Below are positions 1-64,000 of a stretch of 64,000 nucleotides of DNA, piece after piece (within the stretch, counting starts at the first letter, position 1; each line of letters opens with the position of its first letter). Both the position numbers and the translations under genes were made by a program. The notes under the pieces are model-generated. The model saw nothing but the letters and a program-made list of their open reading frames with translations, did no database searches and had not been told where the DNA came from. The DNA is taken from assembly GCF_000526375.1 (NCBI RefSeq), contig NZ_JAFY01000007.1, positions 372,001 to 436,000 on the forward strand. Reading direction: 5' to 3'. Source of the stretch: Aminiphilus circumscriptus DSM 16581 (GTDB lineage: Bacteria > Synergistota > Synergistia > Synergistales > Aminiphilaceae).

Positions 1-414
1 CTTTCCGCGAGGGACAAGATCAATCAGGAACTGCAGCAGATCATCGATGAAAGAACCGATCCCTGGGGGATCAAGGTGAGCGCCGTGGAAGTGAAGGAGT
101 TGGAGCTTCCGGAGGGAATGAAACGCGCCATGGCCAGGCAGGCCGAGGCCGAGCGGGAGCGCCGGGCCAAGGTCATCAATGCCGAGGGCGAGTTCCAGGC
201 GGCGGAACGGCTCACCGAGGCGGCGCATCTCATGGAGAAATCTCCGGTGACGCTTCAGCTCCGGTATCTTCAGACGCTTCGGGAGGTTGCGAGCGAGAAG
301 AATTCCACGACCATCTTCCCGCTTCCGATCGACCTGGTGAAACCTTTTCTTGAACGGCATCTTTTTTCGGAAGCGAAGGAGCAGGAGACTCGCGCTTCGG
401 GTGAAGGGCACTAG
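1..414 (+). CDS. SPFH/Band 7 (stomatin-prohibitin-like) protein, C-terminal part
   Basis: The gene runs in from the left edge, so its start and N-terminal membrane anchor are missing. The visible 137 residues read through the end of a Band 7 domain ([18 protein letters not shown]) into a charged, Ala/Glu-rich helical stretch ([20 protein letters not shown]) and a short tail. That order is the hallmark of slipin/stomatin-type SPFH proteins, which oligomerise on the inner membrane. No NfeD-type partner is visible because the upstream side is cut off. The gene stops at TAG 412-414 and is followed by a non-coding stretch before leuS. Family assignment is firm; the exact role is unknown. Confidence 0.85.
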
Positions 415-557
415 GGTAATTCCTGACGCGAGGCGGGCGAGAGGGCGCGTCTGCCTCGATACCCGATGCGTCCCGCCGTGGACGTTGTTTCCGGCGCAGG
501 CGTGAGGAGTCGAGAAGAGCGAGGGACGTGGAGAGAACGAGGCGCGATGGGACGGCT

Positions 558-586
558 TTGCGGTTCTCTCCGCGTCGTGGCATAAT
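558..586 (+). promoter_or_regulatory. Predicted sigma-70 promoter of leuS-holA
   Basis: TTGCGG (558-563) and CATAAT (581-586) are separated by 17 bp. The resulting leader would be about 150 nt. The non-coding interval 415-740 holds this promoter, the hairpin at 707-724 and nothing else that I recognise. Confidence 0.5.
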
Positions 587-706
587 GGTGCGCGTTTGCC
601 GATCGTCGGAGGTGTACCTCGAAAAAAGGTCCGCCTTGAAGCCCGGTTTTTCGGAAGGTGCCCGGGGGATGTGTTGTGCGTCGTTCCGGGTCAGAAGGGA
701 ATTTTC

Positions 707-730
707 CGCCCGCCGAGGCGGGCGAGGAGG
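707..730 (+). promoter_or_regulatory. Hairpin directly abutting the leuS Shine-Dalgarno
   Basis: CGCCCGC (707-713) and GCGGGCG (718-724) form a perfect 7-bp GC stem with a CGAG tetraloop. The stem ends at the first base of the AGGAGG ribosome-binding site (725-730). It could restrict ribosome access. No T-box signature is visible in the leader. The regulatory role is an inference. Confidence 0.4.
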
Positions 731-740
731 TCGCGACAGA

Positions 741-3227
741 ATGGGATACGATTTTCCGACCGTTGAAAAGAAGTGGCAACAGTACTGGGAAGAGAAGGGC
801 GTCTTTCACGTGGAACGGGATCCGGGCAAGCCCAAGTTCTATTGTCTGGAGATGTTCCCCTACCCGAGCGGTGCGCTGCACATGGGGCATCTTCGGAACT
901 ATTCCATCGGGGATCTGTTGGCCCGGTTCCTCTGGATGAAGGGATTCAATGTGCTGCATCCCATGGGATTCGATGCCTTCGGGCTTCCCGCGGAGAATGC
1001 CGCCATCAAGTACGGCGTACACCCCCATCAGTGGACGTGGCAGAATATCGAGCACATGACGGACCAGCTCAAGCGGATGGGCTGCAGCTACGACTGGCGT
1101 CGTCGGGTGGAGAGCTGCAATCCCAACTATTACCGGTGGACGCAGTGGCTTTTCCTCCAGTTCTTCAAGAAGGGGCTCGCCTATCGGAAGCATGCACCGG
1201 TGAACTGGTGTTCCGACTGCAAAACTGTTCTCGCCAACGAACAGGTGATTGACGGAGGGCATTGCTGGCGTTGCCACACGCCGGTGACGAAGCGCGCCCT
1301 CGAGCAGTGGTTCCTGCGCATCACCGACTATGCCCAGGAGTTGCTCGACTCACTTAAAGAGCTTCCCGGGTGGCCTGAGAGAGTACGTGTCATGCAGGAG
1401 AACTGGATCGGCCGATCCGAGGGTGTGCGTCTCGCGTTTTCCGTTCCGGAATTCGGCGAAGAGCTGGAGACGTTTACCACCAGATTCGATACCATCTTCG
1501 GCGTGACCTTTCTTGCCCTGGCGCCGGAGCATCCCCTGGTGGAAAAAATCATCGCGCGCTCTCCTCAAGCGGAGAAATTGCGCTCCTTTGTTCGGGAAGT
1601 CACTGCCGAGAGCGAGATCGACCGGACGGCTGTGGGAGGAGAGAAGAAGGGCATCTTCACGGGGTATTCGGCGGTCAATCCCGTGAACGGCGAAGAGGTG
1701 CCTCTGTACATTGCGAACTATATCCTCATGGAATACGGCACCGGGGCCATCATGGGCGTTCCCGCCCACGACCAGCGCGACTTCGATTTTGCCCGCAAGT
1801 TCGGCATTCCCATTCGCGTCGTCATCGCTCCCGCGGACGGAACGAAGCTTGACGGAAACACCATGCCCAAGGCCTTCGAAGAGCCTGGGATCCAGTGCAA
1901 TTCGGGATTTTTCGACGGAATGCCCTCGCAGGAGGCGATTCCCCGCATGGCTGCCTGGGCGGAGGAGCAGGGATACGGCGTCCGGGAAGTGAACTTCCGT
2001 ATCCGGGACTGGCTCATTTCGCGGCAGCGCTTCTGGGGGGCTCCCATTCCGGTGGTCTACTGCGACGACTGCGGTATCGTTCCCATCCCGGAGGAACAGC
2101 TTCCCGTGGAACTTCCCATGGAGGTGCAGCTTCTCGAAGGAGGACGGAGCCCTCTCCCCGTGACGGATTCCTGGGTGAACACCACCTGTCCGAAATGCGG
2201 CGGTCCCGCCCGGCGCGAGACGGACACCATGGACACCTTCATCTGTTCCTCCTGGTATTTTCTGCGGTACACCTCTCCCTGGACGCAGGAGGCTCCCTTT
2301 CTGAAGGAGGATGCCGCCTACTGGATGAACGTGGATCAGTATATCGGCGGTATCGAGCATGCCTGTCTGCATCTCATTTATGCCCGATTCTTCACCAAGG
2401 TTCTGGCGGACCTCGGGTATATTTCGGTGCGCGAACCTTTTCAGAACCTGCTCACGCAGGGCATGGTCATCAAGGACGGCGCCAAGATGTCCAAGTCCAA
2501 GGGGAACGTAGTCGATCCCGACGAGATCATTTCCCGCTATGGAGCGGACACGGCGCGTCTGTTCATCCTTTTCGCCTCGCCTCCGGAAAGGGATCTCGAC
2601 TGGTCCGATCAGGGAGTGGAAGGAGCGCACCGTTTCCTCAACAGGGTGTGGCGGCTCGTGGAAGAGAGTCTGCCCCTGCTGCGCAATGCCCGGAGGCAGC
2701 GAATCCCCATGTCCGATCTCGAAGAGAGGGAACTGCGGGATCTCAAGCGAATCATCCATCGCACGACCTACCGGGTTTCCAAGGACATCCAGGAGGAAAT
2801 GCAGTTCAATACGGCGGTGGCGCGTATCATGGAGCTGGCAAACGCATTGGGAGCCTTTTCCGCACGGGACGAACGGGGACGCACTCTTTTCCGGGAGGGA
2901 GTGGAGACGCTCCTGACGGTTCTGTCGCCCTTTACGCCCCATTTCTGCGAAGAACTCTGGAGTATGCTGGGCAATACTCCCTGTCTCGCCGAAACGCCCT
3001 GGCCGGAGGCGGATGAAGAGGCACTGGTGGAGGACCAGGTGACGGTGGTGCTCCAGGAAAACGGCAAGCTCCGGGATCGTTTCGAAATTCCCGCGGGACT
3101 CTCCGCGGAGGAGCTTCGGGAAAGAATTCTGGAAACTCCTCAGGCGCAGGAACGGTTCTTGGGCAAGGAGATCCTCAAGGTGATCGTGGTTCCGAACAAG
3201 CTGGTGAACGTGGTGGTGAAAAAATAA
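741..3227 (+). CDS. leuS: Leucine--tRNA ligase
   Basis: Class I aminoacyl-tRNA synthetase that charges tRNA-Leu in the cytoplasm. The 828-residue product has the HMGH form of the HIGH motif (47-50), the KMSKS loop (582-586), the inserted editing domain with the threonine-rich TTRFDTIFGVT and the GTGAIMGVPAHDQRDFDFA segment, and Cys pairs of the zinc-binding inserts (CSDC/CWRC, CDDC, CPKC). I chose ATG 741 because it follows AGGAGG by 10 nt and gives the canonical start MGYDFPTVEKKW; the frame stays open upstream to 528 but that extension does not resemble the family. The stop overlaps the holA start (TAATG), so the two genes are probably translationally coupled. Confidence 0.97.
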   Translation: MGYDFPTVEKKWQQYWEEKGVFHVERDPGKPKFYCLEMFPYPSGALHMGHLRNYSIGDLLARFLWMKGFNVLHPMGFDAFGLPAENAAIKYGVHPHQWTWQNIEHMTDQLKRMGCSYDWRRRVESCNPNYYRWTQWLFLQFFKKGLAYRKHAPVNWCSDCKTVLANEQVIDGGHCWRCHTPVTKRALEQWFLRITDYAQELLDSLKELPGWPERVRVMQENWIGRSEGVRLAFSVPEFGEELETFTTRFDTIFGVTFLALAPEHPLVEKIIARSPQAEKLRSFVREVTAESEIDRTAVGGEKKGIFTGYSAVNPVNGEEVPLYIANYILMEYGTGAIMGVPAHDQRDFDFARKFGIPIRVVIAPADGTKLDGNTMPKAFEEPGIQCNSGFFDGMPSQEAIPRMAAWAEEQGYGVREVNFRIRDWLISRQRFWGAPIPVVYCDDCGIVPIPEEQLPVELPMEVQLLEGGRSPLPVTDSWVNTTCPKCGGPARRETDTMDTFICSSWYFLRYTSPWTQEAPFLKEDAAYWMNVDQYIGGIEHACLHLIYARFFTKVLADLGYISVREPFQNLLTQGMVIKDGAKMSKSKGNVVDPDEIISRYGADTARLFILFASPPERDLDWSDQGVEGAHRFLNRVWRLVEESLPLLRNARRQRIPMSDLEERELRDLKRIIHRTTYRVSKDIQEEMQFNTAVARIMELANALGAFSARDERGRTLFREGVETLLTVLSPFTPHFCEELWSMLGNTPCLAETPWPEADEEALVEDQVTVVLQENGKLRDRFEIPAGLSAEELRERILETPQAQERFLGKEILKVIVVPNKLVNVVVKK

Positions 3228-4153
3228 TGCCCCATCTGTTCGTGGTGAACGCCGCCGGGTCTTCCCAGCGGCGTTTGCTGTCCGAACTCCTTCAAACCTT
3301 CACGGCGAAAGGATACGAAACAGGACGGCGTGTCGAAGCCGATGCGGAGATGTCCTGGCATGATCTTTTCGCCGTCCAGCGGACGAGAACGCTTTTTATG
3401 GTCGCCTCTGTCACCGTTATTGAATCCGCTGAGAACCTCGGGCCTTTTCCGGAGGCACTCGAACGCTTTCTCGAACCGGAAGACGCGGAAACGATCCTTG
3501 TGGCCGTTTACGGTGGTGACTGCAAGAAGTACTTTTCCAAGGGACTTCTTCCCCGTCTTTCCCTGCGGGAGGCGGTGGAACCGCCCCGTTGGGGAGAGGC
3601 GAGGCGCCGTTGGATAGAGAGCATCGCCTCGGAGGAGAAGGTGCGCCTGGGGCGGGAGGCGGGGGTTCTTCTCGGAGAGTGGTTCGAGGATCCGGAGGAA
3701 TTACGGAGCGAGATCAAAAAACTCGGCATCGCCTCCGGAGGTGAGCAGGTGAGCGGCGATCTCGTGAGGGCGCTTTCCGTGGACGAGGGACGCAAGGCAC
3801 TTCTGGATTTTCTCGACGGATTCTGCCGGAAGGATCGACGTGCCGTTCTGGATGCACTTGGAACCCTGCGCAGACGAGACGAGGTGCTCGCTGCGGTAAC
3901 GGCGTTCTACAACAGGGTTCGTGGAGCCATGTATCTGTCGTTGATGAAAGGAACCCTCCATGAGGAAGTGGTGCGGGCGCTCGGATTACGGCCTTACCAG
4001 CGCAAACTCGCCGAAGAGGCGGCCTCGCGTTATACGCCGGAGACGCTGAAACATGTTGTGGCCGAGACAGCCGCCCTCTCCTGCCGGGAGAAATGGGGTC
4101 GGGGTGCCGGATGGAACGACCTGGAACTCATTGTTCTGGGTGCGATGAAGTAA
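3227..4153 (+). CDS. holA: DNA polymerase III subunit delta
   Basis: Clamp-loader delta subunit, which opens the beta sliding clamp. The 308-residue protein is a little short for the family. It lacks a Walker motif, as expected, and its C-terminal helical collar region (FYNRVRGAMYLSLMKG, then LGLRPYQRKLAEEAA) matches HolA. It shares one base with the leuS stop codon. The convergent rpsT downstream supports the call, since holA and rpsT are neighbours in many genomes. Sequence divergence of HolA is high, so this rests on the C-terminal pattern plus context. Confidence 0.82.
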   Translation: MPHLFVVNAAGSSQRRLLSELLQTFTAKGYETGRRVEADAEMSWHDLFAVQRTRTLFMVASVTVIESAENLGPFPEALERFLEPEDAETILVAVYGGDCKKYFSKGLLPRLSLREAVEPPRWGEARRRWIESIASEEKVRLGREAGVLLGEWFEDPEELRSEIKKLGIASGGEQVSGDLVRALSVDEGRKALLDFLDGFCRKDRRAVLDALGTLRRRDEVLAAVTAFYNRVRGAMYLSLMKGTLHEEVVRALGLRPYQRKLAEEAASRYTPETLKHVVAETAALSCREKWGRGAGWNDLELIVLGAMK

Positions 4154-4182
4154 CCCCGGGCGGATGGGGGTGCGATGGCATC

Positions 4183-4211
4183 AAAAAAGGACGTCCCTCG
4201 GAGGGGCGTCC
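4183..4211. terminator. Bidirectional terminator between holA and rpsT
   Basis: A 10-bp GC-rich stem (GGACGTCCCT / AGGGGCGTCC, one G-T pair) with a CGG loop. It has A6 on its left (a U-tract for rpsT on the minus strand) and a T-rich flank on its right for leuS-holA. Confidence 0.8.
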
Positions 4212-4246
4212 TCTGTTTGTGTTTTCCGCAAGCGGTGCAACAAACG

Positions 4247-4519
4247 TTACTTGCCCGTGGCGAGGGATTTGACGAGCTTGGTGAGGTTCGCCTTGCGGCG
4301 GGAAGCGGTATTCTTGTGGAGAACACCCTTGACCACCGCTTTGTCCAGAATGGACTGGGCTTCATTGAGCCTGCTCTGGGCAAGTTCGTCGTTCCCGCTC
4401 TGAACGGCCTCGAGAACGCGCTTTCCCGCAGTCTTGCAACGACTTGTCCAGTAGCGGTTGTAAAGCCGGTTTCGCTCGGCGATACGCACTCGCTTTTCGG
4501 CGGATTTCTTGTTCGGCAA
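4247..4519 (-). CDS. rpsT: 30S ribosomal protein S20
   Basis: Small basic primary 16S rRNA-binding protein of 90 residues, the usual S20 length. It begins PNKKSAEKRVRIAERNR and ends in the typical helical tail NTASRRKANLTKLVKSLA. I assign a TTG start (4519-4517): the Shine-Dalgarno AAGGAGGTG lies 8 nt upstream, and the conserved PNKKSA follows at once. The in-frame ATG 24 nt further up would put the ribosome-binding site inside the coding region. A TTG start is known for rpsT in other bacteria. It is transcribed alone, convergent with holA. Confidence 0.95.
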   Translation of the reverse strand: MPNKKSAEKRVRIAERNRLYNRYWTSRCKTAGKRVLEAVQSGNDELAQSRLNEAQSILDKAVVKGVLHKNTASRRKANLTKLVKSLATGK

Positions 4520-4551
4520 TGCTGTCACCTCCTTCGTCATGAGCAGAGGCC

Positions 4552-4581
4552 ATTCTAACATGCTGAATGCTCCTTGGGCAA
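4552..4581 (-). promoter_or_regulatory. Predicted rpsT promoter
   Basis: On the minus strand TTGCCC (4581-4576) is followed after 18 bp by TAGAAT (4557-4552), with an extended -10 TGT just before it. It lies about 33 nt upstream of the rpsT start. Confidence 0.6.
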
Positions 4582-4696
4582 CTCCCGGAGTGATGTTTTC
4601 CGAAGATGTGCTATGATTATGCGTCCCGCGTCGGATTTTGACGGGGATTTTTTTTCGGACGGGGCGACGGAGAACTGGGTGAGGGGCGTTCATGGG

Positions 4697-6628
4697 ATGA
4701 ACACGGACATGCAGGCGATATTCGGCCCCGAGGGGCCTTTCGCGAAGACCTTTCCCGACTACGAGGTGCGGCCGGGGCAGGAGGACCTCGCAAGGCGGGT
4801 ATGGGATCTCTGTGAAAGCTCCGAGGGCGGCATCCTCGCTGCAGAAGCTCCTACAGGGATAGGCAAGAGTTTTGCTCTTCTCGTTCCGGCTCTGCTCTGG
4901 GCACAGAAAAGAGACGCGCGCATTCTGTTCCTCACGGCGGGAATTCCGCTGCAGGAGCAACTCCGGGACAAGGATCTCCCCTCCCTCTTCCGCGTGCTCG
5001 GTTTTTCTGTTCCTTTCGTGGTGCTCAAGGGGCGGGGCAGATATGTCTGCAGACGACGAGCTTTTGACCTTGGAGGTCCGGAGGGATTCGTCTCTTTCAA
5101 TGGGGACGCCGGTGTTGGAGTGGAGACACTCCTGCACTGGCTTTCGAGGACGGAGACGGGGGAACTGGACGAACTCGGGTTGCCCGGAGGACATCCTCTA
5201 TTTGCGGCGGCGGCGGCACAGCAGAGGGGGTGTCTCGGTGCTCGTTGTCCGGAAAGAGAGCGTTGTTTCGTTCTTCGGGCGTTCCGTCTCGCCCAGGATG
5301 CCCGGCTTGTCATCGCGAATTACCATCTTTTTTTTGCCTACACCATCGGCCTTGGCGTTCCCTTTCCCGTTTCCTTCAATCTGCTCGTCTGTGATGAGGC
5401 GCATCGCATGACCGATTCGGCCCGTTCCGCCGCGAGCCGTACAACGAGCCTCGACGAATGGAGACGTCTTCTCGGAGGACGTGCCGTCACATCGGCGCTT
5501 TTCTCGCTGACACGAAGTGGCCGAAACGGTGAAGCTGTTCTTGGACATCTCGGCACATGCAACAGAGAAATCGAAGTTCTTTTCGGAAGCATTTCCTTTC
5601 GATACGGAGCGGGGAAGACCTTTTTCACCGCCGATCCGCAGCTGGTCCAGGCCGGACGGAAAGTATGTCATGCCGTGACAGCCGTGTTGCGACCGCTTGC
5701 CTTTCTTGACGACATGGAGGGCGACGAAATATCGGAGGAGAGAGCTACCTTGGCTGCCTGGCGGGACGAGCTGAAGGAAGCCCTCGGTGCGCTGTCCTGG
5801 TGTCTCGCCGTCGAAAACTATCCCGAATGGGCCTACTGGTGGGACGGGACATCTTTGCAAAGCGCTCCCACACTCTGTTCCGAGCAGATTCGCGAAGGTG
5901 TGGAACGCTGTGCTCCTCACGCCGTCGTGGTCGCCTCGGCGACGCTTTCCCTGGCGGGGGATCTGCGTTTCTGGAGGCGGGAAACCGGCTTGGAGCCGAC
6001 CGATACGCTCGTTCTCGAATCCCCCTTTCCCTTGCGGGAGCAGATGGAAGTCTGGGTGATCTCAACGGGGATGGCCGTTCCCGACCCTGGTTACGACCAA
6101 AGGGTGGCGGAAATCGTCGAAAAGCTTGTGGAACAGAACGGGGGGAGTACTCTTGTCCTTCTCTCGTCGCTGCGTCTGTTGAGGACGGTTGGAGAGCGGC
6201 TCACCTCCCGAAAGAGGGGATACGACATTTTCCTTCAGGGAAGCCTGCCGAGGGGGGAATTGCTGCGTCGATTCAGGGAAGACCTTGCATCCGTCCTGGT
6301 GGGGAGTGTGTCCTTTCGAGAGGGAATTGACGTTCCTGGTTCCGGTCTCACTCAGGTCATCATCGATCGCATTCCTTTCCCTCATCCGAATGACCCCGTT
6401 GTAGAAGCGCGGAATCGCCTGGAGGGAAATTCCTCGTTTCGGGATGTGACACTTCCCTGGGCAAAGCTGCTCCTCAAGCAGGCCGTGGGACGCCTTATTC
6501 GGACTCGCACGGACAGGGGGAGAGTGGTCATTCTCGACGGTCGAGTGGTGGAAAGGAAGGATTGGAAAATTCTCGACGCGCTTCCCCGGGTGGTCGTTCG
6601 ACCTTTGCGAGTGCGGATTCGCTCTTGA
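4697..6628 (+). CDS. DinG/XPD-type ATP-dependent DNA helicase
   Basis: Superfamily 2 helicase of 643 residues from the chosen start. It shows the Walker A APTGIGKS (about 51-58), the DEAH box (VCDEAHRM), four cysteines (VC, GC, RC, RC around 115-190) in the position of the XPD/DinG iron-sulfur domain, and motif VI (QAVGRLIRTRTDRGRV). It probably unwinds DNA in repair or R-loop removal. The start is uncertain: the frame is open from 4574 and ATGs also occur at 4613 and 4619. I prefer 4697, which has a GAGGGG upstream and begins 15-20 residues before the conserved Q-motif region (VRPGQ). No exonuclease domain is present, unlike Firmicutes DinG. Confidence 0.85.
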   Translation: MNTDMQAIFGPEGPFAKTFPDYEVRPGQEDLARRVWDLCESSEGGILAAEAPTGIGKSFALLVPALLWAQKRDARILFLTAGIPLQEQLRDKDLPSLFRVLGFSVPFVVLKGRGRYVCRRRAFDLGGPEGFVSFNGDAGVGVETLLHWLSRTETGELDELGLPGGHPLFAAAAAQQRGCLGARCPERERCFVLRAFRLAQDARLVIANYHLFFAYTIGLGVPFPVSFNLLVCDEAHRMTDSARSAASRTTSLDEWRRLLGGRAVTSALFSLTRSGRNGEAVLGHLGTCNREIEVLFGSISFRYGAGKTFFTADPQLVQAGRKVCHAVTAVLRPLAFLDDMEGDEISEERATLAAWRDELKEALGALSWCLAVENYPEWAYWWDGTSLQSAPTLCSEQIREGVERCAPHAVVVASATLSLAGDLRFWRRETGLEPTDTLVLESPFPLREQMEVWVISTGMAVPDPGYDQRVAEIVEKLVEQNGGSTLVLLSSLRLLRTVGERLTSRKRGYDIFLQGSLPRGELLRRFREDLASVLVGSVSFREGIDVPGSGLTQVIIDRIPFPHPNDPVVEARNRLEGNSSFRDVTLPWAKLLLKQAVGRLIRTRTDRGRVVILDGRVVERKDWKILDALPRVVVRPLRVRIRS

Positions 6629-6727
6629 TGTATATTCCTTTGCCGAAGCGGTTTTGTAGCGTGTTTCGGTTTGCTTTGGAACGGGGCGAAGGAATTGCGG
6701 TCATGTGCCGAATCTGTGGACTGTCAG

Positions 6728-6756
6728 TTGCTCCGGTGAATCTGGTGTGCTATAGT
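6728..6756 (+). promoter_or_regulatory. Predicted promoter of the rpmH-rnpA-yidD-yidC-jag-lgt operon
   Basis: TTGCTC (6728-6733) and TATAGT (6751-6756) with a 17-bp spacer, 65 bp upstream of rpmH. Confidence 0.65.
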
Positions 6757-6820
6757 AATCCGGCTGTCTGAAGAGAGCGGCTTTTTCCCTTCATCCGCAT
6801 GTGTTCGAGGAGGTGTCCCC

Positions 6821-6955
6821 ATGAAGCGTACATATCAACCGCACAATACCCGGCGCAAGCGGGCCATGGGTTTTCTGGTACGTTCGCGTTCCGCCGCCGG
6901 TCGTCGAATTCTTCGCAACAGAAGGCGCAAGGGCCGCGCACGGTTGGCGGTCTAG
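6821..6955 (+). CDS. rpmH: 50S ribosomal protein L34
   Basis: A 44-residue, very basic protein starting [18 protein letters not shown], which is the L34 signature; 44-46 residues is the normal length. GAGGAGGTG precedes the ATG. It heads the conserved rpmH-rnpA-yidD-yidC-jag cluster often found near the replication origin, though no dnaA or origin is visible in this window. Confidence 0.97.
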
Positions 6956-6963
6956 TAAAGGGC

Positions 6964-7392
6964 GTGGCGTTTCCCTTTTCCCGATCGCTTCGCCTGCGAA
7001 GCGGATGGGAGTTCGACCTCGTCTTCCGCACCGGCCGAAAGATCCAGGGAAGGCTGGTGCGGTTGTTCTTTGTGGATGCCCCCGACGGAATAACCCGCGT
7101 GGGCGTCGCCGTGGGCAAACGGCAAGGCGGCGCGGTTTGCCGGAGCAGGGGTAAACGTGTTCTCCGAGAGGCATTTCGTCACCTGCTTCCTCTGACGAAG
7201 GAAGGACTCTGGATTGTGGCGATGCTTCGTCAAAGTGCCCTTGGCGATTCTGCTGCGCGTGTCTACGACGACATGCGACAGGTTTTGTTTGCGGAGGGCT
7301 TGCTGCGAGTCTCCCGAATGCCGGTGGAATGGAAAGTGCTCCGGTTGTCTTCTCGGGACTCTTGCGAAAAGTGTTCCGGAGAACGGCGGTGA
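6964..7392 (+). CDS. rnpA: Ribonuclease P protein component
   Basis: Basic protein subunit of RNase P, which removes 5' leaders from tRNA precursors together with the RNA subunit. The 142-residue product has the core [20 protein letters not shown] and the RNA-binding helix [12 protein letters not shown], equivalent to the RNR motif; the usual Asn is Ser here. I chose GTG 6964, which is 8 nt after the rpmH stop and gives a normal length. The ribosome-binding site is weak, which suggests coupling to rpmH. The gene is followed by yidD after 7 nt. Confidence 0.9.
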
Positions 7393-7399
7393 TGCGGAG

Positions 7400-7717
7400 A
7401 TGTCCTTCTCTTCGCCGGGCGGAAACCCGCACTCTCGCCGGGACGCGTCGTTTCCGGCGAGGATGGCGGTTCTTCCCATCCTCTTCTATCAGCGGTGTCT
7501 TTCTCCCTTTTTGGGAACGAATTGCCGTTTTTATCCCACCTGTTCCCAGTATATGCTCGAGGCGATCCTCCGGTTCGGCGTTCTGCGCGGAACCGGGCTC
7601 GGCGTGAAACGTCTTTTGCGGTGCGGTCCCTGGAACCCAGGGGGTTTTGATCCCGTTCCCGAGAAAATCCGCGGCGTAAAGACCCGAGCGGACGAGAAAC
7701 GAAAGAAACAGCTTTAA
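7400..7717 (+). CDS. yidD: Membrane protein insertion efficiency factor YidD
   Basis: Small protein (105 residues) with the conserved [20 protein letters not shown] and [13 protein letters not shown] blocks of YidD, which assists YidC-dependent membrane insertion. It lies between rnpA and yidC as in most bacteria. The start is uncertain: ATG 7400 gives a 21-residue leader before the more typical Met22 (ATG 7463), which has only a very close GGCGAGG. The Lys/Arg-rich tail is normal. Confidence 0.9.
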
Positions 7718-7748
7718 AGAAACAGCTTTTCAGAGGCGGTGAACGAAG

Positions 7749-8537
7749 ATGAGTGCACTGTGGAATGCGGGTGGCGCGCTGCTGCTCGGCATCTTGAACT
7801 TCTTCTACAACCTGTTCCATTCCTATGGTATCGCCATCATCCTTTTGACGGTGGTGGTGCGAATTCTGCTGCATCCGCTCTCGCACAAACAACTGGTGAG
7901 TATGCAGAAAATGCAGAAACTCCAGCCCAGGCTCAAAGTACTTCAGGAAAAGTTCGCGGGAGACAAGGAACGACTGAACAAGGAGACCATGGCTCTCTAC
8001 AAGGAGAACAACGTGAATCCCGCGGCGGGTTGTCTTCCCCTCCTCGTGCAGCTCCCGATTCTGATTCTCCTGTTCCGCGTTCTTATGGACTTGAATCTTA
8101 CTGGCTATTCCTTTCTCGGTATCCATCTGGATAAATCCGTGTACGGGGCTCTCGGTTCCGCCCTCGGGATCACGGATCCGGAGGTGGGGCTCATGGCCAT
8201 TGTGAACGCCATCGGAACCAATCCGGGAGGCCTCTCTCAAGTGGGGCTCTATTTGGGGAATGTGCTTCTCATGGCCTTCATTGGCTATATCACGTGGTTC
8301 CAACAGCAGCTCACGGGTGCATCGAATCCGCAGATGGCGTTCATGAACTGGTTCATGCCGCTCTTTCTGGTGTTCATCTGTTTGAGCCTACCCGGCGGTG
8401 TGCTGCTCTACTGGGCGGTTTCCTCACTCATCGGTGTTGCGCAGCAGTGGTGGGTCCACAGGAGAACCGACATTGAGATGCAGGAGAAACCCGCGCTGTT
8501 CAAGGAGAAACCACCTGTCAAAGTAAAAGGCGAGTAA
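7749..8537 (+). CDS. yidC: YidC/Oxa1 family membrane protein insertase
   Basis: Inserts and folds proteins in the inner membrane, alone or with SecYEG. The 262-residue protein is the short form without the large periplasmic P1 domain of Proteobacteria. It has about five membrane segments, the conserved TVVVRILLHPL with the functional Arg, the cytoplasmic coiled hairpin (MQKMQKLQPRLKVLQEKF) and the NPAAGCLPLLVQLPILILLF segment. No lipobox is seen at the N terminus. It follows yidD by 31 nt and precedes jag. Confidence 0.96.
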   Translation: MSALWNAGGALLLGILNFFYNLFHSYGIAIILLTVVVRILLHPLSHKQLVSMQKMQKLQPRLKVLQEKFAGDKERLNKETMALYKENNVNPAAGCLPLLVQLPILILLFRVLMDLNLTGYSFLGIHLDKSVYGALGSALGITDPEVGLMAIVNAIGTNPGGLSQVGLYLGNVLLMAFIGYITWFQQQLTGASNPQMAFMNWFMPLFLVFICLSLPGGVLLYWAVSSLIGVAQQWWVHRRTDIEMQEKPALFKEKPPVKVKGE

Positions 8538-8609
8538 GGGAAAGTCCGTGTCCCCGTGTCCGGGAGGAGGAGTTTCCTCCCGAAGGGGTGTGGGGAAGGA
8601 GGTTCGCTC

Positions 8610-9272
8610 GTGACGGAACGAGAGTCCTTGGTGCTTGAAGCGGCTTCTCCGGAGGAAGCGCTGGAGGCTGCCGCGGCGAAATGGTATTTGGAACCCGAAG
8701 ATCTTCATGTGGAATTGGTGGACGAGGAAAAACGCTTTTTCGGACTCCTGGGAAAAAGGACGACCTACAAAGTGGTTCCGGCTTTTGACCGTTCCTTTTT
8801 CCTGGCTCGAAACACTCTGAGGAAACTGCTGGCGAAGATGGGACTCGATCTCGAAGCGACATTGCGCGAGGATGGCGTTATGGATCTCGCCGGTCCCGAC
8901 AAGGATTTGCTCCTTGCCTCGAATGAGACGATGCGCTCCCTCGAGTACGTGCTCAATCTCATGCTCCGTGAAGAACTCCAGGGGCAGTGGATCAAACTCG
9001 ACAGTGAGGGGTACCGGGAGCGAAGACAGCAGGCGCTCGCCGCCCTTGCTCTTGCCGCGGCGGAAGATGCCCTTTCCCGTCGACGGCCCGTTTCCCTCGA
9101 GCCCATGACGAGTTGGGAGCGGCGTCTCATTCATGTGGAATTGAAGGACCGTACGGACGTGGAGACCCGATCCGTGGGAGAAGAGCCTCTGCGGCGGGTC
9201 GTGATTTGGCCCAAAAAGAGCGCCGCCGCGGCGCGCGGAACGGTGACGTACCGTTTCCGTAACAGAAAATAG
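8610..9272 (+). CDS. jag: RNA-binding protein Jag/KhpB
   Basis: A 220-residue protein in the Jag/EloR/KhpB layout: a Jag-N domain (about 1-50, including EKRFFGLLGKR), a KH-like middle, and a C-terminal R3H domain (about 150-200) containing SWERRLIHVELKDRTDVET. Family members bind RNA and influence cell elongation in Gram-positive bacteria. GTG 8610 is chosen because AAGGAGG lies 8 nt upstream; the open frame back to 8556 has no such signal. Position after yidC is conserved; mnmE, often next, is replaced by lgt here. Confidence 0.92.
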   Translation: MTERESLVLEAASPEEALEAAAAKWYLEPEDLHVELVDEEKRFFGLLGKRTTYKVVPAFDRSFFLARNTLRKLLAKMGLDLEATLREDGVMDLAGPDKDLLLASNETMRSLEYVLNLMLREELQGQWIKLDSEGYRERRQQALAALALAAAEDALSRRRPVSLEPMTSWERRLIHVELKDRTDVETRSVGEEPLRRVVIWPKKSAAAARGTVTYRFRNRK

Positions 9273-9278
9273 GAACGC

Positions 9279-10061
9279 ATGTACCGCGTTCTTTTCTCCA
9301 TCGGTTCCGTTCCGGTCCACAGCTACTATGTGCTGTGGACCGTTGCGTTGTGTGTGGCGGTTCTCTGGACCAAGTCGCGTCTGATGAACGCCCTCGGCTA
9401 CGAAGAACCGGAGGCGGCGCGTCTTCTCCTCTGGGCGTTGGGCGGAATGTATCTGGGCGCACGTGTCGGGGGCGTCATCGACAACTGGAGCTATTTCTCG
9501 GCGAATCCGCTCCTCGCTTTCGCGCCCTGGGAAGGTGGGCTCTCCGCCGTTCCTGCCATGCTCGGCGCTGCCGTCACGACTTTCGGATATCTCCGGCACA
9601 AGGGGCGTTCCCTCTGGCCCGTCGCGGAGGTGGCAAGCCTTCCCATGGCTGCCACAATCGCCATCGGGCGGTGGGGGTGTTTCCTGAACGGTTGCTGTTT
9701 CGGGAGGCACACGACCTCTTTTCTGGGAGTCCGCTTTCCTTTCGACAGGGCAGATATCCTGCGCCATCCAACACAGCTTTACGAGGCATTTCTGGGCCTG
9801 CTTCTCCTCGGCCTCCTCTTTGTCGTGGAGCGGTGGCTCGGTTCCTTCAAGGCGCGACGAGTCAGGGGTGCTGTCCTTTGCCCCCTGTTCATGATGGGCT
9901 ATGGTCTCTACCGCGTTCTTTTCGATTCGCTCCGCCAGGATAGCCTGGAGAAAGCGATGTCCACCGCGGTGGTTCTCGGGGCAGTTGCGGCGACGCTCGG
10001 ATTCCTCTGGCTGGGGCATTCTCTGCTCTTTCGGAGGAGTGGGAGCGAAAAGCATTTTTGA
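9279..10061 (+). CDS. lgt: Prolipoprotein diacylglyceryl transferase
   Basis: Transfers diacylglycerol from phosphatidylglycerol to the lipobox cysteine of prolipoproteins in the inner membrane. The 260 residues have about seven hydrophobic segments, the signature GRWGCFLNGCCFGR (130-143) with its essential Arg and Asn, and RHPTQLYEA (162-170). Starts 6 nt after jag and is probably the last gene of the rpmH operon. No strong terminator follows; 10062-10199 holds two tandem copies of GATACGGT (10083-10098) and no gene. Confidence 0.95.
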   Translation: MYRVLFSIGSVPVHSYYVLWTVALCVAVLWTKSRLMNALGYEEPEAARLLLWALGGMYLGARVGGVIDNWSYFSANPLLAFAPWEGGLSAVPAMLGAAVTTFGYLRHKGRSLWPVAEVASLPMAATIAIGRWGCFLNGCCFGRHTTSFLGVRFPFDRADILRHPTQLYEAFLGLLLLGLLFVVERWLGSFKARRVRGAVLCPLFMMGYGLYRVLFDSLRQDSLEKAMSTAVVLGAVAATLGFLWLGHSLLFRRSGSEKHF

Positions 10062-10199
10062 TGTCTCTGCGCGCTTTTTTTCGATACGGTGATACGGTGC
10101 GGCGCGGAAAAAAGGGGCTTTCCCTTCGCAGAAGCGAAATACGTAGAGTTCGGGTGTGTGGAGGTCCGTAAATCCCACGATATCCAAAATGCCACGGCC

Positions 10200-10245
10200 G
10201 AGTACATTTTCCCTGAACGAACCCACGAGTGCATTTTCCCTGAAC
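10200..10245 (+). repeat. Tandem 19-bp repeat upstream of htrA
   Basis: GAGTACATTTTCCCTGAAC (10200-10218) recurs as GAGTGCATTTTCCCTGAAC (10227-10245), one mismatch, 27 bp apart, ending 20 bp before the htrA start. The spacing of about 2.5 helical turns and the position suggest operator or activator sites. No clear -10 element is visible between the repeats and the gene. Confidence 0.6.
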
Positions 10246-10265
10246 CCATATGGAGGTGACCGAAG

Positions 10266-11675
10266 ATGATCGGTAAACGCCATGGAAACGGATTCGGAAT
10301 AGTTTCTGCAGTTTTGTTTGCGGCACTTCTTCTCGGGCTGGTTCCTTTTTCCGGAGAGGCTCAGGACGTCTACAGCGGCAATCCCGTGGCGAAGATCGCC
10401 AGGGATGCTTCTCCAGCGGTGGTGAACATCGACACGGAGACGATAGTCCAGCGTTCTCCCATTCCCCTTCCTTTCGCGGACGATCCCTTTTTCCGGCGCT
10501 TTTTCGGAGAGGAGTTCGAACGGTTCAGCCGTTCCGTTCCTATGCGAGGCAAGGGTTCCGGATTCCTGGTTACAAAGGATGGATATGTTCTCACCAACAA
10601 TCACGTGGTTCAGAGGGCGGACAAAATCACGGTGACACTGTCCGACGGAAGGGAATTGGAAGCGAAGCTCGTAGGGCGCGATCCGACCTTTGATCTTGCG
10701 GTTATAAAAGTCGAGGGGAACAATTTTCCCGTACTCGAGCTGGGGGACTCGGACCGGATCGATGTGGGCGAATGGGTGGTAGCCATTGGAAATCCCTTCG
10801 GCCTCGAACATTCGGTGACGGTGGGTGTCATCTCCGCCAAGAACCGGAGCGTGAACGCCGGAGATGTGAACTTTCAGGGATTCCTGCAGACGGATGCGGC
10901 CATCAATCCGGGAAACAGCGGGGGCCCGTTGCTGAACCTCGACGGAAAGGTCGTGGGCATCAATACGGCGATCATTCCCTACGCGCAGGGAATCGGTTTT
11001 GCCATCCCCGTCAACATGGCGAAACAAGTCATGGATGACCTTGTTCGTTTCGGAAAAGTGAAGCGAGGATGGCTTGGTGTCTATGTCCAGCCTATCACCC
11101 CGGAAATTGCGGAAGCGTACGGTCTCAAGGGAACGGAGGGGGCTCTCGTCGCGGATATTCAAGCTGATTCGCCAGCGGCGAAGGCCGGTTTGCTCAGGGG
11201 CGACGTGATTCTTGCCGTGGACGGCACTCCCGTGAAAACACATCAGGATCTCGTTTTCGGCATCAGGCGGCATCTCGCTGGTGACACGGTGGTTCTCGAC
11301 GTCGTGCGCAAAGGAAAATCAGAGGCGATTCGCGTCCAACTTGAGGAGATTCCTGGAACGGAAGAGGCCACTGAAGAAGCACCGTCGGACCTTGAGGGAA
11401 AGCTGGGGTTGAACGTGAGCCCCGTCACGGAAGAGTTGAGGAGGCGTTATTCTCTTCAAGAAAACGCGGGCGTGGTGATCACCAAGGTAGAAGGTGGTTC
11501 ACCTGCGGAACGTCTCGGACTGAAAGCGGGAGACCAGATTCTCGAGGTGAACGGGACTGCCGTGAAGGATCTCACGTCGTGGAAACGAGCTTTGGGACGG
11601 GTGAAGGGTTCCATTGTTCTTGTGGTGCAAAGAGAAGGAAGAACATTCTTTGTCTCCATGCGGCTTCCCGAATAG
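10266..11675 (+). CDS. DegP/HtrA family periplasmic serine protease
   Basis: Envelope quality-control protease and chaperone. The 469 residues comprise a Sec signal peptide (hydrophobic core about 10-30, likely cleavage near SGEAQ-D), a trypsin-like domain with the full triad His113 (TNNHVV), Asp143 (FDLAVI) and Ser218 (GNSGGPLL), and two PDZ domains (about 265-360 and 385-465, each with a GLxxGDxIL pattern). The length fits DegP/DegQ. GGAGGTGA precedes the ATG. It stands alone between lgt and a strong terminator, and the 19-bp repeat in front may control it. DegP versus DegQ cannot be decided from sequence. Confidence 0.93.
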   Translation: MIGKRHGNGFGIVSAVLFAALLLGLVPFSGEAQDVYSGNPVAKIARDASPAVVNIDTETIVQRSPIPLPFADDPFFRRFFGEEFERFSRSVPMRGKGSGFLVTKDGYVLTNNHVVQRADKITVTLSDGRELEAKLVGRDPTFDLAVIKVEGNNFPVLELGDSDRIDVGEWVVAIGNPFGLEHSVTVGVISAKNRSVNAGDVNFQGFLQTDAAINPGNSGGPLLNLDGKVVGINTAIIPYAQGIGFAIPVNMAKQVMDDLVRFGKVKRGWLGVYVQPITPEIAEAYGLKGTEGALVADIQADSPAAKAGLLRGDVILAVDGTPVKTHQDLVFGIRRHLAGDTVVLDVVRKGKSEAIRVQLEEIPGTEEATEEAPSDLEGKLGLNVSPVTEELRRRYSLQENAGVVITKVEGGSPAERLGLKAGDQILEVNGTAVKDLTSWKRALGRVKGSIVLVVQREGRTFFVSMRLPE

Positions 11676-11685
11676 ATGAAGGGTG

Positions 11686-11739
11686 ACGAATCGAAAAAAG
11701 CGCCGGAGCGTTCGGGCTCCGGCGCTTTTTTCGATTCGT
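11686..11739. terminator. Strong bidirectional terminator after htrA
   Basis: Perfect 24-bp stem (11686-11709 with 11716-11739) around a 6-nt loop. It contains GCGCCGGAGC and its complement flanked by A6 on the left and T6 on the right, so it can stop htrA on + and the coiled-coil gene on -. Confidence 0.9.
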
Positions 11740-11795
11740 TTCGCAGGCGTAAACAGGACGAAGGTGAGGACATTCCAGGACTTCAAGGAGTGCCT

Positions 11796-12101
11796 TCACC
11801 AAAGGGGTGCATGTTCGAAAAGACTGGGGCGGTGGAGTTCGCTTTCTTCGAATTCCCGGGCGATCCGTCCCTTGGTGTTCATTTCCACCTGGAGCCGTGC
11901 GTTCTTTTCCTCCAGCTCTTTCGTTTTCTTGAGGACCTTTTGCTCCAGTTTCGCTTGGTCAGCCTGAAGGCGACGTCCCATGGCCGTCAAGGCGGTAATT
12001 TTTTGATGAAGCGCTTCGTTGAGGCGAAGAATCACCTTACAGAAAAGGCGATTGCGGAGGTAGGTGGAAGAGGTGTTGAGAACCATGGTGAGAAATGCCA
12101 T
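11796..12101 (-). CDS. Small coiled-coil protein of unknown function
   Basis: Not a family I recognise. The 101-residue reading has a hydrophobic start (MAFLTMVLNT), then a long charged heptad-rich helix (about 25-85; LQADQAKLEQKVLKKTKEL and onward) that should form a coiled coil. It lies downstream of the response regulator on the same strand, before the shared terminator. The start is uncertain: AAAGGAG lies 18 nt upstream of this ATG, while a better-spaced AAGGAG serves an ATG at 12147 in another frame that runs only 36 codons and overlaps this one. A frameshift or an upstream start is therefore possible. It does not resemble a sensor kinase. Confidence 0.5.
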   Translation of the reverse strand: MAFLTMVLNTSSTYLRNRLFCKVILRLNEALHQKITALTAMGRRLQADQAKLEQKVLKKTKELEEKNARLQVEMNTKGRIAREFEESELHRPSLFEHAPLW

Positions 12102-12267
12102 GGATGTATCCGAGAGGGTCTCCTTTGCCGGAAAGAATTCCGAACATGAAAATTGCTCCTTCGCGATGGGATCCGTTTTTCCGGAGCGGGCATGCAAAAG
12201 AAGCGGCGACGCAAAAAGGCGTGTCCGCTGCTGTGGCGCCTGCGGACACGCCTTCGGGAACAATGGT

Positions 12268-12951
12268 CTACATGTCGAATTCGGGGCAGTGCACCTTGTA
12301 GCCGACGCCACGTACCGTGACCACCATGGCATCGAGATTGAAGGGGCGAAGACGGTCCCGAAGATATTTGAGATGGACGTCCACCACATTGCTGGTTCCA
12401 TCGTATTCCTTCTGCCAGACTTTGTTGATGATCTGTTCGCGGCTGAAAACCTGGTTTTCGTTGCGCATGAGCAGTTCCAGGATGTCGAACTCGCGTCGGC
12501 GGAGCAGGACAGGCTGTCCGTCGATACGGCATTCTCTCGCTACAGGGTCGAGGACGAGGGGGCCGCACTTGAGGATGGGACGCTGTTGTTCCGAACTCCG
12601 CCGGATGAGGGCGTTGACGCGGGCAACGAGTTCTCGGAAGTCGAAGGGTTTGACGAGATAGTCGTCGGCACCTCTGTTCAGTCCCTCGACTCGGTCTTCA
12701 ATGGCGTCCTTTGCCGTGAGCATGATCACGGGAACCTTCTTGCCTGCCTCGCGGACTTTTTCGACCACCTCGAAACCGTCCCGTCCGGGGAGCATGACAT
12801 CAAGAATGACGCAGTCAAATTCGTTTTGCGTGAGCAATGCCAGTCCTTCTTCTCCGTTCTTCGCTCCCTCCACGCGGAATCCATGTTCGGCGAATCCTTC
12901 TGCGAGCACTTGAACCAAATCTCGATTGTCCTCGATAATAAGCAATTTCAT
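12268..12951 (-). CDS. OmpR/PhoB-family response regulator (orphan)
   Basis: Two-component transcription regulator of 227 residues. The receiver domain (1-120) has the acidic pair (Glu7, Asp8), phospho-acceptor Asp51 (VILDVMLPG), Thr79 and Lys101 (LVKPF). The C-terminal winged helix (about 130-225) includes the SNVVDVHLKYLRDRL recognition region and VRGVGYKV. GGGAGG lies about 10 nt before the ATG. No histidine kinase is adjacent on either side, so its partner must lie elsewhere. The upstream region 12952-13135 is A+T-rich and probably carries its promoter, but I cannot place it. Confidence 0.93.
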   Translation of the reverse strand: MKLLIIEDNRDLVQVLAEGFAEHGFRVEGAKNGEEGLALLTQNEFDCVILDVMLPGRDGFEVVEKVREAGKKVPVIMLTAKDAIEDRVEGLNRGADDYLVKPFDFRELVARVNALIRRSSEQQRPILKCGPLVLDPVARECRIDGQPVLLRRREFDILELLMRNENQVFSREQIINKVWQKEYDGTSNVVDVHLKYLRDRLRPFNLDAMVVTVRGVGYKVHCPEFDM

Positions 12952-13135
12952 GATGGATCGGACCTCCCTCGTAGAGCATTTAGTCTGATTCTATCTTTCT
13001 TCCCTTTATGGTTTATTGTATTATTAAAGCACGAGGTAAGGGAAATGTCGAGTGCAGAATTTACTGATTCAGGATCGTTTTTTGCAGTGCATCCAGCGGA
13101 TGAGGATTCGGAACGGTTGGTTGGCGCTATTACCG

Positions 13136-13164
13136 TTGTCTTTCCAACGCGTGCGTGATATGAT
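13136..13164 (+). promoter_or_regulatory. Predicted rpsO promoter
   Basis: TTGTCT (13136-13141) and TATGAT (13159-13164) with a 17-bp spacer, 75 bp upstream of rpsO. Confidence 0.65.
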
Positions 13165-13238
13165 CCGCTGTACCGGGTGCTCGGGGGATGGAAACGTCCT
13201 CCTTCTGGGCCCTTGGAAAAATTCCAGAGGTGATGGCG

Positions 13239-13505
13239 ATGATTCAAAAGGAAGTCAAGCAGCAGATCATTGAAGAGTTCTCCATGCATGGATCGGACAC
13301 GGGTTCCACGGAGGTACAGGTGGCTATTCTTACCCACCGGATCCGTGAGTTGACCGAGCACATGAAAGTGCACTCCAAGGATTTTCACTCCCGGAGAGGG
13401 CTTCTCAAGATGGTCGGCAAGCGTCGTAAGCTTCTTGCCTATCTGCGGAGTCGGGATTTCGGGCGCTATCAGGCGTTGATCCAAAGGTTGGGACTCCGCC
13501 ACTGA
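13239..13505 (+). CDS. rpsO: 30S ribosomal protein S15
   Basis: An 88-residue 16S rRNA-binding protein with the S15 core ([19 protein letters not shown], then [20 protein letters not shown]). ATG 13239 is preferred because GAGG ends 8 nt before it; ATG 13233 is too close to the ribosome-binding site. It is followed by a terminator and then pnp, the classic rpsO-pnp order. Confidence 0.97.
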
Positions 13506-13529
13506 CGGAGGCCGAGAAGCGAAGGACGA

Positions 13530-13561
13530 ACGAGAGCGGGATTTCCCCGCTCTCGTTTTTC
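13530..13561 (+). terminator. Terminator between rpsO and pnp
   Basis: Stem CGAGAGCGGG / CCCGCTCTCG (13531-13540 / 13546-13555), loop ATTTC, followed by a run of five T. Partial read-through into pnp would be typical for this locus. Confidence 0.85.
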
Positions 13562-13628
13562 GTGTTTCATGTGTTATGCTTCTTGGCGGTGAAAACGAAC
13601 AGGTCGAAGAATGGGAGGAACGAAAAGA

Positions 13629-15938
13629 ATGATGAGAACTTTTGAGGTGACGGTCGGAGGAAGCAACATCACCTTCGAGACCGGAAAACTGGCGAAACAG
13701 GCGAGCGGGTCCATTCTGGCGAAACAGGGTGAGACGGTGGTTCTCGTTTCGGCGTGCATCTCCGAAACGCCCCGATCAGGCATCGATTTCTTCCCGCTCC
13801 TTGTCGATTACGAAGAGCGGTACTATTCGGCGGGGAAGATCCCCGGAGGGTTCATCAAACGCGAGGGGCGTCCCTCGGAGACGGCGATCCTGAGTTGCCG
13901 TGTCATCGACCGCTCCATCCGGTCACTTTTTGACGACAACCTTCGTTACGACGTGCACGTGGTCTCCACGGTCCTCTCCGTGGATCAGGTGAATCCACCG
14001 AACGTCCTTGCGGTGAACGCCGCCTCCGCGGCGTTGACGATCTCCGAGATTCCCTGGGAGGGGCCTGTCGGAGCCGTACGCATCGGGCGCATCGATGGAC
14101 AGTTCGTGGTGAATCCCATGGAGCAGGACATGCCCCGCAGTGATCTGGATCTTCTCGTGGCAGGGCATGCGGGGGGTATCACCATGGTCGAGGCGGGGGC
14201 GAAGGAATTGCCCGAGGAGGTCATGGTGGACGCTCTTGAACTGGCGCACCGGGAAATTCTCAAGATCGTGGACGCGCAGCTCAAGATGCGGGAGGAGATA
14301 GGCAAGCCGAAGATTGTCATTCCCGACCCGGTGCGTATCCCCGAGATCGACCGTTTTGTGGAGGAGACGCTTCGGGAGGATATCCGGAATGCCGTTCGGA
14401 TTCATGAGAAGAAGCCCCGGGGTGAGGCAATCGCCGCGGCGCGGCAGAAAGCGCTCGACGCCTTCAGTGAGACCTTTCCCGACAGCGCCTGGTATATCAA
14501 GTGTGCCGTGGAAGAGCAGGTGAAGAAGGCCATGCGCACCCTCGTCATCGAGGAGCGCTTCCGCTCCGACGGCAGGGGCATGCGTGATGTACGTCCCATT
14601 TCCGTCGAGGTCGGAGTCCTCCCTCGCTGTCACGGCTCCGCCCTGTTCACGAGGGGAGAGACGCAAAGCCTTGCCGTGACGACTCTGGGTATGATGGGTG
14701 AGGACGAGCAGATTCTCGATGGACTCAAGATCGACGAGCCCTCAAAACGTTTCATGCTTCACTACAATTTCCCTCCTTATTCCGTAGGAGAGGTGCGCCC
14801 CATGCGCGGCCCGGGAAGGCGTGAAATCGGGCACGGTGCGCTGGCGGAACGGGCACTCAAACAGCTCATGCCCGAGGAGGAAAAATTTCCTTATATCGTC
14901 CGCGTCGTCTCGGATATTCTCGAATCGAACGGATCCAGCTCAATGGCCTCGGTCTGCGGTGGCAGCCTCTCCCTCATGGATGCGGGTGTTCCCTTTATGA
15001 AAGCCTGCGCCGGAGTTGCCATGGGACTCATCAAGGAAGGGGACAAGGTGGAGATCCTCACGGATATTCAAGGGCTCGAAGATCACTACGGAGATATGGA
15101 CTTCAAGGTCGCCGGAACCCGCGATGGCATTACGGCGCTGCAGATGGACAACAAAGCGGGAGGGATCACCCGGGAGATTCTGGAAGCCGCCCTCGGACAG
15201 GCAAAGGAGGGACGGCTCCACATCCTCGAAAAAATGGACGAGGTGCTTTCCACGCCCAGAGACTCGCTCTCGGCCTTTGCTCCCCGGATCACCACGATTC
15301 AGGTGGACCTGGAGAAGATTCGTGACATCATCGGTCCCGGCGGAAAAACCATCCGGAGCATCGTGGCCCAGACGGGGGCGAAGATCGACATCCAGGACGA
15401 CGGCAAGGTCTTCATCGCCTCCGTGTCCGAGGAAGGGACGCGCCACGCGCTTTCCCTCATCAACGATCTCATTCGTGAAGTGCAGCCGGGAGAGATCTTC
15501 GCGGGCAAAGTGGTCCGCATGATGGCCTTCGGAGCCTTCGTGGAGCTGCTTCCAGGAAAGGACGGATTGCTTCACGTGAGCGAGGTGAGCACGCATCACG
15601 TCCCCAAGGTGGACGACATCCTTAAGCCCGGCGACCCTGTGCTCGTCATCGTCAAGGAGATCGACGACATGGGACGGGTAAACCTGAGCCGCCGCAGGCT
15701 TCTCGAGCGGGCGGAGGAATTCGATTTGCAGAACAGGTTCGGGGATCTTCTCGCCCTGGAGCGGGACCGGGAGGAGAAGATCGCCGCCGTGGCGACGACG
15801 CGTCCTCCGAGAAGCGGAGAGGACCGTCCGGAGCGCTCCGGAGGACGCTCGGACGGAAATCGCTCTTTCGGTGATCGAGACCGGAGAGGCTCACAGAACA
15901 GAGGCGGTGGCAGGCCGCCCCGTCGCCGGGAGGAATAG
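13629..15938 (+). CDS. pnp: Polyribonucleotide nucleotidyltransferase (PNPase)
   Basis: Phosphorolytic 3'-5' exoribonuclease and degradosome enzyme. The 769 residues carry two RNase PH domains separated by the helical domain, a KH domain (DIIGPGGKTIRSIVAQTGAK), and an S1 domain (AGKVVRMMAFGAFVELLPG). It ends in an Arg/Gly-rich disordered tail (GGRSDGNRSFGDRDRRGSQN) that is longer than in E. coli and may bind RNA. ATG 13629 lies 10 nt after GGGAGG; ATG 13611 overlaps that ribosome-binding site and is less likely. Confidence 0.97.
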   Translation: MMRTFEVTVGGSNITFETGKLAKQASGSILAKQGETVVLVSACISETPRSGIDFFPLLVDYEERYYSAGKIPGGFIKREGRPSETAILSCRVIDRSIRSLFDDNLRYDVHVVSTVLSVDQVNPPNVLAVNAASAALTISEIPWEGPVGAVRIGRIDGQFVVNPMEQDMPRSDLDLLVAGHAGGITMVEAGAKELPEEVMVDALELAHREILKIVDAQLKMREEIGKPKIVIPDPVRIPEIDRFVEETLREDIRNAVRIHEKKPRGEAIAAARQKALDAFSETFPDSAWYIKCAVEEQVKKAMRTLVIEERFRSDGRGMRDVRPISVEVGVLPRCHGSALFTRGETQSLAVTTLGMMGEDEQILDGLKIDEPSKRFMLHYNFPPYSVGEVRPMRGPGRREIGHGALAERALKQLMPEEEKFPYIVRVVSDILESNGSSSMASVCGGSLSLMDAGVPFMKACAGVAMGLIKEGDKVEILTDIQGLEDHYGDMDFKVAGTRDGITALQMDNKAGGITREILEAALGQAKEGRLHILEKMDEVLSTPRDSLSAFAPRITTIQVDLEKIRDIIGPGGKTIRSIVAQTGAKIDIQDDGKVFIASVSEEGTRHALSLINDLIREVQPGEIFAGKVVRMMAFGAFVELLPGKDGLLHVSEVSTHHVPKVDDILKPGDPVLVIVKEIDDMGRVNLSRRRLLERAEEFDLQNRFGDLLALERDREEKIAAVATTRPPRSGEDRPERSGGRSDGNRSFGDRDRRGSQNRGGGRPPRRREE

Positions 15939-16150
15939 TCCTCGGTGTCCTCCGCCCGAACCGAAGCACGTGTGGTGTTTCCCTTTGTGAGGTGAATACG
16001 AGGAATGTCGGGCGGAGTGTCGATGAAAGGATTCCGGCGGTGGAGAGGTTGATGTTCATGCTGCTCTCGATGGAGAATGTGGGGGAAATGTTGTCTCTCG
16101 CGGGCGTGGTGCCTGTGCTCCATTACGCCTTTCTCTGAACATAAGCCAAA
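15939..16150. other. Interval after pnp with no convincing gene
   Basis: The 212 bases between the pnp stop and the next terminator contain only a short open frame ending in TGA at 16136-16138 (possible start at 16051, 28 codons). It has no family resemblance, and I do not call it. Confidence 0.3.
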
Positions 16151-16184
16151 AACGAAGGCCTTCTCCCCGGAGAAGGCCTTCGTT
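16151..16184. terminator. Terminator between pnp and the convergent aminotransferase gene
   Basis: Perfect 16-bp stem (16151-16166 with 16169-16184). The minus-strand exit is T-rich (complement of GCCAAAAA), so it chiefly serves the aminotransferase transcript. It can also stop pnp transcripts less efficiently. Confidence 0.8.
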
Positions 16185-16302
16185 CTGTCCTCGTGGGCTC
16201 GCGTCCGATTTCCTCTCGTGGAGCCGTAACCGCATTTCTTTCGGCGTTCAGGTGGTTGCCATCATGCCGCCGGAGCGTGTTCCGCAGGAAGAGCGACGTC
16301 TT

Positions 16303-17493
16303 TTAGGAAAGAGATTCAAGGAAACGACGGAATCTGGCCATGCCCTCGACGATTTCCTCGGTGGCGTTGGAGTAGGAGAAACGCACGTGTTCCGGACAGA
16401 GAAAGGCACTTCCGGGAACGGCAGCGACCAGCTCTGATTCGAGAAGTTTTTCACAGAAGGCCATGTCGTCATGGAAGGTCGTTCGTCCGTGGGTTTTGCC
16501 CATGCAGGCACTGATATTCACGAAGACATAAAAGGCGCCCCTGGGCTCCGGGAAGGTGACGAGAGGCATATCCCGCAGGAGTTTTACCATGAGATTCCTG
16601 CGTTCGGAGAAAATGGCGTGCATGGCGCGAACCTCCGCCTCGCCTCCCCGAAGAGCGCCGAGGGAGGCCCACTGAGCGATGGAACAGGCGTTGGAGGTGA
16701 TGTGTCCCTGAAAGGCGGCGATCTTTTCCATCACCGCTGAAGGGCCGAGGGCGTAGCCGATGCGCCAGCCCGTCATGGCGAAGGCTTTGCTTACACCGTT
16801 GATCACGATGGTTCTGGGGCGAAGCTCCGGCATGAGCTGAACGAGATTATGGTGTACCGCCTCTCCGTAGACGAGACGTTCATAGATCTCGTCCCAAAGA
16901 ATCCACAAATCATGCTGTTCGGCGAGTTTGCCGATGGCGCAAAGAAGGTCACGGTCGAGTACCATGCCCGTTGGATTGCAGGGGCTGTTGAGGATGATCG
17001 CCGTCGTCCTTGGAGTGATGGCCTGCGCGATGGCTTCCACAGTGGGCAGATAGCCTGTTGCTTTCGTGTCGACCTCCACCGGAACCGCGTCGAGGAGGCG
17101 AATCTGTTCCACGTAGCTCACCCAGGCGGGAGCGAGAACGAGTACCTCGTCGCCGGGGTCGACGATGCACCCCAACGCATAGTAAAGCAGGGGTTTTGCT
17201 CCGGCGCCGATGAGAATGTCCGCGGGATCGTAGACGAGGTCGAAACGGCGCGCATAGTATTCCGCGACGGCCTTCTTGAGTTCGGGAATGCCGCTGGCGG
17301 CGGTGTAGTGCGTTTCCCCCCGCTCCATGGCTTCCCGAGCGTATCGCAACGCTTCCGGGGGGGAGGCGAAATCCGGTTCGCCAGCTCCGAAGGAGATCAC
17401 GTTCTTGCCCTTGCTCTTGAGAGCCTTCGCCTTGCCGGTTACCGCGAGTGTTGCCGACGGTTCAAGTCGTCCTGCGCGGGAGGATATCTTCAT
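16303..17493 (-). CDS. Pyridoxal phosphate-dependent aminotransferase (class I/II, AspB-like)
   Basis: Fold-type I aminotransferase of 396 residues. The sequence contains NVISFGAGEPDF near the N terminus, NSPCNPTG, the DEIYERLVYG segment and the PLP lysine in NGVSKAFAMTGWRIG, followed by FSYSNATEEI with the substrate-binding Arg just before it. This pattern fits aspartate/aromatic aminotransferases of subgroup I-beta; substrate cannot be fixed. ATG 17493 is chosen because it gives the normal family start (MKISSRAGRLEPSATLAV) with GGAAGGGG upstream, whereas the 29 residues encoded further upstream are basic and atypical. A perfect TATAAT on the minus strand (17594-17589) may be its -10. Confidence 0.9.
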   Translation of the reverse strand: MKISSRAGRLEPSATLAVTGKAKALKSKGKNVISFGAGEPDFASPPEALRYAREAMERGETHYTAASGIPELKKAVAEYYARRFDLVYDPADILIGAGAKPLLYYALGCIVDPGDEVLVLAPAWVSYVEQIRLLDAVPVEVDTKATGYLPTVEAIAQAITPRTTAIILNSPCNPTGMVLDRDLLCAIGKLAEQHDLWILWDEIYERLVYGEAVHHNLVQLMPELRPRTIVINGVSKAFAMTGWRIGYALGPSAVMEKIAAFQGHITSNACSIAQWASLGALRGGEAEVRAMHAIFSERRNLMVKLLRDMPLVTFPEPRGAFYVFVNISACMGKTHGRTTFHDDMAFCEKLLESELVAAVPGSAFLCPEHVRFSYSNATEEIVEGMARFRRFLESLS

Positions 17494-17617
17494 TGTTTCC
17501 AAGCCCCTTCCCTGTTGTTGTGTTGTCTTGCCTTGTCGCACGGCGGTACGTGAGCGTTTCAAGCGGCGCCACTTCCGCATCAGGTGCGATTATAACGCAA
17601 AGAAAGGGAAAGGCGAG

Positions 17618-17628
17618 TGTGATACAAT
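17618..17628 (+). promoter_or_regulatory. Extended -10 promoter of hpf
   Basis: TGATACAAT gives TACAAT (17623-17628) with an upstream TG, 44 bp before the gene. No good -35 is present. The divergent aminotransferase has its own TATAAT at 17594-17589, so the two promoters lie about 30 bp apart. Confidence 0.5.
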
Positions 17629-17671
17629 ACGAGGTACAACGAAACGCCGCAGGAGAAGAGGAGGGGTAGTC

Positions 17672-18223
17672 ATGGACATCCGCTATGTCACGAGAAATAT
17701 CGAGATGCCCGACGAAATCCGTAGCTTGATGGACAAGAAGCTCGAGAAACTGGAGAAATTCTTTGACCGCATTCTCGATACGCAGGTGGAGGTCCACCAC
17801 AGCCGAGGCATGTTCGTTGTGGAGATCACGTCCAACGTGAACGGCGTGATCATGAGGGGTGAGGATTACGCTCCGGACATGAGAAAAGCTTTTGAAAAGG
17901 CGCTCAAGAACATCGAACGCCAGGTGAAACGACATAAGGATTACCTGAGGGATCGCTCACACCTGAAGAAGGGAATCCCCGAAATTTCCTTTGACCTGGA
18001 GAGCACATTGCCTCTGGGGGAGGACTCCGCCTCCGTCGGGAAGGAGGAGATCGTCAAGATCAAGCGTTTCCCCGTGCGTCCCATGTCTCCCGAGGAGGCA
18101 ACCATGCAGATGGATTTACTGGGACACACTTTCTTCGTGTTCAGAAATTCCGACAACGGGGAGATCAATGTGGTCTACCGGCGAAGAGAGGGAAACTTCG
18201 GACTTCTCCAGCCCGAGAAGTGA
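17672..18223 (+). CDS. hpf: Ribosome hibernation promoting factor, long form
   Basis: Binds and dimerises 70S ribosomes during starvation. The 183 residues have the S30AE N-terminal domain (about 1-100, MDIRYVTRNIEMPDEI and the DMRKAFEKALKNIERQV helix) and the C-terminal dimerisation domain (about 125-183; KRFPVRPMSPEEATMQMDLL, then VVYRRREGNFGLLQP) that defines the long form. GAGGAGGGG precedes the ATG. Monocistronic, with its own promoter and terminator. Confidence 0.95.
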   Translation: MDIRYVTRNIEMPDEIRSLMDKKLEKLEKFFDRILDTQVEVHHSRGMFVVEITSNVNGVIMRGEDYAPDMRKAFEKALKNIERQVKRHKDYLRDRSHLKKGIPEISFDLESTLPLGEDSASVGKEEIVKIKRFPVRPMSPEEATMQMDLLGHTFFVFRNSDNGEINVVYRRREGNFGLLQPEK

Positions 18224-18273
18224 TTCCTGCCGGGGCCGAAATTGCGACCCTGGTTCCGAGATCCGGACAGAGC

Positions 18274-18300
18274 GAGGGGAGCCGCGGCTCCCCTCTTTTC
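18274..18300 (+). terminator. Terminator of hpf
   Basis: GAGGGGAGCC / GGCTCCCCTC stem (18274-18283 / 18286-18295) followed by TTTT. Confidence 0.8.
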
Positions 18301-18327
18301 CATATGAACCTTCCTGGAGGTGAGGCC

Positions 18328-20298
18328 ATGTCCCGCGTCTGCACCACCGCATGTCCCAATGATTGTCCCGACGGCTGTGTCATGCGGGCTGAATGCGTTG
18401 CGGGAGAAGTGTCGCTTCGTCCCCACGAGGCACATCCATGGACCAGTTTTCTCTGCGCCAAGGGAACGACATGGATTGAGCGGACCCTCGGCGACGATCG
18501 GCTCACGGCGCCTCTTCTTCGGGACGGGGCGGGGTGGAGGGAGCTTTCCTGGCGGAGTGCATGGCGCCTCTGGGCGGACAAAGCGAAAGAAACGCTCGAT
18601 CGTTTCGGCCCTCTTTCAATGATGCACTACCACCACGCAGGCAGTCTCTATTTCTCGAAAGCGCTTCTTCCGTCGGTTTTTGCGGCGCTCGGCGGATGCA
18701 CGCGTACCGTGGGATCGCTCTGTGGTTCCGCGGGAAACAGAGGATTGCGCAACTGTTTCGGTGAGGTCCCGGTGCAACGTCCCGAGACGACGCAGCGCTT
18801 TGCCGGGGGGATCCTTTTCTGGGGAAGGAACGCTCTGGAGACGCACCCCCATGTGGTGCCCCTTCTGCGGGAAATTCGGCGACGAGGCGGCGAAATCGCT
18901 TCCGTGGAAATCCGGAAGAGCGCCACCGCAGCCTTTGGAGACCGTTTTTGGAGAGTGCGCCCCGGCGGTGACGCCTTTCTCGCTGCTTTTCTGTGTCGTC
19001 GCCTTGTGCTGGAGGGACGCTGTTCTCCCGCCTGGAGGGCCCGCGCTCGGAACTCTGCGGCTTTTGCGGCTTTTCTGGACAGCCTGGACGAGGCTATGCT
19101 CCTCGAAAATGCCGGAATGCCTCGGGAGGAAGCATTGGAGTTGCTTGCATGGCTTTGTCGTTTCTTTCCGGTGACACACTATGGTGGATACGGAATGCAG
19201 CGCTACCTCTCGGGACACCTTCAGTTCTGGTGGATCGGCGCCCTGGCGGTGCTGTTGGGTGCTTTTGAGAGCCCGGGAGGCGGTGTCGTCTTCGGCAAAG
19301 ACGAATCCGCGCTGTTTCCGAAAGAGTTTCTCCCGCTTTTTCCCCTGGAGAGGCGCCTGCCCATTGCCGCCTGGTTCAGGGAGCTGCCTCGCTGCAGTCC
19401 TTCCGTGACACTTCTGGTGGTGACCTGCGCGAATCCTCTGCGTCAGAGTCCTCAGAGTGACAGTCTGGCCCGGGCGCTCCGGAACATTCCCTTCAAGGTC
19501 TGTGTGGACCATGTTCTCACCGAAACCGCCGCCGCGTGCGACCTTGTGCTTCCCGCGGCGACCTTTCTCGAAGAGGGGGACGATTGGCGTGGTTCCTACT
19601 GGCACAACTATCTTGTCCGGAGCGAGCAGGTTTTCTCGCCCCGGGGACAGGTGTTGCCGGACGTGAAGATTTTCTCTGGTTTCGCCGAGGCGTTGGGTCT
19701 TTCGGTGGACCTTGAGGAGCGCAAGCGTCTCATGGATGCGCGCCTTCTCGCCGATACGCGGCTGGAGTGCGTCGGCGAGGGGCTTTACAGGTGGGACGAG
19801 CCGGAATTCTGGAGGTTGGAGGACTCTTGCGCGTCGCTTCCCCTGGAGCTTCCTCAAAGTGGGGACGACGGTACGACTCTGTCTCGGGAAGGCGTGACGT
19901 CCTCTCCGATGCCCTATATCGTTTCCGAGACGGAGGGTCTGAGGCATGTTCCGCTTCGGCTTGTGACGGTTCACGTGGCGGCGTACACGAACGGTCAAAG
20001 TCGACATGTGCGGGGACTCCCGGATCTGCCGGAATGTCGCATGGCTCCCGACGAGGCTCGGGAGCGCGGATTTGCCGAGGGAGAGTGTCTTTTGCTGCAG
20101 GGAGAAAACGGCGAGGGCAAGATGGAGGTCCACCTCGTGGTCGATTCCTCTCTCGGAAGAGGGTACGTCATTCTTCCCCAGGGACTTCCGGGAGTGAACA
20201 GCCTCACGAAGGCCCTGGTGAGCCCCGGATACGGCGCTCCCTATGCGGAGAGCCGCGTGCTTGTCACAAGGTCGAAAGGTGCGCCCGCTCGTGCATGA
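18328..20298 (+). CDS. Molybdopterin oxidoreductase (DMSO reductase superfamily)
   Basis: A 656-residue protein of the bis-MGD family. The N terminus has Cys5, Cys9, Cys13 and Cys43 in the spacing used for a [4Fe-4S] cluster, with an extra Cys17. The main body follows the molybdopterin fold and the last about 110 residues (VHVAAYTNGQSRHVRGLP) form the dinucleotide-binding domain. No Tat signal is present, so it should be cytoplasmic. No selenocysteine codon is evident. Substrate is unknown; the metal could be Mo or W. It overlaps hypA by 8 bp, an unusual partner. No electron-transfer subunit is adjacent. GGAGGTGAG lies just before the ATG. Confidence 0.85.
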   Translation: MSRVCTTACPNDCPDGCVMRAECVAGEVSLRPHEAHPWTSFLCAKGTTWIERTLGDDRLTAPLLRDGAGWRELSWRSAWRLWADKAKETLDRFGPLSMMHYHHAGSLYFSKALLPSVFAALGGCTRTVGSLCGSAGNRGLRNCFGEVPVQRPETTQRFAGGILFWGRNALETHPHVVPLLREIRRRGGEIASVEIRKSATAAFGDRFWRVRPGGDAFLAAFLCRRLVLEGRCSPAWRARARNSAAFAAFLDSLDEAMLLENAGMPREEALELLAWLCRFFPVTHYGGYGMQRYLSGHLQFWWIGALAVLLGAFESPGGGVVFGKDESALFPKEFLPLFPLERRLPIAAWFRELPRCSPSVTLLVVTCANPLRQSPQSDSLARALRNIPFKVCVDHVLTETAAACDLVLPAATFLEEGDDWRGSYWHNYLVRSEQVFSPRGQVLPDVKIFSGFAEALGLSVDLEERKRLMDARLLADTRLECVGEGLYRWDEPEFWRLEDSCASLPLELPQSGDDGTTLSREGVTSSPMPYIVSETEGLRHVPLRLVTVHVAAYTNGQSRHVRGLPDLPECRMAPDEARERGFAEGECLLLQGENGEGKMEVHLVVDSSLGRGYVILPQGLPGVNSLTKALVSPGYGAPYAESRVLVTRSKGAPARA

Positions 20299-20689
20299 AC
20301 TCTCCCTTGTGGAAGCACTCTGCAAGGAACTGTTGCAACAGGGACAGGAACAGAAATGGCCCAGGGTCACCCGGATTGCTCTCCGGGTGGGGGAGATGCG
20401 CCAGGTGGTTCCCGATGTGCTCCTGTTCTGTTTCGACGTGGCCTCAAAAGGGACGATTCTTGAAGGCGCCGTCCTTGACATCGTTCCCGTTCCGCTTCTT
20501 TGGATGTGTCTGGAGTGCGGGAACGTTTGGCCTGGAGATGCCGCAAACGCACTTTGCCCGAATTGCGGGGCAATGCGGACGGTTTTGCGAGAGGGAATGG
20601 AATTGGAAATCGATTTTGTGGAAGTCGAAGATTTCGAGGAAAACCCCGAAGAGGCAACGAAGGAGAGTCGATCATGCCAAGATTGGTGA
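20291..20689 (+). CDS. hypA: Hydrogenase/nickel maturation protein HypA
   Basis: Zinc protein that delivers nickel, with HypB, to [NiFe]-hydrogenase (or urease). The 132 residues start MHELSLVEAL when GTG 20291 is read as Met; His2 is the known nickel ligand. The zinc site is C73-x2-C76 and C89-x2-C92. An acidic tail (VEVEDFEENPEEATKE) is longer than in E. coli HypA. The gene overlaps the preceding oxidoreductase by 8 bp and hypB by 16 bp, so the three are surely co-translated. Confidence 0.93.
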   Translation: MHELSLVEALCKELLQQGQEQKWPRVTRIALRVGEMRQVVPDVLLFCFDVASKGTILEGAVLDIVPVPLLWMCLECGNVWPGDAANALCPNCGAMRTVLREGMELEIDFVEVEDFEENPEEATKESRSCQDW

Positions 20690-21354
20690 ACATTCGGAGG
20701 TCGGTCTTCGAGGAGGACCGGAGGAACGCCGAGGCTGTCCGAGAAGAACTGGGGCGACGCGGCGTGCTTTTGGTGAATCTCATCGGTTCTCCCGGCGCGG
20801 GAAAAACCACGTTGCTGGAGGCGACGCTGCGAAAGAACGCGGAGCGGTCGGAGGCGCGCCGTTTTCGGTGTGCCGTCATCGAGGGAGATGTCGCCACGAG
20901 CCGCGACGCGGAGCGCATCATGGCGCTCGGTGTTCCTTCGGTGCAGATCAACACCGAGGGAGGATGTCACCTGGAGGCGCATCTCGTTCGAAAAGCTCTT
21001 GGTGCGCTTCCGTTGGACGAGGTGGATCTTCTCTTCGTGGAGAACGTAGGTAACCTTGTCTGTCCGGCGGAGTTCGATCTCGGCGAGGATTTCAAGGTCG
21101 CCGTCTCCAGTGTTCCCGAGGGGGACGACAAACCGCTCAAATATCCGCATCTCTTCCATCTGGTTCGGGCGGTGATTCTCACCAAGAGAGATCTCGCGCC
21201 TTACGTCCGTTTTTCTCCAGAGCGCTTCTGGGGCGACGTGGAGAAGCTCAACCCCTCGGCACGGCGTTTTCTGGTCGATTCCATCCAGGGGGATGGGCTG
21301 GAGGAGTGGCTTTTCGGGCTCGACGAATGGCTCGAGGAGAAACGGCACCGATGA
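20674..21354 (+). CDS. hypB: Hydrogenase nickel incorporation GTPase HypB
   Basis: SIMIBI-class GTPase that loads nickel into hydrogenase precursors. In 226 residues it shows the P-loop GSPGAGKTT (38-46), the EGD of switch I, the metal-site segment NTEGGCHLEAHLV and ENVGNLVCPAEFDLGE. The N terminus lacks both the His-rich stretch and the CxxCGC high-affinity site seen in some HypB proteins. AAGGAG lies upstream of ATG 20674. No hydrogenase structural gene or hypCDEF lies in the window. Confidence 0.95.
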   Translation: MPRLVNIRRSVFEEDRRNAEAVREELGRRGVLLVNLIGSPGAGKTTLLEATLRKNAERSEARRFRCAVIEGDVATSRDAERIMALGVPSVQINTEGGCHLEAHLVRKALGALPLDEVDLLFVENVGNLVCPAEFDLGEDFKVAVSSVPEGDDKPLKYPHLFHLVRAVILTKRDLAPYVRFSPERFWGDVEKLNPSARRFLVDSIQGDGLEEWLFGLDEWLEEKRHR

Positions 21355-23372
21355 CCGAAAAAATGCGTGCTCCCGGTACTCCTGGGGCGGATCTCCGAAA
21401 TTCCCTGAACCCACGTCAGGAGGAGGCGGTTCGCTATTGCGACGGACCTCTCCTCGTGCTCGCCGGTGCAGGAAGCGGCAAGACGAAGGTGCTCACGTCG
21501 AAGATTGCGTATCTTGTCTCTCAAGGCGTTCCTCGGGAACGCATTCTCGCCGTGACGTTCACCAACAAGGCTGCCACGGAGATGCGCGATCGGGTTGCAA
21601 ACCTTCTGGGGGAAGGAGCCGGAACCTGGGGGAATCGCTCGTTGCAGATCGGAACGTTCCATGCCTTCGGTCTCCGTTTCCTCCTGCGTTCGGGAGACGC
21701 CTTGGAGAAACGGGGTTTCCGAAGAAACTTCGTCATTTTCGACCGAAACGACACGCGGTCTCTGGTGAAGGACCTGCTTGCCGCCCAAGGGAATGTCCCG
21801 ATGGGCGGGCAGGCGAAGGAGGACATTGGAGGCATTCTGGAACTGTTTTCCCGGGCGAAGAACGAAGGAGACGTGCGGACCCTTGAGCCGGTGGGGCTGC
21901 GCGCTGCCATGAGGGAACTTTTTGACGCCTATACCGGTGCGCTTCGGGCACAGGGGGCGCTCGACTTCGACGATCTCCTGCGTCTTCCGCTGCACCTTCT
22001 CGCCACGGACGAGGAGGTACTCCGGAGGGAGCGGGGGGCCATCGACTGGGTGCTCGTGGATGAATACCAGGATGTGAATCGCCTTCAATACCTTCTGCTC
22101 CGCATGCTCGTCGGACGCGAGGGACACATCATGGTTGTGGGCGATCCGGATCAGTCCATCTATGGATGGCGAGGGGCGGACATGCGTATGATTCTCAACT
22201 TCGAGCGGGACTTTCCCGGAGCCAAGGTGGTGGTGCTCAATCAAAACTACCGCTCCTCCGCGACGATCCTCAAGGCGGCCAACGCGGTGATCCGAAACAA
22301 CAACGCCAGAAAAAACAAGGATCTTTGGACGGTTCGGGACGGAGGGAGTCCCCTTCATCTTTTTCTCGGAGGCAGCGAACGTCAGGAAGCGCTCTTTGTC
22401 GCGGAGGAGACGGAACGCCTGCGTAACGAGGGATACCGATACGGCGATATGGCGGTCCTCTATCGGATGAACGCCCTGAGTCGCGTTTACGAGCAGGCAT
22501 TCCTCGAGGGTGGCATTCCTTATCGGGTTGTCCGGGGAACGGCTTTCTACGAGCGAAAAGAGATCAAGGATGTGCTCGCCTTTCTCCGTCTCGCCGTGAA
22601 TCCGTGGGATCGTCTCTCGCTTTTTCGGGTAGGAAACATGCCTCCTCGGGGACTCGGCAAAAAGAGATTGGAATCTCTCGCGGAGGTCCTCGGAAAAACC
22701 GGAGAGGGGGATGGCGTCTCTCTCTGGAAACGTTTGGAGGAGACCGGATTGGGATTGCGCGGCAAGGCCGACGAGGGGGTCCGTGCGCTGGCACGGCACA
22801 TGCGGAACCTTGGAGAGCGGAAGAATGCCGTGGACGAAGCCATTCGCTACGTGATGGACGATCTGGAATACGCGGCCTTTCTTCGGGAGACTGAACCGGA
22901 GAATTGGGAGGAGCGGGAAGAGAATGTGTTCGAGCTTCTTTCCGTGATTCCTTCGGAGGGAACGCTGGAGGAATTTTTGGGGGAGGTGGCGCTCTTCACG
23001 GATCTGGACCGCCGAGAGGACGGTTCCGAGGATGCGGTGAACCTGCTCACGCTCCATGCGGCGAAGGGGCTGGAGTTTCCCGTCGTCTTTCTCGTGGGAA
23101 TGGAGGAAGGTGTTTTCCCGCATGCCCGCTGCATCGAGGAGGAAAACGGCATCGAGGAAGAGCGACGGCTCTGCTATGTGGGGATGACAAGAGCGGAGGA
23201 ACGCCTCTATCTGTCGGGAGCCCGTTCCAGGGTTCTTTTCGGAACAGTGCAGCGGAATGGATTTTCCCGGTTTCTCTGGGAGATTCCCGATGAATGCAGA
23301 ACGATGGAGAACCGCAAGGAGGAGAGCGCCCATGGTGGTCGTCGGTTTGACCGGAGACGTTGGGGCTGGTAA
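21351..23372 (+). CDS. ATP-dependent DNA helicase, UvrD/PcrA family
   Basis: Superfamily 1A 3'-5' helicase for repair and replication. The 673 residues include Walker A GAGSGKT (39-45), motif Ia (TFTNKAATEMRDRV), GTFHAFG, motif II DEYQDVN, motif III GDPDQSIYGWRGA, motif IV NYRSS, and motifs V-VI (LTLHAAKGLEFPVVFLVG, YVGMTRAEERLYL). The C-terminal tail after motif VI is short and lacks the usual PcrA Tudor-like end. The start ATG 21351 overlaps the hypB stop (ATGA). Rep, PcrA and UvrD cannot be separated confidently here. Confidence 0.93.
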   Translation: MTEKMRAPGTPGADLRNSLNPRQEEAVRYCDGPLLVLAGAGSGKTKVLTSKIAYLVSQGVPRERILAVTFTNKAATEMRDRVANLLGEGAGTWGNRSLQIGTFHAFGLRFLLRSGDALEKRGFRRNFVIFDRNDTRSLVKDLLAAQGNVPMGGQAKEDIGGILELFSRAKNEGDVRTLEPVGLRAAMRELFDAYTGALRAQGALDFDDLLRLPLHLLATDEEVLRRERGAIDWVLVDEYQDVNRLQYLLLRMLVGREGHIMVVGDPDQSIYGWRGADMRMILNFERDFPGAKVVVLNQNYRSSATILKAANAVIRNNNARKNKDLWTVRDGGSPLHLFLGGSERQEALFVAEETERLRNEGYRYGDMAVLYRMNALSRVYEQAFLEGGIPYRVVRGTAFYERKEIKDVLAFLRLAVNPWDRLSLFRVGNMPPRGLGKKRLESLAEVLGKTGEGDGVSLWKRLEETGLGLRGKADEGVRALARHMRNLGERKNAVDEAIRYVMDDLEYAAFLRETEPENWEEREENVFELLSVIPSEGTLEEFLGEVALFTDLDRREDGSEDAVNLLTLHAAKGLEFPVVFLVGMEEGVFPHARCIEEENGIEEERRLCYVGMTRAEERLYLSGARSRVLFGTVQRNGFSRFLWEIPDECRTMENRKEESAHGGRRFDRRRWGW

Positions 23373-24237
23373 GAGCACCCTCGCACACCTCTGGAGCGGG
23401 ATGGGGGCGACGGTGGTGAGCGCCGACGCGATCGTGGCCCGGCTTTGGAACTCGCCGGACATCCTCGACGCGGTGCGGAAGCGTCTGGGGCCCGACGTCT
23501 TCGACGAAGAGGGGCGTGCGCGGAGGGCCGCCGTGGCGGAGCGCGTTTTTGCCGACGACGAAACCTATCGGTGGCTCAACGACCTGTTTCATCCTCCTGT
23601 TCTCGAGGAGATGGAGCGGCTCGTGAGCGCCGCTTCCAGGTGGGTTGTGGCAGAGATTCCCCTCCTTTTCGAGGTGGGAGTGCCCTGGTGGATGGATTTG
23701 GTCGTGTTTGTCACGGCTCCCGAGGAAATTCGGGCTGCAAGGAATGAATATCGGGGTATCGGCAGGGAGGCGCTCTTGCTTCGGGAACGACGACTCTTCT
23801 CTTCGGAGGAGAAAAAGGCACGCTCCCGTTTCGTTCTTGAAAACGGGGCGGATCTGGAGACCTTCCGTCGAAAAGGCAGAGCTCTGGGGCTGCTCTTGCG
23901 TGCCATGGCGGAACTGCTCTCGGTGGAGTGTCCCTGCGCTTCCAGGGAGGAAGCGCTTTCTCTGGCCCGCATGCTCGTTCGGGAGAATCTTGCCGCCTGC
24001 ACGCACATTGTTCCGGTGGAGAGCGTGTTCCGGTGGAAAAGTGTCGTCGAAACCGAGGCGGAACACCTGCTCGTGGCGACGACCACGGAAAGGCTTTTCC
24101 CGGTCCTTCGGGAAAGGCTTCTCGCCGCGCATTCCTACGAGTTGCCGGTGATCACCGCCAGGGAAGTGCGGCGGGGAAACGCAGCGGCGCTCGAATGGAT
24201 CGTTCGTTCCTGCGTCGCTCCGACGGAACCCTCATGA
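23332..24237 (+). CDS. Dephospho-CoA kinase fused to a CutA1 domain
   Basis: One open frame of 301 residues joins two normally separate proteins. Residues 1-190 are CoaE, the last enzyme of coenzyme A synthesis: P-loop GDVGAGKS (8-15), HPPVLEEM, EIPLLFEVG and the ENGADLETFRRK end. From about 197 the sequence is CutA1, a trimeric divalent-cation tolerance protein: ARMLVRENLAACTHIVPVES, VFRWKSVVETEAEHLLVATT and AAHSYELPVITAREV. There is no stop or internal ribosome-binding site at the junction. AAGGAGGAG precedes ATG 23332; the gene overlaps pcrA by 41 bp and the next gene by 4 bp. Fusion is seen directly; its function is unknown. Confidence 0.88.
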   Translation: MVVVGLTGDVGAGKSTLAHLWSGMGATVVSADAIVARLWNSPDILDAVRKRLGPDVFDEEGRARRAAVAERVFADDETYRWLNDLFHPPVLEEMERLVSAASRWVVAEIPLLFEVGVPWWMDLVVFVTAPEEIRAARNEYRGIGREALLLRERRLFSSEEKKARSRFVLENGADLETFRRKGRALGLLLRAMAELLSVECPCASREEALSLARMLVRENLAACTHIVPVESVFRWKSVVETEAEHLLVATTTERLFPVLRERLLAAHSYELPVITAREVRRGNAAALEWIVRSCVAPTEPS

Positions 24238-26885
24238 AAGTCATAACCAGCCACATTGGTTCGGATTTCGATTCTCTGTCAAGCATGGTTGCGGCGTCCA
24301 GGCTCTACGAGGATGCGGTGCTCTGTTTCGCCGGGTCGGCGACCCGGAATGTGCGGGAGTTCCTGAAACGGTTCGGTTTGCGCTGGCAGGTCCTCACGCC
24401 GCGAAAGATCGACCTGGATGCGGTCTCAATGCTGGTGTGCGTGGATGTGCGCGCCGCTTCCCGCATCGGTCCTTTCGCGTCTCTCCTCGGAAAGAAGAAC
24501 ATCGACGTACACGTGTACGACCATCATCCTCCCGTTCTCGATCCCATTCCGGCGTCGTTTTCCCTGATCGACTCCGTTGGAGCCACCACGACACTTCTCG
24601 TGGAACTGCTTCGGGAGAAAGGAATTTCCCTTTCCCCGCAGGAGGCGACTCTCTTTGCCATGGGAATCTACGAGGACACGGGGGCGCTCACCTTCGGCGC
24701 CACCTGCCGGAGGGACTACGAGATTGTGGCATATCTCCGGGAGCTCGGTGCGGACATGACTATGATTCCTTCGCACATCGAGATCGCCCTCAATGCCGAG
24801 GAGCGGGGCTTGCTGGACGCTCTCGTGGAGAGTGCGAGAGAACGCTACATCCGTGGCGCCAAGGTGGTTTTTGCCGATGCGCGCATCGGAGGATACGTGG
24901 ACGGTCTCTCTTTGTTTGTGCATCGGCTTCGGGACTACTACGACGCCGACGTGGCCCTCGCCGTCGTGGGCATGGAGCAGCGTACCTACGTGGTGGGGCG
25001 GAGCAGGGAAGGTGTTCTGGACATGGCGGCATTTCTGGGAACCCTCGGCGGCGGGGGACACGCCCAGGCGGCGTCGGTAACGCTCACTGCGGTGAAACCC
25101 GAGGACCTGCTCCCCGAACTGGAGCGCCGCGTCGAGGAGTGCATCGAGCCCTCCCTTCTCCTTCGGGATGTGATGAGCAGCCCCGTCATGGCCGTTTCTC
25201 CGGGAGTTTCCGTGGACGATGCCTACCGGGTTATGATACGGTATGGACACGCTGCCCTGCCTCTCGTGGAAGAGCATGTTCTTGTGGGGATCATCACCCG
25301 GAAGGATCTCGACAAAGCCAGGCTTCACGGATTGGGCAGCGTGGCGGTGCGGGAATTCATGACCGAGGGAATCGTCACGGTGTCTCCCGAGGCTTCCGTG
25401 GAGGAAGCACACCGGAAGATGGTGCTCCACAATATCGGCAGACTGCCCGTCGTCCGGAAGGGCGAGCTCGTGGGCATCGTGACGAGGACGGACATGTTGC
25501 GGGCCCTCTATCCCGTGTCGCTCGGAAGACGGGAACATGCGAGGGAGGAAGAGCGTCCCTGGCAGGAGGACGTTTCGGATCTTCTGGAGCGCCGCTTGCC
25601 CGGATGGGTGGTTCCCATCCTCCGAAAGCTCGGGCGTCGGGCGGGAAAGATGGGTATGAGAGCATACGTGGCGGGAGGTTTTGTGAGGGATCTTCTGTTG
25701 CATCGCCCGACCCTGGACATTGACGTCGTGGTGGAGGGCGATGCGGTGCCCTTCCTGCAGAGCTGGCGGAACGACGGATGCCGTGTGGCCGTGCACGCTC
25801 GTTTCCGCACGGGGACCATCGTGTTTCCGGAGAACAGACGTGTCGATGTCGCTACGGCGAGGAGGGAGTTCTACGAATATCCCGTGGCTCAGCCCAGGGT
25901 ATCGAGCGACTCTCTGAAACACGATCTCTACCGCAGAGATTACGCCGTGAACGCCATGGCGGTCTCCATCAACGAGGACGACTGGGGTACGCTTCTGGAC
26001 TATTTCGGAGGCCGAAGGGATCTGCAGCGCAAGATCCTGCGGGTATTGCACAATTTGAGTTTCGTGGAGGATCCCACGAGGGTGTTTCGTGGGATCCGTC
26101 TTGAGCAGCGTCTCCGGTTCCGCCTGGAGGAAAACAGCCTGAGGCTTCTTCAGAACTGTGTCAAGGGCGGTCTGATCACCCTGCTCTCCGGGGTTCGCCT
26201 TCGCACGGAACTTGAGGAGATCTTCAGGGAGGAATATCCTTATCCGGCGGCCCGTCGTCTCGGTGAACTGGGGGTCTGGGAGATGCTTTTTCCCGGCCTT
26301 CTCTTCGGAACGGGGGCTGCCCGTTGTCTCCGTCGGATCGGGGCACTCTTCCACCGTATCCGTCGGGATCTTCCTGATTTTGGCAACGACTTGTGGCTTG
26401 CCTCTCTCGCGGGGCTTCTTGAGGATTCGCCGGAGAAGGTCCGAAGGGCAGTGCCGGACAGGCTGCATCTTGCTCCCAGGGAACGGATGATCGTGGAACG
26501 GGCGCTTTTTGAGCGTGGCGCGGCGGAACACGAACTTGGAGGACGGGCAGAAAAGCCTCCCTCGGAGATCGTCGCATTTCTCCGGGATGTTCCGAATGCC
26601 ACGGCGCTCTCTTGGGCTGTCGCCACGGAGCGGTGGCGTGTTCGGAGGCGAATCCTTCTGTATCTCACGCGGCTTTGCCGCGTGCGTCCGATGCTCACAG
26701 GAAGGGATCTTTTGGATCTCGGGCACCGGAGCGGTCCTCACATCGGAGATATTCTCGAAGGACTTCTTCGTGCGCGTCTTGAGGGAGACGTCGAGACGCG
26801 GGAGGAGGAGATTCGCTGGGTGCTCACGCGGTATCCCCTCGGGCAAGTGGAGCGTGTTTCGAGGCAAGGGATTTCTCGACATTGA
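24234..26885 (+). CDS. DHH phosphoesterase - CBS pair - tRNA nucleotidyltransferase fusion
   Basis: An 883-residue multidomain protein. Residues 1-300 are a DHH/DHHA1 phosphoesterase (DHH at 96-98; the GGGGHAQAAS glycine motif near 280). Two CBS domains follow (about 315-430; VSPGVSVDDAYRVM, LVGIITRKDL). From about 470 it is a class II nucleotidyltransferase with GGFVRD and the catalytic DIDVVVEGD, then the RNA-binding head (DYAVNAMAVS, LRVLHNLSFVEDPTRVFR). This layout is known for A-adding or CCA-adding enzymes in several phyla; the CBS pair may sense adenine nucleotides. Starts in the ATGA overlap with the coaE-cutA gene. Confidence 0.9.
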   Translation: MKVITSHIGSDFDSLSSMVAASRLYEDAVLCFAGSATRNVREFLKRFGLRWQVLTPRKIDLDAVSMLVCVDVRAASRIGPFASLLGKKNIDVHVYDHHPPVLDPIPASFSLIDSVGATTTLLVELLREKGISLSPQEATLFAMGIYEDTGALTFGATCRRDYEIVAYLRELGADMTMIPSHIEIALNAEERGLLDALVESARERYIRGAKVVFADARIGGYVDGLSLFVHRLRDYYDADVALAVVGMEQRTYVVGRSREGVLDMAAFLGTLGGGGHAQAASVTLTAVKPEDLLPELERRVEECIEPSLLLRDVMSSPVMAVSPGVSVDDAYRVMIRYGHAALPLVEEHVLVGIITRKDLDKARLHGLGSVAVREFMTEGIVTVSPEASVEEAHRKMVLHNIGRLPVVRKGELVGIVTRTDMLRALYPVSLGRREHAREEERPWQEDVSDLLERRLPGWVVPILRKLGRRAGKMGMRAYVAGGFVRDLLLHRPTLDIDVVVEGDAVPFLQSWRNDGCRVAVHARFRTGTIVFPENRRVDVATARREFYEYPVAQPRVSSDSLKHDLYRRDYAVNAMAVSINEDDWGTLLDYFGGRRDLQRKILRVLHNLSFVEDPTRVFRGIRLEQRLRFRLEENSLRLLQNCVKGGLITLLSGVRLRTELEEIFREEYPYPAARRLGELGVWEMLFPGLLFGTGAARCLRRIGALFHRIRRDLPDFGNDLWLASLAGLLEDSPEKVRRAVPDRLHLAPRERMIVERALFERGAAEHELGGRAEKPPSEIVAFLRDVPNATALSWAVATERWRVRRRILLYLTRLCRVRPMLTGRDLLDLGHRSGPHIGDILEGLLRARLEGDVETREEEIRWVLTRYPLGQVERVSRQGISRH

Positions 26886-26948
26886 AATGAGAGAGACGCT
26901 GTTCGGGATCGGATAGCGGAAGAGGAAAAAAGAAAGGACGGACGAGAC

Positions 26949-27572
26949 ATGTTTTCCCTGCCCAATCTGAGTGATTTGTTGTTGAGCGTTCCCGCCGTGC
27001 TCTGGGCCATCACGTTTCACGAATTCTGCCACGGCTATGCGGCGTATTACTTCGGCGATCCCACCGCGGCGCGCATGGGAAGGCTCACGCTCAACCCCCT
27101 GGCGCATCTCGACCCCATCGGCGCGCTCATGTTGCTGCTCTTCCGATTCGGGTGGGCGAAGCCGGTTCCCGTGGATCCCCGTTATTTCCGAAATCCCGCC
27201 CGGGACATGGTCTTCGTTTCCCTTGCAGGCCCCGCAGGGAACATTCTCTCCGCCGCGATGGTAGGGCTTCTGCTGCATCTCTTTCCTCGCCTTTTCGCTG
27301 CAAACGTGCCACTTTTCACGTTCATGCTCCTTATGGTATACATCAACCTGGGGCTCGCAGTATTCAATCTCATTCCCATACCGCCTCTCGACGGATCGAA
27401 AATCCTGTACATGCTCCTTCCGCCGCGTTTTCTCCGGGGCTTTTTCTGGCTTGAGCGGTATGGGATGTTCGTGCTCATGGCCTTGGTGCTGCTGAACGTC
27501 ATTCCCCTGATCATGAGGCCTTTCGTACGCCTCCTCGCGAGAATGGTGCTGCCCTCGTGGCTTCCTTTCTGA
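26949..27572 (+). CDS. M50 (site-2) family zinc metalloprotease
   Basis: Membrane-embedded protease of 207 residues with the HEFCH form of HExxH (25-29), a second metal-ligand motif NLIPIPPLDGSKI (about 140-152) and four to five hydrophobic segments. It lacks PDZ and CBS domains and so belongs to the compact group near YwhC/SpoIVFB-like proteins. Substrate unknown. It lies 63 nt after the nucleotidyltransferase fusion and 13 nt before surE. Confidence 0.9.
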   Translation: MFSLPNLSDLLLSVPAVLWAITFHEFCHGYAAYYFGDPTAARMGRLTLNPLAHLDPIGALMLLLFRFGWAKPVPVDPRYFRNPARDMVFVSLAGPAGNILSAAMVGLLLHLFPRLFAANVPLFTFMLLMVYINLGLAVFNLIPIPPLDGSKILYMLLPPRFLRGFFWLERYGMFVLMALVLLNVIPLIMRPFVRLLARMVLPSWLPF

Positions 27573-27585
27573 GGAGCGGTGAGCC

Positions 27586-28365
27586 ATGAAAATTCTTCTG
27601 ACCAACGACGATGGCGTTTTTGCTCCGGGGATCGCCGCCATGGCGAGGGCAATTGCCCATGCAGGGCACGACCTGCTCGTGGTCGCACCGGACCGGGAGC
27701 GGAGCAGCGTGGGACATTCCATAACGCTCACCCGCCCGCTCCGCCTCTGGAGGATCGCCTCGGGGCCCTACGAAGCGGGGCAGGATGTGTATGCCTGCGA
27801 CGGGACGCCGTCGGACTGCGTCGTTCTCGCCCTCGAAGAGGTGGCCCCAGAGACGGATCTCGTTCTTTCGGGGATCAATCGCGGACCGAATCTCGGAGAC
27901 GACCTCACCTACTCCGGGACGGTCTCGGCCGCTATGGAAGGAGTTGTCCTCGGCCGTCCTTCCCTGGCGGTCTCTCTCGCCATCGCGCCGGACGATGCGG
28001 AACAGCATTACGAGACGGCGGCGGAGGTGATGTTGCGCCTTCTGGATCGTTTCCCCGGGACGTCGCTTCCGAAAGGTGTTCTTCTGAACGTGAACGTTCC
28101 GAACATTCCTCTCGAGGAGATCCGGGGGATTCTTCCCACGAGGAAAGGCGTTCGGGTTTACGTGGACAAGGTGAACAAGCTTCGGGACCCACGGGGGCTT
28201 ACGTACTTCTGGATCGCAGGAAGGCCCGAGGACGAGCTTGTCGAAGGAACGGACGTCTGGGCGGTGGCACACGGCGCCGTCTCGGTCACGCCGGTTCACA
28301 TGGACATGACGCACTTTCCGACTCTGGAACACCTCAGGGATACCTTTACCTCCGTCACTCTCTGA
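27586..28365 (+). CDS. surE: 5'/3'-nucleotidase SurE
   Basis: Metal-dependent nucleotidase of 259 residues active on nucleoside 5'- and 3'-monophosphates. The motif NDDGVFAPGI with the metal-binding Asp pair, APDRERSSVGHSIT, DGTPSDCV and SGINRGPNLGDDLTYSGTVS are all present. GAGGAGCGGTGAG precedes the ATG. Placed between the M50 protease and argH in the same operon. Confidence 0.95.
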   Translation: MKILLTNDDGVFAPGIAAMARAIAHAGHDLLVVAPDRERSSVGHSITLTRPLRLWRIASGPYEAGQDVYACDGTPSDCVVLALEEVAPETDLVLSGINRGPNLGDDLTYSGTVSAAMEGVVLGRPSLAVSLAIAPDDAEQHYETAAEVMLRLLDRFPGTSLPKGVLLNVNVPNIPLEEIRGILPTRKGVRVYVDKVNKLRDPRGLTYFWIAGRPEDELVEGTDVWAVAHGAVSVTPVHMDMTHFPTLEHLRDTFTSVTL

Positions 28366-28383
28366 AAGGAGCATGTGGTTGTC

Positions 28384-29796
28384 ATGTGGAAAGGCCGTTT
28401 CACCGAGGAAACACATGAGACAGTCCGCCGCTTCACCCAGTCTCTCGATGTGGACTGGCGGCTCGCCGCCGCGGACATTCGGGGGAGCGTCGCCCACGTC
28501 CGGATGCTTGCCCATATCGGGCTCCTCACGCCGGAGGAAGCGCGAACATTGGAGGAACACCTTTTCGCCATCGGAAGAGACATCGACGCGGGCATTCTCG
28601 TTCCGAAGGAAAGTCTCGAAGATGTGCACATGAACATCGAGGCCGCTCTCATCGAGCGGTGCGGTTCCCTCGGTGCGAAACTCCACGCGGGGCGAAGCAG
28701 AAACGACCAGGTGGCGACCACGATGCGTCTCTTTCTCCGGGAGGCCCTGCTCGATGTGTGGGGGCGTCTTGAAGTTCTTCTCGAAACGCTCCAGCAAAAA
28801 GCCGGGGAGCATCGTGACGTGGTGGTTCCCGGCTATACCCACCTGCAGCAGGCGCAACCGATCTCCATGGGACAGTACTGGATGGCGTATTTCTGGGCTT
28901 TTCTTCGGGATGCGGAGCGGCTTCTCGCAGCCTATCACTCCTGCGATGCCTGTCCTCTGGGTGCCGGTGCCCTCGCGGGTTCCACGCTTCCACTGGACAG
29001 GGAGTTCACGGCGAGGGATCTGGGTTTTTCCAGAATCACGGAAAACAGCATGGATTCCGTGGCACAGAGAGATTATCTTCTGGATGTGCACTATTTCTTC
29101 GTCTCCTTCGGACTGCATGCGAGCCGGCTTGCGGAGGACCTCATCATCTACAGCAGTACCGAATTCGGATGGATCGAGCTTCCCGATGCCTTTTGTACGG
29201 GATCCAGCATCATGCCCCAGAAAAAGAACCCCGATGTGCTGGAACTCCTTCGGGGGAAGGCGGGGCAGTTTGTGGGACACATGACGGATCTGATGGTGAG
29301 CGTGAAGGGGCTTCCCCTGACGTACAACCGGGATCTTCAGGAGGACAAGCGGGGGCTTTGGGCTTCCTTCGAGGTGTATTTCCAGATTCTTTCGGTATTG
29401 CCGGATCTGCTCGCCCGGGTTGGAGTCTCCGCCGAAAAGGCCCGGCGAGGGTTTTCCGACGGTTTCATCTTCGCGACGGACGTGGCGGAATATCTGGTGG
29501 GCAGGGGAATTCCCTTTCGAGAGGCCCACGAGAAGGTGGGGCGGCTCGTGCGATGGTGCGTCGAGGAGAAACGTGCACTCACCGGGCTTTCCTCCGACGA
29601 GTGGCGTCGCCTGCTTCCCGAGGCCGAGGCGGATCTTCCGGGGCTGCTTGTTCCGGAGACGTCGGTGGAGCGACGAAAAACCCTCGGCGGAACGTCTCCG
29701 GAACAGGTACGGTGGCAGCAGGCGCAGGGGATGGATGCTTTGAACGGATTGCGAGAAACGTTTCGAGGGAAAAAGGAGATCCTTTCCGGAACATAG
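28384..29796 (+). CDS. argH: Argininosuccinate lyase
   Basis: Last step of arginine synthesis: argininosuccinate to arginine and fumarate. The 470 residues begin MWKGRF, where the family has WGGRF, and contain HAGRSRNDQVAT, YTHLQQAQPISMGQ and the signature GSSIMPQKKNPD. The start could also be GTG 28375, but that lies only 3 nt after AAAGGAG; ATG 28384 has 12-nt spacing. No argG or other arg genes are adjacent. Confidence 0.95.
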   Translation: MWKGRFTEETHETVRRFTQSLDVDWRLAAADIRGSVAHVRMLAHIGLLTPEEARTLEEHLFAIGRDIDAGILVPKESLEDVHMNIEAALIERCGSLGAKLHAGRSRNDQVATTMRLFLREALLDVWGRLEVLLETLQQKAGEHRDVVVPGYTHLQQAQPISMGQYWMAYFWAFLRDAERLLAAYHSCDACPLGAGALAGSTLPLDREFTARDLGFSRITENSMDSVAQRDYLLDVHYFFVSFGLHASRLAEDLIIYSSTEFGWIELPDAFCTGSSIMPQKKNPDVLELLRGKAGQFVGHMTDLMVSVKGLPLTYNRDLQEDKRGLWASFEVYFQILSVLPDLLARVGVSAEKARRGFSDGFIFATDVAEYLVGRGIPFREAHEKVGRLVRWCVEEKRALTGLSSDEWRRLLPEAEADLPGLLVPETSVERRKTLGGTSPEQVRWQQAQGMDALNGLRETFRGKKEILSGT

Positions 29797-29860
29797 GGAA
29801 GAAGGAAACGTGTAGAGCATGTTCCCCCGTTCCTGGAAAAGAGACTGGGAAAGCGTGTCG

Positions 29861-29869
29861 TGTTACAAT
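29861..29869 (+). promoter_or_regulatory. Extended -10 promoter of dut
   Basis: TGTTACAAT: TACAAT at 29864-29869 with TG two bases upstream. The -35 region (GAGACT at 29841-29846) is poor. It lies about 65 nt before dut. Confidence 0.4.
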
Positions 29870-29933
29870 CTATCGTCAGTGTCGCACGACAGCAGTGTTT
29901 TGTTCTTGACGCCGAGGAAAAGGAGTGGTGATC

Positions 29934-30455
29934 TTGGGCACGACGTCCTCGAAGAGTTCCAAAAAGGACAAGATCCAGGAAAAACTCGCAGCGGAAGATC
30001 GGAACAATGGAGCGCCCCGCACGGTTCTCCGAGTTCTTCGGGACGAGAAGGCGGCTGCATTGCCTCTTCCGACGTATGCGACGCCTTTTTCCTCGGGAAT
30101 GGACCTCCGTGCCGCCGAGGAGGCGCTTTTGTTGCCGGGAGAGTGGGCGTCGGTCGGAACGGGCCTTTCCGTGGAAATTCCCGAGGGCTTCGAGGGACAG
30201 GTGCGTCCGAGAAGCGGCTTGGCGTTCAAACATGGCGTGACCGTGCTCAATGCACCGGGAACCATCGATGCGGATTATCGCGGAGAGGTCCGTGTGCTTC
30301 TCGTGAATCACTCCAGGGATCCCTTTACGGTGGAGAAGGGAGATCGCATCGCCCAACTGGTGATCGCCCCCGTCGTCCGGGTTGTCTGGGAGGAAACGGA
30401 CGTGTTGGAGAGCAGCGAACGCGGCAGTGGCGGATTCGGCAGTACGGGACACTGA
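29934..30455 (+). CDS. dut: Deoxyuridine 5'-triphosphate nucleotidohydrolase
   Basis: Trimeric dUTPase that keeps uracil out of DNA. Motifs I-V are present: [35 protein letters not shown] and [10 protein letters not shown]. Length is 173 residues from TTG 29934, which lies 8 nt after AGGAG; GTG codons at 29925 and 29928 overlap or crowd that site. The protein has a Lys/Ser-rich N-terminal extension of about 30 residues ([15 protein letters not shown]) that is not part of the family fold. Confidence 0.94.
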
Positions 30456-30479
30456 CGGCATCGGGAGGAGATGGGGCAG

Positions 30480-31487
30480 ATGGAGATCACACGAGCTGCG
30501 GCAGTCATCGACACGCACACCGGAGGTGAACCGACCCGGCTCATCATTGGAGGAGCACCACTTTTACGGGGCAAGACCATGGGAGAGAAGTGGATCGACT
30601 TTGTCACGCATCACGATGACTTCCGCGTCATGGTCATGTGCGAGCCTCGCGGGCACGGGGATATGTTCGGCGCTCTCCTGGTTCCCCCCTGCTCGGAGGC
30701 CGCTCACTACGGCGTGATCTTCATGGATTCGAGCGGCAGCATCAGCATGTGTGGTCACGGCTCCATCGGCCTCGGAAGGACTCTTGTCGATCTGGGCATG
30801 ATCCCCAAGCAGGAGCCCTTCACGGAGGTCGTTCTGGATACCCCGGCGGGCCTCGTGGAATTGCGCGTGGCCGTCACGGATGGCGTGGTTGGGGACGTGA
30901 CGCTGAAAAACGTCCCGGCCTTCGTCTTCGCGAGGGACGTGGAGGTGACGGTCCCCTCCTGGCCCAAACCCATTCACCTCGATATTGCCTTCGGGGGAAA
31001 CTTTTTTGCCATCGTTCCCGCCGATCAGTTCGATTTCGAGATCGTTCCCGGGGAGGTGCCGAAGATGATTCCCCTTGGGCTCGAGATCCGGGATGCGGTG
31101 AACCGGAAGATGGAGGTGCGACATCCCGTGGAGACGCACATCCACAAGGTGGAACTCACAGAGTTCAGCCTCGAAAGAAGCGGCGAAATGACCCGGAATT
31201 GCGTGGTCTTCGCCTCTGGTTCGGTGGACCGCTCTCCCTGCGGGACGGGGACCTGTGCGAAAATGGCACTCCTCGCGGCAAAGGGGAAGCTTCGCCCCGG
31301 CGAGGAATTTCTCCACAAGAGTGTTACGGGGAGCGTTTTTTTGGGGTCCTGCGAACCCGGTCCCGATGTGGCCGGTTTTTCCTCGGTGGTGCCCACCCTG
31401 CGTGGCCGTTCCTTCGTGACGGGGATGAATTTCCTCCTCCGCCAGAAAGAAGACGAAGTGGGCAATGGTTTCCTGCTTCCCAAATAG
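30480..31487 (+). CDS. Proline racemase family protein (racemase/4-hydroxyproline epimerase)
   Basis: A 335-residue cysteine-dependent enzyme of the proline racemase superfamily. Both catalytic cysteines are present: Cys91 in SMCGHGSIG and Cys254 in SPCGTGTCAKM. Having both favours a racemase or epimerase over the trans-3-hydroxyproline dehydratases, which keep only one. The substrate may be proline or hydroxyproline. ATG 30480 has GGAGGAG 10-12 nt upstream; ATG 30471 is nearly on top of it. It follows dut by 24 nt and ends in a terminator. Confidence 0.9.
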   Translation: MEITRAAAVIDTHTGGEPTRLIIGGAPLLRGKTMGEKWIDFVTHHDDFRVMVMCEPRGHGDMFGALLVPPCSEAAHYGVIFMDSSGSISMCGHGSIGLGRTLVDLGMIPKQEPFTEVVLDTPAGLVELRVAVTDGVVGDVTLKNVPAFVFARDVEVTVPSWPKPIHLDIAFGGNFFAIVPADQFDFEIVPGEVPKMIPLGLEIRDAVNRKMEVRHPVETHIHKVELTEFSLERSGEMTRNCVVFASGSVDRSPCGTGTCAKMALLAAKGKLRPGEEFLHKSVTGSVFLGSCEPGPDVAGFSSVVPTLRGRSFVTGMNFLLRQKEDEVGNGFLLPK

Positions 31488-31518
31488 GATTCTCTTTTCT
31501 GGGCGAGTGTTCGAACAA

Positions 31519-31561
31519 GGCGAGATGGCGTTCTGTGGAGAACTTCCGTCTCGCCCTTTTT
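31519..31561 (+). terminator. Terminator after the proline racemase-family gene
   Basis: GGCGAGA (31519-31525) pairs with TCTCGCC (31549-31555) around a 23-nt loop, followed by five T. Confidence 0.6.
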
Positions 31562-31590
31562 ATGTGCATATGTGCATCTGCGCCGAATTG

Positions 31591-32331
31591 TCACATATGG
31601 CCGCTGTAACGCGTCGGAACCAACGCGGAGTGCACGTGGCGAATCATGGTGATGAAATCGAAGACAGGAAGTCCCGTCGCTTCGTGAACCGCTGCGGCGT
31701 AAGGGGGGAGGTCGCTGCATTCCAAGAGAATCGCTCCGACCTTGGGACATTCCCGCACCATCCGTTCTGCAACACTCACGACCTCCTTCTCTATGAGTTC
31801 TGAATCGAGTGTTCCCTTTTCCTCCAGCACGGAGGTGCGGAATTCCTCCTGTTCTTCCATGCCGTAGACGACCTTGGAGATCTCCGGAGTAATTCCCACG
31901 TTTACGAAATGTTCCTCCGTAAGGCATGCTGCGTTGGCGGTAATGATGCCCACTTGTTGTTCCGGCTGTAACGTTCTTGCAATGAACGGGACCTGAAGCA
32001 TGCTGGAGAGGAAGACCGGTACATGCACTGCCGCTGCCACCTGTGGCTGGAAAAGCGCCATGAAGCCGCAGGCGCCGGTGATGGCTCGAACGCCTTCCGC
32101 CTCCAGTTCCTTCGCTCCGTCGATGAAGGGGGCGAGGAGCGCGGGGTCCCGTTCGTTCAGAAGGCGCGTGATGGAGGCGCCACGCACTTCCTTGTAGCGC
32201 ACGGGAAAGGGAAAGGTCGTGGCGTTTCCCACGTTTCCCGGAACGCAAGGGTAGGCCGCGTCGAGGATGAGAATGCCGATGGGCTCTCCGTCCCAGGATC
32301 TGCTTTTGCTTTTGATCCGGTACACCGTCAT
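31591..32331 (-). CDS. Aspartate/glutamate/hydantoin racemase family protein
   Basis: A 246-residue protein of the cofactor-independent Asp/Glu racemase superfamily. It has the two expected cysteines, Cys88 in AITGACGFM and Cys205 in LLECSDLPPYA, and an N-terminal GILILDAAYPCVPGNVGN typical of the uncharacterised hydantoin-racemase-like branch. AAGGGAG lies upstream of the ATG. It is convergent with the proline racemase-family gene and downstream of the metPS terminator on the same strand. Substrate unknown. Confidence 0.8.
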   Translation of the reverse strand: MTVYRIKSKSRSWDGEPIGILILDAAYPCVPGNVGNATTFPFPVRYKEVRGASITRLLNERDPALLAPFIDGAKELEAEGVRAITGACGFMALFQPQVAAAVHVPVFLSSMLQVPFIARTLQPEQQVGIITANAACLTEEHFVNVGITPEISKVVYGMEEQEEFRTSVLEEKGTLDSELIEKEVVSVAERMVRECPKVGAILLECSDLPPYAAAVHEATGLPVFDFITMIRHVHSALVPTRYSGHM

Positions 32332-32418
32332 GGTTCTGTTCTCCCTTCAGAGGCGTGCGGTTTGTGACACGCTGAATCATGCCGTCGTTACGTCGTTATG
32401 CCAGCGAAAGAACAACCC

Positions 32419-32461
32419 GAAAAAACCGCTGCGGCGCCCGGGACCGGTGGCGCCGCAGCGG
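32419..32461 (-). terminator. Terminator of metP-metS
   Basis: A 13-bp GC stem (CCGCTGCGGCGCC at 32426-32438 with its complement at 32449-32461), followed on the minus strand by TTTTTT. Confidence 0.85.
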
Positions 32462-32495
32462 CAGAGGGATGATAATCAGGTTCGATTCGGAGCGA

Positions 32496-32612
32496 CTAGG
32501 ATTTCCGCCGCATGGCTGCCTTGCGCTCCTCGGCTTTCATCGCAATGCTTATGCAGAGAGCAAAGGCTCCGAAACTTATTGCCAGCGCAAGAAACATGTT
32601 GAAGACCCACAT
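32496..32612 (-). CDS. metS: MetS-type small subunit of an NSS amino-acid transporter
   Basis: A 38-residue protein with one membrane helix (about 3-24) and a short basic C terminus (KAEERKAAMRRKS). It starts 13 nt after the stop of the NSS transporter gene with a strong GTAAGGAGG. Size, topology and position match MetS, the small subunit needed for MetPS methionine/alanine import in Corynebacterium. It is easily missed because of its length. Confidence 0.85.
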   Translation of the reverse strand: MWVFNMFLALAISFGAFALCISIAMKAEERKAAMRRKS

Positions 32613-32625
32613 GTCGTTTGCCTCC

Positions 32626-34104
32626 TTACACCTTGGGCTCGAACTTGTGCTTCATGTGGTCGGCCAGCCAGTTGTTCAGGGCGAAGCCGACGCCGAGAAG
32701 AATGGCCCACTGGAGGAACATGGGTGCCGGCGCGTAGTTGTACTTGGCGATGGGGAAGATCTTCCACCACTCCCCGGGATACCAGGAAATGGACTGCTGT
32801 ACCCACCAGCCGAAGATGAGAACGAACCACACCGGGAAGAGGCGGATGAGGGACCACATCCACTTTGCCTTGATGTCCGAGACGGGAGCGATGTACTCGT
32901 CCCAGATCTTGTCCACGCCGACGATCATGGCGGCAATGGCGGCGAGGAGGCCCGACATGAGCAGGCCAACGCCCCAGGTCCAGTCCATGTTCTCGAAGAT
33001 CACGTTGTCCCGGGCGGCGAAGGTCCCGATCACCAGCACCACGAGAGTGACGAGGAACAGGGACGTGCGTCGCGATTTGCCCATGTCCATGAGCATGCGG
33101 ACCCCCAGCTCGAGCATGGCGATCTCCGAGGAGAGCGCTGCCAGGATGAGGGCGCCGAAGAAGGCGACGGCCATGATCGTTCCTCCCGGCAGATTGGCGA
33201 AGAGACGGGTGAGATTAATGAAGGCCAGGCCGTTGTTGCCGCCAGCCATTGCGGCGTTGGGGTCCGGGGCGAGGGCGAAAACGGTGGGAATGACCGCCAT
33301 GCCGGCCAAGAGTGCCGCCGATGTGTCGGCGAAACAGGCCGTGCAGGCGTTGAGGAGAATGTCTTCGTCCTTCTTCGTGTAGACGAAGTAGGTGAGGAAG
33401 AGTCCCCATCCTGCGCCTGTGGACCAGGCCGCCTGGGTGAAGGCCTCGAGCCATACCTTGGGTTTCAGCAGATCCGCGGTGTTGATGTGGAAGAGGAACT
33501 TCAGTCCTTCTGTGGCGCCGGGGAGCATCATGGCTCGGATGGCGAGAAAGGCGAGGAGGACGAAAATACCGGGGATGAAGATTTTGTTTCCTTTTTCGAT
33601 ACCGTTCTGAACGCCCAGCCCTACCACGAAGGCGCACAGGGCGATGGCCGCCCAGTAGAAGTACATCCCCTGATCCGCGTTACCGAGGAAGTTGGTCCAG
33701 AGCGCTTCCGTGTCCACTCCGGCAACGAGAACACCTTGGAGAGCGAAGACCAGATAGCGAATGCACCAGCCGAGGACGACGCCGTAGTAGCAGGTGATGA
33801 AAAAGCAACAGAGGCCGAAGAACCAGCTCATCCAGGTGTACTTGCGGCCGACCAGCTCCTTGAAGGCGCCGATGCAGCCCATGCGGGTGACCTTGCCGAG
33901 GACTCCTTCCATGCAGATCAGGGGAATTGCCCAGAGGAACAAAGCGAAGAAAAGAGCGAGGATGAATGCACCACCGCCGTTGGCGGCGACGACCCGGGGG
34001 AAACGCCAGATGTTTCCCGTGCCGATGGCCATGCCCATACATGCGAACAAAAAGCCCCATTTCGAAAACTGCCCAGTGCCTTTCAACTCCGTGTTCTCCG
34101 CCAT
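32626..34104 (-). CDS. metP: Sodium-dependent transporter, NSS family (MetP-like)
   Basis: Neurotransmitter:sodium symporter family, 492 residues and about 11-12 membrane segments. The N-terminal WGFLFACMGMAIGTGNIWRF contains the sodium- and substrate-site residues of TM1, and FFGLCCFFITCYYGVVLGW matches TM3. Likely substrate is a neutral amino acid; the metS partner suggests methionine or alanine. ATG 34104 has AAGGAGGG at good spacing; the longer open frame to 34179 does not fit the family. Its promoter is predicted about 240 nt upstream. Confidence 0.9.
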   Translation of the reverse strand: MAENTELKGTGQFSKWGFLFACMGMAIGTGNIWRFPRVVAANGGGAFILALFFALFLWAIPLICMEGVLGKVTRMGCIGAFKELVGRKYTWMSWFFGLCCFFITCYYGVVLGWCIRYLVFALQGVLVAGVDTEALWTNFLGNADQGMYFYWAAIALCAFVVGLGVQNGIEKGNKIFIPGIFVLLAFLAIRAMMLPGATEGLKFLFHINTADLLKPKVWLEAFTQAAWSTGAGWGLFLTYFVYTKKDEDILLNACTACFADTSAALLAGMAVIPTVFALAPDPNAAMAGGNNGLAFINLTRLFANLPGGTIMAVAFFGALILAALSSEIAMLELGVRMLMDMGKSRRTSLFLVTLVVLVIGTFAARDNVIFENMDWTWGVGLLMSGLLAAIAAMIVGVDKIWDEYIAPVSDIKAKWMWSLIRLFPVWFVLIFGWWVQQSISWYPGEWWKIFPIAKYNYAPAPMFLQWAILLGVGFALNNWLADHMKHKFEPKV

Positions 34105-34339
34105 GAACAGGTCTCCCTCCTTAATTTCGATTTCTCTTCTTAAGGGTTTCGGGATGAGTGGTGCCATTTCGACAAGCAAGCCGATGTCCAGGAACGGTGT
34201 GCCCTATGGAGTTTTTCCGGTGAGTGGGCTGGCTGAATGGTCCTTTGCGATGAGCATTCCTCCTTTCTCGCCGGGGCCGAAACTGTACGAAAATGCCTGT
34301 ACGCAGCCCACAGGGTACAGAAGTTGCACGAACGGACCT

Positions 34340-34368
34340 ATCTTAGGGGATGCTTCGACGCTTGTCTA
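34340..34368 (-). promoter_or_regulatory. Predicted metP-metS promoter
   Basis: On the minus strand TAGACA (34368-34363), 17-bp spacer, TAAGAT (34345-34340). The leader to metP would be about 230 nt. Confidence 0.45.
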
Positions 34369-34749
34369 GTATTCTTTTCTGAAGAATGCGTTGGCGCGAG
34401 GGCTTTGGAAGAGTTTTGAAAAGTATAAAAAATAATGATTAGTGCGAAATGCATTTGATGCACGGAGCTTCTCTGTGTTATTTTTGTGAAAAATATCGAA
34501 AGACAGGAGGCATATTTTGTTTTTTGGTTTTTTCTTGTGCAAAAAAGCCAATTTCCTGCAAAGGGATAATTTGCTGTCACCGCTTCTCCGTAAAGCCTCC
34601 CCAAAAATGACGAAGCACAACATCTTCTTGAGTTCTTGAGCTCTTCCATCCTTTCCCGGGAGAGGGCATGCCGTGCGTGGTGGTTTGTTACGGGGTATAA
34701 TGAATCGGTGTGGGACGGGACGGGCTTTGGGCTGGGTTTTACAAGTTAG
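34369..34749. other. A+T-rich interval without a recognised gene
   Basis: This 380-bp stretch is clearly richer in A+T than its surroundings. The open frames on the minus strand show no family features, ribosome-binding site or codon pattern like the neighbours. I see no gene in it; it may be an old insertion or a regulatory region. Confidence 0.4.
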
Positions 34750-34839
34750 GGAAACCCTGATCAAGTAGGAATCGCCCTCTCTCGATTTTCGATTGCATCG
34801 CGTTTTTCCGAGATCGGCACGGCATTTTTCAGAGGCTCC
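34750..34839. mobile_element. MITE-like element with IS5-family ends (90 bp)
   Basis: The left end GGAAACCCTGATCAAG and the right end (inverted) GGAGCCTCTGAAAAA match the two ends of the IS5-family element at 54002-55238 (GGAAACCCTGAACAAG and GGAATCTCTGAAAAA). It is flanked by TTAG (34746-34749) and TTAA (34840-34843), which fit the IS target rule with one mismatch. The interior is non-coding and differs from the two 100-bp elements. Confidence 0.65.
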
Positions 34840-34868
34840 TTAACAGACGCGAATTTCCGGAACAATTT

Positions 34869-34896
34869 TTGAGAGCTGGCGATGATGTGTCATAGT
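34869..34896 (+). promoter_or_regulatory. Possible promoter of the mltG operon
   Basis: TTGAGA (34869-34874) and CATAGT (34891-34896) with a 16-bp spacer. The 100-bp mobile element lies between this site and mltG. Confidence 0.35.
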
Positions 34897-34929
34897 GGGA
34901 GTCTGTTCATCGTTCGGCGGATATCTTCA

Positions 34930-35029
34930 GGAATCTCTGAATAAGGCTGCGTCAGTCCCGCAGGGCGCCTCGCAGAGCCTGATGCGACCCGAGTCAAGGG
35001 AAAGCGAAAGGCCTTTATTCAGAGCTTCC
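34930..35029. mobile_element. 100-bp MITE, copy 1
   Basis: Terminal inverted repeats GGAATCTCTGAATAA / GGAAGCTCTGAATAA bound a non-coding, hairpin-rich core (inner arms GCGTCAG / CTGATGC). The first 12 bases equal one end of the IS5-family element in this window. It is flanked by a 4-bp duplication TTCA on both sides. The copy at 51313-51412 has the same length and 6 differences. It sits in the leader of mltG. Confidence 0.85.
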
Positions 35030-35082
35030 TTCAAAACGACGCAAATGTGTGTCATGGAGAAAGAGAGGAAAGGCGGAGACGT

Positions 35083-36237
35083 ATGCGGGACAAACCAATC
35101 ACACTGCTGTTGTTTCTATTGACCGCCATGGCTTACCTGACTTTTCTTGTTCTCCCCATTTCCTGGTGGCAGGAGCGGTTGGAAATCGGACATGGGCCTT
35201 CGGTTTTCGTCATGGTCGAACCGGGCATGAGCGCCCGGGACGCCGCACGGCATTTCGTTCGGGAGGGGATTACGAGCGAGGCACAGGCCCTGTCTCGGTG
35301 GTTGACTGCCTTCGGTGTCGATCGTTCTTTGAAACCCGGGGTATATTTTCTGCGTCCGGGAAGTCCCTGGGAGGTGGCGAAACAGCTTGTGAACGCGGAA
35401 CCACGTGTCTTCCGCGTCGTTCTCGTTCCGGGGAGCGACGTGGACGTTTTTGCGCAATTTCTCGGCGACGCCGTTGCCTCCTTCTGGGAGGATGTCTCTT
35501 CTTCCAATCTCCAGGAAAAACCGTTCCCCGCGAGCGGTGATATCCTTACCGGAAAGGCCGGGGAGATGCACACGGCGCTGGCGGCGGACTCCCCTGCGCC
35601 GGGGTTCATCGTTACATCGGCGGATCTTTTCGCTGCGCTCGCGGATGAAACGCATTTCCCCGAACCGCTGCGGAAAATATTGCCGGAAGACCCCTCTGAG
35701 CGATTCGCCTTTCTTCTGCCCGAAACCTTTGTGCTTCCTCCGTCGCCTTCGCTGGCCGTCTCCCTGGTGCGTCAGGCCTCTTCTCTGTGGTGGCGCGCTT
35801 TTGCTTCTGACGTAGCGAAAAAGAGCGCGACCGAAATGCGTTCTCTGGCGACCCTCGCTTCCATCATCGAGAAGGAGATCCGCAAGGAAGAGGAACGCCC
35901 CATCGCGGCAGGAGTGTTTCAGAATCGACTGGAGCGGCAAATGCCCCTTCAGTCCTGCGCGACGGTCGTCTACGCGTGGAAACTCCAGGGGCGTATCCTT
36001 CGGACGCTGACCTACGAGGATCTCAAAATCGAATCGCCTTTCAACACCTATCTCCATCCGGGTCTGCCGCCCGGACCGATTTGTGTTCCCTCCCGAAATT
36101 CCTGGTCTGCCGCATTTCACCCCGAGGAGCACGATCTTCTCTACTTCGTGGCGGATAACAAGGGAGGGCATGTCTTTTCCCGGAGCTACAAAGAGCACTT
36201 GGATGCCCAGAGGAAAATCCGCAATGAAAATCGCTGA
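35083..36237 (+). CDS. mltG: Endolytic murein transglycosylase MltG
   Basis: Inner-membrane enzyme thought to cut nascent glycan strands and set their length. The 384 residues have one N-terminal membrane helix (about 5-25), a LysM-like region, and the YceG catalytic domain with ASIIEKE (259-265) carrying the catalytic Glu, followed by AAGVFQNRLERQMPLQSCATV and the PFNTYLHPGLPPGPICVPS segment. GGAG precedes ATG 35083. It begins an operon that runs to thiN. Confidence 0.93.
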   Translation: MRDKPITLLLFLLTAMAYLTFLVLPISWWQERLEIGHGPSVFVMVEPGMSARDAARHFVREGITSEAQALSRWLTAFGVDRSLKPGVYFLRPGSPWEVAKQLVNAEPRVFRVVLVPGSDVDVFAQFLGDAVASFWEDVSSSNLQEKPFPASGDILTGKAGEMHTALAADSPAPGFIVTSADLFAALADETHFPEPLRKILPEDPSERFAFLLPETFVLPPSPSLAVSLVRQASSLWWRAFASDVAKKSATEMRSLATLASIIEKEIRKEEERPIAAGVFQNRLERQMPLQSCATVVYAWKLQGRILRTLTYEDLKIESPFNTYLHPGLPPGPICVPSRNSWSAAFHPEEHDLLYFVADNKGGHVFSRSYKEHLDAQRKIRNENR

Positions 36238-36532
36238 TGTGGACCGTCCGGCGTTTTCAGAGTTTCCGGACATGGTCCGCATCAGCATCCGCCTTCCCCG
36301 GGAATGGATATTTTCCCTGAGCTGGACCGTAGATGCCTACGAAGGGATTGGCTTTGTCCGTACCGACGATGCTCTGAAGGGGACTGTGTCCCTTTTTTGT
36401 CCCACCGAGCAGGAGGGGGAAGTCCTCGCTCTTCTGGAAGCTCTTCGGAAAGAGGGAATTCCTCTCGAAGTGACGGAACGTCGCGAGGCCTCTTTTTCAC
36501 GGGGAACGCAGAGGTGCTCCCTCGAAGAATGA
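36224..36532 (+). CDS. DUF4911-like small protein
   Basis: A 102-residue protein overlapping mltG by 14 bp, with AGAGGAAA upstream. The core (RISIRLPREWIFSLSWTVDA, then a VRTDD/VSLFCP strand and a final helix EVLALLEALRKEGIPLEV) suggests a small alpha/beta fold. I believe it matches the DUF4911 family, of unknown function, but this is from memory of the pattern only. No signal peptide or membrane segment. Confidence 0.6.
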   Translation: MKIADVDRPAFSEFPDMVRISIRLPREWIFSLSWTVDAYEGIGFVRTDDALKGTVSLFCPTEQEGEVLALLEALRKEGIPLEVTERREASFSRGTQRCSLEE

Positions 36533-36592
36533 GAGAAGGAAGAGGATACGGAGTTCTTCTGAAGAATGCGACGACGCAGGAGGAATGGTGGA

Positions 36593-37756
36593 ATGGCGGA
36601 TTGGAGTGAGAAGCACTCGACCCTGGAGGGCAAACGCTGCCCTGGATGTGGCGTTCCCTTTCAGAGCGAGAAGGATGACCAACCCGGCTACGTTCCCCCG
36701 ACAGTGGAGGAAGGCGAAAAGGTGGTGTGTCGGCGTTGTTTCGGGCTGATTCACTACGGAATTCTCAGCAAGGCTCCTTTGGGAGACGAGTCGCTGTTCC
36801 GTGCCCTGAAGAGCGTTTCGGCCAGGGTGGACGGCTTTCTCATCGTCTGTGACGTTTCCGACCCGGAAACGTTGCCGAGGGTTCTTGACGTGGCGGGCAA
36901 CGAAAAACCTGTCCTGACCGTGCTCAACAAAGCGGATCTTCTTCTCCGTTGGATGACACCCGCGCAGATCGAAGCCAGCTTCGTCCGACGGTTCGGCCTG
37001 CATCCGGGATTGACCATCGCGCTCTCCGCGAGGGACGGACATTGCGCCAAGCCTTTACGGGAGTTACTCCAGCGAACGTTCCCCGGTGAAAAGACCGTTC
37101 TGGCCTTGGGGGCGACCAACGCGGGCAAGAGCACGCTCCTGTCGATTCTTTCGGAGGACCGAAGGCTTTCGGTTTCCCGTCTCCCCGGGACGACGCTTGG
37201 AGAGGTCACTCTTCGCACTTCCTGGGGACTCACGTTGCTCGACTATCCCGGATTCAAGCTGTCCAATCCCTTTTTGGCGCAGCTCTGTCCTCAGTGCCTC
37301 GTCGCGGCGGTTCCACGGAAGAGGCTTTTCTCCAAGGGCTTCGAACTGCACCCGGGAATGAGCTACATGTTCGGCGGTCTGGGATGGATTCGCGTTCTCG
37401 ATTGCGGGAGCCGCGGATGGGTGAAGATGAATGCCTTTGTCCCCGAGGATATTCCCCTACACAGGACGAAAGCGGGAAAGGAACGGGAGCTTCTCGACAG
37501 GCACAGTGGCGATCTTTTCCGTTTTCCCTGTCGTGCCTGCTGGGATGCCCTGAAGGCGGACATGAAGGAGCCGGGGCTTTCCCTCCGTGTCGCCGAGGGA
37601 GAGGATTTGGTTTTTCCCGCGCTCGGGTGGGTGGCGGTGCAGACCGGCGAGGCGGAACTCGAAGTTGTGGCTCCGGAGGGCTGCGCGCCCCTGGTGCGTT
37701 CCTGGTTAGTGGATCTTCGAAAGGCAGGGCACCGTTTTCCGCGGAAGAGGCGATAA
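36593..37756 (+). CDS. Circularly permuted GTPase (YqeH-like)
   Basis: A 387-residue protein with an N-terminal zinc-finger (CPGCG at about 15, CRRC at about 46, followed by FGLIHYG) and GTPase motifs in permuted order: G4 NKAD, G5 SARDG, then G1 GATNAGKS, a G2 Thr and G3 DYPG. This order defines the YqeH/YjbE-like group involved in 30S ribosome assembly. A C-terminal treble-clef-like segment has CRAC. AGGAGG lies 11 nt before ATG 36593. Confidence 0.88.
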   Translation: MADWSEKHSTLEGKRCPGCGVPFQSEKDDQPGYVPPTVEEGEKVVCRRCFGLIHYGILSKAPLGDESLFRALKSVSARVDGFLIVCDVSDPETLPRVLDVAGNEKPVLTVLNKADLLLRWMTPAQIEASFVRRFGLHPGLTIALSARDGHCAKPLRELLQRTFPGEKTVLALGATNAGKSTLLSILSEDRRLSVSRLPGTTLGEVTLRTSWGLTLLDYPGFKLSNPFLAQLCPQCLVAAVPRKRLFSKGFELHPGMSYMFGGLGWIRVLDCGSRGWVKMNAFVPEDIPLHRTKAGKERELLDRHSGDLFRFPCRACWDALKADMKEPGLSLRVAEGEDLVFPALGWVAVQTGEAELEVVAPEGCAPLVRSWLVDLRKAGHRFPRKRR

Positions 37757-37813
37757 GCGGGGGATCCCGAGCGTACATGAACGAGAAAAACATGGACAGA
37801 GAAAGGTGAAACG

Positions 37814-37885
37814 ATGAAGAAGCGCGGCTCGCAAAGACCGACGAAGAAGGCCGCCTCGTTGCGGAAAGGAGTACGCCATAGATGA
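37814..37885 (+). CDS. Possible 23-residue basic peptide before tldD
   Basis: MKKRGSQRPTKKAASLRKGV and three further residues; 10 of 23 residues are Lys or Arg. GAAAGGTG lies about 5 nt before the ATG, and its stop overlaps the tldD start as ATGA, which is a typical coupling arrangement. The tldD ribosome-binding site (AAAGGAG) is inside it. No known family; it may be a leader peptide or simply a chance frame. Confidence 0.35.
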   Translation: MKKRGSQRPTKKAASLRKGVRHR

Positions 37886-39252
37886 GAGACCGATTGAGAG
37901 AAGCGCTCGTCGCGTTGGGACGCCGCGGGGATGTGTATGTCGATCTCTATGTCCAGTCGGGAGCTGGACACAGTATGAGTTACGACGACGGGAAGATCGA
38001 ACAGACATCATCCTTCGTCTCCCAGGGGACAAGTGTGCGTTCCCTTCAGGGGAGTCATTCCATCATCTCCCACGCGCCGGGTATCGGGGCGAACGTCGCT
38101 TGGGGGTGTTACGCGGACATCGCGGCAGCCCATGGTGTTTCCGCCCGCCGAGAACCCTCCTCCACGTTTTTGGTGGAACCCGCCGAACCCTTCGATCCCC
38201 CCTCGTGGGAGTTTGTCCACCGGGTTGATCGGGAGATCCGGTCCATGTCGTCGGCGATTTCTCAGGTGGCATTCCGTTTCCGTACCACCCGGCAGCGCAT
38301 CTTTCTCGCGAACGGCCTGGGCAGTGTCGCCGAGGACTATCGGCAGTACTGTACTTTCTCCGCACAGGTTGTCGCCTCGAAAGGGGATGTTCTTCAGACC
38401 GGATACGAGGTACGAGCGGAGCAGCGTTCCCTGGAGGAGTTTCTCAGAACTTTCGATCCTCTTTCCGTTGCGAGGACGGCGGCACTTCGGGCGCTTCTCA
38501 TGCTCGATGCCATGGCATGCCCCGCCGGTCCCATGCCGGTGGTGCTCTCCGGAGAAGCGGGGGGAACCATGGTGCACGAAGCGGTGGGGCACGGTCTGGA
38601 GGCGGACATCGTCCAGAAGGATTATTCCGTCTACCGGGGACGGATCGGGGAAAGAGTGGCCTCCTGCGGTGTGACTCTCGTGGACGACGCCACTCTGGGG
38701 GGTGGCGCCTACGGGAGTTTCTCCGTTGACGACGAAGGCACTCCTGCGGCGCGGACAGTTCTCATCGAAGACGGTGTGCTCAAAGGATATCTCACGGATG
38801 TCGAATCGGCCCTTGCCGGAGATCTGCCCCTTTCCGGAAACGGAAGGAGGGAATCCTATCGGCATCTGCCGCAGCCGCGCATGAGCAACACCTACATTCT
38901 TCCGGGAAAGACTTCTCCCGAGGATATCGTTGCTCAGGCGGAACGGGGCCTCTTTGTGAAGAAACTCGGAGGAGGCGAAGTGAACCCCACCTCTGGAGAC
39001 TTTGTCTTTCATGTGACGGAGGGATATCTCATCGAAAAGGGACGTGTGGGCAAGCCTGTCCGCGGAGCCGTTCTCACGGGAAACGGTCCTCAAGTTCTGC
39101 AGGATATTCTCGCGGTGGGAAACGACCTCTTCTTCCTTCCGGGAACCTGCGGAAAGGGTGGACAGGGTGTTCCCGTGACGGACGGACAGCCTACGCTCCT
39201 TCTTAGGGAAATCACGGTGGGAGGCAGCGACGTCGATCATGGCTCGAACTAG
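37882..39252 (+). CDS. TldD-type metalloprotease
   Basis: TldD/PmbA family, 456 residues, with the zinc motif HEAVGHGLEAD (about 230), the GxxxGGxxxN-type GFSVDDEGTP region and the C-terminal GGGEVNPTSGDFVF and GTCGKGGQGVPVTDGQP blocks. TldD and TldE act together on small peptides such as microcin precursors and CcdA; no tldE is adjacent here. Its last 14 bp overlap ftsK. Confidence 0.93.
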   Translation: MRDRLREALVALGRRGDVYVDLYVQSGAGHSMSYDDGKIEQTSSFVSQGTSVRSLQGSHSIISHAPGIGANVAWGCYADIAAAHGVSARREPSSTFLVEPAEPFDPPSWEFVHRVDREIRSMSSAISQVAFRFRTTRQRIFLANGLGSVAEDYRQYCTFSAQVVASKGDVLQTGYEVRAEQRSLEEFLRTFDPLSVARTAALRALLMLDAMACPAGPMPVVLSGEAGGTMVHEAVGHGLEADIVQKDYSVYRGRIGERVASCGVTLVDDATLGGGAYGSFSVDDEGTPAARTVLIEDGVLKGYLTDVESALAGDLPLSGNGRRESYRHLPQPRMSNTYILPGKTSPEDIVAQAERGLFVKKLGGGEVNPTSGDFVFHVTEGYLIEKGRVGKPVRGAVLTGNGPQVLQDILAVGNDLFFLPGTCGKGGQGVPVTDGQPTLLLREITVGGSDVDHGSN

Positions 39253-41845
39253 GAACGGAAAAACGAACGGAGAAGAATCGGCGCTGTTGCCTCTCGCTTC
39301 CGAGGGTGGCGGCGGAGGCGGCGTGGTCCGCAAAAGGAGCGCGAAGCGTTCCGGGGATATCCTTCCTCCCTTTCTCGGAATGACCTTTTCCCTTCTCGCG
39401 CTTCTGTCGTTTCTCTATCTTCTCGCGGCGGTTCTCACGCCGTGGACGGGGGTGTGGGGGCGGAATTGTGCGGCGTTCCTTCTCTCCAGCCTCGGTGGAG
39501 GCAGCGTCTTCCTCCTTTTTTTCGGGGTCTACATAGCTGGAGCATCGCTCGTGGAGAGGCCAGTGCCGAAACCTTTCCGCCAGTTCGCGGGGACGGTAGT
39601 GCTTTATGCTGCTGTCGCCATGTTGCTGGGGTTGCAACGTCTGCTCGGTTTTCGGATATTCCTGCGCCAGTTCGCACCAGGGGTTGTGGGCGAGACACTT
39701 TCGAAATTTCTCGTGACGAACCTCGGTCCCGCTGGAACGGTGCTCGTCGGACTGGGACTTTTGCTTTCCTCGCTCATTCTGTACGGTTGTTTCGATCCGG
39801 AAAAGCTCGGAGGGCTTCTGCTCCGCCTCAAGGTTGTTTTTTCTCTGATCGCTCTTCGAAAAAAAGGAGCGTCTCCCTCTCTCGAAGGTCCTCTTCCATC
39901 CCCTGAAGAGTCCTCTCTTCCGCCGGAAGGGCATGGTGTTCCGGAACAGGGTGTTGCTGCCCTGCCCGAAGAATCCGGGACGTCTTCGTCTGCCTTTTTG
40001 TCCCGGGAAAACGGCGCCGGTGCGGAGGTACCTTGCATTGCCCCCTCTGGAGGATTCGCCGCTGAACATTTCGAAGAGCCCGCCGGGGAAGGAAATGAAT
40101 TGGTGCTGCGAAGGCCTGGCAACGCGGCTCGAGCGGTATCGACTCCTCTGCAACGGGTCGAGGAGGAACGGAGCGATTCCGGCTCCGAGGTGGAAAGGGC
40201 CGAACGGCATCGGCCGCCGACAGTGGAGGAAAGCCAACCCTGCGAAACGGGACGTCATGAATTTGTTTCCGAGGAAACGCCTCTTGCCACCGATCCTCTC
40301 GAACAACTTCTGGTAATTGAGGAAGAACACTCCTGCACTGACGGGGAGGACGAGTTCGTCCTCCCCGGAGAGAAGGATGGACGAATATTTCCGGCCCCCT
40401 TGGACGTGCTGGGTCCCCGGGAGGAAGCTCTCCGGGAGATCACGGAGGAGCAGATTGCCTCTCAGGGAGAGCGTATCATCCGCACTCTCGGAGAGTTCGG
40501 TGTCGAAGCGGCGTTGGCGGAGACCGTGGTGGGGCCTACGGTGATCCAGTTCCGCCTTCAGCTTGCTCCGGGCATCAAGGTAAGCCGGGTGGCGGGACTC
40601 GCGAACGACCTTGCGGTCGGGCTCGCCGTACCGAGCCTCCGCGTGGAGGCTCCCATCCCGGGGAAACCCTATGTCGGGGTGGAGATTCCCAATCCGGAGA
40701 GAGTCACGGTTCTTCTTCGTTCGCTGCTGGAGGAAGAGCTTTTCCGGAACACCAGGGCGGATCTTCCGCTTCCCGTGGGTGTGAGCGTCGATGGTCGCCC
40801 CATGGTGATGTCCCTTGAGGACATGCCCCACCTTCTCGTGGCGGGAACCACCGGCTCGGGAAAGAGCGTTTTCATTTCGAGCTGCCTTATCGGGCTCACC
40901 TTTCTCCGACGCCCGGAGGAGCTGCGCCTCATTCTCGTCGACCCGAAACGGGTGGAGATGACGCTGTACGAGAGGATTCCCCATATCCTTACACCTCCTG
41001 TCGTGGATTCCAAAAAGGCCGTGCATGCCCTCGCTTGGGCGATCCGGGAGATGGAGCGCCGGTACGAAGTGTTTGCCCGGGCCAGAGTGCGGCATCTCAA
41101 AGCGTACAATGCCAAGACCCTTCCCAAGGACCGGCTTCCGCATGTGGTCATCGTGGTGGATGAGCTGGCGGATCTCATGATGACCGCACCGAAGGACGTG
41201 GAGGACTACATCTGCCGTCTGGCGCAGAAGGCGAGAGCCACGGGAATTCACCTCATTCTGGCCACGCAGCGTCCGTCGGTGAACGTCATCACGGGACTCA
41301 TCAAGGCGAACATTCCCGCTCGGGTGGCCTTTACACTGCCGACCCAAGCGGACTCGAGGACGATTCTCGACGTCAGCGGAGCGGAACGACTTCTCGGAAA
41401 GGGAGACATGCTGCTTCTCACCTCCCGATTTCCCAAACCTCTGCGCTGCCAAGCCACATGGATCGAGGAGAAATATATCGCTCAGTACGTGGAATATCTG
41501 GTCGCTCTTTTCGGAGAGCCCGCCTACGTGGACATTACCGCTCAGGAAGACTCCGGTTTCGGAGATGGCACTCTTTCCGCGGACGATCCACTGTTGGAGG
41601 AAGCGGTCCGCATTGTTCTGGAAACAGGCATCGCCTCGGCGAGCCGTCTGCAGCGTCAGCTCCGTGTCGGGTTCACGCGTGCTTCCCGGTTGGTGGACAC
41701 GATGGAGCAGATGGGTATCGTGGGTCCGCCGGACGGAGCGAGACCACGGGAAATTCTTGTGGACGAGGACCGGGCGGAGGAGCTTCTCGCCTCTCTCTCT
41801 CCGAAGGGGGAGCGGAACGGAGCACTGTACGGGGAAGGAATCTAG
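39239..41845 (+). CDS. ftsK: DNA translocase FtsK/SpoIIIE
   Basis: Pumps chromosomal DNA toward the dif site at the division septum. The 868 residues have four N-terminal membrane segments (about 45-185), a long acidic, Pro/Ser-rich linker (about 200-380), the motor with Walker A GTTGSGKS (536-543) and Walker B VIVVDELADLMM, and a C-terminal winged-helix gamma domain (LLEEAVRIVLETGIASASRL) that reads KOPS. The start overlaps tldD by 14 bp and its GGGAGG is distant, which suggests coupling. Confidence 0.95.
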   Translation: MARTRNGKTNGEESALLPLASEGGGGGGVVRKRSAKRSGDILPPFLGMTFSLLALLSFLYLLAAVLTPWTGVWGRNCAAFLLSSLGGGSVFLLFFGVYIAGASLVERPVPKPFRQFAGTVVLYAAVAMLLGLQRLLGFRIFLRQFAPGVVGETLSKFLVTNLGPAGTVLVGLGLLLSSLILYGCFDPEKLGGLLLRLKVVFSLIALRKKGASPSLEGPLPSPEESSLPPEGHGVPEQGVAALPEESGTSSSAFLSRENGAGAEVPCIAPSGGFAAEHFEEPAGEGNELVLRRPGNAARAVSTPLQRVEEERSDSGSEVERAERHRPPTVEESQPCETGRHEFVSEETPLATDPLEQLLVIEEEHSCTDGEDEFVLPGEKDGRIFPAPLDVLGPREEALREITEEQIASQGERIIRTLGEFGVEAALAETVVGPTVIQFRLQLAPGIKVSRVAGLANDLAVGLAVPSLRVEAPIPGKPYVGVEIPNPERVTVLLRSLLEEELFRNTRADLPLPVGVSVDGRPMVMSLEDMPHLLVAGTTGSGKSVFISSCLIGLTFLRRPEELRLILVDPKRVEMTLYERIPHILTPPVVDSKKAVHALAWAIREMERRYEVFARARVRHLKAYNAKTLPKDRLPHVVIVVDELADLMMTAPKDVEDYICRLAQKARATGIHLILATQRPSVNVITGLIKANIPARVAFTLPTQADSRTILDVSGAERLLGKGDMLLLTSRFPKPLRCQATWIEEKYIAQYVEYLVALFGEPAYVDITAQEDSGFGDGTLSADDPLLEEAVRIVLETGIASASRLQRQLRVGFTRASRLVDTMEQMGIVGPPDGARPREILVDEDRAEELLASLSPKGERNGALYGEGI

Positions 41846-41851
41846 GCACCC

Positions 41852-42622
41852 ATGGCAAGCGTGTTGCATTTTCCCCAGATGTCCGTGGGTTGCAAGGGAC
41901 AAAGGGGCACGGTGTCGAAAGAGACGCTCCTCCTTGTGGCGGGGGGGCGGTTCCCCGAACCGGACTGGTTGTACCGTCTCGCCGGAGCATGCCGTGTGTG
42001 GAGTGTCGATCGCGGAGCCATGGCCTGCTTCGAGGCGGGTATCGTACCGGAAAGATACGTGGGAGATGCGGACAGTTGCAGTGAGGCGGTGCTGGAGGAA
42101 TTACGGAAGCGCGACGTTCCTCTGTGCATGCATCCTTCGGAGAAAGAGTGGACGGACCTCCAGCTCGCCTTTCTCGAAGCGCGACAGCGTTTCGGAAGTG
42201 CCGTGCGTGTTCTTGTGACGGGAATTTGGGGAGGTCGGTTCGATCATGCCTGGAGTGCCTGGTTTTCCGTTTTGTGGGCCGAACGGCAGGGCGTGGATGT
42301 CGCGGCTTTTGCGGACGAGCGGGAAATCTGCGTGTTTCTGAAGGCGCCTGCGGAAGTGGACTTGCGCTTCCGCGTCCCTCCCGGGGCGGTATCCCTTCTT
42401 CCTCTGACTCCGGAGTGCTCGGAAGTGAGCATTTCCCGCGTTCGCTGGCCTTTGGCTGATGTCCGTCTCGAGAGCGCCGTTCCCTACGCGATCAGCAACC
42501 GTTCTCTGGACGGAAAAACCTGTGAAATCCGGGTCGGACGAGGTACGCTGGGTGTTCACGTCTCCTGGTTCAACACCGATCCGGAGGGGAAAACGAAAAA
42601 AGAGAAAAGCGGGCCGTGCTAA
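41852..42622 (+). CDS. thiN: Thiamine diphosphokinase
   Basis: Transfers pyrophosphate from ATP to thiamine. The 256-residue protein shows YVGDADS, the [10 protein letters not shown] helix and GGRFDHAW, the three conserved blocks of TPK, and the C-terminal beta-sandwich that binds thiamine ([17 protein letters not shown]). ATG 41852 lies 7 nt after the ftsK stop with GGAAGGA upstream. Its last residues overlap the convergent rpmB stop by 4 bp. Confidence 0.88.
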
Positions 42623-42632
42623 ACGGCCCGCT
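42608..42632 (-). terminator. rpmB terminator
   Basis: AGCGGGCCGT (42608-42617) and ACGGCCCGCT (42623-42632); the rpmB stop codon lies in the loop. The minus-strand exit is TTTCTCTTTTTT. Confidence 0.85.
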
Positions 42633-42813
42633 TCACTCTACCGGAACGAAGACATTTGGTGCAGATACGCAATTTCTGCGACTCGCCGAATCCCACGTCA
42701 ACCTTCACGCTCTGGAGATTGATGAGCCAACGCCGTCTCGTATGGCGATTCGAGTGACTGACGTTGTTGCCCGTGGTCGGTCCTCGCCCGCAACACTGAC
42801 ATACCTTTGCCAT
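42619..42813 (-). CDS. rpmB: 50S ribosomal protein L28 (zinc-binding form)
   Basis: A 64-residue protein beginning [20 protein letters not shown], with cysteine pairs CQCC and CTKC that should bind zinc (the C+ form of L28). [15 protein letters not shown] is the rRNA-binding core. AAGGAGGG lies 6 nt upstream. Single gene with its own promoter, convergent to thiN. Confidence 0.96.
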
Positions 42814-42853
42814 GGCAATCCCTCCTTGATCCTTACACCGAACAAACAGAGGG

Positions 42854-42882
42854 ATTCTAGCACAGGAAGGCCTTCCGTGCAA
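42854..42882 (-). promoter_or_regulatory. Predicted rpmB promoter
   Basis: On the minus strand TTGCAC (42882-42877), exactly 17 bp, TAGAAT (42859-42854). It stands back to back with the xseB promoter 30 bp away. Confidence 0.7.
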
Positions 42883-42911
42883 TGAGATCTTGAGCGTCGG
42901 GCAAAAACTTG

Positions 42912-42940
42912 TTGTCGAATTGCACCGGGTCGGTGATAAT
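42912..42940 (+). promoter_or_regulatory. Predicted promoter of xseB-ispA-dxs-tlyA-nadK-recN
   Basis: TTGTCG (42912-42917) and GATAAT (42935-42940) with a 17-bp spacer, 26 bp before xseB. Confidence 0.7.
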
Positions 42941-42965
42941 GGAGCTTTGAAAGGAGGGACGAACG

Positions 42966-43205
42966 ATGTCCTTTACCGAAGATATGGAGCGGTTGCAGGA
43001 CGTGACGGTTCGGCTTGAGAAGGAGCAGTTGCCGCTGGAGGAGGCGCTCGCGCTGTTCGAAGAGGGAGTGGCCGTTGTCCGTCGCTGCGAGCGCTTTCTC
43101 AGTGAAGCTCGCCAGAAGGTGACCCTTCTCGCTTCCGAGGAAGAACGGGGGGGAGAGGACCAGGGGATTCCCTGGGATCCACTTGAGGAGGAAAAAGACG
43201 CATGA
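42966..43205 (+). CDS. xseB: Exodeoxyribonuclease VII small subunit
   Basis: A 79-residue helical protein ([39 protein letters not shown]) matching XseB, which forms the multimeric arm of exonuclease VII. The large subunit gene xseA is not next to it. AAGGAGGG precedes the ATG. It overlaps ispA by 4 bp (ATGA). Confidence 0.92.
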
Positions 43206-44104
43206 CATCCTTCGACACGGTGAGGAGTTTTCTTTCGGAAACAAGGGAATACGTGGATTCCGCGTTGGAGGAACTTTGTTCCACACCTCCGGAGAACGTT
43301 CCCGAACGCCTTTGGGAGGCCATGCGCTACTCTCTCCTGGCGGGAGGAAAACGGTTGCGTCCCGCCCTCTGTCTTGCCGCGGGAGAACTCTTCGGGGAGG
43401 CAAGGGAACGTCTTCTCCCCATGGCGCTGGCGTTCGAGATGGTACACACCGCGTCGCTCATTCATGACGACCTTCCCTGCATGGATGATGACACCCTTCG
43501 CCGCGGAAGGCCGACAAACCACGTCGTTTTCGGCGAAGGGCTCGCCCTTCTGGCGGGAGACGCACTTCTCGCCTGGGCTTTCGCCTATCCTGCGGAATAT
43601 CTGCCCCTTTGCGGTGTGCCCGCTCCGCGCATTGTCCGCGCTCTCGGTGTGTTCGGGGATGCTGTCGGTCCCGGGGGAATCTGCGGAGGCCAGGTTCTCG
43701 ATTCCGATCCCGCGAGCAGAAAAGACTCAGCCGGATTCGTCAGGGAGATCGCAGAGCAGAAAACGGCGACGCTCATTCGGGCTTCTTTGCTTACCGGGGC
43801 GATTCTCGCCGGTGCGGGGGAGACAACATTGCGGCAGCTCTCCGGCTATGGGGCGAATTTGGGCCTGGCCTTCCAGATTGTGGACGACATTCTGGATGCC
43901 ACGGCTCCCGTGGAGGAGCTGGGCAAGACCCCGGGCAAGGACGCGGCCCAGGGCAAGACGACCTTCGTGAGTACCTTCGGGTTGGACGGTGCGAAAAAAT
44001 GTGCTCTCGATGCGACCCGGGAAGCGCAGGCAGCCATCGAAGCCGTCGAGGGAGCAACATTGCTTCGGGACCTTGCCGCCTACCTTGAGCACCGGTCCAG
44101 GTGA
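43202..44104 (+). CDS. ispA: Polyprenyl synthetase (farnesyl/geranyl diphosphate synthase type)
   Basis: Condenses isopentenyl diphosphate with allylic diphosphates. The 300 residues have the first Asp-rich motif in HDDLPCMDDDTLRRGRPT, the second in QIVDDILDAT, and GGKRLRP near the start. Size and the DDLPCMDDD pattern fit short-chain FPP/GPP synthases. xseB-ispA-dxs is a common order. Confidence 0.93.
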   Translation: MTSFDTVRSFLSETREYVDSALEELCSTPPENVPERLWEAMRYSLLAGGKRLRPALCLAAGELFGEARERLLPMALAFEMVHTASLIHDDLPCMDDDTLRRGRPTNHVVFGEGLALLAGDALLAWAFAYPAEYLPLCGVPAPRIVRALGVFGDAVGPGGICGGQVLDSDPASRKDSAGFVREIAEQKTATLIRASLLTGAILAGAGETTLRQLSGYGANLGLAFQIVDDILDATAPVEELGKTPGKDAAQGKTTFVSTFGLDGAKKCALDATREAQAAIEAVEGATLLRDLAAYLEHRSR

Positions 44105-44117
44105 GATGGAGGCGGCG

Positions 44118-45965
44118 ATGTCCATTCTGGAGAATATTTCCGGCCCGTCGGATGTGCGAAAACTCCGTTCGTCCGCTCTCCCGGATCTGTGCGAGGAGAT
44201 CCGGGCTCTCATCACCGAGACGGTTCTTCGCAACGGAGGACATTTGGCCTCGTCGCTCGGGGCGGTGGAACTTATCGTGGCGCTTTTACGGGTATTCGAT
44301 TTCTCGAGGGACAAGTTGCTCTTCGACGTGGGGCACCAAGCCTATGCGTACAAGATTCTCACCTGTCGCAGGGAGCGTTTTGCAACCCTCCGAACCTGGG
44401 ATGGCGTTTCGGGATATCCCAAACGCTCTGAAAGCGCGTTCGATCATTTCGACGTGGGGCACAGCAGTACGTCCCTCTCCGCGGCGTTGGGATACGCCAA
44501 GGCGAGAGACCTGTTGGGGCAGGACCATTATGTCGTTGCGGTGATTGGTGATGGCTCGCTTCTGAACGGTATGGCCATGGAAGCGCTCAACTGTGCCCGC
44601 GAGGCCGACACGAGGGTGCTCTTTATTCTCAACGACAACGAGATGTCCATCAATCGGCGCGTGGGTGGACTTGCGGAGCATTTGGCACGTCTCTCCGTCC
44701 ATCCAGCCTACCTGAAACTGAAGGAAATGGTAAAGGAGCAGTGTCGCCTGCTTCCCAAGGGAGAAAGCCTAGAAGGCGTGCTGGGTAAGGTGAAATCCCA
44801 GGTAAAGACTATTCTCCAGCCCTCGAATTTCTTCGAGGATCTGGGACTTTCCTATTGGGGCCCTTTTGACGGACACGATCCGGAGGAGCTTGAGGACATT
44901 TTCCGCCTCGCAAAACTCTATGAAAAACCACTCCTGCTCCATGTGATCACAAAGAAGGGAAAGGGATATTCTCCGGCGGAAAAAGATCCGGCCCGGTTTC
45001 ATGGGATTTCCCCCCCCTCTGCGGGAGGGAACAGGGGAGAGATGAGCTGGAGCGCTGCTGCCGCTGAGGTGGCAGAGGCGATGGCCGAATCGGATCCGGG
45101 CGTGGTTTGCCTCACCGCAGCCATGATGGAAGGGACGAAACTGGCTTCTTTCGCCAAGCGGTTTCCCGATCGCTTCTTCGATGTCGGAATCGCGGAGGAG
45201 CACATGGTGACCTTCGCTGCGGGAATGGCTGCGGGAGGTCTGCGCCCCCTGGTCTTCATCTATTCGACCTTTCTCCAGCGCGCCATGGACCAGTTGGTGC
45301 ACGATACGGCCATGCAGGGACATTCCGTCCTCTTCGCCCTGGATAGGGCGGGCTTGGTCGGAGAGGATGGTGAAACGCATCACGGTGTACTTGATGTCGC
45401 CTGGTGCAGGGCCGTCCCCGGGCTGACTCTCGCGGCACCGCGGGACCGCAGGGATTTGGAGTTCCTGTTCTCTCGGGCGCACCGGAACAAAGGGCCTCTT
45501 GTCGTGCGCTATCCCCGGGGATGTGCGCCCGCCGAGATCTGTCGAGCTTCCGCAAGTTCCGCTTGCGCCCCCTGGGGGAGGGCGGAGATTTTGTTCGAGG
45601 GAACAGAGTGGGTTTGTCTCGGGTTCGGGAGCACCATTCCACTTCTCCTGGAGGCTCGTGCTCTTGCGGAGGAACGAAACATTCCGGTGCCTACCGTGGT
45701 GGACCTTCGTTTTCTCAAACCCCTGGACGAAGCCCTGCTTCAGGACGTGCTTGCGCGACATCGCCTGGCCGTGGTGGCGGAAGAGGGGTCCCTGGCGGGA
45801 GGCATCGGTGAGGCCGTGGCGGAACTGGCCGGAAGGCTCGAAGACGGAGCGAAGGTACGACGTCTCGGTGTTCCCGATGCGTACGTTCCTCAAGGGACGC
45901 CGAAGGAGCAGCGACAGTACTGCGGTCTCACGGCGGAAAACGTGCTGGATCTCTTTCATGGCTGA
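44118..45965 (+). CDS. dxs: 1-deoxy-D-xylulose-5-phosphate synthase
   Basis: Thiamine-diphosphate enzyme that makes DXP from pyruvate and glyceraldehyde 3-phosphate, entry to the MEP isoprenoid pathway. The 615 residues have DVGHQAYAYKILTCR, the TPP motif GDGSLLNGMAMEALN ending in LNDNEMSI, and the transketolase domains (GIAEEHMVTFAAGMA, DRAGLVGEDGETHHGVLDVA). ATG 44118 follows GGAGG by 5 nt; ATG 44106 is an alternative. Length is normal. Confidence 0.95.
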   Translation: MSILENISGPSDVRKLRSSALPDLCEEIRALITETVLRNGGHLASSLGAVELIVALLRVFDFSRDKLLFDVGHQAYAYKILTCRRERFATLRTWDGVSGYPKRSESAFDHFDVGHSSTSLSAALGYAKARDLLGQDHYVVAVIGDGSLLNGMAMEALNCAREADTRVLFILNDNEMSINRRVGGLAEHLARLSVHPAYLKLKEMVKEQCRLLPKGESLEGVLGKVKSQVKTILQPSNFFEDLGLSYWGPFDGHDPEELEDIFRLAKLYEKPLLLHVITKKGKGYSPAEKDPARFHGISPPSAGGNRGEMSWSAAAAEVAEAMAESDPGVVCLTAAMMEGTKLASFAKRFPDRFFDVGIAEEHMVTFAAGMAAGGLRPLVFIYSTFLQRAMDQLVHDTAMQGHSVLFALDRAGLVGEDGETHHGVLDVAWCRAVPGLTLAAPRDRRDLEFLFSRAHRNKGPLVVRYPRGCAPAEICRASASSACAPWGRAEILFEGTEWVCLGFGSTIPLLLEARALAEERNIPVPTVVDLRFLKPLDEALLQDVLARHRLAVVAEEGSLAGGIGEAVAELAGRLEDGAKVRRLGVPDAYVPQGTPKEQRQYCGLTAENVLDLFHG

Positions 45966-46860
45966 TTGGAACGGGGGGGACGATCTCACGTGTTCGCAAG
46001 TGCGGCATCTTGCTGTACCGTCCAGGATGCGCCTCGATCTCGTTCTTGTGAAGAACGGTGTGGTCGCCACGCGGAGTCTGGCTCAACGTCTCATCGATGA
46101 CGGAAGAGTTTTCGTGGATGGGCTGGTTGCCACAAAGGCGGCGACGCTCGTGGATGCGGGCAGAAAGATAGAACTTCGCTGCGAGGAACGCCGATGGGTC
46201 AGTCGGGGAGCCTATAAATTGCTCAGAGGACTGGATGCTTTCGGTGTTTCTCCGGAGAAGAAGGTTTGCATGGATGTAGGTGCTTCCACGGGAGGATTTT
46301 CGGACGTACTCCTAGAGCGAGGGGCGGAGAGAATCTATGCGGTGGATGTCGGGTACGGCCAGCTCGCCTGGCGTCTCCGTAACGATCCCCGTGTGGTTGT
46401 CATGGAGAGGACCAACGCACGTCATCTTTTGCCGGAGCAGTTTTCAGAGGCCATGGATCTCATTGTCTCCGATGCTTCGTTCATTTCACTGCGTTTGCTC
46501 CTGCCGCCTCTCGAAAAACTGCTCGCCCCTTCGGGTGAGATGGTTGTTCTCGTGAAGCCCCAGTTCGAAGCCGGAAGAGAGCGCATCGGGAAAAAAGGTG
46601 TCGTTCGTGATCCTCGTGTTCACGAGGCGGTTCTTCTGGAGTTTCGGGATTTTGTTCGTACATCGCTGCGGCTTTTTCTGCACGGCGTGGATTTTTCACC
46701 CCTGCGGGGACCTCAGGGCAACATCGAATTTCTCGCACATCTCGCCTTTTCCGAGCCAACCCGCCCGCTGGACGACGCGGAGCTTGCCAGGGTCGTCCAA
46801 GAGGGGCATGCCCGTACGGAAGATTTTTCCGAAAGGCCGTGTGGAGGGAAAGGGGTTTGA
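45958..46860 (+). CDS. tlyA: TlyA family rRNA (cytidine-2'-O)-methyltransferase
   Basis: S4 RNA-binding domain (RLDLVLVKNGVVATRSLAQ) followed by an FtsJ-like methyltransferase domain (CMDVGASTGGFSDVLLERGA, DLIVSDASFISL, VLVKPQFEAGRE). TlyA methylates ribosomal RNA in Mycobacterium. The start is unsure: ATG 45958 overlaps the dxs stop and fits coupling, but ATG 46027 matches the usual family start exactly; neither has a good ribosome-binding site. Length is 300 or 277 residues. Confidence 0.88.
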   Translation: MADWNGGDDLTCSQVRHLAVPSRMRLDLVLVKNGVVATRSLAQRLIDDGRVFVDGLVATKAATLVDAGRKIELRCEERRWVSRGAYKLLRGLDAFGVSPEKKVCMDVGASTGGFSDVLLERGAERIYAVDVGYGQLAWRLRNDPRVVVMERTNARHLLPEQFSEAMDLIVSDASFISLRLLLPPLEKLLAPSGEMVVLVKPQFEAGRERIGKKGVVRDPRVHEAVLLEFRDFVRTSLRLFLHGVDFSPLRGPQGNIEFLAHLAFSEPTRPLDDAELARVVQEGHARTEDFSERPCGGKGV

Positions 46861-46899
46861 CAGCTCCTCCAGGATGATCCGAAAGGTGGAAACGGTGGC

Positions 46900-47811
46900 A
46901 TGAACAGACGCGTGGGGCTCATGGTGAACACCCAGAAGAAAACGGCACTCGCCATTGCACAACGGTTGATTCTCTGGGGGCAGCGTGAGGAAGTCAACTT
47001 TCTCGCGCCTCCCTACGAGGCTTCCCTTCTCGGTATTCCCGGCGTCTCCGATCAGGAATGGCGGAACAGCGTCGATTTCGCCGTCGTGATCGGTGGAGAC
47101 GGTACGTTTTTGAGAGCCGTTCGCTACGTGTTGGGCTGTGACATTCCCCTTTTCGGCATCAATGCGGGAAAACTCGGGTTTCTTGCGATTGGAAATCCGG
47201 AGACTGCCGAGGCGGATGTGTCCGCGATTCTCCGGGGAGAACACGAGGTGCAGCATCGCCGCCTCATTGAAGGAAAGGTGTGGCGCGGAAGCGGTGGAGA
47301 TGTCTCCCGGAGCGCTCCCGTCCATGTTCTTTATGCGCTGAACGATCTGGTCATTACCAAGGGTGCGTTCGCAAGGCTCATTTATCTGCAGATTTTCGTG
47401 GGAGGGCGGCACCTCAACACCTTCCCCTCGGACGGAATGATCATCTCCACTCCGACGGGATCCACGGCTTATGCGCTTTCCGCGGGAGGTCCCATCGTTC
47501 CTCCCCACGTGCCGTGCATGCTGCTTGTTCCCATCTGCGCGCATACGCTGTATGCCCGTCCTCTTGTGCTGGGTGAGTACGACACGGCCACCTTCGTCGC
47601 CCTGGGTGAGCACCGGGAACTCATGCTCACTCAGGACGGGCAGCTCGGATACGAGATCCTTCCCGGAGACAGGGTCGAGGTTGCGCTCTCGAAAGACAAG
47701 ACGATTTCCACCATTTCACTTCCTCATAGAGATTATTACGCTCTCCTCCAGGAGAAGTTCCAGTGGGGGAGAAGCGCCATGGACGGTCCTTTGGGGACGG
47801 AGGGATTCTGA
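46900..47811 (+). CDS. nadK: NAD kinase
   Basis: Phosphorylates NAD to NADP. The 303 residues have GGDGTFLRA (65-73), the GINAGKLGFLA segment, the LNDLVITKGAFARL motif and the TPTGSTAYALSAGGPIV signature. AAAGGTGG precedes the ATG. The recN start lies 3 nt after its stop, as often found. Confidence 0.95.
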   Translation: MNRRVGLMVNTQKKTALAIAQRLILWGQREEVNFLAPPYEASLLGIPGVSDQEWRNSVDFAVVIGGDGTFLRAVRYVLGCDIPLFGINAGKLGFLAIGNPETAEADVSAILRGEHEVQHRRLIEGKVWRGSGGDVSRSAPVHVLYALNDLVITKGAFARLIYLQIFVGGRHLNTFPSDGMIISTPTGSTAYALSAGGPIVPPHVPCMLLVPICAHTLYARPLVLGEYDTATFVALGEHRELMLTQDGQLGYEILPGDRVEVALSKDKTISTISLPHRDYYALLQEKFQWGRSAMDGPLGTEGF

Positions 47812-47814
47812 ATC

Positions 47815-49515
47815 ATGCTGGAGGAGCTCCACGTGCGCCATGTGGGTGGAATCGCCTCGGCGGTGCTGCGGTTCCGATCCGGACTCATCGCAATCACCGG
47901 CGAGAGCGGTGCGGGGAAGAGCAGTCTCGTACGGGCGCTGGAATTCGTCTCGGGGAAGAGAGCCCAGACCTCCATGATTCGGGTGGGCAAGGAGGAAGCG
48001 GAAGTACAGGCCCTTCTCGCCATGGACCGGATCGAGGGCTTGCCCGAAGAATGCCGTCCCCAGGAGGGGACGCTCGTGGTCCGTCGCGTGCTCTCCCGTA
48101 GCGGGCGGGGAAAGAGCTACATCCAGGGGAACCCGGTGCCGCTGCATCTTCTCGCCCGATCCCTCGAAGGCACCGTCGAAATTCAAAGCCAGTTTGCCCA
48201 CCTGAATCTTCTCGATTCGGGACAACAGATGGAGATGCTGGATGTCTTCGGCGGGCAGGAGATCCTGGAGATTCGCCGGGAACTGGGGCAAACCATCGCG
48301 GAGGCGCTGGACGGGGAACGGGAAATTGCGCTCATCCGGCAACGCAGAGCCGAACTGGAGGAGCGATACGAAAATCTTGAGGAACTGACCCGTCAGGTAG
48401 GGCGCCTCGGAATCGTGCCGGATGCAGAGGAGCAGTGGAGCAGGGAACTGATATCTCTCGGAGAAAAACTCAAGAGAGCGGTGCGACTTCAAACAGCAGT
48501 GGAGGTGCTTTGGGGGAACGCTTCCGACGCGGGAATCCTGGCAAAGCTGGAAGATCTCTTCCGGGAACTTCCGGAACTAACTGAGGAGCGGGAGGACCTT
48601 TCTGTCCTGGCCTCGGGCAATGAAGCACTGGAGCGCCTGCAGTCTCTCGGTGTGGCGCTTCGGAACGCCCTTGGAGAGCGTCCTCCGGAGGAATTGGAGC
48701 ACGAGGCGGATGTCCTGGAGAGCCGGATCGGAGCGCTTCGAAAACTCAAGCGCCAGTTCCGGGTCGCTACCGCGGAGGAGTTGCTGGATCGTTGTGCCGC
48801 GGCAAAGGGCGATCTGGCTTGGCTCGAATCCAGCCGGGAAGAACTTGAACAGCTTCGTAAAAAACAGGAGCAGCTTCGCCGCGATGCGGGACGCCTTGCA
48901 ATGCAGTTGCGCCGCCTTCGTAGTGCTGCCGCGTCTGACCTGGAAAAACGGATCAACGCAGTTCTCGATGAACTTGCTATGGAAGGGATGACCTTTTCCG
49001 TTCGGCTCCACTTCCTGGACAAGGTTCGTTCCGGCGGCGCGGAAGAGGTCGCCTTCACCCTGGCGGTGGGAGGTGCCGAGGCGGGACCGGTGACCAAGGT
49101 CGCCTCCGGCGGCGAGTTGAGCCGCCTGTTGCTGGCTCTTCAACTCTCCCTTCCCCAGGAGCGCCTTCCCTCTGCGCTCGTCTTCGACGAGGTGGAAGCA
49201 GGCCTCGGCGGAAGGGCGGCGCTACTTGCCGGGTACAAGCTCAAGGACCTCTCCGAAAAATGCCAGGTCCTTCTCATCACCCATGAGGCTACGATCGCTG
49301 CCCTGGCTACCCAGCACTTCGTGGTCACCCGGGAGGGAGACCAGACGTTTGTGAACGAAGTGGAGGATGAGATCCGAGTGCGTGAGATCGCCCGAATGCT
49401 CTCGGGAGACGCCGACTCCCCCGAGGCGTGCGCTCACGCACGAAGACTTCTCCTCGAGGGAAACGGCGCTATGAATGGAGCGGAAGCGGCAGCGTCTCGT
49501 CCCAACGCTCAATGA
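47815..49515 (+). CDS. recN: DNA repair protein RecN
   Basis: SMC-like ATPase for double-strand break repair. The 566 residues have Walker A GESGAGKS (29-36), a long coiled-coil centre (about 155-370), the ABC signature ASGGELSRLLLALQ and Walker B LVFDEVEAGLGG, then the H-loop ITHEATIAALA. Its 3' end overlaps the opposite guanylate kinase-like gene by 47 bp. Confidence 0.94.
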   Translation: MLEELHVRHVGGIASAVLRFRSGLIAITGESGAGKSSLVRALEFVSGKRAQTSMIRVGKEEAEVQALLAMDRIEGLPEECRPQEGTLVVRRVLSRSGRGKSYIQGNPVPLHLLARSLEGTVEIQSQFAHLNLLDSGQQMEMLDVFGGQEILEIRRELGQTIAEALDGEREIALIRQRRAELEERYENLEELTRQVGRLGIVPDAEEQWSRELISLGEKLKRAVRLQTAVEVLWGNASDAGILAKLEDLFRELPELTEEREDLSVLASGNEALERLQSLGVALRNALGERPPEELEHEADVLESRIGALRKLKRQFRVATAEELLDRCAAAKGDLAWLESSREELEQLRKKQEQLRRDAGRLAMQLRRLRSAAASDLEKRINAVLDELAMEGMTFSVRLHFLDKVRSGGAEEVAFTLAVGGAEAGPVTKVASGGELSRLLLALQLSLPQERLPSALVFDEVEAGLGGRAALLAGYKLKDLSEKCQVLLITHEATIAALATQHFVVTREGDQTFVNEVEDEIRVREIARMLSGDADSPEACAHARRLLLEGNGAMNGAEAAASRPNAQ

Positions 49516-50221
49516 ACGGGGATTCTTCGCCCTTCAGGAGAGCCGTAAAGGCCGCCAATGCTTTTCGGGCATCCCCCAGCGGATAGGGGAAGGCGTTCCA
49601 GTGTTCACTATCCTCTCCGTCGTGGTTCGGGATGACGTTGCCGAAACGTGGGGCGAGACAGATCTCCTTCAGCGCGCTTCCTGCACGGCGCTCCACCTCT
49701 TCAAGGTCGGGAAGAGAGAGAATTCCCTTCTGCCGTTGCATGCGCCGGAGAAGTTTCCTTCTCATAACGTCCGTGACAAATTTCTGCAGGTTCACGCCGC
49801 TCTCCGGGCTGCTCAGGAAACGGATCTCCTCAAGGCAAAAGGGTGACAGAAAGGCACACGTCACGGAAATTTCCTCTTCCGTGGCCAGACTGAGGAGCTG
49901 CTCGCCAACGAAAGGGTTGCCCTCGAAGAGAAGGCGTTTTGTTCGGAGCGTCGTCTTGAGTTCCCCCGCGTCGAGGCCCTGGAGATCTCCTCGAACCTCG
50001 AAGACGTGGAAGTCCTTTCTTTTGCCCATGTGCTCAATTGTTTCCCGTGAGCGGAAATGATAGTCCACGCCGTTGCGTTCACCCGGACGGGGTGAACGGC
50101 TGTTGTAGAGAACAAGGGGTTCCAGTTCCGCCGCAAGACGCGGATGGAACGTTTTGAACGCCGCAATCAGCGGGCCCTTCCCCACACAGGAGGGACCCGC
50201 GAGAATCACTAGACCTTGCAT
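49469..50221 (-). CDS. Guanylate kinase-like protein
   Basis: A 250-residue P-loop protein. The N-terminal half follows guanylate kinase: GPSCVGKG replaces the usual GPSGVGKG, then SRSPRPGERNGVDYHF and a degenerate FEVRGDLQGLDAGEL for the GMP-binding region. The C-terminal about 60 residues are an extension not seen in Gmk. GAGGAGGTGG lies before ATG 50221; the frame is open further up without a ribosome-binding site. It may be an active kinase or a divergent paralogue. Transcribed against recN and divergent from smpB. Confidence 0.7.
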   Translation of the reverse strand: MQGLVILAGPSCVGKGPLIAAFKTFHPRLAAELEPLVLYNSRSPRPGERNGVDYHFRSRETIEHMGKRKDFHVFEVRGDLQGLDAGELKTTLRTKRLLFEGNPFVGEQLLSLATEEEISVTCAFLSPFCLEEIRFLSSPESGVNLQKFVTDVMRRKLLRRMQRQKGILSLPDLEEVERRAGSALKEICLAPRFGNVIPNHDGEDSEHWNAFPYPLGDARKALAAFTALLKGEESPFIERWDETLPLPLHS

Positions 50222-50358
50222 GTCCACCACCTCCTCGGAAAGACCATACTCCTCGCACCGTTGTACGGTCAACAGGTTCCACGGGGAGAGTCGCATTTGT
50301 CTTTGTTCCGGAAGTGATTTCCGCTGCTTCCGGAAAGGCGATTGAAATTTGACGAATA

Positions 50359-50388
50359 TTGACGAAGCGTATCTATACAAGATATACT
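50359..50388 (+). promoter_or_regulatory. Predicted smpB-ssrA promoter
   Basis: TTGACG (50359-50364), 18-bp spacer, TATACT (50383-50388). A second TTGACG lies 10 bp upstream (50349-50354) and a TATACA at 50374-50379, so two overlapping promoters are possible. Confidence 0.65.
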
Positions 50389-50408
50389 GAAAAAAAGGGG
50401 AGAAAAGG

Positions 50409-50870
50409 ATGGAACACGCCGTTGTTGCGCAAAACCGGAAGGCCCGGTTCGATTTTCACATTCTCGAAACGTTCGAAGCAGGGATCGTTCTCACAGGAAC
50501 GGAGATCAAGTCCGTACGGGCTGGCAAGGCGAACCTTCGGGAAGGATATGTCCGTATCGACGGCGGAGAGCTTTGGCTTGTGAACGTGCATATTTCTCCC
50601 TACGAACAGGGGACGCACTACAACCACGAACCTCTTCGGCGGAGAAAACTGCTCATGACACGCCAGGAGATCCGACGTCTCGCGAGCAAGGTACAGGAAA
50701 AGGGATTGACTCTTATCCCCTTGCGCATGTATATTAAAGAGTCCCGATGGGCCAAGATCGAAATCGCCCTCGCGAAGGGAAAACAAGCGCACGACAAACG
50801 TGATGCCGTCGCTGAGCGAGATGCGAATCGGGATATGGCCAGGGCTGTTCGCCGGAATCGGGAAGAGTGA
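50409..50870 (+). CDS. smpB: SsrA-binding protein SmpB
   Basis: Partner of tmRNA in ribosome rescue. The 153 residues contain NRKARFDFHILETFEAGIVL, GTEIKSVRAGKANLREGYV and the C-terminal basic tail (GKQAHDKRDAVAERDANRDM) that enters the mRNA channel. It lies 4 nt upstream of the tmRNA gene, so the two may be transcribed together. Confidence 0.97.
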   Translation: MEHAVVAQNRKARFDFHILETFEAGIVLTGTEIKSVRAGKANLREGYVRIDGGELWLVNVHISPYEQGTHYNHEPLRRRKLLMTRQEIRRLASKVQEKGLTLIPLRMYIKESRWAKIEIALAKGKQAHDKRDAVAERDANRDMARAVRRNREE

Positions 50871-50874
50871 GAAA

Positions 50875-51224
50875 GGGGGCGTACGGTTTCGACGGCAGGT
50901 TGGAGGGTCTGGAGGAGCAGGCCGAGGTGCCGTGACCTCGCTAAACTGCGGCAAAAACAATAATTGCCAACGATAACTTCGCACTGGCTGCCTAAGGTGT
51001 AGCCACGTTTCCTTCTTTTGTGCCGCTGGGAGGAAGAGAAACGTCACAAACAGCGGTTGCTCCGGAAAGCCCGTTCCCGTTTTTCCGGCTAAGATCAGGG
51101 AACTTGGAGTCGGCTATCCCGCCTTCGGGAGAGGCGGCTCGACATCAAAACGAAGGATAAGCCTGTAGTTGCCACCATGGCTGGCCCCTGTCGGACCGGG
51201 GTTCGATTCCCCGCGCCTCCACCA
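50875..51224 (+). ncRNA. ssrA: Transfer-messenger RNA (tmRNA)
   Basis: The 5' end GGGGGCGTACGGTTTCGACGG pairs its first seven bases with CGCCTCC before the 3' ACCA (51221-51224). The tag reading frame runs GCA (50951) to TAA (50993-50995) and encodes AKTIIANDNFALAA, ending in the usual ALAA degron. The T-arm GGTTCGATTCC is near the 3' end. Its 3' end is the likely integration site of the accessory region that follows. I quote the 5' start only as far as needed; the exact ends are predicted from pairing. Confidence 0.95.
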
Positions 51225-51233
51225 GAAGGCAAT

Positions 51234-51282
51234 AGTTGCCGCTTGGACAAGTATCATCAGTCCTTGCGGCAACTGCTTTTTT
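51234..51282 (+). terminator. tmRNA terminator
   Basis: AGTTGCCGC (51234-51242) pairs with GCGGCAACT (51266-51274), extended inside by GGAC/GTCC, followed by GC and six T. Confidence 0.85.
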
Positions 51283-51312
51283 GCATTGACTAATAAGCCG
51301 CATTATCTCTAA

Positions 51313-51412
51313 GAAATCTCTGAATAAGGCTGCGTCAGCCCCGCAGGGCGCCTCGCAGAGCCTGATGCGATCCGAGTCAAGGAAAAGCCAAAGGTCTTTA
51401 TTCAGAGCTTCC
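51313..51412. mobile_element. 100-bp MITE, copy 2
   Basis: Same length as the copy at 34930-35029, with six substitutions and no gaps. It is flanked by a perfect 4-bp duplication CTAA (51309-51312 and 51413-51416). The left end GAAATCTCTGAATAA has one change from GGAATCTCTGAATAA. It lies between the tmRNA terminator and the broken integrase. Confidence 0.85.
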
Positions 51413-51421
51413 CTAATATTA

Positions 51422-51495
51422 CCCTAAGCACCGCACCAAACGGACACATTTCCGGACACGCTTTTGGAGGTGTTTCCGAAGTGTCCGACTTAGGG
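51422..51495. repeat. Imperfect 74-bp inverted repeat next to the integrase
   Basis: CCCTAAG (51422-51428) matches CTTAGGG (51489-51495) in inverse, and inside them CGGACACATTTCCGGACAC (51441-51459) resembles the inverse of GTGTTTCCGAAGTGTCCG (51470-51487). It may be a recombinase or excisionase binding region, or part of the integrase promoter. Confidence 0.5.
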
Positions 51496-51503
51496 GGAGA
51501 AAT

Positions 51504-52654
51504 GCGATACTTACTGACGTGACGATTTGTCGTTTGGCTCCGAAGGAGAAGAGATACTCCATTCTGGATTCGGAGCGGAGGGACTTTACATTGAGGTCCT
51601 GCCTGGCGGAGGCAAGCATTGGCGTCTGAGGAAGCAGGTGTAGGGCCAAGAGGTCCGCCGGTCCCTGGGGAAGTACCCCAAAATCGGGTTACGGGAGGCG
51701 CGACGCCTCGGGGATCAGCTTGCCGAGGAACTCGAACGCAACGGATTGCAGGTAAATCGGGCCGACAGTTTTGAATCCGTCGCACAGAAATGGCTGAAGA
51801 TGATGGAGAAAAGTCGGACACATGGGCACGTCAGGACGGTCACATCCCGACTTGATCGACTGATCCTCCCATTCATCGGGAAAAAACCGGTTGCCGACAT
51901 CGTTACGGGTGGCATACTCTCCTTGGCGAAAAAGGAAGAGGCCGCCGGCCGGATCGAAACGGCCCACAGGGTCATGCAGATCTGCGGCCAGATCATGCGT
52001 TATGCCGTCGCCACAGGCCGGACTGACATGGACCCAACCTCAAGCCTGAAGGAATCTCTCGTTTCAGGGAACCCGGAACATTTTCCGACGATGACGAACC
52101 CCGAGCAGATCGGCGGACTTCTCCGGGTCATCGACAGCCTCAACGGTTCACCGATTGTTTGTTGTGCCGTCAAACTGCAGATCCTCACCTTCGTCCGCCC
52201 GGGCGAACTGAGGTTGGCCGAGTGGAGTGAGATCTCGAAAACGGAATGGAAAATCCCTCCGGAACGCATGAAGATGCGTCGCCCTCACATTGTCCCCCTT
52301 TCAGCTCAAGCCCTTGCTGTTTTGGACGAGTTGAGGCCCGTCACAAACAGCAAATCCCGATACCTTTTTCCATCAATCCGCGATTTCAGGCGTCCCATGA
52401 GCGATATGACAATCAATGCCGCCCTGAGACGCATGGGCTACAGCCAGCAGGAATTGACTGGCCACAGCTTTCGATCCATGGCCAGCACGATTCTCAACGG
52501 GAACGGCTGGCCGCCGGATGTGATCGAGAGGCAGTTGGTGCATATCGAGAGGAATACCGTCCGCGCCGCCTACAACCATGCCGAGCATCTGGAGAAGCGG
52601 CGGGAGATGATGCAGTGGTGGGGAGCGTGGTTTGAGGACCAGATGGGAAAATAA
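51504..52654 (+). pseudogene. P4-type tyrosine integrase, disrupted
   Basis: The integrase of the element at the tmRNA 3' end. Its N-terminal DUF4102-like domain is broken twice: LTDVTICRLAPKEKRYSILD is read in one frame (51510-51569), GLYIEVLPGGGKHWRLRKQV continues in another, and then an in-frame TAG (51641-51643) interrupts before GQEVRRSLGKYPKIGLREAR. The remaining frame to 52654 (302 codons from TTG 51746) keeps the whole catalytic domain, with Arg in VRPGELR, the HSFR box and the Tyr in RAAYNHA. Either a dead integrase or a truncated catalytic fragment is made. The exact 5' end is approximate. Confidence 0.8.
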
Positions 52655-52655
52655 G

Positions 52656-52688
52656 AGAGAGCCCAGGGGCACATCCCTGGGCTCTCTT
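52656..52688. terminator. Bidirectional terminator between integrase and SYNERG-CTERM gene
   Basis: GAGAGCCCAGGG (52657-52668) and CCCTGGGCTCTC (52675-52686), with a T-rich exit on the minus strand (complement of AAAATAAG). Confidence 0.8.
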
Positions 52689-52693
52689 GTCAT

Positions 52694-53902
52694 CTATCGC
52701 TTCAGAAGCCAGACTGGCACCAGAAGGAACAATGCGAGCGGGGAAACGCCCAGGGAGCAGCCGCCGCCGGAACTGCCTCCCGCTGTTTCCTGTTTGTCGG
52801 CGGTGTAGCTCATGTGAATCGTGTAGCCGGTGCTGCTTTGCTTTCCGTTTGCCGTTGCGGTCATGGTTCGTTCGCTGGTTTGGGTGAATGTCTGAGTTAT
52901 GCCGTCGTAGGTAATGGAGAAATCCCCATCGAACGGGATATTGACGTTCATGGAATACGAATATGGAGCGGTTTGTCCTGAAACCTCGTTCTTCATTGTT
53001 CCGGAGAACGACAAGTACGTGATCGTTTCGCTTCCCGCGTTTCCGGATGTCTGGACAGTTACGCGTCCCTGGTCGCTTGCACTATATCCGTTAATGGTTC
53101 CTGATCCTTCGTAGTACCATGTTCCCGCAACGGGATACGATTCACTTCCAGTCGGGGTCGGAGCTTCTTTCAACTCGGAACATAGGACGACGTACCCGGT
53201 TACTGTGTTGTCGCCGTGAACAAGATCATATCCGGAGTCCTGTGCAATGTTGAACGAGTACCAATTGATGTCGTTTTCGCTTTCTGTTTGGTATATTTCA
53301 ACGAAAGACCCGTCGAATTTTTTCGCGTAGACGGTGAAAACACGTGCGGAGTCGGTTTTTTTCACGGAATGACTTTCCTGTTCGCTGTATCCGTATGTTC
53401 CAGATCGTGAGTTCCAATCACTGACAAGCCCGGTTCTGCTGATTGCGCGTACCCAGTAGTAGCGACCCTGGAAGCTCCCGAGATATCGCTCATACGAATT
53501 AGTCCTGCCGGAGACTGTTGCGATCAGTTCAGCGGTTGAGAGGTCGTCCTCCTGGCTTTCCCAGATTTCTACATTGTCGTCTTCCTGGCCTTCCGGAGTA
53601 TTCCAATACAGCATGATGGAACCAAACCAACCCATTGTTCTCAAATTCGTTGGTGGCTGGAGAGAACCTTCATCCTGGTAGGTCGCTTTCGGCTCGAATT
53701 CGAGAAAGAGTGTTCCGGGTCTGCCTGTTGCCATTATTGCCTTTGTGCAGCTCGGAAATGATTCCTTTGCTTCGCTGGTCCTATCTTCGATACTTGCGGT
53801 GTCACAAAGGATGTCGTATTTGTACCCTCCTCCCCATGCGGTAAGTCCTCCAAATATTACGGCTAGGAAAGCTAAGATCAGAATTGCTAAATTTTTTTTC
53901 AC
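52694..53902 (-). CDS. Secreted fibronectin III-like protein with SYNERG-CTERM tail
   Basis: A 402-residue protein with an N-terminal signal peptide (about 1-26, KKN then a hydrophobic run to GGLTAWG). A fibronectin III-like module follows (about 80-170; PPTNLRTMGWFGSIMLYWNT ... YYWVRAISRTGLVSDW), reminiscent of phage tail tip domains, then a beta-rich region rich in Ser, Thr and Tyr. The end is SGGGCSLGVSPLALFLL, a few hydrophobic residues and LLKR, the SYNERG-CTERM sorting pattern. It should be exported and processed at the envelope. The start is GTG, with AAGGAGG upstream. Base composition is lower in G+C than the backbone, in line with acquisition. Function unknown. Confidence 0.8.
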   Translation of the reverse strand: MKKNLAILILAFLAVIFGGLTAWGGGYKYDILCDTASIEDRTSEAKESFPSCTKAIMATGRPGTLFLEFEPKATYQDEGSLQPPTNLRTMGWFGSIMLYWNTPEGQEDDNVEIWESQEDDLSTAELIATVSGRTNSYERYLGSFQGRYYWVRAISRTGLVSDWNSRSGTYGYSEQESHSVKKTDSARVFTVYAKKFDGSFVEIYQTESENDINWYSFNIAQDSGYDLVHGDNTVTGYVVLCSELKEAPTPTGSESYPVAGTWYYEGSGTINGYSASDQGRVTVQTSGNAGSETITYLSFSGTMKNEVSGQTAPYSYSMNVNIPFDGDFSITYDGITQTFTQTSERTMTATANGKQSSTGYTIHMSYTADKQETAGGSSGGGCSLGVSPLALFLLVPVWLLKR

Positions 53903-54001
53903 ACAGCATACCTCCTTCTTTTACGCGTCTCATTCCATGCTTTTCTACGCGATTCGACCTCACTGGATAATATGACCACAAAACGAGCGAAATATCATTA
54001 A

Positions 54002-55238
54002 GGAAACCCTGAACAAGCTTCTCTAAAAATGTTCACAGCGGGAGGAAAAGAGGAAATGCCCCGCAAAGACCACGTTTCCCGCACCTTTGGCAGCGAAACG
54101 TGAGGAATTATCTCCGTCTTCCAACCCTTTTTAACCCCGGTAGCGATTTTTAGAGACACTACCCCCCTGTGGACAGGAGAAAACCTCTCGCCATGTAGAG
54201 ATTGCACAGAGCGAAGAGCACGTACACGACACCGGTATTTTTGGCGAGACCTTTATAGCGCACTTTGGTGAATCCGAAGACGCATTTGACGACGTGGAAG
54301 ACATGTTCAACCCGCGAACGGACTTTTGAAAGAAGACGGTTTTGCTCTTTCTCTTCTTCGGTGAGCTTTTTGTGCTTCGTGGCTCTTTTTTGGGTATAAT
54401 CCACGGCGCGCGGGGCTTTCGTCCGGATCTCTTCGGTTTTGCCCATGTAGGCCGAATCTCCCCGGACTTCTTTTTCTTCTCCGTGCAGGAGTTCACCGAT
54501 TCGGGTGGAGTCGTGCACGTTCGCCGGAGTGGTGACGAGACTGTGGACCTGTTTGCTTTCCTTGTCCACACCGACATGGACTTTCATACCGAAGTAGTAC
54601 TGGTTGCCCTTCTTCGTGGAATGCATCTCCGGGTCGCGTTTCTTCTCCCGGTTTTTCGTCGATGAAGGAGCATGGATGATCGTGGCATCCACGATGGTTC
54701 CCTCGGAGAGTTTTAAGCCCCGGGAGGCGAGATGAAGATTCACCGCCTCGAAGAGTTTCTCTGCGAGCTTGTGGGTTTCCAGAAGATGGCGGAACTTGCA
54801 AATCGTGGTCTCGTCCGGAACGGGTTCGTTGCCGAGATCGATACGGGCGAAGCGCCGCATGGACTCCACGTCATAGAGGGCTTCTTCTACACCCCTATCG
54901 CTGAGGTTGAACCAGTTCTGGAGAAAGTGGATCCGGAGCATTCTCTCCAGCCCTATGGGAGGACGTCCTCTTCCCTCTTTCGGATAGAAGGGTTCGAGAC
55001 GAGCGCAAAGCTCTTTCCAAGGAACTATCTGTTCCATTTCGGCGAGAAAGAGTTCCCGTTTGGTGGGTTTTCGGTATTTCTCGAACGAAATGGCGCTCGC
55101 GAAAGTTTTCTGTCGCTTCATCGTACCTCAGCCCCCTGGAAAGAAGGTCGCACCGGAGGAACATGGTGGCTTTGGGATTCATTTTACGGTCTCAAGGAAA
55201 AAACGGCGACATCCGCGCGGAGTTTTTCAGAGATTCCT
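54002..55238. mobile_element. IS5-family insertion sequence, copy A
   Basis: A 1237-bp element with ends GGAAACCCTGAACAA and (inverted) GGAATCTCTGAAAAA, 12 of 15 positions alike, flanked by TTAA on both sides (53998-54001 and 55239-55242). It holds one transposase gene on the minus strand. A second copy at 62306-63541 is inverted and differs, as far as I can see, by a single base in an A/T run. Confidence 0.92.
54159..55121 (-). CDS. IS5-family transposase (copy A)
   Basis: A 320-residue DDE transposase. It has the N-terminal helix-turn-helix region (GRPPIGLERMLRIHFLQNWF), the first catalytic Asp in GTIVDATIIHAPSS, the second in RGDSAYMG, and the Glu in SRVEHVFHVVKCVFG, the YREK-like block of IS5. 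The sequence is complete with no stop, so the element is likely active. It is identical to the transposase of copy B. Confidence 0.95.
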   Translation of the reverse strand: MKRQKTFASAISFEKYRKPTKRELFLAEMEQIVPWKELCARLEPFYPKEGRGRPPIGLERMLRIHFLQNWFNLSDRGVEEALYDVESMRRFARIDLGNEPVPDETTICKFRHLLETHKLAEKLFEAVNLHLASRGLKLSEGTIVDATIIHAPSSTKNREKKRDPEMHSTKKGNQYYFGMKVHVGVDKESKQVHSLVTTPANVHDSTRIGELLHGEEKEVRGDSAYMGKTEEIRTKAPRAVDYTQKRATKHKKLTEEEKEQNRLLSKVRSRVEHVFHVVKCVFGFTKVRYKGLAKNTGVVYVLFALCNLYMARGFLLSTGG

Positions 55239-55332
55239 TAATTTTATGAATGACCATAGTTGACCTTCCAGAAGGATGTTTTCGCGTGAAGAAAAAGACA
55301 AGAGGGGGCGTGTGATCTCCCCTTCGCGGGAG

Positions 55333-55379
55333 TCCAACAAAAAGAGCCCCTGGATGTTTCAGGGGCTCTTTTTGTTGGA
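55333..55379. terminator. Terminator between IS copy A and the truncated gene
   Basis: A perfect 20-bp stem (55333-55352 with 55360-55379) with a 7-nt loop; A5 and T5 runs within the arms make it work in both directions. It lies just after the stop of the minus-strand gene fragment. Confidence 0.85.
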
Positions 55380-55388
55380 GGACTATAT

Positions 55389-55715
55389 TCAGGCATGCAA
55401 CTTCTGAAGATAGTTGGGAAATCGTTCTCTTGCCGCTGGAATGGACGAGAATGTTTTGTCTGCGACATCGGAGATTCTTGTCCAGGTTTTTCTGGAAATG
55501 TCCTTATCGCTTCCGAAGACGACAGCATTGGGAACCGACAGCCCTTTGTTCTTGTAGTGAAGCATGGTGATCAGGGATTCTTTTCCTTTGCCCTCGTTGT
55601 TCACTGCGAAGATGTGTGCCATCTGCCCTTCCGGAAGGTCAAGAGCGCAATCCACGGGGTAAAGCCCTTTGGAATCGTGCTCAGGATGGCAAAAGTCGAA
55701 ATGGAACGAGAATTG
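55389..55715 (-). pseudogene. C-terminal fragment of an unknown gene, cut by an IS3 fragment
   Basis: The minus-strand frame ends at 55389 and is open back to the IS3-like end near 55716. About 108 residues read like a real protein (FHFDFCHPEHDSKGLYPVDC, LHYKNKGLSVPNAVVFGSDK, ISDVADKTFSSIPAARERF) and are followed by a terminator. The N-terminal part is absent, replaced by insertion-sequence DNA. I do not recognise the family. Confidence 0.5.
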
Positions 55716-55980
55716 TGAGGTACGTTGAAAATATCGGACACCAAAGTTACTATCCAACCAAAACGGAGGTGTCTGAATGGCAAAGAACGCAACGAACGGT
55801 CGCTATTCGAAAAAATTTCGGCATGAAGCCGTCAACATGATCATTGAAGGCGGCTTGACAGCATATGAAGCATCGCGTCAACTCTCCCTGCCCAAGTCGA
55901 CCCTGGAAAACTGGGTGAGAGCGTACAAGGCCGGAAAACTTTCCGCTATTGACGACCGACCCCAAAGCATCCTCCGGTAG
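55716..55980 (+). mobile_element. IS3-family element remnant
   Basis: The left end near 55716 (TGAGGTACGTTGAAAATATC) begins with the TG typical of IS3-family ends and leads into a truncated orfA. No orfB or right end is present. The right boundary is uncertain. Confidence 0.6.
55777..55980 (+). pseudogene. Truncated IS3-family transposase OrfA
   Basis: The 67-codon frame gives a helix-turn-helix segment (RYSKKFRHEAVNMIIEGGLT, then AYEASRQLSLPKSTLENWVR) as in IS3/IS150-type OrfA. Sequence identity to that family stops after KAGKLSAID, and the frame ends at 55980. OrfB with the catalytic residues is absent, so it cannot transpose. Confidence 0.75.
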
Positions 55981-56069
55981 CTCTATTGGACTTCATTCCT
56001 GCGAGAGAGAAGAGTGTTTCACCCATTCCCTGCGGCAGTGCGATGATGTCACGGTGCGGAACCTTGCGC

Positions 56070-56098
56070 TTGACGTATCCGGAAGGCTGCTGTAGAAT
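56070..56098 (+). promoter_or_regulatory. Promoter of the Arg-His-Arg-Lys tRNA cluster
   Basis: TTGACG (56070-56075), 17-bp spacer, TAGAAT (56093-56098), 28 bp upstream of the first tRNA. Confidence 0.8.
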
Positions 56099-56125
56099 CA
56101 CCTCTGCCGCGAAATGTTCTTTCGG

Positions 56126-56202
<77 letters not shown>

Positions 56203-56313
56203 CTTATGCAGGTATTCGTGCTCGGCATGTTTTTTGAAGATACGTTGCAGCGTTTCCGTCTTTCAGGGGTACAGCGTTTTTTCGGTTGTCTGTTCCGTGT
56301 CGGTTTTGGCGTG

Positions 56314-56390
56314 GTGAGCGTAGCTCAATTGGTTAGAGCGCTGGACTGTGGCTCCAGAGGCTGGGGGTTCAAGTCCCCTCGTTCACCCCA
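56314..56390 (+). tRNA. tRNA-His (anticodon GTG)
   Basis: 77 nt. Acceptor GTGAGCG / CGTTCAC with one G-T pair; the anticodon stem CTGGA / TCCAG encloses CTGTGGC. A G at 56313 and the discriminator C (56387) give the G-1:C73 pair unique to tRNA-His. CCA is encoded. Confidence 0.97.
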
Positions 56391-56399
56391 TTTCTTTTT

Positions 56400-56475
56400 G
56401 CGCCCGTAGCTCAGTGGACAGAGCGGCGGACTTCGGATCCGTCGGTCGCGGGTTCGACTCCTGCCGGGCGCGCCA
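56400..56475 (+). tRNA. tRNA-Arg (anticodon TCG)
   Basis: 76 nt. Acceptor GCGCCCG / CGGGCGC; the anticodon loop CTTCGGA gives TCG, reading CGA. CCA is encoded. Ten bases after tRNA-His. Confidence 0.95.
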
Positions 56476-56490
56476 GTTTTCGTCGAATGT

Positions 56491-56566
56491 GGACCGTTAG
56501 CTCAACTGGCAGAGCACCTGACTCTTAATCAGGGGGTTGCAGGTTCGATTCCTGCACGGTCCACCA
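56491..56566 (+). tRNA. tRNA-Lys (anticodon CTT)
   Basis: 76 nt. Acceptor GGACCGT / ACGGTCC; the anticodon stem CCTGA / TCAGG encloses CTCTTAA. CCA is encoded. Last gene of the cluster. Confidence 0.97.
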
Positions 56567-56607
56567 TTTATTTCCGCCACGTTCGTTTCTGTCCGTAAAG
56601 AACGCAG

Positions 56608-56630
56608 GCCGTCGCAAGGGCGGCTTTTTT
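56608..56630 (+). terminator. Terminator of the tRNA cluster
   Basis: GCCGTC / GGCGGC stem (one T-G pair) with loop GCAAG, followed by six T. Confidence 0.75.
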
Positions 56631-56660
56631 CGTTTTCCGCCGCCGCTCTTTTCTTCGCCG

Positions 56661-56816
56661 TCATCTTTCGGGCCACCGCCATCTTCCGCCACCCGTGTCC
56701 GCTGCTTTCTTCTTCGCACTTGTCTTCCGAACCGCTCTTCTCTTCTGCTTCGCTTTCTTCGGTGTTTTGTCTTCCGTTGCACTTGCCGCCGCCGTGCCTG
56801 TCGCCGTCTCCGCCAT
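56661..56816 (-). CDS. Possible small Lys/Arg/Ala-rich protein
   Basis: A 51-residue frame: an N-terminal Ala/Thr-rich part (MAETATGTAAASATEDKT), then KKAKQKRRAVRKTSAKKK and a short RWRWPER end. The lysine-alanine composition resembles the tails of histone H1-like or HU-extended DNA-binding proteins. A purine-rich stretch with GGGAGG and AAAAGGG lies upstream of the ATG. However, the surrounding DNA is strongly biased (pyrimidine-rich on the plus strand), and such bias alone can create basic open frames on the other strand. Confidence 0.35.
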   Translation of the reverse strand: MAETATGTAAASATEDKTPKKAKQKRRAVRKTSAKKKAADTGGGRWRWPER

Positions 56817-57044
56817 CGTTCCCTTTTCCCTCCCTTTCGTCACCTTTTCTCTCCTCTTTCCTCTCTTCTCCTCACCTCGTCCCCCCTCTCATCTCGCTCC
56901 GATCCTGTTCCGGCTTATTGCGGCTCACCGGCAGAATACTCTTGCCTCCGGTTGATTTCCGGTCCGCCTCCTCGCCTTTTCACCTCTCCACCTTTCCGCA
57001 TCTCCTGCTCTTTCCGGTCGTGCCCGATTGGACCGGACCGGTTG

Positions 57045-57073
57045 TTGTTTTTTCGGCGTTCCTCGGGTATAGT
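57045..57073 (+). promoter_or_regulatory. Predicted promoter of the MocR-type regulator
   Basis: TTGTTT (57045-57050), 17-bp spacer, TATAGT (57068-57073). The resulting leader of about 430 nt is the purine-rich tract that follows. Confidence 0.5.
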
Positions 57074-57079
57074 TAAAAT

Positions 57080-57507
57080 TGGCCGGTTCCAATGTGCCAG
57101 AGCGGCCCGAAGTGCCCGAAGGACAAAAAGACCGAACAAAAAGGCAGAAGGCCGAGAACGCAAGAGGTTGAAGCGCAGAAGACCGAAACGCAAGAGGCTG
57201 GAAAGCAAAGGGCCGAAGCGCCGAAAGACCGAAACCGGAATGCCGACGAAAGGGCGGAATGCATCGGGCCGCTGGAAGCCGCTGGAAGAAGCAAGAGAAA
57301 AGCGCGCAGCGGCCGGAGAGTGCGGCGGCCGGAGCTTGAAACGCATTGGGCCGGGGAGGAAGCGGAACGAGCGCAGAGAGCGGAGCAGGGAGCACAGAGG
57401 GCGAAGAGGAAGCGGCCGGAACGCACAGGCGGGACGAGCGCGGAGCAACGCGGCGAGGTGAGGGCGTGCGAGCTCGGGAGGCCGAAGGGCAAAAGGAGAG
57501 GATTGTT
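57080..57507 (+). repeat. Purine-rich, T-poor leader with degenerate repeats
   Basis: About 430 bp of almost T-free, A/G-rich sequence. Units such as ACGCAAGAGGTTGAAGCGC and ACGCAAGAGGCTGGAAAGC recur about 30 bp apart, with many GCCGAA and GACCGAAA words. All three plus frames are open here simply because T is rare, so I do not call a gene. The preceding interval 56817-57040 is conversely T/C-rich. Confidence 0.6.
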
Positions 57508-59028
57508 TTGGAGCTCGATGTCAAACGGGGAAAATCCATTCCGATCTACCTTCAGATCCGCAACCAGATACGGGAGATGATCTTTTCCGGCGTGTTACCG
57601 GAAGGATACCGTCTGCCCCCGGAGCGCCGCCTCTCGGAGGAACTCGGGGTCAACCGGACCACGGTGCTCAACGCCTACCGGGAACTGAAGGCGGAGGGGC
57701 TCATCGACTCCCACGTGGGGCGGGGCACGGTGGTCAAGAGAATGGATGGGTCCATCTGTCCGCTCCATCCGGCGACGAAGCCCCCCCTCCATTGGGAGCG
57801 CTACCTCCGCTACACCGGGGAGGAGACGCATGAATCGTTTCTGCGACAGGTCTCGGATGCGCAGTATCGCGAGGGGTTCGTCTCCCTCTCCTGCGGCGAG
57901 GCGGATGCGCAGCTCTATCCGCTTGAGACCATCCGGGAGATTCAGGACCGCCTCTTCCGGGATCGCGGGCAGGACATCCTCCGGCTCACCTGCATCGAGG
58001 GGCTGAAATCCCTTCGGGAGGCCATCTGCAGCTTTCAGGAGGGGCGGGGTATCGCCGCCACTCCCGACGAAGTGCTCATTTTCTCGGGCTCCCAGCAGGC
58101 CCTCGATGTAGTCTCCCGGGCCTTCGTCGAGCCCGGTGACCTGGTGGTGGTGGAGGACCCCACCTACGTGAACTGCAAGCGCCAGCTCCGCTTTCTCGGC
58201 GCCAGGATTGCGGGAGTGCCCCTCGACGAGGAGGGAATGCGCCTGGACGTGCTCGAAGGCATTCTCAAGCGGCGGGCGCCCAAGTTCATCTACACCATCC
58301 CAACCTTCCAGAACCCAACGGGGTATGTCATGTCCGTGGACCGGCGGCGGCGCCTGCTGGACCTGGCGGGGCGGTACCAGGTGCCCATCGTGGAGGACGA
58401 TCCCTTCTACGATCTGCGGTACGAGGGAACGCCCATTCCCACCCTCAAGGCGTTGGACGAGAACGACTACGTGATCTACATCAGCACCTTCTCCAAATCC
58501 CTCTCTCCGGGGCTGCGCGTCGGGTGGATCACCGCGCCTCGTCCCATTGTGCGGCGGCTGGCCCAGGTGAAGAAAATCTCCGACCTCTCTACCTGCAGCC
58601 TCTCCCAGTGGATTGTTGACGGCTTTCTCCGGGGAGGCTTCTACCGGCCGCACCTCCAGACCATCCGGCAGGAATACGCAGGCCGCCGCGACGCCATGGT
58701 GCAGGCCCTGCAGCAGGGCGGGCGGCACGGCGGCCTGGAGTGGAACACCCCGAACGGCGGCTATTTCGTGTGGGTGCGCTTTCCCCGAGAGGTGAACTCC
58801 GCAGCGCTCCTCGCCAAATCCATCGAAAAGGGCGTCGCCTACTCGCCGGGGGAGCTTTTCTCCGTGGAGGAGCGGGGGCACGGCTGCGCCCGGCTCAACT
58901 TCTCCGCCTCCAGCCGGGAGGAGATCGTCACCGGCGTGGGGCACTTCCTCCGGGCCTTCCGGGAGTGCTACCGCGGGTGTCAGACCGTGGTGAAGCAGGA
59001 GATCGAAGAGTTGCGCCCCATCGTTTGA
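57508..59028 (+). CDS. MocR/PdxR-type regulator (GntR domain + aminotransferase-like domain)
   Basis: A 506-residue protein with an N-terminal GntR winged helix (about 10-75; PIYLQIRNQIREMIFSG, LPPERRLSEELGVNRTTV) fused to a fold-type I aminotransferase domain (about 115-490) with VVVEDPTYVNCKRQLRFLGA, TIPTFQNPTGYVMS, VEDDPFYDLRY and the PLP lysine in STFSKSLSPGLRVGWI. MocR proteins sense PLP or amino compounds and control vitamin B6, GABA or other amino-acid pathways. I use TTG 57508 with AAGGAGAGG 7 nt upstream; it starts right at the domain. Target genes are not evident. The coding region is very GC-rich. Confidence 0.9.
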   Translation: MELDVKRGKSIPIYLQIRNQIREMIFSGVLPEGYRLPPERRLSEELGVNRTTVLNAYRELKAEGLIDSHVGRGTVVKRMDGSICPLHPATKPPLHWERYLRYTGEETHESFLRQVSDAQYREGFVSLSCGEADAQLYPLETIREIQDRLFRDRGQDILRLTCIEGLKSLREAICSFQEGRGIAATPDEVLIFSGSQQALDVVSRAFVEPGDLVVVEDPTYVNCKRQLRFLGARIAGVPLDEEGMRLDVLEGILKRRAPKFIYTIPTFQNPTGYVMSVDRRRRLLDLAGRYQVPIVEDDPFYDLRYEGTPIPTLKALDENDYVIYISTFSKSLSPGLRVGWITAPRPIVRRLAQVKKISDLSTCSLSQWIVDGFLRGGFYRPHLQTIRQEYAGRRDAMVQALQQGGRHGGLEWNTPNGGYFVWVRFPREVNSAALLAKSIEKGVAYSPGELFSVEERGHGCARLNFSASSREEIVTGVGHFLRAFRECYRGCQTVVKQEIEELRPIV

Positions 59029-59226
59029 CCTGCCGCAAAATTTTGCCGTGTGATCCGTCGCCGGACTGCCCTGCGGACAATCGTCCGCCCCGCCGCACGC
59101 CTTCTCGCGGCCAGGCTTTGCGACTGTCGCCGGTCTTTTGCCCGCAGTGCTCTCGCGGCCTGTCGTGACTGCCCGCCGTGCGCCGGAGAGGCGCCACCTA
59201 CCCCCCGATGAGAAGGAGGTGAATCC

Positions 59227-60095
59227 TTGCCCTGGCGTGAGCTGGAACACACCGCGGATGTCGGTCTGGAAGTGTGGGCGGAGACCCTGGAGGACCTTGT
59301 GGCCGAGTCCGCCAGGGCTTTCTATGCCCTTCTCTTCGGGGCAGAAGCCCGGCGGAGCGACGCTTCTTTCCCGCCCGAGCCCTGCGGTGCTTCCGATTCC
59401 GGCGCTGCCGAAACGCTCTCCGGGGCTGCCCGGAAAACCGTCCCCGAGGTCGGCTTACCTGGTGCCGCATGTACACCCCGCGACGTTTCTTCGTCCGAGT
59501 TTGCCCCCGAGCCTGCTGTTGCGTGCCTTTTTAGCGCCGCCTCCCGTGCCGTGTCCGACTCCGATGCCAACTTCTGCGTTGCGTCTGATTCCCGCGCCGT
59601 GTCCGCACCCGACTCCGGATCCTGCGCTGTGCCTGCTTCCCGCGCCGCGCCCGGAACCGGAACCCAGCGCCGCATCGAGGTGGAGGCCCTGGACGCGGTG
59701 GAGCTTTTCGTCTCGTGGCTCAACGAACTGCTTTTTCTGCTCGAAGTGCGCGGCGAGCGCCTGTGCCTCCGCTCGGTCCGCCTGACCGTCCGCGCTGCCG
59801 ACGCCCCTTTCATTTCCTACACCGACGGAGCCTCCGCCCCCGTCCCTGACCTGGTTTGCGCTCCTGGGGCCAGCGCCGGAGTCGTTCTCCCGGAACGTTC
59901 AGCCGGAGCTGGCGGAGCAACCGGCTTTCCCGGGTGCGAGAGCGAAGACGCCCCTGGCACCGCGTTCTCGCTCGTCGTGGAGGGGAGTGCCGTCCCGCCC
60001 CCGCCCCCTCCCTCGGCATCAAGGCCGTCACCTACGGCGGAGCACTGGTCATGCCGGGGCCGCCCGCACTGCTGCGGCTCTTCTTCGACGTGTGA
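59227..60095 (+). pseudogene. Archease with low-complexity inserts and apparent frameshift
   Basis: Archease activates the RNA ligase RtcB, encoded just downstream. The TTG start (AAGGAGGTGA 6 nt upstream) gives PWRELEHTADVGLEVWAETL with the key Asp11. Then about 105 residues of Ala/Ser/Pro-rich sequence (42-147) interrupt the fold before it resumes as RRIEVEALDAVELFVSWLNE. A second insert of about 60 residues follows. The family's C terminus (LGIKAVTYGGALVMPG ... LLRLFFDV) is present only in the -1 frame, after a C-rich run near 59993-60010. Without a shift the frame ends at 60153 with an unrelated tail. It may be a pseudogene, a real frameshifting gene, or a sequencing error. Confidence 0.7.
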
Positions 60096-60280
60096 CGCCC
60101 GCATTCCGGCCCGGTGGCCTGACGTGTTTTTGTCGCCTCTGGCGATGGCATGAACCCTTCCGGAAGCGCAGCGGCACTTTTCGGTGAAACCGCGGCGACT
60201 CCGCGTCCGCCCGTATACGATTTCCGCTCTTTGGGCGATGCTGCCCCGGTGCTCCGACTCCGCATTTCGGGAACGGCATT

Positions 60281-60416
60281 CGCGCATCGGCGCGCCTGTG
60301 CATCGTCGATATTTGTGTATTCTCTGTAAATGTTTCAATGAGCGCACTCTTGCACCGTCAATACTTGTGCATTAATCCGATCTTGCTCGAAGGAGCGACG
60401 TCCGCGCATCGGCGCG
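60281..60416 (+). repeat. Paired direct repeats upstream of rtcB
   Basis: Two copies of CGCGCATCGGCGCG (60281-60294, 60403-60416) enclose two 23-bp repeats that begin TGCATCGTCGATATTTGTG (60299-60321) and TGCACCGTCAATACTTGTG (60351-60373), 19 of 23 positions alike. No gene is seen in 60096-60453, so these may be regulator sites for rtcB or remnants of duplication. Confidence 0.55.
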
Positions 60417-60453
60417 ATGCTGCATCACCTTGTGACGTGAGGAGGGAAAACCC

Positions 60454-61887
60454 ATGCGATCCCTGCTGCAGAGCGACGACGGCCTGCGCTGGACCCTACC
60501 CCGGAGCGCCCGGGAGGGCATGCGCGTCCCCGGGCTGCTCTTCGCGGACGAGTACATTCTGGAGACCATCCTTGAAGAAAACGCCCTTGCCCAGGTGGCG
60601 AACGTGGCGACCCTGCCGGGCATCGTGGGGCAGAGCGTCGCCATGCCGGACATCCACTGGGGATACGGCTTTCCCATCGGTGGCGTGGCCGCCTTCGACA
60701 CCGAAGAGGGCGTCCTCTCCCCGGGAGGAGTGGGGTACGACATCGCCTGCGGCGTGCGGCTCCTCGTGTCCCCTCTGAGCGAGACGGAGCTTTTGCCACA
60801 GCTGGAACCGTTGCTGCACGCCCTCTTCGTCGCCATCCCCAGCGGCGTGGGCGCCGGCGGCGCCTTCTCTCTGAAGCCCCGCGAGCTGGAGGCGGTGCTG
60901 CTGCAGGGTGCTCGCTGGGTGGTGAACAGGGGATACGGCGACCGGGCCGACCTGGAGCACACGGAAGAGCGCGGATGCTTCGCCGGGGCCGATCCTGGCG
61001 GCGTCTCGCCCAGGGCGCGGGAGCGGGGAGCCTCCCAGCTCGGCACCCTGGGATCGGGCAACCACTTCATCGAGATCCAGGCGGTGGACGAGATCTTCGA
61101 CGAGGAGACCGCGCGCCGCTTCGCCCTCCGCCCCGGCGGCGTCACCGTCATGATTCACTGTGGTAGCCGAGGACTGGGGCACCAGGTCTGCGATGACGCC
61201 ATCAAGCTCATGGCCCGGGCCATGAGAAAATACGGCATCGCCGTTCCGGACAGACAGCTCTGCTGCGCGCCCCTCGCTTCCGATGAGGCCCGGACCTACC
61301 TGGGGGCCATGCGCTGCGCGGGCAACTTTGCCCTGGCGAACCGGCAGCTCATCGCCGCCCTCGCACGGGAAACTTTTAACCGCTTCTGGCCCCAAACGCC
61401 TCTTTCCCTCCTCTACGACGTGTGCCACAACATCGCGGGCATCGAGACCCACCGGGTGGACGGGCACGCCCGCGAACTCTGCGTCCACCGCAAGGGCGCC
61501 ACCCGGGCGCTTCCGCCGGGGCATTCCTCCCTGCCCCCGGACTTCGCCCGCACCGGACAGCCCGTGCTCATCCCCGGAAGCATGGGAACCCGCAGCCACG
61601 TGCTCGTCGGCACGGAGCGCGCCGCCCGGGAGAGTTTCGCCTCTACCTGCCACGGCGCGGGGCGGGTGATGAGCCGCACCGGCGCCAAACACGTCACCTC
61701 GGGCGCCGAAGTGCGGCGGAGCCTGGAGGAACGGGGCATCCGTGTGGTGGCCCATTCCGAGAGAACCCTCGTCGAAGAGGCCCCCCGGGCGTACAAGGAT
61801 GTGGACAAAGTGGTGGAGGTGGTGCACCGTGCGGGCATCGCCCGGAAGATCGCCTCGCTTCGTCCCCTTGGCGTCGTCAAGGGGTAA
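60454..61887 (+). CDS. rtcB: RNA-splicing ligase RtcB
   Basis: GTP- and manganese-dependent ligase joining 2',3'-cyclic phosphate (or 3'-phosphate) and 5'-OH RNA ends in tRNA or RNA repair. The 477 residues contain MPDIHWGYGFPIGG, GGVGYDIACGVR with the metal ligands Asp95 and Cys99, LGSGNHFIE, HCGSRGLGHQV, DVCHNIAGIETH, HRKGATRA and the HGAGRVMSR block with the His that is guanylylated. All key residues seem intact. GAGGAGGG precedes the ATG. It lies 358 nt after the archease gene. Confidence 0.96.
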   Translation: MRSLLQSDDGLRWTLPRSAREGMRVPGLLFADEYILETILEENALAQVANVATLPGIVGQSVAMPDIHWGYGFPIGGVAAFDTEEGVLSPGGVGYDIACGVRLLVSPLSETELLPQLEPLLHALFVAIPSGVGAGGAFSLKPRELEAVLLQGARWVVNRGYGDRADLEHTEERGCFAGADPGGVSPRARERGASQLGTLGSGNHFIEIQAVDEIFDEETARRFALRPGGVTVMIHCGSRGLGHQVCDDAIKLMARAMRKYGIAVPDRQLCCAPLASDEARTYLGAMRCAGNFALANRQLIAALARETFNRFWPQTPLSLLYDVCHNIAGIETHRVDGHARELCVHRKGATRALPPGHSSLPPDFARTGQPVLIPGSMGTRSHVLVGTERAARESFASTCHGAGRVMSRTGAKHVTSGAEVRRSLEERGIRVVAHSERTLVEEAPRAYKDVDKVVEVVHRAGIARKIASLRPLGVVKG

Positions 61888-62301
61888 GGCGGCGCACCCC
61901 CTTTCCCCGGGGGCACGCTCCGGGCTTTTTTGCACCTGTCCCCACGAACCCGCGTTCCGCTTCGGGGCTTTTTTTCGCATCCGGAATGTGCTTCGGACTT
62001 TTTCCAAACCTGTCCCGTACCTGTGAAGCGTCCCCTTCCTATGAATCTTCTCCGAACCTGCACCGGCCTTCGGAGGGAATGCCGCCGCCCTCGGCGCATC
62101 CCGTCACCGGAGGTGCACCCGGAGATTTTTCGAGAAGCGTTTCCCTCCGGATTCCGGCTCCGCTTGCCAGTGTCGCTTTTTCGGGACTCCGTTTGTACTA
62201 TTGTCTGCGCCGCAACCCTTCCGCAAACGCTTCGAAACATCCAGATACCAGGGACACTCCCTTTTTTCGGCCCCGCTTTCGGCGCGCTTTCCGGCGCCGT
62301 T
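61888..62301. other. Non-coding interval between rtcB and IS copy B
   Basis: GC-rich, with CTTTTTT or CTTTTTTT runs after short GC stems (for instance near 61935 and 61970) that could end rtcB transcription. No reading frame looks like a gene. It may include a sequence interrupted by the IS. Confidence 0.4.
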
Positions 62302-62305
62302 TTAA

Positions 62306-63541
62306 GGAATCTCTGAAAAACTCCGCGCGGATGTCGCCGTTTTTTCCTTGAGACCGTAAAATGAATCCCAAAGCCACCATGTTCCTCCGGTGCGACCTTC
62401 TTTCCAGGGGGCTGAGGTACGATGAAGCGACAGAAAACTTTCGCGAGCGCCATTTCGTTCGAGAAATACCGAAAACCCACCAAACGGGAACTCTTTCTCG
62501 CCGAAATGGAACAGATAGTTCCTTGGAAAGAGCTTTGCGCTCGTCTCGAACCCTTCTATCCGAAAGAGGGAAGAGGACGTCCTCCCATAGGGCTGGAGAG
62601 AATGCTCCGGATCCACTTTCTCCAGAACTGGTTCAACCTCAGCGATAGGGGTGTAGAAGAAGCCCTCTATGACGTGGAGTCCATGCGGCGCTTCGCCCGT
62701 ATCGATCTCGGCAACGAACCCGTTCCGGACGAGACCACGATTTGCAAGTTCCGCCATCTTCTGGAAACCCACAAGCTCGCAGAGAAACTCTTCGAGGCGG
62801 TGAATCTTCATCTCGCCTCCCGGGGCTTAAAACTCTCCGAGGGAACCATCGTGGATGCCACGATCATCCATGCTCCTTCATCGACGAAAAACCGGGAGAA
62901 GAAACGCGACCCGGAGATGCATTCCACGAAGAAGGGCAACCAGTACTACTTCGGTATGAAAGTCCATGTCGGTGTGGACAAGGAAAGCAAACAGGTCCAC
63001 AGTCTCGTCACCACTCCGGCGAACGTGCACGACTCCACCCGAATCGGTGAACTCCTGCACGGAGAAGAAAAAGAAGTCCGGGGAGATTCGGCCTACATGG
63101 GCAAAACCGAAGAGATCCGGACGAAAGCCCCGCGCGCCGTGGATTATACCCAAAAAAGAGCCACGAAGCACAAAAAGCTCACCGAAGAAGAGAAAGAGCA
63201 AAACCGTCTTCTTTCAAAAGTCCGTTCGCGGGTTGAACATGTCTTCCACGTCGTCAAATGCGTCTTCGGATTCACCAAAGTGCGCTATAAAGGTCTCGCC
63301 AAAAATACCGGTGTCGTGTACGTGCTCTTCGCTCTGTGCAATCTCTACATGGCGAGAGGTTTTCTCCTGTCCACAGGGGGGTAGTGTCTCTAAAAATCGC
63401 TACCGGGGTTAAAAAGGGTTGGAAGACGGAGATAATTCCTCACGTTTCGCTGCCAAAGGTGCGGGAAACGTGGTCTTTGCGGGGCATTTCCTCTTTTCCT
63501 CCCGCTGTGAACATTTTTAGAGAAGCTTGTTCAGGGTTTCC
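62306..63541. mobile_element. IS5-family insertion sequence, copy B
   Basis: A 1236-bp element, inverted relative to copy A, flanked by TTAA (62302-62305 and 63542-63545). The six-base T run at 62340-62345 is seven in the complement of copy A; I see no other difference, and the transposases are identical. Confidence 0.92.
62422..63384 (+). CDS. IS5-family transposase (copy B)
   Basis: A 320-residue DDE transposase identical to that of copy A, with the catalytic Asp in IVDATIIH, Asp in RGDSAYMG and Glu in SRVEHVFHVV. The start MKRQKTFASAISFEKYRKPT follows a weak GGGGGCTGAGG. Full length with no frameshift. Confidence 0.95.
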   Translation: MKRQKTFASAISFEKYRKPTKRELFLAEMEQIVPWKELCARLEPFYPKEGRGRPPIGLERMLRIHFLQNWFNLSDRGVEEALYDVESMRRFARIDLGNEPVPDETTICKFRHLLETHKLAEKLFEAVNLHLASRGLKLSEGTIVDATIIHAPSSTKNREKKRDPEMHSTKKGNQYYFGMKVHVGVDKESKQVHSLVTTPANVHDSTRIGELLHGEEKEVRGDSAYMGKTEEIRTKAPRAVDYTQKRATKHKKLTEEEKEQNRLLSKVRSRVEHVFHVVKCVFGFTKVRYKGLAKNTGVVYVLFALCNLYMARGFLLSTGG

Positions 63542-63573
63542 TTAAGGTTTTACTTTCGATTCCACATTCAGAC

Positions 63574-63602
63574 TTGACGGGATGGGGTACCGTGCATATA
63601 AT
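63574..63602 (+). promoter_or_regulatory. Near-consensus promoter of the Leu-fMet-Met tRNA operon
   Basis: TTGACG (63574-63579), 17-bp spacer, TATAAT (63597-63602). The first tRNA begins only 12 bp after the -10, so transcription starts almost at the mature 5' end. Confidence 0.9.
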
Positions 63603-63613
63603 GTTCCTCGCTG

Positions 63614-63698
63614 GCCGGGCTGGCGGAAAGGTAGACGCATGGGACTTAAAATCCCAGGGAGCGAATCCATGCGGGTTCGAGTCCCGCGCCCGGCACCA
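63614..63698 (+). tRNA. tRNA-Leu (anticodon TAA)
   Basis: 85 nt with a long variable arm. Acceptor GCCGGGC / GCCCGGC, anticodon stem TGGGA / TCCCA around CTTAAAA. CCA is encoded. Confidence 0.97.
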
Positions 63699-63707
63699 AG
63701 AGGGTAT

Positions 63708-63785
<78 letters not shown>

Positions 63786-63786
63786 C

Positions 63787-63863
63787 GGCGGTGTAGCTCA
63801 GTTGGCTAGAGCATGCGGTTCATACCCGCAGTGTCACTGGTTCAATTCCAGTCACCGCCACCA
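63787..63863 (+). tRNA. tRNA-Met or tRNA-Ile2 (anticodon CAT)
   Basis: 77 nt. Acceptor GGCGGTG / CACCGCC is fully paired; anticodon stem TGCGG / CCGCA around TTCATAC. Most likely elongator tRNA-Met, but a lysidine-modified tRNA-Ile cannot be excluded. CCA is encoded. Confidence 0.92.
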
Positions 63864-63873
63864 GGAATTCAAG

Positions 63874-63904
63874 GCGGTTCACCGACGAGGTGAACCGCTT
63901 TTTT
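63874..63904 (+). terminator. Terminator of the tRNA operon
   Basis: GCGGTTCACC (63874-63883) and GGTGAACCGC (63889-63898), followed by six T. The last 96 bases of the window hold nothing that I recognise. Confidence 0.88.
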
Positions 63905-64000
63905 CGTATCGTCCGCGACGGCAGAAGAGACTTGGTTATCTCTCCCCTGTCGCTGCCTATGAGAAACAATTTTTCAAAGAGCAGTAGGCTGCTTACATGT

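Follow-up and report, generated by a model that had tools for sequence, protein, structure and literature searches.

The leader of mltG in Aminiphilus circumscriptus DSM 16581 contains a non-coding sequence of 100 bp that recurs, with few changes, elsewhere in the same 64,000-nucleotide stretch of DNA (contig NZ_JAFY01000007.1, positions 372,001 to 436,000; hereafter, the window), which raises the question of what kind of element this is and which transposase, if any, has spread it. A sequence-only reading of the window had proposed a MITE family mobilised by a resident IS5-family element. The family is termed M1 below, and its copies, flanks, orthologous sites and candidate transposase source are described in turn.

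Two copies of M1 in the window

M1 copy 1 occupies positions 34930-35029 on the + strand, between TTCA at 34926-34929 and a matching 4-mer at 35030-35033, and exhibits 97-99% identity to many copies in the genome. Copy 2 occupies positions 51313-51412, also on the + strand, and its flanking 4-mers read CTAA at both 51309-51312 and 51413-51416. The two copies are identical at 94 of 100 positions and differ at six. On its left, copy 1 reads GGAATCTCTGAA, the same 12 bases with which the IS at 62306 opens; the left end of copy 2, GAAATCTCTGAA, departs from this by one change, and the right end GGAAGCTCTGAA is common to both copies. Read as terminal inverted repeats, the M1 ends GGAATCTCTGAATAA and GGAAGCTCTGAATAA match at 14 of 15 positions. 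M1 folds strongly (z = -3.5, on one strand) and, at 100 bp, is too short to encode a transposase. The sequence-only reading was therefore accurate as to the position, ends, individual duplications, fold and non-coding nature of the two copies, as well as to the TTAA that flanks both IS copies in the window.

Copy 1 lies between a divergent gene of the sodium:neurotransmitter symporter family (32626-34179, minus strand) and mltG, which encodes a YceG-like lytic transglycosylase (35083-36237, + strand; PF02618, TIGR00247). The mltG start is probably the ATG at 35083, chosen because the ribosome-binding-like sequence AGGCGGAG lies just upstream, where the sister species conserves it too; this likely start is 53 bp downstream of the end of copy 1, in agreement with the proposed placement of the copy in the mltG leader. 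Copy 2 sits between the tmRNA gene and a gene for a tyrosine integrase (50875-52654 for the region as a whole), a segment that is likely to be an ssrA-integrated island. A search for the attR of the tmRNA-linked integrase found no second tmRNA 3' end within the window.

Copy number and sequence divergence

The genome spans 3.22 Mb in 7 contigs, and a genome-wide search with the 100-bp sequence, the check proposed with the sequence-only reading, returned about 120 copies. A left-end pattern of 21 bases, with up to two mismatches allowed, matched 118 times, 61 in forward and 57 in reverse orientation, and the reversed-pattern control matched 0 times. From the genome stretches, 114 distinct copies were read together with their flanks, 107 of which are near full length and 72 of which are exactly 100 bp. 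The consensus is GGAATCTCTGAATAAGGCTGCGTCAGCCCCGCAGGGCGCCTCGCAGAGCCTGATGCGACCCGAGTCAAGGGAAAGCGAAAGGTCTTTATTCAGAGCTTCC (100 bp), to which the copies have a median identity of 95%; an identical twin is present for 4 of the 72 copies of exactly 100 bp. M1 makes up roughly 0.37% of the genome, and its length and lack of a transposase gene place it among short elements of the MITE size range (50-1000 bp). On the 141-kb contig C1 (105000-124999), MITE copies and 90-bp elements are densely clustered, together with partial tandem arrays.

Target site duplications

Flanking 4-mers were listed for the near-full-length copies, and a perfect 4-bp duplication was present at 70 of the 107, compared with 2.8% when partners were shuffled and with 1/107 at the next 4-mers outward. 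Matching flanks of other lengths were found at few copies (9 of the 107 at 2 bp, 8 at 3 bp, 2 at 5 bp and 1 at 6 bp). Perfect duplications are absent from the remaining 37/107 copies, which fits decay, nesting or recombination. By position, the majority bases in the duplication are T/C, T, A and A/G, or YTAR, and exact YTAR accounts for 17 of the 70 duplications but 0.18% of flanking positions. YTAR is the conserved target motif of IS5 (PMC10359306), and M1 thus possesses the 4-bp YTAR target duplication that is expected of an element mobilised by an IS5-family transposase. Of the IS copies in the same genome, three are flanked by TTAA and one by AAAG; TTAA and CTAA flank related IS elsewhere in the order.

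Empty sites and distribution

The comparison is provided by the genome of a sister species, in all likelihood Synergistaceae bacterium UBA5560; the MltG homologue of UBA5560 is 92% identical, and one of its contigs is ~93% identical to the window over 21 kb. To compare insertion sites, joined flanks of 300 bp were aligned with about 1.27 Mb of sequence from the sister, parts of which overlap, and 24 copies could be bridged in it. In keeping with the expectation of empty sites in sister strains, 19 of these 24 comparable sites are better read as empty in UBA5560, and the mltG site is empty as well. Six are clean empty sites at which the sister flanks overlap by exactly 4 bp (rows 26, 31, 48, 56, 100 and 102), and five of these six carry perfect duplications in A. 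circumscriptus. When both the 100-bp and the 90-bp element are cut out, the mltG leader aligns through to the orthologous sister leader, which has a single TTCA. The site orthologous to copy 2, beside the tmRNA gene, is a run of N in the sister assembly and lies outside the comparison. At one site (row 78; L193 15940 and L151 10733) both species carry a copy of M1, and the two copies are oppositely oriented and have duplications that are complementary, CTGT and ACAG, reflecting either independent insertion or inversion. M1 is therefore both dispersed in many copies and missing from orthologous sites, as expected of a MITE.

Among 61 genomes, M1 matches were found only in A. circumscriptus and UBA5560. 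M1 was located at 7 places in the sister, a lower bound given an assembly of 130 contigs and 81% completeness; the empty sites are independent of this completeness. A strict end-to-end pattern found 65 elements in A. circumscriptus, 8 in the sister, 0 in the 59 other genomes of the order and 0 in controls, and the same strict pattern found no similar palindromic elements in two relatives with a related IS (G017 and G025). Searches of phages, plasmids and viral contigs gave no match to M1. Neither outcome that had been named as evidence against a transposon was encountered: duplications are present at most copies, and the family occurs in two species of one genus only, with no position conserved across genera, given its absence from the 59 other genomes and from most comparable sister sites.

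The resident IS5-family element

The candidate transposase source is an IS5-family element of 1236 bp at 54002-55237 on the - strand (transposase 54159-55121), with an identical second copy at 62306-63541 on the + strand (transposase 62422-63384), both with the duplication TTAA noted above. Its transposase of 320 aa belongs to the IS5 family (NF033581, transpos_IS5_4; 364.6 bits, cut-off 140), and the genome contains four copies with identical transposases, together with relics. The IS ends are GGAATCTCTGAAAAAC and GGAAACCCTGAACAAG. Compared with the IS left end, M1 matches at 14/16 positions on its left and 13/16 on its right, and these matches were equalled by 0 (left) and 3e-5 (right) of 200,000 shuffles. 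Homology is confined to the 12-15 terminal bases, and the M1 core matches nothing in the IS; M1 has only the ends in common with it and lacks the transposase. The likeness of the ends is that expected of an element mobilised by IS5, but it is short and is supportive rather than proof. The genome's remaining PF01609 transposases differ in type and lie in frames of 615 and 483 aa; in a survey with PF01609 and IS5 queries, no IS other than the resident 1236-bp element combined matching ends with the 4-bp duplication and the target.

The source of the M1 transposase is therefore likely to be the resident IS or a decayed relative or ancestor of it, judging from sequence comparison, with the ends, duplication and target suggesting that such a transposase acts on M1 in trans. 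All four intact IS transposases have the same sequence, indicating that the copies are young, whereas M1 has a median identity of only 95% to its consensus. Divergence is thus greater among the M1 copies than among those of the IS; much of the spread may be older than this exact IS and have relied on a relative that has since decayed, and ancestors of the IS probably drove it at least in part. At one locus (L069, 1341-2691) the IS abuts a 112-bp MITE variant, CTAG flanking the pair on either side and TTAG separating its members; the two possibly moved as one unit, or the middle duplication possibly mutated.

Further families with similar ends

A second MITE family of 90 bp, M2, is represented in the window at 34750-34839 on the + strand, directly upstream of M1 copy 1, with ends that resemble both IS ends and with the flanks TTAG and TTAA, which differ by one mismatch; the corresponding leader of UBA5560 lacks this copy. 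M2 has 25 matches in A. circumscriptus and 13 in the sister species, and perfect 4-bp duplications flank 8 of the 12 full copies that were read. On contig C7, an M2 copy (13437-13524) is nested in an M1 copy (region about 13362-13554; L178 5363-5555) and has its own duplication, TTTC, which shows the order of the two insertions. Another end of this type adjoins 11 of the 114 M1 copies. A third set, GGAACCTCTGAAAAACGCC...CATCAGAGCTTCC, of 82-94 bp, was found in both species.

Gene context and alternative explanations

M1 insertions avoid genes. With the element and one duplication cut out beforehand, 13 of 59 classifiable insertions fell in called genes, mostly near the gene end, compared with 282 of 356 random positions; the genes were called by a simple codon-usage caller, which is crude (67% of the window called), such that only the contrast between insertions and random positions is meaningful. 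This intergenic placement, together with the strong fold of one strand, could also be expected of a conserved structured RNA or a regulatory repeat of the REP, ERIC or riboswitch-like kind that had spread in some other way and was retained for its function, but such an identity is extremely unlikely. M1 has no Rfam match, tRNA and tmRNA being the only matches elsewhere in the window, and both of its orientations are equally common. Change per site is 0.064 at paired core positions and 0.023 at unpaired positions, double-sided changes occur in only 4 of 175 deviating core-pair cells, and no maintenance of pairs by compensatory change was found in M1. Transitions make up 271 of 325 changes, and the pattern of substitution looks like neutral decay rather than structural conservation, while the good fold of the M1 strand is as expected of an inverted repeat. 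The sister sites, moreover, are empty and the duplications are of transposon type; a structured or regulatory RNA was rejected on the substitution pattern and the empty sites. A narrower proposal gives the copy in the mltG leader a co-opted regulatory role, as a hairpin of the 5' untranslated region or through a change of promoter. Copy 1 does fold stably, 53 bp separate it from the likely start codon, and a promoter-like match precedes it at 34869-34896. That match, however, is a consensus hit only, the copy shows no sign of selection and is missing from the sister, and other copies lie in all types of intergenic region with no evident orientation rule, so that co-option at mltG is regarded as very unlikely.

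A closer competitor accepts M1 as a MITE but attributes its amplification to a different IS5-type element, lost or decayed, with the resident IS just having the same ends. The average M1 copy is older than the IS copies, which are identical; the genome also contains several decayed relics of IS whose ends are similar, and the sister, which has a broken IS copy and none intact, nevertheless carries both M1 and M2. Some M1 copies, however, are 99-100% identical to another copy, suggesting fairly recent activity, and the relics that are seen share the lineage and the ends of the resident IS and are covered by a source that is either the resident IS or its ancestor. A different amplifying element is accordingly possible, though doubtful.

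Proposed mode of spread

The MITE reading is borne out by the copies, duplications, empty sites and genus-restricted distribution, and M1 is very likely a non-autonomous transposon of IS5 type, classed as a type II MITE, for which the transposase likely came from the resident 1236-bp IS or its ancestor. In the proposed mechanism, an IS5-family transposase would recognise in trans the 15-bp imperfect inverted ends of M1 (GGAANCTCTGAATAA), and M1 would be joined to a staggered 4-bp target, with YTAR preferred, such that a 4-bp duplication is left. The transposase would be supplied by the resident IS or by an ancestor that is now seen only as relics, and in this one species M1 has reached about 120 copies, most of which are intergenic. 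The cut-and-join chemistry is presumed by analogy to the IS5 family in general, and transposition of M1 may or may not still go on. A stronger version, in which amplification is both ongoing and self-reinforcing, with flanking YTAR sites becoming the next targets to give tandem or nested arrays of 100-bp elements, 90-bp elements and IS, and with the intergenic load changing the expression of neighbours such as mltG, is unlikely.

Relation to known elements

The closest described relative found is MITEPsy1 of Pseudomonas syringae, a non-coding element of 100 nt with inverted ends GGAAGGTCTGAAAAAGCC and a 4-nt duplication of CTAG or YTAA, which was attributed to the IS5-family ISPsy2, is present in 6 copies in P. 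syringae 1448A and was trapped moving in vivo (PMC3189936). MITEPsy1 and M1 are alike in being exactly 100 nt long, in their ends (GGAAGGTCTGAAAAAGCC and GGAATCTCTGAATAAGGC, respectively) and in their target, but differ in copy number (6 as opposed to about 120) and in that transposition of MITEPsy1 was trapped experimentally, whereas for M1 we infer it. With respect to the core, MITEPsy1 was compared by description, and a plasmid search with M1 gave no match, so that no similarity between the cores was seen. BrickBuilt, MITE239 and MITE464/PgRS of Porphyromonas gingivalis are also non-autonomous, IS5-family-related elements, the ends of which, like those of M1, match IS5-family elements of their own genome; they differ from M1 in being larger, in numbering around 10-20 copies and in having other end sequences, and the duplications of BrickBuilt are irregular (PMC4596501).

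In copy number, M1 is comparable to the Correia element of Neisseria, which likewise lacks a transposase. The Correia element is 204 bp as first described, and its ends differ from those of M1. More than 120 copies of this transposase-free element are present in N. gonorrhoeae (PMC10969869).

No MITE described in Synergistota was found in the literature (open-licence papers). Apart from its unusual abundance, M1 is an ordinary example of an already known type of element, and it leaves the understanding of such elements unchanged. It adds an unusually abundant IS5-type MITE for Synergistota, with a clear before-and-after comparison to a sister species, and constitutes a clean study case in which a 100-bp parasite is about 30 times as numerous as its intact helper.
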